From: a virus
IMG/VR virus record: IMGVR_UViG_3300033142_001206
Location: 1-32,991 of that record
Length of the DNA: 32,991 nt
Strand: one strand, 5' to 3'
Under the pieces are notes generated by a model. That model saw only the letters and a list, made by a program, of their open reading frames with translations. It was not told the origin of the DNA and did not search any database. This document shows positions 1 through 32,991 of the stretch, one piece after another (positions within the stretch are counted from its first letter, which is position 1; the number at the start of each line of letters is the position of its first letter). The position numbers were made by a program, and so were the translations under genes.

Positions 1-114
1 GGTCAATAATATTATGACTAACGATATGACTGTGAATAACACCATCTTGGAAGTCGTTATTCTGGTTGTAAAAATCTTCTTTATTATCTTTGCTAAAGTT
101 TCCAGAAACCAAAA
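1..114. repeat. Terminal direct repeat, left copy
   Basis: These 114 bases are identical to 32878-32991. The tailspike reading frame continues without interruption if the two copies are merged, so the contig closes into a circle of 32,877 bp. The repeat lies inside a coding region and shows no cos- or pac-like feature, so it most likely reflects assembly of a circular or circularly permuted molecule rather than a true short terminal repeat. Confidence 0.95.
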
Positions 115-1069
115 CATGAGTAGGGGCTTCACCGGTTAACTGTAGTATGTTATAGCCCATCTTCTCAAAATAGTTATTTGTTATGCGAGTAAAGGTTGAA
201 TCACCTAACCCGATAACTGGCCCGCCATTAAAACCAGTATCTAAGGTTCTAAAGTCCATACCGTCATAAGTCATATCAAGGGAGTCACCTTGGTTTCTTA
301 CTACGCCTCCAGCTTCTTTTAACGTGTTCAGGTCTTTAATCTTAGAGTGACTTGCCCCGTTAGAGTTAAGCATTACCGATATAAACGGTTGTGGTGATGA
401 CAGCGTGGAGTTGTTTCCATCAAAAATACTATCATCAACTATATTTATTGTAGCTACATCAATTATTGTAACACCTTGTTGTCCTTTTACTTTTTTACTT
501 GTACTATCAACAATAGCATCCCTTAGTGCTACATTTGTACTACCGTATGCTCCTGCATCAATCGTGTTACCTTCTGTCATTACTTCTATACTTTGATTTA
601 CTCCATCGCTAGCAATTATCTTAGTACCTGTTGCTGTACCTGTGCCTGCTATCACTGCGAAATATGAATCCCTTTCTACTAGTCTCACCGTCTTATTAAT
701 AGGAAACTTAATAGTAGAAGCTTTATAATCTTCAACAGTAGCAAACTCATAAGCTTGTGACAGGTCTTTTATTAAATTAGTTTCAAAGTTACCAGATGTG
801 AACTCTTCAACAAAAACCAAGCCAAATATTTGAGATCCATTCTTATCTTGAAGAGTTACTTTGTATTCACCTGTGATAAAAATATCACCAAATACACCGT
901 TTGAATCTGCTATAACAGGATTGGCATTAGGTGTCGGTGTTGATAATTGATCACTAAAAGTATCTTTAGGTGTTACACCGTCAGTCTCAAAGAAAAACAA
1001 CTTAGCACCGCTAGAAGGTTTTATTCCGCTACCAACATCAGCGAATGGTAATATAAACCTAGAAGTCAT
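1..1069 (-). CDS. Tailspike / tail fibre protein, N-terminal part (continues across the contig join)
   Basis: Start ATG is at 1069-1067; the frame is open to base 1 and continues at 32877 down to a TAA at 31540-31538, giving about 802 aa in all. The N-terminus (MTSRFILPFADVGSG, then a GAKLFFFETDGVTPKDTFSD segment) matches the style of podovirus tailspike head-binding domains, which dock the spike on the gp4/gp10 tail hub. The rest is rich in short Asn/Gly/Ser turns, as in right-handed beta-helix spikes that bind or cut surface polysaccharide. It follows the ejection-protein genes, as in P22. Head-binding role: family knowledge. Receptor specificity: unknown. Confidence 0.85.
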   Translation of the reverse strand, partial: MTSRFILPFADVGSGIKPSSGAKLFFFETDGVTPKDTFSDQLSTPTPNANPVIADSNGVFGDIFITGEYKVTLQDKNGSQIFGLVFVEEFTSGNFETNLIKDLSQAYEFATVEDYKASTIKFPINKTVRLVERDSYFAVIAGTGTATGTKIIASDGVNQSIEVMTEGNTIDAGAYGSTNVALRDAIVDSTSKKVKGQQGVTIIDVATINIVDDSIFDGNNSTLSSPQPFISVMLNSNGASHSKIKDLNTLKEAGGVVRNQGDSLDMTYDGMDFRTLDTGFNGGPVIGLGDSTFTRITNNYFEKMGYNILQLTGEAPTHVLVSGNFSKDNKEDFYNQNNDFQDGVIHSHIVSHNIID

Positions 1070-1127
1070 AGTAATATACCCCTGTAATGTTACAATTAAT
1101 ATTATTGTTAATTAAAAGTTGATTTTT

Positions 1128-1625
1128 ATGCGATCTAACTCTCTTACTCAAGAAAGACTTAAAGAAATTCTCCATTATAACCTCGATACTGGTATTTTTA
1201 CTTGGGTTGACTGTAATAGTGATAAGCCTATGAACGGCAAGATTGCCGGAACTAGGCATAATATGGGTTATACATCTATCGGCATAGATGGAAAGGTTTA
1301 CCTTTCTCACAGGCTTGCATGGCTTTATGTTAATGGTTTTTTTCCTGATCAGGTTGATCATATTGACCATGACAGATCTAACACTAAATACAAAAACCTT
1401 AGAGCTGCAAACGAATCCATGAACTCCAAAAATAGAACCAAAACTAGCAGAAATACATCTGGTGTTGTTGGTGTTTGCTGGTGCAAACTGAACAAGAAAT
1501 GGAAGGCTAGCATTACCGTGAATAGAAAAAAAATACACCTTGGCCTGTTTAAAGATATTGATGAAGCAAAAGAGTGCAGATCTAAAGCAAAGATCAAGTA
1601 TGGGTTTCACCCTAATCATGACTAG
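1128..1625 (+). CDS. HNH homing endonuclease with AP2 DNA-binding domain
   Basis: The 165-aa protein has an HNH_3-type core (SHRLAWLYVNGFFPDQVDHI followed by D/N residues and a KNLR segment, about residues 60-105). A C-terminal AP2-like domain follows (GVVGVCWCKLNKKWKASI, then HLGLFKDIDEAKE). This layout is typical of free-standing phage homing endonucleases that cut and spread into homologous DNA. It opposes the surrounding late operon, starting 58 bp from the divergent tailspike start and ending 8 bp before the convergent gp16-like stop. ATG 1128 is preferred to an in-frame TTG at 1119. The ribosome site is weak. Unlike the copy at 11047 it has no structured leader. Confidence 0.85.
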   Translation: MRSNSLTQERLKEILHYNLDTGIFTWVDCNSDKPMNGKIAGTRHNMGYTSIGIDGKVYLSHRLAWLYVNGFFPDQVDHIDHDRSNTKYKNLRAANESMNSKNRTKTSRNTSGVVGVCWCKLNKKWKASITVNRKKIHLGLFKDIDEAKECRSKAKIKYGFHPNHD

Positions 1626-1633
1626 TGAACTCA

Positions 1634-3952
1634 TTATTTGTTTTCCTTATCTAATTCTCTAATTTCTAAGAATGCCAAAGCTCTAGCCGCTTTTTCTAAT
1701 GAACCACGGCTCATTTTAGGGTTGCTAGCTTTTAGCGTTTCAATTTTTGTATTAACAATACCATCAAGTGTTTTCTTTCTTGTTGCTATTTCTTTTCCTT
1801 TTCTAATACCAGCAACAGCTAATGATCCAAAGTTAAATTGACCAGCCCCGGCAAAGTTACCAAGCCTTTCAGTCATGTTTAATAATTTGTTAAACGTTCC
1901 GCTTGGGTTAGTGGTTCCCGGTGGTGGTATGGTTGCATCACCAACGGTTTGCTGTAATCGTTTTAACTCAGAAAATTGTTTTTTACCTAATAATTCGCGC
2001 AGGGCTTCAGGCTTGTATTTTTTTATAGCTGAGTTAAGTCTTGCCCCTGATATTTCAAGCGTGTCTTTATTGATTGCTTGGCTTAAAATATCGCCAACAG
2101 TTTCGGCTTGAATAGAACGCCATGCTCTTTTAGTTTGTTCAGTCGGGTTTTCAAGTAGTATTTGTTTTATTTTGCGAATATTGGTTACTGCTTTGTCACC
2201 TTTGACAATTTTAGTAATAACAGTTTCAGGATCAACGACTGGTGTTTTAGTACCTTTTTTAAAGCCAACCAAATCTTGAACAACATCTTTAGCGCTAAAT
2301 TTTGCACGTTGATCAGCAAACGCTTCACGCGCTGATTTAAACGCCTGAGTTCTTCCAAGAGAACCATCTTTAACGACTGCTTCAGCGCCTTCTTCTATAA
2401 CTTGGTTAACTTGCTTATCTAGTTCGCCAATTACAATTTTAGCGCTTCCTGTTTGGTCTGCGCCAACTGCTTTGTTTAATGACTTTCTAAATTCTTCAGC
2501 ATTTTTTAAGGTTAATGGCGTTACTTCACCAGTAATGGTAATAGCCTGATCGCCGTCCATAACCTTGAATTTGTTTCTTGCTGATTTTTCAACACTGTCA
2601 CCAATCAAACCAAATTTAGCTAAGGCGGTGTTAATTGATTTTTCAACCTCTGGCGTTATTGGTCTATTAACAATAATATCATCGGCAATTTCAACGATAG
2701 AGGAATTATTAAGCGGTATTTCATCACCAGCAGTTTCAGCGGCCAACGTGTAAAGATCAGTTACTTCTTTTCTGGTTAAGTCCTCAACATCTTTTAAGGC
2801 TGCTTGTATTTGAGCGCCTTTATCTCTTGAGGTTATATCTGATAACTCGCCAGTTGCTTCAGTCAAACGAGCTGAGCCACCAAATTTATCAGTAAAAGCT
2901 TTTGCTGAAGCCTTTAGTTGCTCTTGTTGCTGATCGGCAAATTGGCGAGCCTGAGCGCCTTCAGGTGATACAGATTTTAAAAGTGTTTGCTCTGCTTCAC
3001 TTGCGGCAAAATCACCAGTAGCTTGAGCCTTGGTTAATTGAATACCTTGGCTTTCTGCTAACTTTATTTTCTCTAATGCTTCAGGCGTTAAATCAGCTTG
3101 AGTTGCTTTTCTAATCGTTTCAGGTATTTCTTTTGGTGTAACTTCTTTTTTTGCAAACTTTCTGCTTTTAAAACCTTTAGGAGAAAAATCTTTTAAAATT
3201 TGATCTGGATCAATCTTTGCGTCATTTCTCAAAACATCACGAATAGATCGACCGGTTGCTTTGGCTACTTCAAAAGCTTTATCAAGAACCCCAGCGGTAA
3301 CGGTATCAATAGCAACTTGTGAAGCGTCAAATTCTCCACCAGATAAAGCTTGAAGCGCTTCAATTCCTGCACTAGTAACACCAGCGCCAGCACCAACTTT
3401 TAAAGCGCCTGTTAAACGTCCAGCAGGAGTGAAAGCAGCCGCTAAACCTAATCCTTGCATAATATCAATTTGACTAATGCCAGGTTTATTTAAGACAACA
3501 GTTACACCAGTGTTATTGTTAGTAGCAAAAATATTTCCTTTCTTATCCGACTGTAAACCAATACTTTCAAAATTATCTTTTAGTATTTGCCCTATTTCTT
3601 CAGGTTTGGTTGCTGTCAATAATGCAGGAGTGATCGCGGCTGCTTTTGCTTTATCCTCACCGAACAATAAGCCGCCTTGACCAATTTCAGGGAATCTTTT
3701 TGTACCTTCAGTTTCACGATCAGAGCCAGTAAAAAACTCACCTACACTATCAAGAAATCCTTTTTCTTCTGGTATCGGTTGTTGTGCTACTGGTTGGCCT
3801 TGTTCGATAGCCAGCTTGTCACCACCAGGTACACCCAAATTATTGCTAGGAATGTTAACATCTTGACCACCTTGTATTGTCGTTTTAGCTTCAAGTTCAC
3901 GTAACCGCTTTAACTTCCTCAAACGGTCTAGCTCTTGTCTTTCATCAGCCAT
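1634..3952 (-). CDS. Large ejection / DNA transfer protein (P22 gp16-like position)
   Basis: The 772-aa protein begins with the charged, leucine-heptad helix common in podophage ejection proteins (MADERQELDRLRKLKRLREL). A hydrophobic, Gly/Ala-rich stretch lies at about residues 165-210 and could insert into a membrane. Long Lys/Glu/Gln-rich helical regions follow. It is the last of three ejection-type genes (gp7-, gp20-, gp16-like) directly before the tailspike, the P22 order. In P22, such proteins leave the capsid with the DNA and help it cross the envelope. I assign it by position and composition and cannot align it confidently to P22 gp16. Confidence 0.7.
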   Translation of the reverse strand: MADERQELDRLRKLKRLRELEAKTTIQGGQDVNIPSNNLGVPGGDKLAIEQGQPVAQQPIPEEKGFLDSVGEFFTGSDRETEGTKRFPEIGQGGLLFGEDKAKAAAITPALLTATKPEEIGQILKDNFESIGLQSDKKGNIFATNNNTGVTVVLNKPGISQIDIMQGLGLAAAFTPAGRLTGALKVGAGAGVTSAGIEALQALSGGEFDASQVAIDTVTAGVLDKAFEVAKATGRSIRDVLRNDAKIDPDQILKDFSPKGFKSRKFAKKEVTPKEIPETIRKATQADLTPEALEKIKLAESQGIQLTKAQATGDFAASEAEQTLLKSVSPEGAQARQFADQQQEQLKASAKAFTDKFGGSARLTEATGELSDITSRDKGAQIQAALKDVEDLTRKEVTDLYTLAAETAGDEIPLNNSSIVEIADDIIVNRPITPEVEKSINTALAKFGLIGDSVEKSARNKFKVMDGDQAITITGEVTPLTLKNAEEFRKSLNKAVGADQTGSAKIVIGELDKQVNQVIEEGAEAVVKDGSLGRTQAFKSAREAFADQRAKFSAKDVVQDLVGFKKGTKTPVVDPETVITKIVKGDKAVTNIRKIKQILLENPTEQTKRAWRSIQAETVGDILSQAINKDTLEISGARLNSAIKKYKPEALRELLGKKQFSELKRLQQTVGDATIPPPGTTNPSGTFNKLLNMTERLGNFAGAGQFNFGSLAVAGIRKGKEIATRKKTLDGIVNTKIETLKASNPKMSRGSLEKAARALAFLEIRELDKENK

Positions 3953-3954
3953 TT

Positions 3955-5100
3955 TTATTGTCCTAATTCTGCGCGTAATTGCTGAAGCTCGTCTTGCTCG
4001 GCTTCTGATAATCCGCTTTGTTGAGTTTGTGCCACTGGTGCGGTTTTTAATTTAGCTCTGATCATTGAATCAATCATTGATATTTTTGCGGCTCTAGCTT
4101 CTGCGTTATCATTTCTTGTAGGGATTAAATCAGTAAGTATTTTTTGATCCCCTTCTGTAAATGTACCCTCACCAGCTCCGCGAAACACATCTTTCATTAA
4201 TGGTAACATCATGGCAATTGCGCCATCTGCTATCTGAGCGTTTGAAGTCATAGCAGGAGTAAAGCCGATAAATGGCCCAGTAATAGTGTTATCTAATGCC
4301 TTAGTTAAATTACCCATGGCAGTTTCATAAACACCAAGCGCTTTATCATTAGAGCGTTGTTCACCAAGTTTATCAACTTCAGCTTTAGCTTGGCCAACTG
4401 CTGATATAACAGCCGATTCAACAACAGGCTTTAATTTATGCTGAGCGGTTAACTTACCAGTTTCTTTAGCGTTAGAAATAACTTCTTCAACTTGTGCAAT
4501 ATTAACCTCAGTTCCTTGCTCTGTAATGGTCTGAATTGCTGAGCCAACCATTCTAGGATCAAGCCCTGCTTTAACTCTTCGCGCTTTGGTTTTATCTTCT
4601 GGTGAAAAGTTAGAGATCAGACTTTCAAAGCTTATACCTTCTGAAGACTGTTGACCGCCTAAAGGTTTAATATCACCTTGACGAACGCCAACGTTAATAA
4701 GATTTTTAGCTCCTTCTCTAACCGTCTTAAAATCACCAGTTTTAGCCAGTTCTAAAGCCCTTAGTGATTCATCAGCATTACCGCCCAAACCTTGAATTTT
4801 GGCAATTTGACGCTCTAGTATTGGAATTATTTCTTCATCACTCGCGCCGTCAACCATTAAGGCAGTATTAAATAATGATTGTTTTTTTTGCTGATCGGTG
4901 CGCTGATCAATCTGCTGTTGCAAATTAGTTCTCTGAAGTTCTGAAAACTGTCCTCTTTGCTCTTGCTGTTGCTGCTGACCAGTTAAAGCTTGCTGTGCTG
5001 CTGCAATCTCTAAAGGGCGTATTTCTGTTTGGTGTCTGAATTGTTGGCCTCGCGCAAAAGCGCTAGGAACATCTGCAACCATAAATTGACCGTTAGCCAT
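3955..5100 (-). CDS. Ejection / DNA transfer protein (P22 gp20-like position)
   Basis: The 381-aa protein is predicted mostly helical. The first 30 residues (MANGQFMVADVPSAFARGQQ) resemble the start of many podophage injection proteins. A long Gln-rich coiled-coil stretch follows, roughly residues 38-75. It ends two bases before the gp16-like start and begins two bases after the gp7-like stop, so the three genes form a tight translational unit. The expected role is an internal virion protein released into the host during DNA entry. The family call rests on composition, size and neighbours; no catalytic motif is visible. Confidence 0.7.
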   Translation of the reverse strand: MANGQFMVADVPSAFARGQQFRHQTEIRPLEIAAAQQALTGQQQQQEQRGQFSELQRTNLQQQIDQRTDQQKKQSLFNTALMVDGASDEEIIPILERQIAKIQGLGGNADESLRALELAKTGDFKTVREGAKNLINVGVRQGDIKPLGGQQSSEGISFESLISNFSPEDKTKARRVKAGLDPRMVGSAIQTITEQGTEVNIAQVEEVISNAKETGKLTAQHKLKPVVESAVISAVGQAKAEVDKLGEQRSNDKALGVYETAMGNLTKALDNTITGPFIGFTPAMTSNAQIADGAIAMMLPLMKDVFRGAGEGTFTEGDQKILTDLIPTRNDNAEARAAKISMIDSMIRAKLKTAPVAQTQQSGLSEAEQDELQQLRAELGQ

Positions 5101-5102
5101 TA

Positions 5103-5783
5103 TTATAACCTCCCTTGAATTGCATCAAGCCTAGAATTTGCCGCTTGACCAAATTGAGTTACATCACTACCAAACAAGTTGCTTTGCCCTAACCCAGTAG
5201 CTACTCCGCTAATGCCTTGTTGAAGTGCTTGGTTTTGGTTAAGTATGCCAGTTGCGCGAGCATTACCACCAGCAATTAAGGCGTTACCAATATTGCCAGC
5301 GGTTTGTTGTCCAAACTGACCTATTGAAGTTGCGGCGCTTTGACCTTGACCAGCAACTTGACCTAGGCGGCCGAATTGATTTTGAAGATCTTGTTGAGCA
5401 AATCCAACTCCCTGCTGAACTAAAGCTGATCGAACATTGCCACCACCTAAACCGCCAATAGCGGAAGTATTACGCAATAAATTCTTTTGTGCTCGATCTC
5501 TTAAAAACTGCTGACCCGGCGATTGTTCCAAAGCAGCAAATGCGGCCGCTTGTGCTTCTGGACCGTTTAAACCTAGAAGATCTTGTTGGCTACCAATAGC
5601 AGCTTGACCAGCCTCTTGAAATGGCTGAAGGTTAGCTTGAGTAATATCAAACTGTCGTTGTTGTTCGGCAATAGTTGCATCAGTAGCTTTACCTTGTGCT
5701 TTAGCGGCTTTCTTTGCTGACTTACTTGCTGCCACACTACTAATTACAGCACCAGCGACAACAGCGGTTGCTATTCCTGACAT
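5103..5783 (-). CDS. DNA transfer protein, P22 gp7-like
   Basis: The 226-aa protein starts with a hydrophobic Ala/Val segment followed by a lysine cluster (KSAKKAAKAQGKA), then an ITQANLQPFQEAGQAAI region and many Gly/Gln/Ala repeats with NQFG-like units. This is the usual look of the gp7 family of minor ejection proteins. The strong ribosome site GAGGGGGATCT precedes ATG 5783. The start lies 13 bases inside the end of the SET-domain gene, which suggests coupled translation. In P22-like phages this protein helps form the trans-envelope conduit. Confidence 0.8.
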   Translation of the reverse strand: MSGIATAVVAGAVISSVAASKSAKKAAKAQGKATDATIAEQQRQFDITQANLQPFQEAGQAAIGSQQDLLGLNGPEAQAAAFAALEQSPGQQFLRDRAQKNLLRNTSAIGGLGGGNVRSALVQQGVGFAQQDLQNQFGRLGQVAGQGQSAATSIGQFGQQTAGNIGNALIAGGNARATGILNQNQALQQGISGVATGLGQSNLFGSDVTQFGQAANSRLDAIQGRL

Positions 5784-6619
5784 AGATCCCCCTCAATAAA
5801 TCTGTTTTTAATTACATCACGGTAATTAACGGTTATTTCTTCGTTTTCTTCAATATCTCTAATGGCTACAATTTCAGCGCCATTATCAGTTATTTTAATC
5901 TCAGCATTAGCAAAAACAGCATGATTAGAGTAACGCCCGGCTAAAGTTCTTTTATCGTCAATCCTTGCTTGGCAAATAACATCATTAATCAATAATGACT
6001 TAGAGCTAAACAGGCCTTTACCTTCAATAATTGAATCAGCAATATAAACGCCTTCTAATTCATCATTGATCATATCGTCTTTATTTTCCACTTGTTCAAT
6101 GATTTGCTCTTGAGTCATTCCAGATTCACAAACAAAATTAAAGTAATCAGCGCGGTTAACATCAACATGAAAGTTTTCTAATTCGCCAAAACTTTCAGCG
6201 GTAATATATTTTTGAATATCTTCTCCGCTATCACCATCAAAAGAATGAAATGTTATCCATCTAGTATCTTTATGAGCATAACCAGCACGTTTTTTACCTG
6301 ACATACCTTTGAATAAATTAAAGCCTGTTAAATGCTTAACTTCACCTGTATCAGTTGAAACGGTAATATCACCTTCAACCATAATATCAAAGTGATCAAA
6401 TTTATATAATTGACCAGTGATCACCGTTCCTTTTGGAATGGTTATTTCACGGCCATACATGCCGCCATGGATATGATGAAGAACAGGTATTTCAACCTGT
6501 GGCAATTCCTTTGCTATTTCTTCATACTCTGAAATTTTAGCGCGGTTAGATGTTTTGTTTTGAACACAAATATCATTAACAACCGACAACCCTTTTTTTT
6601 CATTTGCTGATTTAATCAT
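5771..6619 (-). CDS. Cupin-like + SET-domain protein (putative protein lysine methyltransferase)
   Basis: Two domains are visible in 282 aa. Residues about 45-130 look like a small beta-barrel (HHIHGGMYGREITIPKGTVI, then a KFDHFDIMVEGD segment), cupin-like. Residues about 188-270 carry SET signatures: EGKGLFSSKSL (199-209), RYSNHAVFAN (229-238, the NHxxxxN type site for SAM and the catalytic pocket) and RDIEENEEITVNY (254-266, the GEELTxDY-type motif with its tyrosine). SET enzymes transfer methyl groups from SAM to protein lysines. The gene sits among virion genes, so the target could be a virion or host protein; that is inference. It overlaps the gp7-like gene by 13 bases. Confidence 0.75.
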   Translation of the reverse strand: MIKSANEKKGLSVVNDICVQNKTSNRAKISEYEEIAKELPQVEIPVLHHIHGGMYGREITIPKGTVITGQLYKFDHFDIMVEGDITVSTDTGEVKHLTGFNLFKGMSGKKRAGYAHKDTRWITFHSFDGDSGEDIQKYITAESFGELENFHVDVNRADYFNFVCESGMTQEQIIEQVENKDDMINDELEGVYIADSIIEGKGLFSSKSLLINDVICQARIDDKRTLAGRYSNHAVFANAEIKITDNGAEIVAIRDIEENEEITVNYRDVIKNRFIEGDLCQE

Positions 6620-6630
6620 TTAATTCTCTT

Positions 6631-6975
6631 TTATGAGTCAACTATTGTTGCTGTTAATGTAACGCTAACTGAATTATTAACACTTGCCTTAGCTTCTATT
6701 GTACCACCAGATAAAACGGCTTGCCCTATCATTGCTGGCGCTAAATTATTTTGTCCTGCTCTTATTGGTGAATTAGATATTACCTCGTCAAGTTGACCGC
6801 CTGAAGCATCTTGAGTAAGCCTTACACTATAATCAACATTGCTTGCTGAGTAATTATTAAATACAGCCGCATCAATACCAGCCCTTAAAGCATCACTTGG
6901 CACTTGATAAAGAACTTGCCAATCAACTGTAAGATTAAAGCCGCTTACTATCGGAGTTAGTGGTGAGCTTGCCAT
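6631..6975 (-). CDS. Small virion-region protein, function unknown
   Basis: The 114-aa protein is rich in Val, Ser, Thr, Asn and alternating hydrophobic residues, suggesting an all-beta fold. It has no cysteine, signal peptide or membrane segment. Its ATG overlaps the TAA of the upstream 400-aa gene by one base (TAATG), so the two are probably co-translated and act together. A minor capsid, decoration or tail protein is plausible from position between the tail-hub and ejection genes. I do not recognise the family. Confidence 0.7.
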   Translation of the reverse strand: MASSPLTPIVSGFNLTVDWQVLYQVPSDALRAGIDAAVFNNYSASNVDYSVRLTQDASGGQLDEVISNSPIRAGQNNLAPAMIGQAVLSGGTIEAKASVNNSVSVTLTATIVDS

Positions 6976-8177
6976 TAAAATAAATCCTTGTATCGAATTG
7001 ATAAGCCTACATCGTTAGTGGCTTGTGATTGAACAATAACCGTTACTTGCTCGCCCGGCCTTAGTTTTATCAATAGATTTTCCACCTCTTCAAAGAAAGA
7101 ATCGGCTTTAGCCATGCGCCAAAACAATAAACTTTTACCTGTTGTCACGTCTACAACTTCATCAGTTGAAACCTCGATTATTGAATCAGCATCAGTGTCA
7201 GCCCAAGTACCGGGCGTTGTGGTTGTTGCATTTCTTATTATTGCCCAGCTAACCGCTTTATTGCCTTCGGTTGAAGCTGAAACTAACAGTAATTGAGTGG
7301 TTATTTTGTTTTTAATTCCTGCGTAGGTTGTTTTGTTTCTAAAATGCACCAATTGAACAGGTGTTGCCCCACCTTGTATTGTTGTTTCGGGTAGCGATTC
7401 AGAAAATAACCGTGAAGTTGGATCAGCACCGGCACTACCAACAATGCCCGATGAAAAACTTCCTATTCTGATCTCTGAATTTGTAGTTTTTCCGCTGTTT
7501 GTTATTTCTACTCTGACTGGTAAATTTGAGTTTCCTATGTGTGTTTCTACGTCTGAGTTAGGGAATTCTATTTTAGCAAATAAATAAAAGTCATTTGTTG
7601 GTAGCATAATCTCAAAATTAACAGGGGCAAAACCAAGATAACCATAACTTATTTTGAATACGTTTCCTTTTGTTGGGTCAAAAACACCAGACGTAGTAGG
7701 TAAAACATCACTAATGTTTATAATTGTTATTGTGTCTACTCCGTTTCTTCGTCTAACTATTGAGAATACAACACCTTCAAATTGAATAAAAAAACCATTA
7801 CCAGTGCCACTATCATCATCAAATAAGCCCGTCCTCTGTGTTAACCCTTCAACTGGCGTAGCGAATACACACGTAAAAATGGCGTATGCTTCATGCCCTG
7901 GAATATAACGCAAATAATCTGCGCTTTGTATTTTTGCGCTACCATCTGTTGCTATACCTGTAGCGAGTTTTAGCATTGAATCATTAGTAACGATAGTTCC
8001 TGTAGATACTATCTCAGGCGCTGCATTCGTTTCGGGTAGGTTGTATTGAAATTGAGCCGCAATAGAAGGTATTCTTGTGCCTACTATTCTATCAGCAAAC
8101 ACGGTGTTAGCTGCCCCTCTTTCTGCACTGTCTCTATCTCTTACAATCATAGGTACAGGAAAAACGTTATTACTCAT
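6975..8177 (-). CDS. Beta-rich virion protein, function unknown
   Basis: The 400-aa protein has high Thr/Ser/Val/Ile/Gly content and evenly spaced short strands, suggesting stacked beta-sandwich domains. It has no catalytic motif, membrane segment or signal peptide. It directly follows the 153-aa gene (its ATG abuts the TAA at 8180-8178) and overlaps the next gene by one base. In P22 this interval holds gp26 (tail needle) and gp14; this protein resembles neither. A tail fibre, tail accessory or head decoration role is inferred from position only. Confidence 0.65.
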   Translation of the reverse strand: MSNNVFPVPMIVRDRDSAERGAANTVFADRIVGTRIPSIAAQFQYNLPETNAAPEIVSTGTIVTNDSMLKLATGIATDGSAKIQSADYLRYIPGHEAYAIFTCVFATPVEGLTQRTGLFDDDSGTGNGFFIQFEGVVFSIVRRRNGVDTITIINISDVLPTTSGVFDPTKGNVFKISYGYLGFAPVNFEIMLPTNDFYLFAKIEFPNSDVETHIGNSNLPVRVEITNSGKTTNSEIRIGSFSSGIVGSAGADPTSRLFSESLPETTIQGGATPVQLVHFRNKTTYAGIKNKITTQLLLVSASTEGNKAVSWAIIRNATTTTPGTWADTDADSIIEVSTDEVVDVTTGKSLLFWRMAKADSFFEEVENLLIKLRPGEQVTVIVQSQATNDVGLSIRYKDLF

Positions 8178-8639
8178 TTATATCTCACTCCAATCAACGC
8201 CATCAAATATTAAGTGCATACTATAATTTAACACGTTTATAGTTTTGTTTGTAAATCCATCTATTAAGCCAATAACAATAACTTCTTCGCCTCTTCGTTT
8301 AATATGAACTTCATCATCCTTAATAGCATTGGGATCTAAAGTTATATTTATTGATGATGTATTTTTGCAAATAATCACCTGAAACTCTTCAGTGGTTAAG
8401 CTTGTTGTTGTATTTATTATCTCGAATTCTTTTAACTCAATTGAGTTTATTCTTGCGGCGTTCCTGCTAACTCTTGAGCTAGTGCTTGTTAATGATTGCT
8501 CAGTGTTTTCTATAACAATAGAGGAGCTATTTGTTTGACCTGTAACAAGCTCAATCCAATTAATAAACCTTGTTGTAGGGTCGCCGTTAGGTTTAAAAAA
8601 ATCCTCTCGGCGGCGAGGCACTATAATGTTATTAGCCAC
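8178..8639 (-). CDS. Small tail-associated protein after gp10
   Basis: The 153-aa protein starts with GTG at 8639, preceded by AGGAG at good spacing. The N-terminus (IVPRRREDFFKPNGDPTTRF) is a pattern seen at the start of many small podophage tail proteins. The middle (about residues 45-75) has a heptad-like helix, and the C-terminal half (from about residue 78) looks like a small beta domain. Placed directly after gp10, it occupies the slot of the P22 tail needle gp26, but it is short and I see no long needle coiled coil. A tail-plug or adaptor role is a guess. Confidence 0.6.
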   Translation of the reverse strand: MANNIIVPRRREDFFKPNGDPTTRFINWIELVTGQTNSSSIVIENTEQSLTSTSSRVSRNAARINSIELKEFEIINTTTSLTTEEFQVIICKNTSSINITLDPNAIKDDEVHIKRRGEEVIVIGLIDGFTNKTINVLNYSMHLIFDGVDWSEI

Positions 8640-8640
8640 G

Positions 8641-10098
8641 TTATTGCGCTCCTAATTCAGGCGTGGCCGCAATTCTAATTAAATTAGCTTTAACTGGATC
8701 CGTAACTGTAAAGCGAATAGTTCTAGCGTTAGGAAAGCGGCCTTGTCTATTCCATACAGTTTCGTGTCCATACTCGCCAATTTTACCAATGAATCTTTTG
8801 AATTGACTTGAGAAAGTTCGACCTCCATCGTCTGAAAAATCCATCATTACAACAGGGTTAGAACCTTGCCCAACTGTCAAACCAACACCAGCTTCAAAAT
8901 CTGCTTCTAACTCACCAGCAAAGATCTTCATTCCATCTTGAGACATTGGCTTTAATGCTGCTTGTCTCAAAACTGCGTTATCGTATTCAGTGTAAATTTT
9001 ATCTACTATCTGACCTATTCGCCCGTCAATAGCATCACCACATAATAACTTGCCGTAAGCCTTAACTATGGCGTTAACTCTCCAAGGAGCATCAGTTACA
9101 CCGCTTTGGAATTCAAACCAAACTGAGAAACCAGCAAGAGCCGAAGCAGTGCCATTATAAACAAATGTTTTACCCGGAATACGATCAGAGTTAAAGCTGA
9201 ATATTGCGAAAAACTGACCTTTTTTAGAGAAAGTCATAGTGAAGGCGTTTGATATTTCATCTTTATTAAACTGTTGAATAGCGTTATCAATGGCATCAGT
9301 CGAAACTTTTACCGCTGAACTACTAGACGACTGCCGCCATATTCCTGTTAACTCATTCTCTCCACCACCAATAAACAAATAAGTATTATCAAATTTTACT
9401 ACTCCGTATTTAGTGTGTGCACCTTTTTGTGTGAATGCGCCAGGTATGATTTGAAGAGGGAAATCAGCGCCACCGACATTACGAAAAACCTCAGTTGTTT
9501 TAGAGCCTATTATTGATAGCTCATCATGGTCAACAATCTGTGTGACTATCCTGTCTGGATCTCCTTCAGCGCTACCAAAATCTAAAGCGTCAAAGGTTAG
9601 TGGTGAGTTTAGGTTTGAAACAAATAACTGTTTACCGTCAGTTGTAGTAAATACAAAAAAGCCACGGTAAAAAGTAACACTATCTGAAGTTTGAAAGTCT
9701 GGGTCTGTTATCTGAGTTAATGAGTTATCACTATTGTTAAATACAAAAGCATCGCCACCTGGTACAACAATAACTAAGCTTATTCCATTATCAGCCATTG
9801 ATACTCTAACCGTTCCGCTTATTATGCCGTGATTCGTTATAGCTCCACTTTCAGATAATGAGATTAACGAATTACCAACAACAAAGTAAGGAACGTCAGC
9901 CATAACCCAAGCACCACGGCAAATACCAAGACCAGTGCTTGCAAACTCAGTAACGCCGCTTGGTTGCATCAATGAACGATTATTTAAGGCTTCCCCCTCT
10001 GGCACTGTAGGGATCCAATTAATGCAACGCTGAGAAGATAACGGCAAACTTTCGCTTTGATAAAAACCTAATGGTATTGGCAAGGCTACGCGAGGCAC
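8641..10098 (-). CDS. Tail hub / packaged-DNA stabilisation protein, P22 gp10-like
   Basis: The 485-aa protein begins PRVALPIPLGFYQSES with a downstream CINWIP segment and GVTEFASTG, hallmarks of the gp10 family. In P22, gp10 forms a hexameric hub below gp4 that closes the DNA channel and carries the tailspikes. The start is GTG at 10098, overlapping the TAG of the gp4-like gene by one base. Length is close to P22 gp10 (about 470 aa). Repeated beta-blades with FxxG/DG turns fit a beta-propeller-like body. Confidence 0.88.
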   Translation of the reverse strand: MPRVALPIPLGFYQSESLPLSSQRCINWIPTVPEGEALNNRSLMQPSGVTEFASTGLGICRGAWVMADVPYFVVGNSLISLSESGAITNHGIISGTVRVSMADNGISLVIVVPGGDAFVFNNSDNSLTQITDPDFQTSDSVTFYRGFFVFTTTDGKQLFVSNLNSPLTFDALDFGSAEGDPDRIVTQIVDHDELSIIGSKTTEVFRNVGGADFPLQIIPGAFTQKGAHTKYGVVKFDNTYLFIGGGENELTGIWRQSSSSSAVKVSTDAIDNAIQQFNKDEISNAFTMTFSKKGQFFAIFSFNSDRIPGKTFVYNGTASALAGFSVWFEFQSGVTDAPWRVNAIVKAYGKLLCGDAIDGRIGQIVDKIYTEYDNAVLRQAALKPMSQDGMKIFAGELEADFEAGVGLTVGQGSNPVVMMDFSDDGGRTFSSQFKRFIGKIGEYGHETVWNRQGRFPNARTIRFTVTDPVKANLIRIAATPELGAQ

Positions 10099-10535
10099 TA
10101 GAAATTCTCCGTCTTATTGTTAGGAAAGAATCGGCGATCAGTGTCATTACTTGCACATTGATTACCAGAACCTAAAGGTAGTGAATCAGGGTAAGCAACG
10201 TTACTAAGATCGGAGTTAGAAGCCATTAATATTTCCATTGTGCCACTAGCTAAAGCAACCAAAGCATTACCAACAACTCTTTGAAACGATGGGGCAAGCC
10301 TAATAGCTAAATTATACTTAATTGCTGCTATTGCACTTCTATCGACATTAAGAACATCATCACCGTTTAGTAACTCGTTATAGCCTGTGATTATTCCTAT
10401 ATCATCCCATTCAAGAAGCATATCATTACAGCGCCTAATTCCTGATTGTAATTCATCATCAGTTAAAGGAACCTCGGCTGTTTTTACTCCAAGCTCCTCA
10501 AAACTATCAGATACGACTTCTCTCATAGTGATCAT
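10098..10535 (-). CDS. Head-completion / tail accessory factor, P22 gp4-like
   Basis: The 145-aa protein shows the gp4-type N-terminus (SFEELGVKTAEVPLTDDELQ), the RRCNDMLLEWDDIGI helix and a disordered C-terminus. In P22, gp4 binds the portal ring as the first head-completion factor and connects to gp10. Size and gene order (coat, gp4, gp10) agree with the family. ATG 10535 has AGGTAA upstream; an in-frame ATG at 10526 is a possible alternative. The stop overlaps the gp10-like GTG. Confidence 0.85.
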   Translation of the reverse strand: MITMREVVSDSFEELGVKTAEVPLTDDELQSGIRRCNDMLLEWDDIGIITGYNELLNGDDVLNVDRSAIAAIKYNLAIRLAPSFQRVVGNALVALASGTMEILMASNSDLSNVAYPDSLPLGSGNQCASNDTDRRFFPNNKTENF

Positions 10536-10537
10536 AA

Positions 10538-10882
10538 TTAATTACCTAACAATTCTTTAACTTCTGCGCGTAAAACTTTTAAGCTTCTACGGCAATCAAG
10601 TTCAACGTTAAAATGTTTTCGAGCATATTCTTCAAGCTCTTTCTTTTTCATAACATCAATGTTTAATTCTCCATTTAAGCGTTCGCCAACACCTTCAAGC
10701 GCCTCACCTAAAACCTGAACAGCAGCAGGATCATTTTCATCAACGCCAAAATCTTTTATTTTAGCGAATTTAGCAGGGGTATCAGCCCAACCTTCCTTTT
10801 CATGTTTTTCATATTCATCAGAGTTGATGATCTTTGGCTGGTGTTCTGCGTGATAAATCCAGCGAGAATAGTTTTTGTTCAT
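10538..10882 (-). CDS. Small head-region protein with SAP/Rho_N-like C-terminal helix pair
   Basis: The 114-aa protein has two parts. The N-terminal part contains SRWIYHAEHQPKIINSDEYE and a WADTPAKF segment common in phage head-region proteins. The C-terminal 40 residues (KKKELEEYARKHFNVELDCR, then SLKVLRAEV) resemble a HeH/SAP/Rho_N helix-extension-helix that often binds nucleic acid or protein. It lies between coat and gp4 genes, two bases from the gp4-like start. A decoration or head-assembly role is inferred. The endonuclease gene at 11047 and its leader separate it from the coat gene. Confidence 0.7.
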   Translation of the reverse strand: MNKNYSRWIYHAEHQPKIINSDEYEKHEKEGWADTPAKFAKIKDFGVDENDPAAVQVLGEALEGVGERLNGELNIDVMKKKELEEYARKHFNVELDCRRSLKVLRAEVKELLGN

Positions 10883-10953
10883 AACTTGTTCCTTTTGTCT
10901 TGTTTTTTTATTGTAGCATTATCCTACTAACAATGAGAAGTATGCTAAACTCA

Positions 10954-11046
10954 TTTGTGCACCTAGATTTAGCGGTCGAAAACCTGAACTTAGAACAGGC
11001 TGGTGCAAAACTTCAATTCTAAGCAATTACACTAAGGTAATTAACT
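10954..11046 (+). ncRNA. Structured RNA leader of endonuclease gene, copy 1 (unclassified)
   Basis: P1 is GCACC 10959-10963 with GGTGC 11002-11006. The joining segment TAGATTTAGCGGTCGAAA is 10964-10981. P2 is CCTG 10983-10986 with CAGG 10996-10999. Its loop bases CTTAGAA (10989-10995) are exactly complementary to TTCTAAG at 11017-11023, forming a pseudoknot. A last hairpin, AATTAC 11025-11030 with GTAATT 11037-11042, holds the Shine-Dalgarno AAGG just before ATG 11047. Copies at 14306-14395 (minus) and 28624-28718 share the layout with different helix sequences. A TATGCT box at 10941-10946 could be the -10 of its own promoter. It is too small and lacks the partners to be HEARO; no known class is recognised. 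Confidence 0.75.
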
Positions 11047-11538
11047 ATGATCACTCTAGATATATTAAAGAAAAACCTATCTTATGACAAATCAACAGGA
11101 TTATTTACTTGGTTAATATCAAGTAACGGAAGAATAAAAGTTGGCGATATAGCTGGAACATTAACAAAAAAGGGTTACATTCACATTGGACTGTCTGGAA
11201 AAATACACAAAGCACATAGATTGGCTTGGTTGTATGTTTATGGAGAAATACCAACAAACACAATAGATCATATTGACGGAAACCAACTAAACAATAAAAT
11301 TAAAAACCTAAGAAACGTCACTCATTCACAAAACTTAAAAAATACAAAAATGTACAAACATAATACCAGTGGGTTTTGCGGTGTTTATTGGAAAGAGCAG
11401 AACAAGAAGTGGCTAGCATCAATTAATAGCGAGGGCAGTTTTAAATATTTAGGCTTATTCGATAATTTAAGTGACGCTGTTAAAGCAAGAATCGAAGCAG
11501 AAAAAATATATGGATTTCATATAAACCACGGAAGATAA
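11047..11538 (+). CDS. HNH homing endonuclease with AP2 domain
   Basis: The 163-aa protein shares the layout of the 1128 gene: an N-terminal strand region, HNH_3 core (AHRLAWLYVYGEIPTNTIDH, IDGNQLNNKIKNLR) and a C-terminal AP2-like domain (SGFCGVYWKEQNKKWLAS, KYLGLFDNLSDAVKARIEAE). It lies on the opposite strand to the late operon, between the coat gene and the 114-aa head gene. The structured leader at 10954-11046 precedes it and a perfect terminator follows, so it looks like a self-contained mobile unit. TAAGG lies nine bases before ATG. Confidence 0.87.
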   Translation: MITLDILKKNLSYDKSTGLFTWLISSNGRIKVGDIAGTLTKKGYIHIGLSGKIHKAHRLAWLYVYGEIPTNTIDHIDGNQLNNKIKNLRNVTHSQNLKNTKMYKHNTSGFCGVYWKEQNKKWLASINSEGSFKYLGLFDNLSDAVKARIEAEKIYGFHINHGR

Positions 11539-11564
11539 AAAGGGAGCTATTAAGCTCCCTTTTT
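11537..11564. terminator. Bidirectional intrinsic terminator after coat gene and endonuclease
   Basis: A perfect 12-bp stem, AAAAAGGGAGCT with loop ATTA and its complement, has U-tracts on both strands. It stops the rightward endonuclease transcript directly after the stop at 11538. On the minus strand it sits 18 bases past the coat stop codon, where it would end or thin out transcription after the most highly needed late gene. Confidence 0.9.
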
Positions 11565-11582
11565 GTTTCTAGTTAAATGAAT

Positions 11583-12809
11583 TTAGCTAGTCGTGCGGAT
11601 TGCAAAATCAGGGTTTTGAGCCTTAACACCAAACAAGATATCGAAACGATAAATAGTTTGGTCATTAGTAATATCATACTGACGAACAGAACGAATACTA
11701 ATATTACCAAAACTTTCACGGCTTGCGGTTGCTCCATCTTCAGGAAGATCCAGCGGAGCCATTGCAAGAGTAATAGCATTTTTATGGAATGCCAAGTTCT
11801 GCTTATGGCTTGTACCACCAGCACCAGTTTTAACAGTGATAGCCGCGTCTTCTGCTGGCGCTGCTGTTACTGTTTGATATGGACCACTAACAATCATAGG
11901 TGGTGAGATTGTTAAAGCTGCTGGACCAGTAGTAGCACCAGCCGCCGCATCTGCAACAACAGTGAATGTTTGCAAATCGCCAGTATCTTTACGAGTACGG
12001 CGGTTAACAGAATTAACACCAGCAATTGTAATAACGTCACCGGCTAATAAAATATCAGCAGTGTCATTAGTCCAACCATCAGTATTAAGAGTTTGCGTCC
12101 ATGAGTCACCACTTGCAGCATAAGTAACAGACTGGGCAGCACCGTTAACTAAAGGAGTACCAGTAGCAATACCTACGGTATGAAGTGCTAAAGATTGGTT
12201 TTCAAACAGTTCAAACTTACTGTAACGACCAATAGAAGCTTCTTCGATAGCTTTAGTTGCGATCTCTTTCGGGAACACATTCTTTAAGCCATCAGCAAGA
12301 GCTAAACTAGCGTCTTCATCATAGAAGGCAGACCAACGGATATTCATTGGTGTACCAAGTTTAGTTAGCACTTTAGCCGCCGCGCCAACTTCTAAGAAAG
12401 TTGAAGGTGCTGTACCAGGTGTGCCAACGAAGTTACCAATATCTTTATAAACTTCACCAATTGCAGTTTCAACAGCTTGTGCAAGTTCTGCCGCCGCTGG
12501 TTGAACATAACGCTCAGTAAAGTCTTCAACACTTAAAGTTAAATCTTGCGAGCTGATAGCAAAGTTAACTTTTTTACGTTGATCAAGTGTTACTTCTGCT
12601 GCGCGTTCTTCAACATCTTCATTAGATGCGATAACAGCGCCATCAGTAGCGGTAAACATAATAGGACGGCGAACATCAATTGTAGCGCCTACCTTGCGAA
12701 ACTTATCATCTAATTGACGATCTACTTTCGCGCCCATTTGCAAAGAGTTCATAAACTCTTTTAATAGTAAACGAGTTACTAGTTTTGTATTCTTAAAATT
12801 GTTAGCCAT
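11583..12809 (-). CDS. Major capsid (coat) protein, P22 coat family
   Basis: The 408-aa protein starts MANNFKNTKLVTRLLLKEFM, with RKVGATIDVRRP and FAISSQDLTLSVEDFTERYV downstream. These match the P22-type HK97-fold coat family, including the conserved region around the N-arm and E-loop. Length is close to P22 gp5 (430 aa). AAGGA precedes the ATG at good spacing. It follows the scaffold gene and is closed by the strong terminator at 11537-11564. Confidence 0.92.
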   Translation of the reverse strand: MANNFKNTKLVTRLLLKEFMNSLQMGAKVDRQLDDKFRKVGATIDVRRPIMFTATDGAVIASNEDVEERAAEVTLDQRKKVNFAISSQDLTLSVEDFTERYVQPAAAELAQAVETAIGEVYKDIGNFVGTPGTAPSTFLEVGAAAKVLTKLGTPMNIRWSAFYDEDASLALADGLKNVFPKEIATKAIEEASIGRYSKFELFENQSLALHTVGIATGTPLVNGAAQSVTYAASGDSWTQTLNTDGWTNDTADILLAGDVITIAGVNSVNRRTRKDTGDLQTFTVVADAAAGATTGPAALTISPPMIVSGPYQTVTAAPAEDAAITVKTGAGGTSHKQNLAFHKNAITLAMAPLDLPEDGATASRESFGNISIRSVRQYDITNDQTIYRFDILFGVKAQNPDFAIRTTS

Positions 12810-12830
12810 TTTAGTTCCTTAGTCCTTCAC

Positions 12831-13646
12831 CTAACCGTATTTCTTCATCCATTCATCCATTGACATATCATCGCCAATATCTGAACTTAACGCGCTACCA
12901 GACTTTAAAGTCTCGATTGGATCAGGAGCTGCACTTGTTTTAATTTCGGGTTTAGCTGATAACTTAGTTGAAAGCTTGCCTAATTGCATCATTGCCATTG
13001 CTGGCGACATATTAGCTAGGGCTTCGGCTTCTTCTGGGTTAGAGCCTAAATGGTAAACCATTTCAGCACCGTCTTCAGATTGCATAATTGCATCAGCAAC
13101 ACCTTGAGGAAGATTAGGTATAGCGTTTGCTTTTTCGTCAAAATCGCTTTTACCTAATGCGTTAGCTCTCTCGTTAAAGGTAGTTAACACTTTCTCACTT
13201 TCGGTTTTTTGCTGTTCTGCCTTTGCGTCTGCTGATTGCTTAGCTAAAGTTTCTTGAACACCTTTATCAATATCATACTGAAGGTTTGCCTTGTTAAAAG
13301 CATCTTCATCATAATCATGATCTTCTAATTTTGGCTTAACTAAAGTTTCCTTTTCTTTAGCGGCCTCTAGTGCATCAATCTTCTTTTGCAAATCATCAGC
13401 TCGGCGCTTTTCAGCGTATTTATCGGCTGTTACTTTGTCGATACGCTTTTGAAAACCATCTTCTTTTGGCTTTTCAGCATCGGTTGAAGCTGGTTTATTC
13501 GTATCTATTTCTTCTTTTGCGGTGGCTGATTCCGCTTTCGTAGCGTCTAAATCTGTTTGTTTTGAGTCCTGATCAAGAACCTCGCCCACAAACGCATCAA
13601 GAGGATCTACTTGTGCAGCTGGTTTTTCTTTGTTTATAACTTCCAC
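12831..13646 (-). CDS. Scaffolding protein
   Basis: The 271-aa protein is very rich in Lys, Glu, Asp and Ala with an extended coiled coil (about residues 65-160; RADDLQKKIDALEAAKEKE) and a Met-rich segment near residues 210-225. This composition is typical of podophage scaffolds, which direct coat assembly and leave the procapsid. Start is GTG 13646 with AAAGGTG upstream; no ATG is better placed. The gene lies directly before the coat gene, as in P22. It is separated from the portal gene by an inserted endonuclease unit. Confidence 0.82.
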   Translation of the reverse strand: MEVINKEKPAAQVDPLDAFVGEVLDQDSKQTDLDATKAESATAKEEIDTNKPASTDAEKPKEDGFQKRIDKVTADKYAEKRRADDLQKKIDALEAAKEKETLVKPKLEDHDYDEDAFNKANLQYDIDKGVQETLAKQSADAKAEQQKTESEKVLTTFNERANALGKSDFDEKANAIPNLPQGVADAIMQSEDGAEMVYHLGSNPEEAEALANMSPAMAMMQLGKLSTKLSAKPEIKTSAAPDPIETLKSGSALSSDIGDDMSMDEWMKKYG

Positions 13647-13741
13647 GTGGACACCTTTCGGTTAATTAATATCTTGCCGTTATTCAAGGCATAACGTAAG
13701 CCTATGGTTGATATTACTACTATATTGTTATTCTTTCAATA

Positions 13742-14305
13742 TTATGGCTTGAACTCTGTAGATATACGCATTAGATAACCTTTTAATGGTTCTTTTTGTT
13801 GATGGGCTACGTTAGTTATTAATTTTGATTTGAAGTCTTTATATGCTTCACTGGCTTCTTTTGGTGTTGAAAAATAACCTAAATGCTTTTGCTTTTTATT
13901 TATTCTGCATCTTGCTATAAATTTATTCTTAACCTTATCAAAATAAACGCCTTTTGGGTGCTCGCCCCTTAATGATCTGCAATCCGTTAAAAGCTTGTTT
14001 ATTTCCTGCTCTATAAATAAGCACGATTCAGGAGAGTATTTTTTATTTCCTGTTATAGCTATATCTTTATCAAGGTGTTTGCCTTTCCAATCTTGTTTAA
14101 CCATCCAGTTTTTAAAGTTTGAGAAAATCAACCATTCATCACAAACGGTACAATCTTTATATGTTGGGTGAGTCTTATGATGGATTTTTGAATAACATCT
14201 TTTTATCATGCCATACCACCTCTTGTAGTATGGGCAGCAACTTACTTTTGTTGATTTGTTACTATCGTTAACACCAAAACCAAATACTAGTTTTTTTATG
14301 ATCAT
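13742..14305 (-). CDS. Homing-type endonuclease with C-terminal AP2 domain
   Basis: The 187-aa protein belongs to a phage endonuclease family with the pattern RWYGMIKRCYS, PTYKDCTVCDEW, F-NWMVKQDW, LDKDI, YSPESCLF. Two Cys pairs may bind zinc. A C-terminal AP2-like segment follows (GVYFDKVKNKFIARCR, HLGYFSTPKEASEAY). ATG 14305 is chosen over an upstream GTG because AAAGGTG then has correct spacing. It lies between portal and scaffold genes in the same direction, with its own structured leader. It is a close relative of the protein at 28719, and both carry the same leader type. Confidence 0.8.
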   Translation of the reverse strand: MIIKKLVFGFGVNDSNKSTKVSCCPYYKRWYGMIKRCYSKIHHKTHPTYKDCTVCDEWLIFSNFKNWMVKQDWKGKHLDKDIAITGNKKYSPESCLFIEQEINKLLTDCRSLRGEHPKGVYFDKVKNKFIARCRINKKQKHLGYFSTPKEASEAYKDFKSKLITNVAHQQKEPLKGYLMRISTEFKP

Positions 14306-14395
14306 AACTATCACCTTTAGTTATTTCACCGAAAGAAGTTTTGCGGAAAATAGTCGGTGTAACTATTTTTCAGGAGCAACCCCTATCCGCAGATT
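14306..14395 (-). ncRNA. Structured RNA leader of endonuclease gene, copy 2 (unclassified)
   Basis: Read on the minus strand, P1 is TGCGGA (14391-14386) with TCCGCA (14347-14342). The joining segment TAGGGGTTGCTCCTGAAA is 14385-14368. P2 is AATAGT (14367-14362) with ACTATT (14354-14349). Loop bases CACCG (14359-14355) pair with CGGTG (14331-14327), a pseudoknot. The last hairpin, AACTA (14322-14318) with TAGTT (14310-14306), has AAGG in its loop and ends directly at ATG 14305. Sharing ten of 18 joining bases with the other two copies while all stems differ argues strongly for conserved RNA structure. Confidence 0.78.
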
Positions 14396-14396
14396 T

Positions 14397-14402
14397 ATTA
14401 TA
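14397..14402 (-). promoter_or_regulatory. Candidate -10 box of endonuclease unit
   Basis: A perfect TATAAT on the minus strand lies just downstream of the portal stop codon. A transcript starting about seven bases later would begin at the first base of P1 of the structured leader, which supports a dedicated promoter. The -35 is weak (CAGAAT-like at 17 bp), so the call is tentative. Confidence 0.45.
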
Positions 14403-14410
14403 ACACTAAA

Positions 14411-16519
14411 TTAATTATTATTCTGTTCTGCTAATTGCTCACTAATAACAGCTTGATTTACTATATCGGCTGCTTGCTCACTGTTTGGCCCTGCATCTAA
14501 AGCCTGTTGACCTTCAACAATAATATCTTGCTGCTTAATTCTAATGTTGTGATCAGCTTGTGAAAGAGGAACGCCAGCTTCAATTTGTGTTTTGAATGTA
14601 TCAATCAATTTTTCATAAGCTTCAATAGTTGCTTGCTGAGTATCAACTTGAACCTGAAGCGTTTTAGCATCTTGGTTTTCAATGTCACTGATTAATTTTT
14701 CAGTTTGAATTTGAATGTTTTCAGTGATCGCCTGTTGTTGTGGATCAGGTTGTTGAGGCTTATCTAAGCCCATGTCTTTTATTTCTTGTTCAGTTGGTTC
14801 AATAGTGCCATTTTGAATCATTACCTTTCTAACACGCTTGGTTAGCTCTTTAGTTTCAAGTATTGGTAAATCTTTTGCCACTAAATCCATTGCCAAAGCT
14901 TCAAATTGTGGTGAGTTAGAAATTAAATCCATTATCTGCTGCGCTGACTCTTGGCGCTGAGTTGCAAAAGCTGGCCCCGTTTCAGTAACAACATCATATT
15001 TACCAATTGATAAATCATTAACTAAAACAGGTTTGCCCGTTTCTTCGTCAACAATTTCTTGGTTAACTGTATTTATTTCTACGTTCTCAGTTTCACCGTC
15101 TTGTTGCATGATGCGAACTTGGCGAGCTGTATCGTAAATTCTAGGGATTAAATCAACGAGTATCTCACCACAATAATCAATAGACTTAGAAAGGTTATCA
15201 GTGAATATAAATGAACCTCTATCACCTTGACGCTCTTGAGCAACAATAGCTTTACCGCTTTTAAGTTCAGGATTTACACCGATTGAAGGCGGTTGCATAC
15301 CAGTAACATGATAAAGATCCATGCTTGCTTGCTGTATTTGTTGTAAGAAAGCGCCTTGAACAGCAGGAGCGCCGCCACGCTGAGGAATGCCAGGCACTTT
15401 ATTATCTGGATTGAATAGCATGAAAGGACTGTTTTGATTAGCAAAATTTTTCAACTTTGTTTCATGACCTTTTGCTTGCGCTGGTGTTATCCATATTGGA
15501 TCTTTAGGCGTTAACGCTGCCGTTTCAATAACTGAGTTTGTTGCATAGTTATAGATTCGATTAGCATCTTTGGCAAAACGAACAATACCACGTGTATATG
15601 TTTGACTTTCAATATGAGCTTGACGGCCATAAACAGGAATAAGAGGAATAAATTTACCAGCCCAATCTTTAGGTCCCTCTAAAATTCCGCTACCGTCCAT
15701 TAAGTACATTTCAATTTTATGGCTTTTTACTTGGCGAGTTTTTTTAACGGTTACACCTTGAGCCGCCAATTCATCTAAAACGCTTTTCTCTTCATCACTG
15801 TCAATAACTCGACCATCTGATAATAAAGCAATATTTTTAGTAACTGGTGTTTTAACCCAATATTCAGCAACACGAACTGAATCATCACCGAACCAATCAG
15901 AACAACCAGAAGTATTATATTGCTCTTGTGACCATTCAGCCATTGGTGAGTCTGGAAAACGATCTTCGTGCTCGTCCTTTTGCATATCAACAGTAACAAA
16001 GGCAAACATTGCATCACGTTTGTCATATTCAATAGCAGCATCATCAAACCACAATGAAGTTGTAGCCGTATTTAATGGTTTGATTTTTATATCTTGGTCA
16101 AAAGCATCATCATCACTAAACTCAGTGATAACACGCCAGCCACCAAAACCACCGTTAACCACTTCATCAAAAGCAGTATCATAAGAGTTGCTTGCTTTGC
16201 TATCGCTTTCAATATTTCGGATTAACCCGGTTAAAGTTTTAGCTACATCTTCAGTAGCACCACCAGAAACAGGTCTAATTTTGATGTTAGTACGGTTTTG
16301 ACGTTGATCACCAATAAGTTGATCAACTGCGCCAGCAACACGGTTAATTGTGAATCGTGGGCGGTTCGCGCGTTTTTCCTTTGCACCATCATCCCACTGG
16401 CCATCTTCAGTTTGGGCAAATTTAATATCTTCAACGGCTAACTTTCTTTGATCTCGTTCTTTTTTTTCAATGCGTTCGAATCTTTTAATTGCGAGAGAGT
16501 GTATTTTTTCTTTACTCAT
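14411..16519 (-). CDS. Portal protein, P22 gp1-like
   Basis: The 702-aa protein contains typical podophage portal segments: RPRFTINRVAGAVDQLIGDQ near residues 60-80, RIYNYATNSVIETAAL and a MQPPSIGVNPELKSGKAIVA region, with Gln-rich coiled coil at the C-terminus. The dodecameric portal is the DNA entry gate and docking ring for terminase and gp4. ATG 16519 is chosen because GGAGG lies eight bases upstream and because it overlaps the TGA of the preceding endonuclease (ATGA). A start at 16534 would add five residues. Length is close to P22 gp1 (725 aa). Confidence 0.9.
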   Translation of the reverse strand: MSKEKIHSLAIKRFERIEKKERDQRKLAVEDIKFAQTEDGQWDDGAKEKRANRPRFTINRVAGAVDQLIGDQRQNRTNIKIRPVSGGATEDVAKTLTGLIRNIESDSKASNSYDTAFDEVVNGGFGGWRVITEFSDDDAFDQDIKIKPLNTATTSLWFDDAAIEYDKRDAMFAFVTVDMQKDEHEDRFPDSPMAEWSQEQYNTSGCSDWFGDDSVRVAEYWVKTPVTKNIALLSDGRVIDSDEEKSVLDELAAQGVTVKKTRQVKSHKIEMYLMDGSGILEGPKDWAGKFIPLIPVYGRQAHIESQTYTRGIVRFAKDANRIYNYATNSVIETAALTPKDPIWITPAQAKGHETKLKNFANQNSPFMLFNPDNKVPGIPQRGGAPAVQGAFLQQIQQASMDLYHVTGMQPPSIGVNPELKSGKAIVAQERQGDRGSFIFTDNLSKSIDYCGEILVDLIPRIYDTARQVRIMQQDGETENVEINTVNQEIVDEETGKPVLVNDLSIGKYDVVTETGPAFATQRQESAQQIMDLISNSPQFEALAMDLVAKDLPILETKELTKRVRKVMIQNGTIEPTEQEIKDMGLDKPQQPDPQQQAITENIQIQTEKLISDIENQDAKTLQVQVDTQQATIEAYEKLIDTFKTQIEAGVPLSQADHNIRIKQQDIIVEGQQALDAGPNSEQAADIVNQAVISEQLAEQNNN

Positions 16520-17175
16520 GCCGCTTTCCTCCATTGTTTGTGGTGTTTGCGTTTACCATTATATACGGCACACATATTGCCATCGCTTAAATTATTGTCA
16601 CGGCAAAACTCTGTTAGGTTATAGATATCAACTATCTGGTCTTCAGGATTTGTAAATCTATAGTGTTTTGCTTTTGCCTTGATGCTGTTATTTTTTGCGC
16701 TAACAAACATACAAGTCTTAGGTGAGTAAATCTTGTTGTCGTTAACCTTAATATCTTTATCTAACTCATATCCATCAATATAATTAACATTGAACCACTC
16801 AGCAAAAACTTGAAAGTTGTGCCATTCAACACAAACCGTACAGTCTTTATATGTTGGATGCTTATTATGATATTTAGGATCATAGCACCTTCTCAACATT
16901 TCATGCCACGTTGCGTATACTTTGGTTTTCGTATTTTTTACGCTCACCTTAGCATTACCAAGTCCAACAAACCCAATACCGTAAACGGAACAGTAAAGCT
17001 TATCCTTTACGCTGCCAGATCTTATATGCCCTGCCTCTACCGTGCTTTTATAGCCAGTAGCAATAAATTCTATACGGATATCGCAATGGTTGACGTACTC
17101 AATAATCTTAAATAAGCCACACCCATTAGCTTTATGGATGCTTCCTACTATCATATCATTTGGTATTTTATTCAT
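16516..17175 (-). CDS. Homing-type endonuclease inserted between terL and portal genes
   Basis: The 219-aa protein carries the same core as the 13742 and 28719 proteins (WHEMLRRCYDP, HPTYKDCTVCVEWHNF, LDKDI, YSPKTCMFV). It has an extra N-terminal domain of about 75 residues and, instead of AP2, a C-terminal helix-turn-helix-like module (YNLTEFCRDNNLSDGNMCAV) of NUMOD type. GGTGA lies just before ATG 17175, four bases past the terL stop. Its stop overlaps the portal start, so it is fully inside the packaging operon and relies on readthrough. No structured RNA leader is present here. Confidence 0.8.
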   Translation of the reverse strand: MNKIPNDMIVGSIHKANGCGLFKIIEYVNHCDIRIEFIATGYKSTVEAGHIRSGSVKDKLYCSVYGIGFVGLGNAKVSVKNTKTKVYATWHEMLRRCYDPKYHNKHPTYKDCTVCVEWHNFQVFAEWFNVNYIDGYELDKDIKVNDNKIYSPKTCMFVSAKNNSIKAKAKHYRFTNPEDQIVDIYNLTEFCRDNNLSDGNMCAVYNGKRKHHKQWRKAA

Positions 17176-17179
17176 ATTT

Positions 17180-18598
17180 TCACCACTCGCTAACAAAATC
17201 AATATCTTGTGTTTCACTCAGTATATCACCAAATGGAATTGCTTCACGCCTCATCATATAAGCGTAGCGAATAGCATCCCATAAATCATCGCGCGTTTTT
17301 ACTATCTTGCCTTTTTCGTCACGGTGATACTGAGCCATTTCGTCAAGCACTTCACGCAAACCAGCAAAAACTTTAAACTTACCTTTACTCATTAAATCAC
17401 GTATTTCATAAAGGCCAGCCTCAACACCGTTTGATCCATCTTCCCATGTAGCACGTTCATCAAGCATACTAAAACCAGCCTCGGTATAATATTGCATTTG
17501 CTGCTTACCGCTGCCTTTTTCAGTTTGAAGACCATCAAGCGGCCATGAAATAGGAATGCCTTTAGCCCACTTCTTAACAGTTCCCCACGCTTCATCAGGT
17601 GAGGTTTTGCGCATCTTCATGCCTTTAGTTACATAGAAAATGTCACTGTCACGATCCCACACTAATTGAATGTGTGCTTGTGGATGATCCCAGCCAAAAT
17701 CCATACCGCCGATAACATAAAAGTGTTTAGGTATTTCAAAAGCAGGGCAAGTAACAAACTCTTCGCTCAAGTCATATATTCGACCATGCCCAAGCATAGG
17801 CGTACCTTTTGTTCTCATATCGCGTTGATGTATTGGAAACGCTTCAATTAAATCTTTTTTTACTTTTTCTGACAAATGCGGCGCATCATCCCATCCTTTT
17901 TGCATAAAAACTTGAGACTCTCCAGGATCATCCATAAACTTAATTACTAGATCTGTACGTCCGTTCTCTGGTGTAAATGTTAATATACCCCTGCCACCGA
18001 TACCGCCTTCACCGGTTGCGGTTCTTGTTAATACCTGTGGGTATATGGTTTGGTCTTTTGGCTCTTCATCTACATGATACCAGTCAACACTATCACCCAT
18101 TAAAGCCGCTTGCCCTTGAGAATAAGACCAAAACTGACACGTTGAAATAGTTCCAGAAGAATGTTTGACCCTAACTTCTCTTAATGCGCCAGAAGTTCCA
18201 GCCATAGATTTGTAATCAACTATGTACTCAGGAGGAACTAAGCCTCCAATAAGCTTACCGTTACTTATTCTGCCAAATAATTCATGCTGAAGAAGATCTC
18301 TTGTTTTTTCTCCAGAGTAACCAAGCAACCAAGCCTTTATACCTTTGTTAAATTTATAGCCTTTCCATCCCTTTGGGTACAAACCCATAAGATGTATAGA
18401 ATCAATAAACGTTCCTGTGTATGTCTTGCCTATTCTGTTAGCTGCACAAAGACAAACAGCAGTAAACTCGTTGGTGTTTTCAATAAACTCTTTTTGCCAA
18501 CCGTAAAGCCCCTCAAAAATATACTTGTAACGATAAACATTTTTACGTCTCTTTTTTTCTTCAAGCAAAGCTATAAGTGTTTTCTTGTCATTACCCAC
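17180..18598 (-). CDS. terL: Terminase large subunit (ATPase and nuclease)
   Basis: The 472-aa protein has a Walker A-like loop CAANRIGKTY (about residues 51-60) and a Walker B with catalytic glutamate WYHVDEEP (173-180). A coupling motif TFTPENG and an RNase H-like nuclease domain beginning GGMDFGWDHPQ with a late DDLWDAIRYA aspartate motif follow. It packages DNA into the procapsid with the small subunit. Start is GTG 18598; AGGGG lies eight bases upstream, inside the 3' end of the preceding HNH gene. The longer frame to 18646 has no better signal. Homing genes flank it on both sides. Confidence 0.92.
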   Translation of the reverse strand: MGNDKKTLIALLEEKKRRKNVYRYKYIFEGLYGWQKEFIENTNEFTAVCLCAANRIGKTYTGTFIDSIHLMGLYPKGWKGYKFNKGIKAWLLGYSGEKTRDLLQHELFGRISNGKLIGGLVPPEYIVDYKSMAGTSGALREVRVKHSSGTISTCQFWSYSQGQAALMGDSVDWYHVDEEPKDQTIYPQVLTRTATGEGGIGGRGILTFTPENGRTDLVIKFMDDPGESQVFMQKGWDDAPHLSEKVKKDLIEAFPIHQRDMRTKGTPMLGHGRIYDLSEEFVTCPAFEIPKHFYVIGGMDFGWDHPQAHIQLVWDRDSDIFYVTKGMKMRKTSPDEAWGTVKKWAKGIPISWPLDGLQTEKGSGKQQMQYYTEAGFSMLDERATWEDGSNGVEAGLYEIRDLMSKGKFKVFAGLREVLDEMAQYHRDEKGKIVKTRDDLWDAIRYAYMMRREAIPFGDILSETQDIDFVSEW

Positions 18599-19067
18599 GA
18601 ACCAAACCCCTAAGTAAATTTGATAAATATTTAGGGTTAACACCAACTTCTTTAGCTAAAGATTTATATGTTTTGTGTTTCTTTCTTTCGATTAGGCTCG
18701 GTATATCTTCTTTTTTTATCTTTGTTTTACCGTTTTTACCATTAAAAAACATATTTGGTTTTTGCCCTAGAACTCCAAATGCATGCTTTTTATTGTTTGA
18801 TGCGGTTATCCATTCTAAATTATCAACATTGTTATTTAGCTTATTTCCGTCTTTATGGTTTACTTGAGGTAGGTTTTCAGCGTTTGGTATAAACGATAAG
18901 GCAACTAAACGATGAACAAAAAACTTTTTAGAATGTCCTTTGTTTGATAACTCAACCCTGTAATATCCTGAGTTGTTTATTTGTTTTTTTAGATGCATAT
19001 TAGTGTTTGTATTTTTAACTTTGCCATCTTTACTAATGTCATAGCATAAGTAATCTTTAATCTTCAT
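18591..19067 (-). CDS. HNH endonuclease (NUMOD4/HNH_3 type)
   Basis: The 158-aa protein begins with a NUMOD4-like strand (DYLCYDISKDGKVKNTNTNM). It then shows the HNH_3 core FFVHRLVALSFIPN, VNHKDGNKLNNNVDNLEWIT and a C-terminal helix-turn-helix (SLAKEVGVNPKYLSNLL) for DNA binding. It lies between small and large terminase genes and overlaps the terL GTG by eight bases. Its last codons contain the terL Shine-Dalgarno. GGAG lies about eight bases before ATG 19067. No structured leader is seen. Confidence 0.85.
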   Translation of the reverse strand: MKIKDYLCYDISKDGKVKNTNTNMHLKKQINNSGYYRVELSNKGHSKKFFVHRLVALSFIPNAENLPQVNHKDGNKLNNNVDNLEWITASNNKKHAFGVLGQKPNMFFNGKNGKTKIKKEDIPSLIERKKHKTYKSLAKEVGVNPKYLSNLLRGLVRG

Positions 19068-19099
19068 TGCAATTCTCCAAATAAGTAGATTTTGCTTTA

Positions 19100-19570
19100 C
19101 TAGGTTTCTCCTAGTAGTTTTTTGATTTTATCGTCTAAATCTTCATCGCTCAAGTTGTCTGGACTCATTGAACCGTCAGAACTAGTGTGATCGATTTTAT
19201 CAGTAAATAGTTTTAAGTGCTTCCCTATTAATTCAAGAGATCTATTTGCGCCAGAAGAATCAAACTTGTATTCTCCGCTTTCTTCCATGCCATGCTCACC
19301 GCGCACCATTACAGGCTCGGCAGTCATACACCTATCAGCAACAGATTTAAGGCTGTTAAGTACCCACTGAGCGTTCACGCTGGTTAATTCTGCCCTTTCT
19401 TTCATTAATTCAGATATTTTCTGCTCAATGTTAGTATTTGTTAGCATCTTACATGCTGTTACTCTTGCTGACTTCTCAGTATAACCAGCCCTTACCGCCG
19501 CTTGTGTTGCGTTTAAATCAATAAGGTATTCTTCACAGAACCTTTTTTGTTTTGCGGTTAAATTACGCAT
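19100..19570 (-). CDS. terS: Terminase small subunit
   Basis: The 156-aa protein has the Terminase_2 pattern: LTAKQKRFCEEYLIDLNATQ, AAVRAGYTEKSARVTA and KMLTN, a helix-turn-helix that recognises phage DNA, then a helical oligomerisation region. It starts packaging and directs TerL. The start overlaps the stop of the upstream 106-aa gene by one base. In the ancestral order it would directly precede terL; the HNH gene has split the pair. Confidence 0.9.
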   Translation of the reverse strand: MRNLTAKQKRFCEEYLIDLNATQAAVRAGYTEKSARVTACKMLTNTNIEQKISELMKERAELTSVNAQWVLNSLKSVADRCMTAEPVMVRGEHGMEESGEYKFDSSGANRSLELIGKHLKLFTDKIDHTSSDGSMSPDNLSDEDLDDKIKKLLGET

Positions 19571-19890
19571 TACGAAAGAACTCGAAATTTTTCAAAGTTG
19601 TTTTGTTGAATATCACTAGATGAGTAAGTTAGCTTGGCTTTCTTTCTCCAACGCCCAACGTAATCAAGATCGCCGTCAATAGTGGTATATTCTATGTATT
19701 CGCCAGCCTCAAACGTTTCAAGGTCAGTTACTACGGTTACGCCGGGGATTGTTACGCCTGTTGTTATCTCTTTAGCTTGACCAAGTTCAGGTTGAAGAAT
19801 TAAAGCAGGAGTTGAAGCGGTTATGTCATGGCCTAGATTGACGCGAATGATTGAACCGATTTCGTTAAAGTTTAAATTTAAGTTATCCAT
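19570..19890 (-). CDS. Small beta-rich protein before terS, function unknown
   Basis: The 106-aa protein is built of alternating hydrophobic residues with an LETFEAGEYIEYTTIDGDLD segment and ends in KFRVLS. The pattern resembles small immunoglobulin-like or baseplate-upper-protein N-terminal domains found beside lysis and terminase genes, but similarity is too low for a firm call. It has no membrane segment or cysteine. One-base overlaps with both neighbours place it in the lysis-to-packaging operon. Confidence 0.6.
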   Translation of the reverse strand: MDNLNLNFNEIGSIIRVNLGHDITASTPALILQPELGQAKEITTGVTIPGVTVVTDLETFEAGEYIEYTTIDGDLDYVGRWRKKAKLTYSSSDIQQNNFEKFRVLS

Positions 19891-20204
19891 TATTCGTTGC
19901 CTCTTTCATTTTTTCTGTCTGAAACGCCTTGAAGTTGCTTTTCTAGTGCTTTGATTTTTTTGCTTTCGGCAATTTGAAGCTCTATATCCATTTTTAATTT
20001 GTCTGTATTTATCCAGTGGTATCTAACAAGTAATATCATTATCACAAAGCTTATTATAGATGTTAGCGCTACAATAACGGGTGATATCCATTCAACGTAC
20101 CATTCAGACATATTAACAATGAATACAGTTAACCAAGCTGTTTTAGGGTGGGTTGCTACCTGAGTTACCGCCTGTGTTGCTGCTTGCTTTAGTTCTTCGC
20201 TCAT
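19890..20204 (-). CDS. Small membrane protein, holin-like
   Basis: The 104-aa protein has an amphipathic N-terminus (SEELKQAATQAVTQVATHPK), a short hydrophobic stretch (about 22-31) and a clear membrane helix (about 40-61). A charged coiled coil follows (about 64-95). This resembles small phage holins or spanin-like lysis proteins. It follows a multi-span membrane gene by two bases and precedes a beta-rich gene by one-base overlap. With the better holin candidate at 20835, a second holin, antiholin or spanin role is possible. Confidence 0.6.
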   Translation of the reverse strand: MSEELKQAATQAVTQVATHPKTAWLTVFIVNMSEWYVEWISPVIVALTSIISFVIMILLVRYHWINTDKLKMDIELQIAESKKIKALEKQLQGVSDRKNERGNE

Positions 20205-20206
20205 TT

Positions 20207-20686
20207 TTATTCACTGCCTTTTTTAGTTTGCATTTTAAAATTGCATTTCTGATCAGTACAACCATCAAGGCGTATAATACCCCTTCGGTTAAAACTTCTA
20301 AATACTCCATTATTCAACGGCCTCATAAGCATTAATGTTATTTTTGTTATTACCACCAATAAGCACAATAAAACGTATGTTTCCGAATTGGCATCTAATC
20401 CGTAAATAATACGCCCGTAAAGGTGAATAAAGAATGATGCAAATGAACAATAGGCAATATATTTAGCGTTTACATAATTTTTATTGATGAATATCCAAAC
20501 CATAAAAACACCAATAAAAAAATCCAGCGAAGCTGTAAGCAAATAATAAAGCTTGTCGCTAGTCACTGGATTGATAATAAAAATATATGCTACATACCCT
20601 ATAATCATAACTGAAGATACAAGCCTATTTCTTTTAGAAAAGGTAAATATCAAAACAAAAATAATTAAGAATATGTAATTGTGCAT
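20207..20686 (-). CDS. Multi-span membrane protein of the lysis region
   Basis: The 159-aa protein has about five hydrophobic segments (roughly 3-16, 22-38, 47-67, 75-92, 103-120) and a basic C-terminal tail with two cysteines (CTDQKC). I do not recognise the family. Its ATG follows the TAA of the 30-aa basic gene directly (TAAATG). Position between the holin and terminase genes suggests a lysis accessory or superinfection-related inner-membrane protein, but nothing in the sequence proves it. Confidence 0.6.
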   Translation of the reverse strand: MHNYIFLIIFVLIFTFSKRNRLVSSVMIIGYVAYIFIINPVTSDKLYYLLTASLDFFIGVFMVWIFINKNYVNAKYIAYCSFASFFIHLYGRIIYGLDANSETYVLLCLLVVITKITLMLMRPLNNGVFRSFNRRGIIRLDGCTDQKCNFKMQTKKGSE

Positions 20687-20779
20687 TTACTTGACCTTTT
20701 TCTTTTGTGGGCGCTTTCTTGTTGGTGATTCTTTTTGTGTTTTCTTGCGAGGGTCGCCGCCAATATGGTTAAACTTCAT
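20687..20779 (-). CDS. 30-aa highly basic peptide
   Basis: The short frame starts ATG 20779 with GGAG nine bases upstream and ends TAA 20689-20687, abutting the next ATG. The peptide (MKFNHIGGDPRKKTQKESPT, then ten residues of which seven are Lys or Arg) has no hydrophobic segment. Good ribosome site, tight spacing and strong compositional bias support expression. It could be a nucleic-acid-binding or coupling peptide; function unknown. Confidence 0.6.
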   Translation of the reverse strand: MKFNHIGGDPRKKTQKESPTRKRPQKKKVK

Positions 20780-20834
20780 TTTCTAACACTCCAAATTATT
20801 AATTAATACAAACGGTTGATTGCTCTTTACTATA

Positions 20835-21320
20835 TCATTTTATGTCTTTATTGGCACTACTGCGAGTTGTACCAAACCAATATTGCATTGCGCCGCCCCA
20901 TTCCTTCATAACTGCGCCAAGAATGACAAATAAAACGTCCTTACTTTCTTCAGGAACAGGAGTGTAAAACAGTAAATAAATTATACCAATAATAACTAAA
21001 GATAATACGCCACTTAGGATTGCTGGCATATTTGAATGTTTATGCTCTTTTCTGGCGTTCTGCTTGTCAGCAATTATCGCCTTAGCTTCTTCCATTTTTA
21101 TTCGTTCAAGATCAGTTTTATTATCTAATTCGATTTTTCTTAACTTGATGGCGGCTTCAGGATCATTTTTTATTGCCTGAGCTATTTGATCAGGTTTGTC
21201 TTCAACACCAAAAGCCGAAGCGATAACTGAACCGATAGCGCCACCAGCAGGACCACCAACAACGCTACCAAGCAAAGGAGCAAAGCTAGCAATTGTTTTA
21301 CCTAAATCTGAAAAGTCCAT
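20835..21320 (-). CDS. Holin, three-segment type
   Basis: The 161-aa protein shows the pattern of phage 3TM holins. A Gly/Ala-rich hydrophobic segment (about 12-36, GSVVGGPAGGAIGSVIASAF) comes first. A KPDQIAQAIKNDPEA segment and long charged helix (40-95) follow, then two membrane helices (about 98-119 and 126-148). Holins form lesions in the inner membrane and set lysis time. The gene follows the endolysin gene by two bases. Confidence 0.8.
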   Translation of the reverse strand: MDFSDLGKTIASFAPLLGSVVGGPAGGAIGSVIASAFGVEDKPDQIAQAIKNDPEAAIKLRKIELDNKTDLERIKMEEAKAIIADKQNARKEHKHSNMPAILSGVLSLVIIGIIYLLFYTPVPEESKDVLFVILGAVMKEWGGAMQYWFGTTRSSANKDIK

Positions 21321-21322
21321 AA

Positions 21323-21784
21323 TTACACCCAGTTGTTAAAATCATAATGGTATTTAGTTGCAGTTGCTTTTCCGCCGCCATTCCAATGCTTTTTAAGGTA
21401 AGTAGCCATTTCTTCCGGTTCTTTTGGTAACGCGCCAGGAGCCATAAATAATTTTTGTCTTGCCATAAATACATTATAGCGAAGATCATAAATCAATCTG
21501 TTTGGTAAAGGTGTGTTTTTAACGCCAGTTCCTCGAGTTACTATTCGTAATAGTTCCGCGTTCTTTTGAATGCTATCGCCAAACTTCCAAACTTGACTAT
21601 GCGTGAACGGTTCCATTTGAATAATACCAAGCGCCGGACCTTTAACTTGCGCTATGTATTCGCCGCCGTTTGATTCATGGGCAATTATCATTTGAATGGC
21701 CATCACCGCTTCAGGTGTGTAGCCTTTTGGTATTTCTTTTAGTGTCGGGATGATCACTAGGTCTGTTAGTTGCTGTTTGTTCAT
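21323..21784 (-). CDS. Endolysin, lytic transglycosylase-like
   Basis: The 153-aa protein has an SLT-like active site region: MIIAHESNGGEY with the likely catalytic glutamate at residue 37, followed by GPALGIIQMEP (49-59), and a C-terminal YLKKHWNGGGKA segment. Such enzymes cleave the glycan strand of peptidoglycan. No signal peptide is visible, so export would depend on the holin. ATG 21784 (MNKQQL) is preferred to ATG 21796; neither has a strong ribosome site. It begins the lysis cassette, just downstream of an intrinsic terminator. Confidence 0.8.
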   Translation of the reverse strand: MNKQQLTDLVIIPTLKEIPKGYTPEAVMAIQMIIAHESNGGEYIAQVKGPALGIIQMEPFTHSQVWKFGDSIQKNAELLRIVTRGTGVKNTPLPNRLIYDLRYNVFMARQKLFMAPGALPKEPEEMATYLKKHWNGGGKATATKYHYDFNNWV

Positions 21785-21818
21785 AATTATTACCAATATT
21801 TATTCAGTAGATAATAGC

Positions 21819-21844
21819 AAAAAAGACCGCATATTGCGATCTTT
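21819..21844 (-). terminator. Intrinsic terminator between early small genes and lysis cassette
   Basis: On the minus strand the stem AAAGA(T)CGCA, loop ATA, TGCG(G)TCTTT is followed by a T6 run. It would stop leftward transcripts after the SSB-like gene and before the endolysin. Late expression therefore needs readthrough, antitermination or a promoter I cannot see in 21785-21917. Confidence 0.75.
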
Positions 21845-21917
21845 GTATATTTTGCGAACTATTAAAGCGAAGATCTTACCATGCAGTCTTTAGCTTCAAG
21901 CTTTATAAGTTGGTTTT

Positions 21918-22229
21918 TTAGCCACGATAACCGCCTTGTTGTTGCTGTCCTTGATTGTTAAAGCCCCCTTGGTTTTGCTGTTGATTGTTTTGCTTAGGCT
22001 GATCTTCGTAAATACCGCACATTACATTGTCACGAATTTTACCGCCTTTTTTAAACTCTAAAGCGTTTTGCTTTGCTAGAACGCCTGCCAAACTAACAGC
22101 AGGATCAAGAAGCAAAAATTCACCATTGTCATTATTTAAAATAACGCCAATTTGAACATACTCGCCTTTTGTCTCTCCTGACTGTTTGTCTTGATACTCG
22201 CCAACTTTTGCTGATAATCGCTTGCTCAT
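21918..22229 (-). CDS. Single-stranded DNA-binding-like protein
   Basis: The 103-aa protein has a compact beta-rich N-terminus (KVGEYQDKQSGETKGEYVQI, FLLLDPAVSLAGV) and a low-complexity Gln/Gly/Asn tail ending GGYRG. A flexible Q/G-rich tail after a small OB-like domain is typical of phage SSB-type proteins. The neighbourhood (annealing protein and DUF1351 protein upstream) fits a recombination or replication role. GGAG precedes the ATG. OB fold not certain; the tail lacks the acidic tip of bacterial SSB. Confidence 0.55.
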   Translation of the reverse strand: MSKRLSAKVGEYQDKQSGETKGEYVQIGVILNNDNGEFLLLDPAVSLAGVLAKQNALEFKKGGKIRDNVMCGIYEDQPKQNNQQQNQGGFNNQGQQQQGGYRG

Positions 22230-22273
22230 TTAAACTTCTCCGTTAATTATTTGCCTTGTTTCTGCGTAATAAT

Positions 22274-22347
22274 CGCTAACTACATAATTTAATTGATAAA
22301 TATTGATGTAGAAAGTGTGCTTTAATCCCGTTAGTTATAGTGTTAGC
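22274..22347. repeat. Divergent sixth copy of the CTAAC...GTTAG palindrome
   Basis: GCTAAC (22274-22279) and GTTAGC (22342-22347) form the outer arms. TACAT and ATGTA pair inside (22280-22284, 22305-22309). The left end CTAACTACATAAT is close to CTAACAACATAAA of the clear copies. The stop codon of the 55-aa gene lies inside the right arm, as in the others. The inner stem with the single unpaired A is not evident, so this is a weaker family member. Confidence 0.45.
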
Positions 22348-22510
22348 TGCCTTTGCGTAACTCGCTAAGTTTGTCACGCATACGCTGTTTTAAAATAACC
22401 TGCTCATCTTTAGTTGCCCAAATCCCTCGTAATTCTGTATAACCAAGATCAGCGTTACGTTGACGAAAAAGCACTGATTTCTCAGTGCTAGTTAATGGTT
22501 TATTATTCAT
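22343..22510 (-). CDS. 55-aa protein, possible ribbon-helix-helix-like DNA-binding protein
   Basis: The short frame (MNNKPLTSTEKSVLFRQRNA, then LGYTELRGIWATKDEQVILK and a basic helix) matches the pattern of small phage proteins with an RQR-GL-W-xx-E arrangement. That pattern often indicates a ribbon-helix-helix fold. Its ATG overlaps the TAA of the 99-aa gene by eight bases, so translation is probably coupled. The stop lies inside a palindromic element. Function unproven. Confidence 0.6.
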   Translation of the reverse strand: MNNKPLTSTEKSVLFRQRNADLGYTELRGIWATKDEQVILKQRMRDKLSELRKGS

Positions 22511-22802
22511 AAGCTTTTTCTAAAATTTCTTGAACTTCTTTATATCCTAAACTGATATCGCCATTGTGATTTTCTGCTAATTTAAGTGCTAGAACTTCGT
22601 TAACATCACCACAAATACCATCATCATGCCCACAATCATTTGCATCAAAAGTATCATTGTCAGCACAGCCCTGAACATAATAATCAACATCATCAATAGC
22701 AACTAATAAGTTAAAGAAGCCATCATGCAAACCATATTCACCTCCGACTTTGTTTGTTTCATCAAAATTAATAGTGTTGAGTGCTTGTTGTAAGTTAGTC
22801 AT
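22503..22802 (-). CDS. 99-aa acidic protein, function unknown
   Basis: The protein is strongly acidic (many Asp/Glu) with four cysteines, three in the segment CADNDTFDANDCGHDDGICG, and few basic residues. It has no membrane segment. It is the first gene behind the strong promoter at 22852-22879, so it should be well expressed. Small acidic early phage proteins are often inhibitors or DNA mimics of host factors; this is speculation here. Ribosome site AGAGAA is moderate. Confidence 0.65.
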   Translation of the reverse strand: MTNLQQALNTINFDETNKVGGEYGLHDGFFNLLVAIDDVDYYVQGCADNDTFDANDCGHDDGICGDVNEVLALKLAENHNGDISLGYKEVQEILEKAYE

Positions 22803-22851
22803 AATATTCTCTTTGATTTTGTTAGCGATTCATTCCCTAACTCTTGAAACT

Positions 22852-22879
22852 ATTATAACAGGTTGCGCGCAACTGTCAA
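22852..22879 (-). promoter_or_regulatory. Sigma70 promoter with palindromic operator in the spacer
   Basis: On the minus strand, TTGACA (22879-22874) and TATAAT (22857-22852) are both perfect consensus hexamers, 16 bp apart. The spacer contains the perfect 12-bp palindrome GTTGCGCGCAAC (22862-22873), placed where a dimeric repressor would block RNA polymerase. It drives the 99-aa, 55-aa and SSB-like genes. No dedicated repressor is obvious; the Cro-like protein at 26244 is one candidate. Confidence 0.85.
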
Positions 22880-22909
22880 GTATTCAATTAAAATAATTTC
22901 TATCGTCAG

Positions 22910-22980
22910 CTAACAACAATTTCAAAAAGACACGTACAGTTTGTTCCAAACGCGCCCCTGCTTCTTAAATTAAGGGTTAG
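22910..22980. repeat. attC-like palindromic element, copy 1
   Basis: Plus-strand reading: CTAAC, AAC, AATTT, inner arm GACACGT with one unpaired A after G, inner hairpin GTTTG-TTC-CAAAC, right arm ACGCGC, AAATT, AAGG, GTTAG. It folds better on the minus strand, where a plus-strand A/C mismatch becomes G.T. It lies between the stop of the 36-aa gene and the promoter of the 99-aa gene. See the finding on the array. Confidence 0.6.
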
Positions 22981-22986
22981 CAGGAG

Positions 22987-23097
22987 TTACACTTCAGTAA
23001 ATCCGTTACTGATTCCTCTACCAGCTCCATGTATTCCTTCTCCTACTTCGTGAATCCATCTGTTTTCATTGCTTTTAATTACTGTTGTAACTTTCAT
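22987..23097 (-). CDS. 36-aa protein, function unknown
   Basis: The short frame (MKVTTVIKSNENRWIHEVGE, then a Gly-rich GIHGAGRGISNGFTEV end) starts ATG 23097 with AAAGG nine bases upstream. It is followed six bases after its stop by a palindromic element. It has the same organisation as its four neighbours in the array, which supports it being a real gene. No recognised domain. Confidence 0.55.
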   Translation of the reverse strand: MKVTTVIKSNENRWIHEVGEGIHGAGRGISNGFTEV

Positions 23098-23153
23098 AAT
23101 GTTTACCTTTTCTTTGTTTAAAATTAGATTATACCGCTCAACTGGAATTCCCG

Positions 23154-23222
23154 CTAACAACATAAATCAATAGGAATTTAACAGTAAGTTACCCTGTTAA
23201 ATCCTTTGTTTATAAGGGTTAG
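23154..23222. repeat. attC-like palindromic element, copy 2
   Basis: CTAAC (23154-23158) and GTTAG (23218-23222) are the outer arms. ATAAAT pairs with GTTTAT. The inner stem is GGAATTTAACAG with CTGTTAAATCC, leaving one A unpaired. The stop codon of the 66-aa gene (23219-23221) is inside the right arm. It is nearly identical to copy 4 (23745-23812) outside the loop. Confidence 0.7.
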
Positions 23223-23419
23223 TTTGCTTTTGCTATTATTATTTCTTCTTGTGTAGCTAGCCTGAAATCCTCAGGATTTGTCATCCCTAAATAACTAAAC
23301 GGCTGTATATTTGGTTTGTCGTGGTCAAACACTGGTGAGCATCCCTTTTCTTCACCTAAACCAAACACCCAGTCACCTTCATTAAATTTTTCTCTTAAAG
23401 CTTTGTATTTATCAATCAT
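23219..23419 (-). CDS. 66-aa protein, function unknown
   Basis: The protein (MIDKYKALREKFNEGDWVFG, middle EEKGCSPVFDHDKPNI, end RLATQEEIIIAKAN) looks like a small single-domain soluble protein of a type common among phage early genes. ATG 23419 is preferred to an in-frame GTG at 23434 because a purine-rich AGAGAGAAG then sits at ribosome-site distance. Its stop is embedded in palindromic element 2. Confidence 0.65.
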   Translation of the reverse strand: MIDKYKALREKFNEGDWVFGLGEEKGCSPVFDHDKPNIQPFSYLGMTNPEDFRLATQEEIIIAKAN

Positions 23420-23459
23420 AATCTTCTCTCTCACTTATCGTTAAGTGTCATCAGCAAAA

Positions 23460-23527
23460 CTAACAACACGTACCAAAGGAATTTAACAGTTTGTTCCAAA
23501 TGTTAAATCCTCTGTACTATGGGTTAT
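23460..23527. repeat. attC-like palindromic element, copy 3
   Basis: CTAAC (23460-23464) and GTTAT (23523-23527) form the outer arms. The inner stem is GGAATTTAACA with TGTTAAATCC, again with one A unpaired. An inner TTTG-TTC-CAAA hairpin shares the loop sequence of copy 1. It lies directly past the 57-aa gene stop on the minus strand. Confidence 0.65.
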
Positions 23528-23540
23528 ATTACTGCCTAAG

Positions 23541-23714
23541 TTAATATCTGTTTGAATCAATATCAGCCTGCATTTTTCTATCAAATTCAGCTTGTTCTTC
23601 TTTAGCTGACTCTAGCTCTACCAAATAGTTTTTAAGGTCGTATACCTGCCCCTCAACATTATCTATAATTTTACTTAATTCTTCTGGTGTTTCTATTTCA
23701 TCTATAGCTTTCAT
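23541..23714 (-). CDS. 57-aa acidic coiled-coil protein, function unknown
   Basis: The short frame (MKAIDEIETPEELSKIIDNV, then a helical LKNYLVELESAKEEQAEFDR segment) is predicted as one long helix pair. ATG 23714 has AGGAG upstream. It sits between palindromic elements 3 and 4 like its neighbours. No known family recognised. Confidence 0.65.
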   Translation of the reverse strand: MKAIDEIETPEELSKIIDNVEGQVYDLKNYLVELESAKEEQAEFDRKMQADIDSNRY

Positions 23715-23744
23715 TCGTCTCTACTCCTGTGTAATCGGGCAAAT

Positions 23745-23812
23745 ATAACAACATAAATCAATAGGAATTTAACAGTAAGGGCCCTGTTAAATCCTTTGTT
23801 TATAAAGGTTAG
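23745..23812. repeat. attC-like palindromic element, copy 4
   Basis: ATAAC (23745-23749) and GTTAG (23808-23812) form the outer arms. ATAAAT pairs with GTTTAT, and GGAATTTAACAG with CTGTTAAATCC, one A unpaired. The loop contains GGGCCC. The right edge reads GTTAGGC, a full match to the integron core consensus GTTRRRY. The stop codon of the 75-aa gene is inside the right arm. Confidence 0.7.
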
Positions 23813-24036
23813 GCGGTTATCGTTACAAGGCTTGGAATTACCCAGTACCCAACTTCCAATCTATCACAATAAACAAACAAAAAGCCATCTTCTCGCTCTT
23901 TCCATACTTCAAGCTCATCATTCATGTATTGATCAACGTCAATACACGAACCATTATTTTCTACATCATCAACCACAACGCCATATTCATCAAGATTTAG
24001 TACTGAATAGGTTTTATTTGCTTTTGCTTTTCTCAT
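23809..24036 (-). CDS. 75-aa acidic protein, function unknown
   Basis: The protein (MRKAKANKTYSVLNLDEYGV, then an acidic middle and an EREDGFLFVYCDRLEVGYWV segment) is a small alpha/beta soluble protein. GGAG lies about eight bases before ATG 24036. The stop TAA is part of palindromic element 4 and element 5 lies just upstream of its start, so it forms one cassette-like unit. No recognised domain. Confidence 0.65.
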   Translation of the reverse strand: MRKAKANKTYSVLNLDEYGVVVDDVENNGSCIDVDQYMNDELEVWKEREDGFLFVYCDRLEVGYWVIPSLVTITA

Positions 24037-24060
24037 TTCTTTATCTCCAATAGTTTCCGC

Positions 24061-24147
24061 ATAACAACAATTTCAAAGGACGAAAACAGTCGGTTATTTT
24101 ATCAATTTAGCTACAGGGTAGGTTTTCGCCTCTGTAACTAAGGTTAG
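24061..24147. repeat. attC-like palindromic element, copy 5
   Basis: ATAAC (24061-24065) and GTTAG (24143-24147) form the outer arms. The inner stem is GGACGAAAAC with GTTTTCGCC, so its sequence differs fully from the other copies while keeping the single unpaired A after GG. It is the longest copy (87 bp), with a long central loop. It separates the DUF1351 gene from the small-gene array. Confidence 0.62.
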
Positions 24148-24152
24148 CTTGC

Positions 24153-25184
24153 TTAAATATATTGATTTACAATACTCATTAAATCACGAAATTCAGTTTC
24201 ACTAATTTTGTATTTACTTTTCCATAAACTAAGTTGCTTCATAAACTTGTCTTTGTTTGATAGTTCAGTTTGTTCGACTAGTTTTTCGTCTTGTTCGCGT
24301 TTTTTTAACTCAGCATCGTTAGCTTTTATTTGAGCAATGCGCTCTGATTCTTCTTTCTGAGCTTTTTCAACTGTTAATTGCTGATCAAGCATTATGTTTA
24401 ATTGCCGAATAACTTGATCTTTGCTAGCGTTGGCTTGATGAAACAACTCGCCAAACTCTTCTTTCTTAACTTCGTGATTACTTAATGAGTGAATTTTTTC
24501 ATCAATTTCACCTGAAGCTTTACCAAAAAAACCAGAAGGGATCATAATTAAAGTATTGAGGCGTTCTTGAGCTTTGATTTTTATTTCACTTTCTTCGCGC
24601 TCTTTTCGTAACTGCTCGCGCTCAACTATTAGTTGCTCGTTTAATATTGCGCTATTCAGTGAAGCTCCTAGAATATTTAACGTTTCCTTTTTTACTGCTA
24701 TTGCCTCTTGTGTTAATTCTGCAAAGTTTTCTGATACGTCGATCATGTCAACAGCTTCAATTACACCCTGTAGTTCTTCTGAAGTTTTGCCTATTAAGTT
24801 ACTTGAGAAGTTACTAATTGAATTGATCTGATCGCGCATTATTTGTATGCGTTCAGCTTCTTTTCGTTCAGCTTCTTTTTTTGCTTCTTTTTGCCGTAAA
24901 TCTTCAGCTTCAAAAGCGGTAACGATTGGTGCGAATATTTTAATTACTTTTTCTTTTAGCTCGCTACGAACTAAATCAACAGCGTTTTTTCCGTCGATAG
25001 CGAGTCTATCAATATCTTTCACTATTCCGTTTTGCTCTGTGCGTTCTTTGCGAGCAAGTTTAAAGCCGTCTTTTGTTTTAACGTCAATAACCAAGCCTTT
25101 TTTACGCTCGATTAAATCCTTAAAGCCCTGCTCATTTAAGTTTAACTCTGTTTCAAATGCTTTTACTAATGCTGTGGTTTCCAT
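24153..25184 (-). CDS. DUF1351-like protein of the recombination module
   Basis: The 343-aa protein contains a DUF1351-like opening (GLVIDVKTKDGFKLARKERT, then DIDRLAIDGKNAVDL) and two long charged coiled coils, about residues 85-125 and 185-215, with a further one near 270-310. DUF1351 proteins usually neighbour phage ssDNA-annealing or exonuclease genes, and here one base separates it from the annealing protein. It probably helps recombination or replication, with no enzyme motif visible. Confidence 0.75.
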   Translation of the reverse strand: METTALVKAFETELNLNEQGFKDLIERKKGLVIDVKTKDGFKLARKERTEQNGIVKDIDRLAIDGKNAVDLVRSELKEKVIKIFAPIVTAFEAEDLRQKEAKKEAERKEAERIQIMRDQINSISNFSSNLIGKTSEELQGVIEAVDMIDVSENFAELTQEAIAVKKETLNILGASLNSAILNEQLIVEREQLRKEREESEIKIKAQERLNTLIMIPSGFFGKASGEIDEKIHSLSNHEVKKEEFGELFHQANASKDQVIRQLNIMLDQQLTVEKAQKEESERIAQIKANDAELKKREQDEKLVEQTELSNKDKFMKQLSLWKSKYKISETEFRDLMSIVNQYI

Positions 25185-25185
25185 G

Positions 25186-25893
25186 TTATTTACTCTCTAT
25201 TTGTTGTTTTTGCTTGTCGAATGCTGCTATAAATTGTTTCTTGTATGCTGATTTGTCTAACCCTAACAATTCACACCTACCCGTTAATTTTTCAACGTGC
25301 CCTGCGTAAACCAGTGTTAATGTTGACATGTTGGTTAATGATGAATAAATAGCTATTTCATTTCTACACCACTGATTAAATTCTTCAGTTTTTTCTGTTA
25401 TTTCTTGTGAGCGATTTTCTGACTTTTCAATTGATTCTTCATAGTTTCGATAATCAACATAATTCGGATCGTCAAACATACCCATAAACACATCAGCATT
25501 AAAGCCAAGCTCTGAAAGTCCTTTTGTTTTAGCGTTGGTTACTACTTTTTTACGTGCCTCATCGTCTATTTTCATGTAGCCGTTTGAGCCTTGCGTTTGG
25601 TAGCAAACTTTTTCGCAAGCGTGAATTGGTATCTCTCCGCGCTCACCGTCAATTTTAAAGAACAATACAGCATCATAAGAAAGAATTATTGTTGTTCCGT
25701 ATTCGGTTTCTTTAAATACTTCCGAACCGACAACAACACCCCAACCAAGGCCTTGAGCGCCAAAAGCCTCAGTTGCCATTTTGAACTGATAAACAGGTGC
25801 TATTGATGTGAAGTGGTAAGCTCCTTTTTTTGCTTTTTTAGTAAAAAGAGGGTCTGTTTTACTGACGCTATCCCAAAGCTTTAAGTTACTCAT
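25186..25893 (-). CDS. ssDNA-annealing recombinase (Erf/Rad52-like superfamily)
   Basis: The 235-aa protein has the pattern KTDPLFTKKAKKGAYHFTSI, then APVYQFKMATEAFGAQGLGW and a conserved GWGV strand. Similar features occur in phage annealing proteins that promote strand pairing during replication and circularisation. The late segment KVVTNAKTKGLSELGFNADV is also typical. ATG 25893 fits AAAAGGG better than ATG 25896. It overlaps the upstream 71-aa gene. The exact subfamily (Erf, Sak or another) cannot be settled here. No exonuclease partner is visible. Confidence 0.7.
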   Translation of the reverse strand: MSNLKLWDSVSKTDPLFTKKAKKGAYHFTSIAPVYQFKMATEAFGAQGLGWGVVVGSEVFKETEYGTTIILSYDAVLFFKIDGERGEIPIHACEKVCYQTQGSNGYMKIDDEARKKVVTNAKTKGLSELGFNADVFMGMFDDPNYVDYRNYEESIEKSENRSQEITEKTEEFNQWCRNEIAIYSSLTNMSTLTLVYAGHVEKLTGRCELLGLDKSAYKKQFIAAFDKQKQQIESK

Positions 25894-26101
25894 CATTCAA
25901 CCCTTTTAAATAGTTTTCAATGTCGCTATCTTTCAAGTGATCAAGTATTACTTCAGCGCCAGCTTCTTTAATTAGAGACTGCATTAATTCAAATACACGA
26001 ACATCAAGAAGCGTCATTTTTATATGGGCGTTATCTTGGCCGCGATTTACTGTGCTGGTACAAGCCACATCTTCGCACTCTATTACTAATCGTTTAATCA
26101 T
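25886..26101 (-). CDS. 71-aa first leftward early protein, function unknown
   Basis: The protein (MIKRLVIECEDVACTSTVNR, TLLDVRVFELMQSLI, then an acidic DHLKDSDIENYLKG end) is small and soluble with two cysteines. It is the first gene of the leftward early operon and overlaps the annealing-protein start by eight bases. AGG lies about eight bases before the ATG. A role linked to recombination or to gene control is possible from position only. Confidence 0.65.
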   Translation of the reverse strand: MIKRLVIECEDVACTSTVNRGQDNAHIKMTLLDVRVFELMQSLIKEAGAEVILDHLKDSDIENYLKGLNDE

Positions 26102-26114
26102 GTTGTTACCTATT

Positions 26115-26157
26115 TATTTAGTTGCTTGGACGATTTAAAGATTAGCACAACTAAATA
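26115..26157. promoter_or_regulatory. Inverted-repeat operator in the divergent control region
   Basis: TATTTAGTTG (26115-26124) and CAACTAAATA (26148-26157) are perfect 10-bp inverted repeats separated by 23 bp. The inner copy overlaps the candidate -10 of the leftward promoter. The layout suits a dimeric repressor acting over the start of the leftward operon. The HTH protein encoded at 26244 is the natural candidate. Confidence 0.6.
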
Positions 26158-26183
26158 TAATGTAAAGTAATTTATCAAAACAA
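26154..26183 (-). promoter_or_regulatory. Candidate leftward early promoter
   Basis: On the minus strand TTGTTT (26183-26178) and TATATT (26159-26154) are 18 bp apart, 53 bases before the ATG of the 71-aa gene. The -10 overlaps one arm of the inverted repeat, which would permit repression. Both hexamers are imperfect and other pairs in this AT-rich stretch are possible. Confidence 0.45.
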
Positions 26184-26184
26184 T

Positions 26185-26213
26185 TTGATTTATATGGTAA
26201 TCAGTAGTATATT
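26185..26213 (+). promoter_or_regulatory. Candidate rightward early promoter
   Basis: TTGATT (26185-26190) and TATATT (26208-26213) are 17 bp apart and lie 30 bases before ATG 26244. This is the best rightward promoter in the region and would drive the HTH gene and the replication operon. Confidence 0.6.
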
Positions 26214-26243
26214 TAGGTCAACTTAATTAAAAAGGTGATAAAT

Positions 26244-26438
26244 ATGGATTTCGGGAAAGAATTAAAAAAAGCAATGATTGATAATGGTATTGACGGAGCA
26301 AAACAGTTATCTGAAGTTGCTGATATGTCATATAACAAGGTTATTCGCGCTCTTAATGGTGATAGTAGCTCAAGGCTTGTTGATGTTGTTAAACTGGCTT
26401 CTACGCTTAAATTAAAAATTGTCTTTACTAACGAATAG
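26244..26438 (+). CDS. Cro-like / XRE-family helix-turn-helix regulator
   Basis: The 64-aa protein has an HTH of XRE type: GAKQLSEVADMSYNKVIRAL, about residues 18-37, followed by a short helix and C-terminal strand (LKIVFTNE). Size and place, first in the rightward operon opposite the leftward genes, recall Cro. No CI-like partner is found. ATG 26244 has AAGGTG seven bases upstream. It probably represses one or both divergent promoters. Confidence 0.75.
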   Translation: MDFGKELKKAMIDNGIDGAKQLSEVADMSYNKVIRALNGDSSSRLVDVVKLASTLKLKIVFTNE

Positions 26439-26442
26439 AAAT

Positions 26443-26472
26443 AAAAAAAGCACCTCGATCAAAAGTGCCTTA
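26443..26472 (-). terminator. Hairpin with T-run on the minus strand
   Basis: The stem AAG(G)CAC/GTGCTT, read on the minus strand, is followed by T7. On the plus strand the same stem has only a weak U-run (CTTAATTAATT), so it could cause mild attenuation after the HTH gene. Its stronger orientation would stop antisense transcripts before they enter the control region. Confidence 0.45.
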
Positions 26473-26497
26473 ATTAATTAGTGAGTAGGTATTGTAT

Positions 26498-27202
26498 ATG
26501 AAAAGAATGTTTAGTGTCAAAAACTGGGATGAATTCCAGCACTATAAAGACAGAAACCCACCGTGGATAAAATTACATAATCACTTGTTGGATGATTATA
26601 AATTTGAATGTTTAGGTGATGCAGCAAAAGGGCATTTGCTTTGTATTTGGATGCTAGCAAGTAGAACTAAAAACGAAATGCCCTTCGATGAAAAATGGAT
26701 AACAAAGAAGATAGGCGCATCATGTAAGGTTAATCTTGACGCTCTTGTTGTTGCTGGATTTCTTGTTGTGGAACATGATGCTAGCACTTCGCTACATAAT
26801 GAAACGCAACTTGCTACAGTAAGTGTTCCCTCAGTAGAGGAGAGGAGAGGAGAGACAGAGAAGAGAAGAGTAGATATTAGCACGCTTCAACAAGTTGAAT
26901 CTTTGCAAGCAGTTTGTAGTTTTTCGCTAAATGATAATTCTCTATTTTATTTACATCAAGACCAGTTTAGTAAATGGATAGAATTATACCCGGCTGTAAA
27001 TATTGAGTCTGAGTTAAGAAAAATAATTGGCTGGCTAGATGCTAACCCATCAAAAAGAAAAACTAGAAAAGGATTTATGCGATTTGCAAACGGATGGATA
27101 TCTAAACAACAAGACAAAGGAGGAAACTTACCAAGTAATAAAAAAGACATACTTCAAGATTCTGCTGATAGCGATTGGCACTTACAAGAACAAGGATTTT
27201 AA
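26498..27202 (+). CDS. Replication initiation protein (lambda O-like role)
   Basis: The 234-aa protein begins MKRMFSVKNWDEFQHYKDRN, then PPWIKLHNHLLDDYKFECLG and AAKGHLLCIWMLASRT, a winged-helix N-terminal domain widespread in phage replication initiators. A charged linker (EERRGETEKRR) joins it to a C-terminal domain. It would bind the origin and recruit the helicase loader encoded next, whose ATG overlaps its TAA. ATG 26498 is preferred to TTG 26492. A GA-rich tract in its centre may be part of the origin. Confidence 0.78.
   Translation: MKRMFSVKNWDEFQHYKDRNPPWIKLHNHLLDDYKFECLGDAAKGHLLCIWMLASRTKNEMPFDEKWITKKIGASCKVNLDALVVAGFLVVEHDASTSLHNETQLATVSVPSVEERRGETEKRRVDISTLQQVESLQAVCSFSLNDNSLFYLHQDQFSKWIELYPAVNIESELRKIIGWLDANPSKRKTRKGFMRFANGWISKQQDKGGNLPSNKKDILQDSADSDWHLQEQGF
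26835..26869 (+). other. Purine-only GA tract inside the initiator gene, candidate origin element
   Basis: Thirty-four of 35 bases are purines, built of overlapping GAGGA and GAGAA units. The tract lies between the two domains of the initiator. In lambda the origin lies inside gene O, with iterons followed by an asymmetric A/T strand. This tract is in a comparable place but the repeats are short, so it is only a candidate. Confidence 0.35.
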
Positions 27203-27837
27203 TGATGAAAGACTTAACGCAAATAGCAAAAGGTATTAACCGATCAGGAATAACTGATCACAAAGAAATTATAATTGATGATCTTGCTAAAAATATCATT
27301 AATAAAGTATTCGACCAATTAGCTAAAATTTTCCCTGCCTGGCAGTACAATTGGAAAACCCAAAGAGAAATTGATGGGGCAAAAATGGAATGGATTAAAG
27401 CCTTCAATGAAAACAATATATGCACTATGGAGCAAATATCATGCGGATTCTTTGAGGCTAGAAAATGCGAAGGCAATTTTCTACCTAGTTGCGGTAAGTT
27501 TATCAGTTGGTGCTTGCATTTCGATACTACAGACGCTTACAGCCGTATGATTAACAGAAAGCCAGTGTTAGATGATGTTGAATATTTTACTAGGCAGGAA
27601 TGTGGCTATCAATGCAAGCGAGTTCTAGCCGACAAAGAGGCAAGAGCATTATTTAATAAAGTGTTTAAGCAAAAGTTAGAATTAAAGCGAAAAGGGAAGC
27701 TGCCGATTCGCGATCAAAAACTACTAGCTACTGAGTCTGTAGTAACCGAAATTGATAAACAAATAAGTATTCGCAAAACAGGACAAACAGCAATTGAAAA
27801 ACGCATGGCTAAAATAGCAAAAAATAGAATTAAATAA
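27202..27837 (+). CDS. Replication protein P-like helicase loader
   Basis: The 211-aa protein matches the lambda P family pattern: a central FPAWQYNWKTQREIDGAKME, IKAFNENNICTMEQI, FFEARKC and FLPSCGKFISWC. Lambda P brings host DnaB helicase to the O-origin complex. ATG 27202 overlaps the initiator TAA (TAATG) and AAGGA lies at good spacing. An ATG at 27205 follows directly. The basic C-terminus is typical. Confidence 0.8.
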   Translation: MMKDLTQIAKGINRSGITDHKEIIIDDLAKNIINKVFDQLAKIFPAWQYNWKTQREIDGAKMEWIKAFNENNICTMEQISCGFFEARKCEGNFLPSCGKFISWCLHFDTTDAYSRMINRKPVLDDVEYFTRQECGYQCKRVLADKEARALFNKVFKQKLELKRKGKLPIRDQKLLATESVVTEIDKQISIRKTGQTAIEKRMAKIAKNRIK

Positions 27838-27849
27838 GGATCACAAGTA

Positions 27850-27942
27850 ATGGACATTAAAAATTTAGATAAAGTTTATAAATTACGTGAACAACTACAA
27901 AATATTGATAAAGAGATTATTTCTTTAGTGGTTAAGCCATGA
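27850..27942 (+). CDS. 30-aa helical peptide after the P-like gene
   Basis: The short frame (MDIKNLDKVYKLREQLQNID, then KEIISLVVKP) starts ATG 27850 with AAGGA about nine bases upstream. It is a single amphipathic helix. A second tiny frame (15 aa, MNKSKNTIVINEKNR) starts at 27939 by ATGA overlap and ends in the hairpin at 27978. Both could be translated; function unknown. Confidence 0.45.
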   Translation: MDIKNLDKVYKLREQLQNIDKEIISLVVKP

Positions 27943-27977
27943 ATAAATCAAAAAACACTATCGTTATAAACGAAAAA

Positions 27978-27999
27978 AACCGTTAACCAATTAACGGTT
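27978..27999 (-). terminator. Perfect hairpin with T-run on the minus strand
   Basis: AACCGTTAA, loop CCAA on the plus strand, then its exact 9-bp complement. The minus strand continues into T7, a typical intrinsic terminator that would block leftward antisense RNA. On the plus strand it has no U-run and lies before the winged-helix gene, followed by CTAACAACAT, the same motif as the left edge of the array palindromes. Confidence 0.55.
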
Positions 28000-28049
28000 A
28001 ACGGCTAACAACATGAAAACACACTGCGTCCAAACAGAAAGGTAATATT

Positions 28050-28349
28050 ATGATAAATTTACAAAATGTTCGAGATTTATATACAAATTTAGATTTCAAA
28101 AAAAAAGGAAGAGTTAGGTTGAATCCCAACCGGAATATAAAACCAAGGGAAAAATCGCTCAATACTACTTTGATTTTAATTAGTAAAAATCCAAAAATTA
28201 CAAGGCAAAGATTATTAGATTGTAGCGGTTTCAGCGTTAATTGTTTAGATAGATGTTTAAAGCATTTAATTGAAAATAAAAAAATAATTAGAGTGTTTTT
28301 CCGAAACGCTGGACCGAGCAAATCATATACGTATGAGATAAAGGATTAA
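28050..28349 (+). CDS. Winged-helix DNA-binding protein
   Basis: The 99-aa protein has a basic N-terminus (KKKGRVRLNPNRNIKPREK) and a winged helix at about residues 38-97: ITRQRLLDCSGFSVNCLDRC, HLIENKKIIRVFFR, SYTYEI. AAAGG lies at good spacing before ATG 28050. Its place after the replication genes suits an early regulator or a replication accessory factor; a late activator is possible since none is otherwise seen. Confidence 0.65.
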   Translation: MINLQNVRDLYTNLDFKKKGRVRLNPNRNIKPREKSLNTTLILISKNPKITRQRLLDCSGFSVNCLDRCLKHLIENKKIIRVFFRNAGPSKSYTYEIKD

Positions 28350-28351
28350 CT

Positions 28352-28612
28352 ATGAATACAGAAACAATTTACATAGAAATGTTAGGCAAAGAAATTGAAT
28401 TTGAAGTTGAGTTCAATTTTACTCAAGGTTGCGCTGGTGTTTATCACTTGGCCCCGGAAGACTGTTATCCGGCTGAGCCTGATGAATACGAGGTTTGTGC
28501 TTTGTATGTGGTTAGAGCTGAGCAAGGAAGAAGAAAGCTTTATGATGCGTCATACCTACTAGACGATATTAAAGATGAAGTTATAGAAATACTTGAATGT
28601 ATTATTGAATGA
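28352..28612 (+). CDS. 86-aa acidic protein, function unknown
   Basis: The protein (MNTETIYIEMLGKEIEFEVE, a CAGVYHLAPEDCYPAEPDEY segment and an acidic C-terminal helix DDIKDEVIEILECI) is a compact acidic beta/alpha protein of a type often found in phage early regions. It begins two bases after the winged-helix stop. No enzyme motif is visible. Confidence 0.65.
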   Translation: MNTETIYIEMLGKEIEFEVEFNFTQGCAGVYHLAPEDCYPAEPDEYEVCALYVVRAEQGRRKLYDASYLLDDIKDEVIEILECIIE

Positions 28613-28623
28613 TACTAATATTT

Positions 28624-28718
28624 GTTTTGCCCTAGGTTTAGCGACTGAAAGGCTGGAAACGCTAGCCAGCTTGGGCAATACATCACTAGCGATAATTACT
28701 AATAGCGGAGTAATTAAT
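28624..28718 (+). ncRNA. Structured RNA leader of endonuclease gene, copy 3 (unclassified)
   Basis: P1 is TTGCCC 28627-28632 with GGGCAA 28673-28678. The joining segment TAGGTTTAGCGACTGAAA is 28633-28650. P2 is GCTGG 28652-28656 with CCAGC 28666-28670. Loop bases CGCTAG (28660-28665) pair with CTAGCG (28686-28691), a six-bp pseudoknot. The last hairpin AATTACT 28694-28700 with AGTAATT 28709-28715 traps GGAG before ATG 28719. A weak promoter (TTGAAT 28593-28598, 17 bp, TAATAT) lies directly upstream. Confidence 0.78.
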
Positions 28719-29324
28719 ATGTTTAAAGAAATACCAGCCAGTAAAATGTCATTGGCAAAGAGAAAGCCCGCCTATGGCGTAGGTATAAACAATGCCACTT
28801 ACCAAGTAACAAATAAGCACAAAGAAGTTTGCCCACACTATGCAAAGTGGTATGAAATGATTAAGCGGTGCTATTCCTCTAACGTACATAAAAAATCACC
28901 CTGTTATGAATACTGTTCAGTTTGTGAAGAGTGGTTAACCTTTTCTAACTTTAAAACTTGGATGGTAAAGCAAGATTGGCAAGGAAAGGATCTCGACAAG
29001 GATTTATTAGTAAAAAATAATAAAGTATATTCTAGCGAAACGTGTGTTTTTATACCTCAGCAAATAAATAAATTATTGACAGATAGAGCTATCGGAAGAG
29101 GGATGTTAAAACTTGGCGTTACCTTTAATAAAAAGAGTAGAAAATTCTATGCTCAATGTAATGACGGGAGCGGCAAAAACATTCACTTAGGTTCATTTGA
29201 TGATGAATACGTAGCTCACGAGGCTTATAAAAAATACAAGTATGCCTTGATAGAAAGGATAGCTAAAAGCCAACCAAGTAAAATAAAAGAAGCCTTACTT
29301 AGTTACAGGATTGGAGAGTATTAA
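28719..29324 (+). CDS. Homing-type endonuclease with AP2 domain
   Basis: The 201-aa protein is a close relative of the 13742 protein: WYEMIKRCYSS, YEYCSVCEEW, NFKTWMVKQDWQGKDLDKDL, YSSETCVFIPQQINKLL and a C-terminal AP2-like segment (GVTFNKKSRKFYAQCN, HLGSFDDEYVAHEAYKKYKY). A frame without a stop extends upstream to 28593, but ATG 28719 has CGGAG at good spacing and follows the structured leader. It is inserted in the rightward early operon in the operon direction. Confidence 0.8.
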   Translation: MFKEIPASKMSLAKRKPAYGVGINNATYQVTNKHKEVCPHYAKWYEMIKRCYSSNVHKKSPCYEYCSVCEEWLTFSNFKTWMVKQDWQGKDLDKDLLVKNNKVYSSETCVFIPQQINKLLTDRAIGRGMLKLGVTFNKKSRKFYAQCNDGSGKNIHLGSFDDEYVAHEAYKKYKYALIERIAKSQPSKIKEALLSYRIGEY

Positions 29325-29325
29325 A

Positions 29326-29514
29326 ATGAAACCCAGCGAAATAATTAAACAGTCATGTTGTAGCCAAATGCTTGACGTTCCAGTTTTCGAGTTGGTTAAG
29401 AAGGTTAAGTTGTTAGAGGCCGCTTTAAGGACTTGCCACACTCACCATGTAATGAATGACGTTGCTACGCTGCGAATCACTTTGATGATCAAGGAAGCTT
29501 TAAATGAAAATTAG
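29326..29514 (+). CDS. 62-aa protein, function unknown
   Basis: The protein (MKPSEIIKQSCCSQMLDVPV, then ELVKKVKLLEAALRTCHTHH) has an amphipathic helix and three cysteines. GGAGAG lies at good spacing; ATG 29326 is preferred to TTG 29311. Its end overlaps the DUF1367 start by 11 bases. Before insertion of the endonuclease it probably followed the 86-aa gene. Confidence 0.55.
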   Translation: MKPSEIIKQSCCSQMLDVPVFELVKKVKLLEAALRTCHTHHVMNDVATLRITLMIKEALNEN

Positions 29515-29947
29515 AATGGTTAAACAACCGGGCGGCTTATTCTGTCCGGCTGATGATTATGAAGCTGAAAAGTTAACTAAGTTCAAAACTGGCGAACCAT
29601 ACCAGATAGATATAAAATTAGTTAGGAATCCTTCGTTTCACAGGAAAATGTTTTCTTTCTTTAGTTTTTGTTACTCACATTGGAATGGTGACGAAGTTCA
29701 CAAGTATTGTTCTGAATCAGAACAGTTTGATCGCTTCAGGAAAGACTTAACTATTTTGGCTGGTTTTTATATTCAATCTGTAAGGCTTGACGGGACAATA
29801 AGAACTGAAGCGGAATCTTTAGCGTTTGCCAGTATGAGCGAGGAACGATTTCAAGAATGTTATCTGGCTTTGATTAGGGCGGCACTTAAACACATATTTC
29901 ACAATGCCGATGTTAATACAGGAAATCAGCTAATGGGTTTTTTCTAA
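29504..29947 (+). CDS. DUF1367-family phage protein
   Basis: The 147-aa protein carries the DUF1367 pattern: GEPYQIDIKLVRNPSFHRKM, FFSFCYSHWNGDEVH and the terminal ALKHIFHNADVNTGNQL. Members occur in the nin-like early regions of many tailed phages; the biochemical role is unknown. It is translationally linked to both neighbours (overlap before, one-base overlap after). Confidence 0.8.
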   Translation: MKIRMVKQPGGLFCPADDYEAEKLTKFKTGEPYQIDIKLVRNPSFHRKMFSFFSFCYSHWNGDEVHKYCSESEQFDRFRKDLTILAGFYIQSVRLDGTIRTEAESLAFASMSEERFQECYLALIRAALKHIFHNADVNTGNQLMGFF

Positions 29948-30231
29948 TGACTAGTCACAATATTGCTTTATTATCAAAACAAGAGCAGCGAGATATTGAA
30001 CTACAAAGAATTGCGGCGTTGTTAATGTATAAGTTTAAACGTGGAGCCATAACAAGGGCGAAAGTTGAGTCTGCAATTTTAAAGATACCAAGTCAAGAAC
30101 GCGAAAAGTTCAAAGGTTTTTTAAACTCTTTCAAGTCGAATAAAGGCAAGAGCAAAGCTAAAACTAAAGATCATAAAAATGATGGCTCGGCAAAAGCTAA
30201 AGAATGGTTAAACAATGTGGGGAATAATTAA
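29947..30231 (+). CDS. 94-aa basic protein, function unknown
   Basis: The protein has a helical N-terminus (ALLSKQEQRDIELQRIAALL, MYKFKRGAITRAKVES) and a Lys/Ser-rich low-complexity tail (KSNKGKSKAKTKDHKNDGSA). The basic tail suggests nucleic-acid contact. It lies between the DUF1367 gene and the Ref-like nuclease in a nin-like recombination cluster. Family not recognised. Confidence 0.6.
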   Translation: MTSHNIALLSKQEQRDIELQRIAALLMYKFKRGAITRAKVESAILKIPSQEREKFKGFLNSFKSNKGKSKAKTKDHKNDGSAKAKEWLNNVGNN

Positions 30232-30234
30232 GTT

Positions 30235-30531
30235 ATGGCTAAAGCAGCAACAGCAAAAGAAAAAAGACACTTAAACAAAGTAGCAAACATTGGTTGTATT
30301 GTTTGTTTAAATCTTGGTTTAGGTGAAACTCCAGCGGAAATACATCATATTGGCAATGGAGCAATGGCAAAACGAGCGAGTAACTACGAATCAATCCCTT
30401 TATGTCACATTCATCACCGAACAGGAAATAATGGCGTAGCGGTTCATTCAGGGCGTAAATCGTTTGAAGCTAATTTTGGTACTGAGCAAGAATTACTTGA
30501 ACAAGTTAAGGGTATATTATGCGAACAATAA
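30235..30531 (+). CDS. Ref-like HNH nuclease
   Basis: The 98-aa protein has a zinc/HNH layout: CIVC (21-24), EIHHIG (35-40), IPLCHIHHRT (54-63), VHSGRKSFEANFG. This fits the family of phage P1 Ref, a nuclease that cuts DNA at RecA-made D-loops. Length corresponds to the catalytic domain only. It overlaps the RusA-like gene by 13 bases, which fits a joint role in recombination or branch processing. Confidence 0.75.
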   Translation: MAKAATAKEKRHLNKVANIGCIVCLNLGLGETPAEIHHIGNGAMAKRASNYESIPLCHIHHRTGNNGVAVHSGRKSFEANFGTEQELLEQVKGILCEQ

Positions 30532-30845
30532 ATATCAAACCGTTATCTATAAACTGTGCTTTTCAAGGTAAACGGTTTAAAACCAATAAATATAAAAACT
30601 ATGAAAAATCATGCTTTCTTCTTTTGCCAAAAATTAAAGTGCCTGAAGGGAAATTAAAGGTTGATCTTGTTTTTGGTTTCAGTTCAAAACTTAGTGATGC
30701 TGATAACCCGGTTAAATGTTTTATTGATATTCTTCAAAAAAAGTATGACTTTAATGATAATAAAATTTATGAGTATTCAATAAAAAAGGTTGATGTAAAA
30801 AAAGGTAGTGAATTTATTGAGTTTAATATAACGAGTATCTTATGA
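30519..30845 (+). CDS. RusA-like Holliday junction resolvase
   Basis: The 108-aa protein has the RusA signature: a conserved strand ending FGFSSKLSDADNPVKCFIDI with acidic residues D60, D62 and D70 and Asn/Lys at 63 and 66, followed by FNDNKIYEY with D80. RusA dimers resolve branched DNA before packaging. It is close to the usual 120 aa. It overlaps both neighbouring genes. Confidence 0.8.
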   Translation: MRTINIKPLSINCAFQGKRFKTNKYKNYEKSCFLLLPKIKVPEGKLKVDLVFGFSSKLSDADNPVKCFIDILQKKYDFNDNKIYEYSIKKVDVKKGSEFIEFNITSIL

Positions 30846-31093
30846 AAACTTGTGTTAAGTGCAATATTGAAGGCAATAAAAACACTCGCGGCTATAAAGT
30901 TGGCTTATTTGAAAGGTTCGACAAAGAAGAAGCTGAAGCTATAATTGATTATTGTGAAACGAGCACCAAAGTAAAAAAAATTGGTGCCGATAAGGTTGAT
31001 TGGCTTGAGTGTCAAAACGAACCAATGAAATATTCATGTGAAGAGTTTAAATTAATCGAGTTAGAATATAAAAGTAAACTAAAACTAAAATAG
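30842..31093 (+). CDS. 83-aa protein with N-terminal CxxC, function unknown
   Basis: The protein (MKTCVKCNIEGNKNTRGYKV, then a FDKEEAEAIIDYCETST helix and a VDWLECQNEPMKYSCEEF segment) has five cysteines and may bind a metal. It overlaps the RusA-like stop by four bases (ATGA) and is the last rightward gene before the terminator. No family recognised. Confidence 0.6.
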   Translation: MKTCVKCNIEGNKNTRGYKVGLFERFDKEEAEAIIDYCETSTKVKKIGADKVDWLECQNEPMKYSCEEFKLIELEYKSKLKLK

Positions 31094-31104
31094 GTAACAA
31101 TAGT

Positions 31105-31129
31105 AAAACACCTCGTAAAGAAGTGTTTT
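31105..31129. terminator. Bidirectional terminator where the two arms converge
   Basis: AAAACAC and GTGTTTT form a stem with an 11-base loop and A/T flanks on both sides. It lies 11 bases past the last rightward stop and 18 bases past the last leftward frame (31148). Confidence 0.65.
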
Positions 31130-31147
31130 GAGTTTGCTGCTAATGTA

Positions 31148-31228
31148 CTACAAGCCTATCACCGTAATCGGTGGAACTGCCTTTATCGACATATCAGTAA
31201 CTTGATGCACTAGTTCTACTTTGTTCAT
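31148..31228 (-). CDS. 26-aa frame resembling a truncated holin N-terminus
   Basis: ATG 31228 has the strong ribosome site AAGGGG six bases upstream. The peptide is MNKVELVHQVTDMSIKAVPP then ITVIGL and stops. Many small phage holins begin with a short helix followed by a KAxPPxTVxG motif and two membrane helices, so this looks like a holin cut off just after that motif. The lysis cassette elsewhere already has a holin. It could be a decayed gene or a mini-peptide. Confidence 0.4.
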   Translation of the reverse strand: MNKVELVHQVTDMSIKAVPPITVIGL

Positions 31229-31257
31229 TAATTACCCCTTAAAGTTAATCCATATAT

Positions 31258-31521
31258 CTAGCAATCAATCGCATCTTTTAAGTAATCAAGCTCTTTTAGC
31301 GCAAGATAACCTTGCGTAAAAAGGTTGTCACCATGTATATCTGGTGAGAACCTATAACCTACGGTTTTTATTAAGTTACCATCCTTTTTCGTTCTGAATT
31401 CAACAGATAAAACACCGACATCCTTTGATGCCGTTATTTTACCTATTTTTATATAAGCGTTATCGAATTCGCTATCTGTACCGAAGTTGTTTTTCTCAAC
31501 TATGTTTTTACTTAAAGCCAT
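31258..31521 (-). CDS. 87-aa protein after the tailspike gene, function unknown
   Basis: The protein (MALSKNIVEKNNFGTDSEFD, middle AYIKIGKITASKDVGVLSVE, end YLALKELDYLKDAI) looks like a small beta domain with a C-terminal helix. GGAG lies about nine bases before ATG. It follows the tailspike by 16 bases at the end of the late operon, a slot used for tail-fibre chaperones or minor tail proteins in other phages, but no motif confirms this. Confidence 0.6.
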   Translation of the reverse strand: MALSKNIVEKNNFGTDSEFDNAYIKIGKITASKDVGVLSVEFRTKKDGNLIKTVGYRFSPDIHGDNLFTQGYLALKELDYLKDAIDC

Positions 31522-31537
31522 CTTAACTTCTCCACTA

Positions 31538-32991
31538 TTATGTTCTGTCTAAAAACTCAACTGGTAAAACAGTCACGCCGCTTGATTTTATATTAATATC
31601 ACCAGCGTAGTTGTTAAATCCACCCGTACTACCATGAACCCTAACAATCACATCGTTACCAGACTGGGTAAGCGTTACTGTTATCGGCCCTGCCTGAAAG
31701 TTAGCAATATCAAGAGTTATCACTGGCGTACTGATTGTTGTCCAGTAGATGAAAGCACGGCCTATATCACCGCCACCAGAAGTGCTTGCTCTTCCCGTTA
31801 GATTAAATTCAATACTGACGGACACGCCATTGGCTATAGGGGTCAATGTTAATACATCATCATCACCGACACCAGCTATCTGTCCACTCACTGTGAATCT
31901 ATGCGTGTCTTTAATTTTACCGTAAGGGGTAGACTCCCATACTTCAAAATCAGCAGGATTTAAGTTGGTTAGCGTTACATCAGTCGATACTTTGTTATTG
32001 AGCCATTTATTATCGTTAGTGGTTGATTGGATATCTATCTCACCATCAATAAATTCATTACCTTCAAGGGTGGAATTTCTCAAATCGCCAATGGTCACGC
32101 TGCCATCAAAAAACTTGTTACCTTCAATTTTTGAATCTTGCCAGATTGTAGAAAGGATATTGTCGGTATTATTCCAGAAGAAAGAGTCTTTAATATTAAC
32201 AGCAACCGCTTGAGTCGCACCAGCAAACGCAGTGTCCCAGCCGCGATAAACTCCGTTAGTGTGCGTGGAATCAAAAGCTAGCGCACAGCTAACAGCTTTA
32301 TTTCCGCCACCTTTGGCTGTTTGAGCGTTATAGATGTTACCTATGAAATGATGCCTTAGCGCGTATCCATTGGAACCTAGCGATGTAGAATCTTTAGTCT
32401 CGGTATTTGTTTTGTGAAATATGTTACCAATAACATTCGCATGAACTTGAACGGGGTCTACATAACGTAAAGCACCATTAGTATCTTTACTGGTTATCGT
32501 ATAGTTCTCTGTATTTTGAAACGAGCCAGTAATATTGATAACCTGTGCTGTTCTTGAGTCAGGATACCAAAAGTGTATTAAGCCAGACGCTCCGCTGCTA
32601 ACACCATTTAAGGTATCCCCTACCTCTATAGGGTTAATACCAGATATCGTATTAATTTGTATTAATCTTCTGTTTGTTAGCCCAGAGAATAAAACATCTT
32701 TCCAACAATCACGGTAATAGTTAAACCCGTGCATCGTTTCTTGAATGTTTTCAAGATGCGTGGCTGAATCACCTTTAATACCTATCATGGCGTTGGCGAT
32801 ATTCATGCCCCCGTAACAACTTGTAAAACCAATGCCTCGGCTTTCTGTGACTCCATAGGCGAACTCTGAATTAGTATGGTCAATAATATTATGACTAACG
32901 ATATGACTGTGAATAACACCATCTTGGAAGTCGTTATTCTGGTTGTAAAAATCTTCTTTATTATCTTTGCTAAAGTTTCCAGAAACCAAAA
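31538..32991 (-). CDS. Tailspike / tail fibre protein, C-terminal part (continues from 1-1069)
   Basis: The frame runs from the contig end to TAA 31540-31538 and is in frame with 1-1069 after removal of the duplicated 114 bases. The region has repeated Asn/Gly turns (SDKFFDGSVTIGDLRN-type rungs such as IWQDSKIEGNKFFDG, LEGNEFIDGEI), as in right-handed parallel beta-helices of the pectate-lyase fold. A terminal beta domain follows. An apparent TTG start at 32989 is an artefact of the contig edge. Catalytic residues cannot be assigned. Confidence 0.85.
   Translation of the reverse strand, partial: LVSGNFSKDNKEDFYNQNNDFQDGVIHSHIVSHNIIDHTNSEFAYGVTESRGIGFTSCYGGMNIANAMIGIKGDSATHLENIQETMHGFNYYRDCWKDVLFSGLTNRRLIQINTISGINPIEVGDTLNGVSSGASGLIHFWYPDSRTAQVINITGSFQNTENYTITSKDTNGALRYVDPVQVHANVIGNIFHKTNTETKDSTSLGSNGYALRHHFIGNIYNAQTAKGGGNKAVSCALAFDSTHTNGVYRGWDTAFAGATQAVAVNIKDSFFWNNTDNILSTIWQDSKIEGNKFFDGSVTIGDLRNSTLEGNEFIDGEIDIQSTTNDNKWLNNKVSTDVTLTNLNPADFEVWESTPYGKIKDTHRFTVSGQIAGVGDDDVLTLTPIANGVSVSIEFNLTGRASTSGGGDIGRAFIYWTTISTPVITLDIANFQAGPITVTLTQSGNDVIVRVHGSTGGFNNYAGDINIKSSGVTVLPVEFLDRT
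32878..32991. repeat. Terminal direct repeat, right copy
   Basis: Identical to bases 1-114; see the left copy. Removing one copy restores a single continuous tailspike gene. Confidence 0.95.

Follow-up and report, generated by a model that had tools for sequence, protein, structure and literature searches.

Leaders of phage endonuclease genes belong to the int-alpA RNA family and may act as cis translational switches

Endonuclease genes and their leaders in the phage record

The window, that is, the whole stretch of DNA analyzed here, is IMG/VR virus record IMGVR_UViG_3300033142_001206 (32,991 nt), in which three endonuclease genes are each preceded by a structured leader. Copy 1 of the leader precedes an HNH_3 homing endonuclease gene (11047-11538, + strand; PF13392, E = 6.9e-16), which lies antisense to the neighboring late genes; copy 2 precedes an AP2/HNH-type endonuclease gene (13742-14305, - strand; AP2, E = 2.8e-5); and copy 3 precedes an HNH endonuclease gene (28719-29324, + strand; phrog_953 HNH endonuclease, E = 1.8e-80). 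The proteins encoded after copies 2 and 3 are 49% identical, and no significant similarity was found between those encoded after copies 1 and 3. Three more HNH/NUMOD-type endonuclease genes (1119-1625, +; 16516-17217, -; 18591-19067, -) bring the total in the record to six, and no leader of the family identified below (int-alpA) was found before these three.

Core fold and covariation

About a hundred relatives of the leaders were gathered by BLAST, by core patterns in IMG/VR and GTDB genomes, and by searching genomes with an Rfam model; about half of the first IMG/VR pattern matches (L004-L123) were coding-sequence coincidences and were removed by a structure parse. In an alignment of 72 relatives, 93.4% of cells are paired, versus 63.9% in shuffles, compensatory changes occur in 13 of the 14 pairs, and the pairing score of 0.785 falls to at most 0.124 after a one-column slide. 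This covariation, along with a search by a covariance model free of window sequence (R2, see below), bears out the earlier note on this DNA in its claim of selected RNA structure before three phage endonuclease genes. The minimum free energy of single leaders is weak evidence for structure, with z values of 0.27, -1.80 and -2.31 for the three.

A base-by-base check of the three leaders confirmed the two helices and the pseudoknot described for each, all at the stated positions. The 18-nt joining segment between the two helices is indeed conserved, with the spacing TAG...T.GC....GAAA, one dot fewer than had been written, and it is not unpaired: in the 72-sequence alignment it holds a covarying 4-bp hairpin of the pattern GNNN-UWGC-NNNY, paired in 100% of cells. 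This hairpin is P2 here, so that the helix formerly called P2 becomes the third helix, P3. The Rfam model for the family (see below) likewise has a small hairpin here. The fold supported by this comparison thus has P1, P2 and P3 meeting in a three-way junction, and a pseudoknot joins the P3 loop (L3) to a strand after P1' (S4).

The core of copy 1 (10958-11007, +) comprises P1 (TGCACC/GGTGCA, 10958-10963/11002-11007), P2 (10966-10969/10974-10977), P3 (CCTG/CAGG, 10983-10986/10996-10999) and L3 (10987-10995), with the pseudoknot CTTAGAA/TTCTAAG. The core of copy 2 (14342-14391, -) comprises P1 (TGCGGA/TCCGCA, 14391-14386/14347-14342), P2 (14383-14380/14375-14372), P3 (AATAGT/ACTATT, 14367-14362/14354-14349) and L3 (14361-14355), with the pseudoknot CACCG/CGGTG. 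Copy 3 (28627-28678, +) is built likewise from P1 (TTGCCC/GGGCAA, 28627-28632/28673-28678), P2 (28635-28638/28643-28646), P3 (GCTGG/CCAGC, 28652-28656/28666-28670) and L3 (28657-28665), with the pseudoknot CGCTAG/CTAGCG. The three-way junction with its UAG and GAAA strands is present in all three copies.

Membership in the int-alpA family

A cmscan search of Rfam 15 matched copy 1 (10956-11024) to RF02996, int-alpA, at 37.6 bits (gathering score 35.8) and copy 3 (28625-28692) to the same family at 30.5 bits (E = 0.012), and returned no Rfam match for copy 2 on the minus strand. R2, which was built from other phages alone, hit exactly three places in the window at E<=1e-10, namely copy 1 (63.1 bits), copy 3 (51.2 bits) and copy 2 (40.3 bits, E 1e-10), with the next match at 12.1 bits. 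R2 also re-found 34 of the 39 bacterial loci that the Rfam search had supplied (E<=0.01), which indicates that the phage leaders and the RF02996 members form one family. By sequence comparison, the three endonuclease leaders are therefore members of the known int-alpA family, and the earlier proposal of a new RNA class is ruled out by the RF02996 match and the recovery of Rfam-type bacterial loci by R2. The likeness extends over P1, P2, P3 and the invariant UAG/GAAA junction, and the Rfam model likewise has a loop complementary to its own 3' end. The differences are that the Rfam entry for RF02996 is a 71-nt sRNA gene, and that its description includes neither an SD-bearing hairpin with a repeat of the pseudoknot strand in its loop (P4, see below) nor a role as the leader of endonuclease genes.

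The name int-alpA was found in one paper of the literature searched, as a table name and a passing mention, and a literature search for phage endonuclease leader RNAs yielded no matching description. The family was reportedly first described by Weinberg et al. in 2017. We know of no description of the architecture, leader role or endonuclease association presented here, the founding int-alpA paper lying outside the literature covered.

Two competing pairings of the P3 loop

The earlier description of the leaders, accurate for P1, P3 and the pseudoknot, had missed a further hairpin downstream, P4, which lies 0-3 nt beyond S4 and directly before the start codon. The loop of P4 carries a second copy of S4 and either includes the Shine-Dalgarno sequence (SD) or borders it, so that L3 would be able to pair either with S4, as a decoy, or with the SD. 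In copy 1, S4 (TTCTAAG, 11017-11023, +) pairs with L3 at 10989-10995 and duplicates the SD loop as a decoy; P4 (AATTAC/GTAATT, 11025-11042, +) has the loop ACTAAG, in which CTAAG of S4 recurs and which shares bases with the SD AAGG (11034-11037), and CTTAG of L3 thus has a partner CTAAG either at 11019-11023, in S4, or at 11032-11036, in the SD loop. In copy 2, S4 (CGGTG, 14327-14331, -) pairs with L3 at 14359-14355, and P4 (AACTA/TAGTT, 14306-14322, -) has the loop AAGGTGA, which repeats GGTG and itself serves as the SD, so that CACC of L3 could take GGTG in S4 or in the SD loop. In copy 3, S4 (CTAGCG, 28686-28691, +) pairs with L3 at 28660-28665, and P4 (28693-28716, +), with the arms TAATTACT and AGTAATTA around the loop AATAGCGG, repeats TAGCG in that loop next to the SD GGAG (28707-28710), giving CGCTA of L3 the same choice.

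Across the family, with the tail regions (S4, SD and P4) matched by coordinates rather than on a phylogeny and some members picked by sequence pattern, L3 is complementary to the S4 region at z values of about 18-18.9 and to the SD region at about 15-17, in each case with 0 of 5000 permutations of L3 among members reaching the observed value, whereas control regions (coding and upstream) gave z values of -0.6 to 2.0. Sixteen members without any common L3 4-mer still gave z values of 9.0 (S4) and 7.8 (SD). At least 4 bp with both sites can be formed in 78 of 82 members (permutation mean 30.8, maximum 46), and the P4 arms co-vary, each arm's own partner beating permuted partners (z 9.9). The 23 members found via the Rfam model, a set that is largely but not wholly independent because the core pattern had already led to the genomes of a few of them, gave z values of 4.4, 5.1 and 4.5 in the L3:S4, L3:SD and P4 tests (each 0/5000). 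Both predicted pairings of L3, and P4 itself, are thus supported by comparison among members.

The two pairings draw on largely the same L3 nucleotides (mean overlap 86%), which would make L3:S4 and L3:SD mutually exclusive; P4 could form in both states. The L3:SD pairings lie mostly at -16 to -6, and their mean energy is -6.0 kcal/mol, versus -2.9 kcal/mol for S4. In the two window copies that were computed, the S4 pairing is the stronger, opposite to the family mean.

Distribution and downstream genes

Searching with the Rfam model gave matches in 40 of the 369 genomes from one class and in none of 14 controls, R2 gave matches in 12 of the 199 genomes from the Rhodopirellula class, and a BLAST comparison of a related phage leader with E. 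coli genomes gave no match. Three phage leaders beyond the first model (L003, L127 and L256) score 37-41 bits and stand directly before an endonuclease-type gene. The cis position is likewise supported by comparison, the start codon following P1' by 27-44 nt in 79 of 83 non-redundant members. In Vibrio phage 1.211.A, the annotated ATG of NVP1211A_32 (L256:1371-1464) falls within the promoter/leader, and an ATG some 95 nt further on marks the end of the leader model; Shewanella X14 (L124:2495) has a similarly early annotated start.

Among 64 viral downstream proteins, HNH_3 (23) and AP2 (14) are the leading domains, with NUMOD, HNH, endonuclease VII, GIY-YIG, helicases, DnaB and DUF1376 as rarer ones, and up to 32 of the proteins match one HNH PHROG. 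Betaproteobacterial copies of the RNA are often located downstream of an integrase-like gene and ahead of ORFs of unassigned family, and an integrase-like ORF lies directly upstream of the RNA in two loci (L183 and L208); in Rhodopirellula it is found upstream of an integrase. The neighbors of the window copies are phage structural and endonuclease genes, not an integrase. In a planctomycete genome (L263:1509), an int-alpA-like leader precedes an ORF that resembles a serine recombinase by eye.

Promoter and mobility as a unit

Across the family, TATAAT-like boxes are most frequent 16-20 nt ahead of the core (44 occurrences, versus at most 15 in shuffles), which places the transcription start near P1; no -35 peak was found in the family-wide upstream count. 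The promoter of copy 2 is clear (TGTTATAAT, 14405-14397), with a TATAAT box at 14397-14402 (-), 16 nt before the core and within the family-wide peak at -20 to -16, and a TG before it (extended -10), and the -10 boxes of copies 1 and 3 are weak. Betaproteobacterial copies, which have no clear -10 box, may rely on read-through.

In Vibrio phage PVA8, a cassette lies antisense beside rIIA at a site that is empty in KVP40: alignment of the left flanks stops at the -10 box, 17 nt ahead of the core C, the right-flank alignment restarts 853 nt later, and the insert is bordered by a 17-nt near-repeat. In addition, X14 and 1.211.A carry different leaders and endonuclease genes at one site after an exonuclease gene, where 1.184.A lacks both. 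The sites left vacant in KVP40 and other phages show joint insertion, and this comparison supports mobility of promoter, leader and endonuclease gene as one unit. Many free-standing endonuclease genes of T4 have no promoter of their own, whereas many int-alpA cassettes have a -10 box. If the leader is a cis switch of the kind proposed below, homing endonuclease cassettes would be able to move with their own promoter and RNA-based control included.

A putative translational switch

The predicted sequestration of the SD by a covarying alternative pairing, by which a cis translational regulator would be recognized, was found on comparative evidence, and we propose that int-alpA probably controls the translation of mobile-element genes in cis, as a switch. 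The RNA would start at or just before P1, in many phage copies from its own promoter, and fold into the three-way junction, exposing L3, an anti-SD-like strand that could pair with one of two partners at a time. Pairing of L3 with S4, the decoy just after P1', would form the pseudoknot and release the SD (ON), and pairing of L3 with the P4 loop would mask the SD through a loop-loop interaction and block ribosome binding (OFF); that switching occurs, and which state is ON, we infer. The conserved junction (UAG, U.GC and GAAA) is the likely site at which a common trigger would bias the choice. A loop-loop (kissing) interaction is also proposed as the regulatory event in the guanidine-II riboswitch (PMC9094411), which bears no sequence or topological relation to int-alpA. 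More tentatively, int-alpA might be a translational riboswitch gated by a ligand or host factor, with the SD-loop decoy as its expression platform, that times DNA-cutting and DNA-rearranging proteins across phages and integrative elements; among the marks of a metabolite-binding riboswitch, the one observed is the conserved junction.

It is rather unlikely that the leader merely sets a constant low level of translation, with the SD hidden in P4 and under L3, S4 simply competing and nothing being sensed. Such an arrangement has precedent in T4-like phages, where the homing endonuclease genes I-TevI, segB and mobE have their ribosome-binding sites sequestered in hairpins (PMC2988022), so that RNA structure hides the SD as proposed here, and no ligand or partner was identified in this analysis. 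However, the T4-type structures are plain hairpins whose effect is lifted by a late promoter located within them (PMC2988022), not a three-way junction with two competing pairings, and a constant brake needs neither an invariant junction nor an SD-loop decoy kept in register with L3. Repression of translation by the encoded protein, bound to its own leader, is improbable: I-TevI does autoregulate, at the DNA level (PMC2988022), and the leaders travel with their genes, but the core stands before two unrelated endonuclease families in the window alone and elsewhere before endonuclease VII, GIY-YIG, helicases, DnaB, integrase and unknown ORFs. The occurrence of one RNA upstream of so many unrelated proteins speaks against the gene product as the trigger.

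There is very little to recommend a trans-acting small RNA with L3 as its seed, even though the Rfam type line for RF02996 reads 'Gene; sRNA' and an anti-SD-like loop could pair with other mRNAs, since L3 co-varies with its own SD and the start codon keeps a fixed distance; these comparisons favor a cis leader. A self-cleaving ribozyme, which the earlier note had allowed for, is hardly credible: the order P1-CUA-P2-GAAA-P3-P1' resembles the type I hammerhead in its helices round a three-way junction and its GAAA strand, but members have CUA in place of the catalytic CUGANGA strand and no Rfam ribozyme family matches at E<=1.

With the cis translational switch as the preferred reading, an orphan RNA family filed as an sRNA gains a testable function, in which a duplicated SD strand would control genes for DNA-cutting or DNA-moving proteins. 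As one RNA core is involved, the trigger would be common to phages of many hosts and to integrative elements of Proteobacteria and Planctomycetes, which makes the search for it concrete.

Other features of the phage record

A strong inverted repeat (AAAGGGAGCT..AGCTCCCTTT) at 11538-11580, where the endonuclease and coat genes converge, is likely a bidirectional terminator, and a SNORA22 match at 11443-11576 was rejected as a chance match over this terminator-like repeat. A gene for a SET-domain protein (5774-6619, -; PF00856, E = 2.5e-7) lies beside structural genes, and a Ref-like RecA-dependent nuclease (30235-30528, +; PF16786, E = 7.9e-15) is encoded in the early region.
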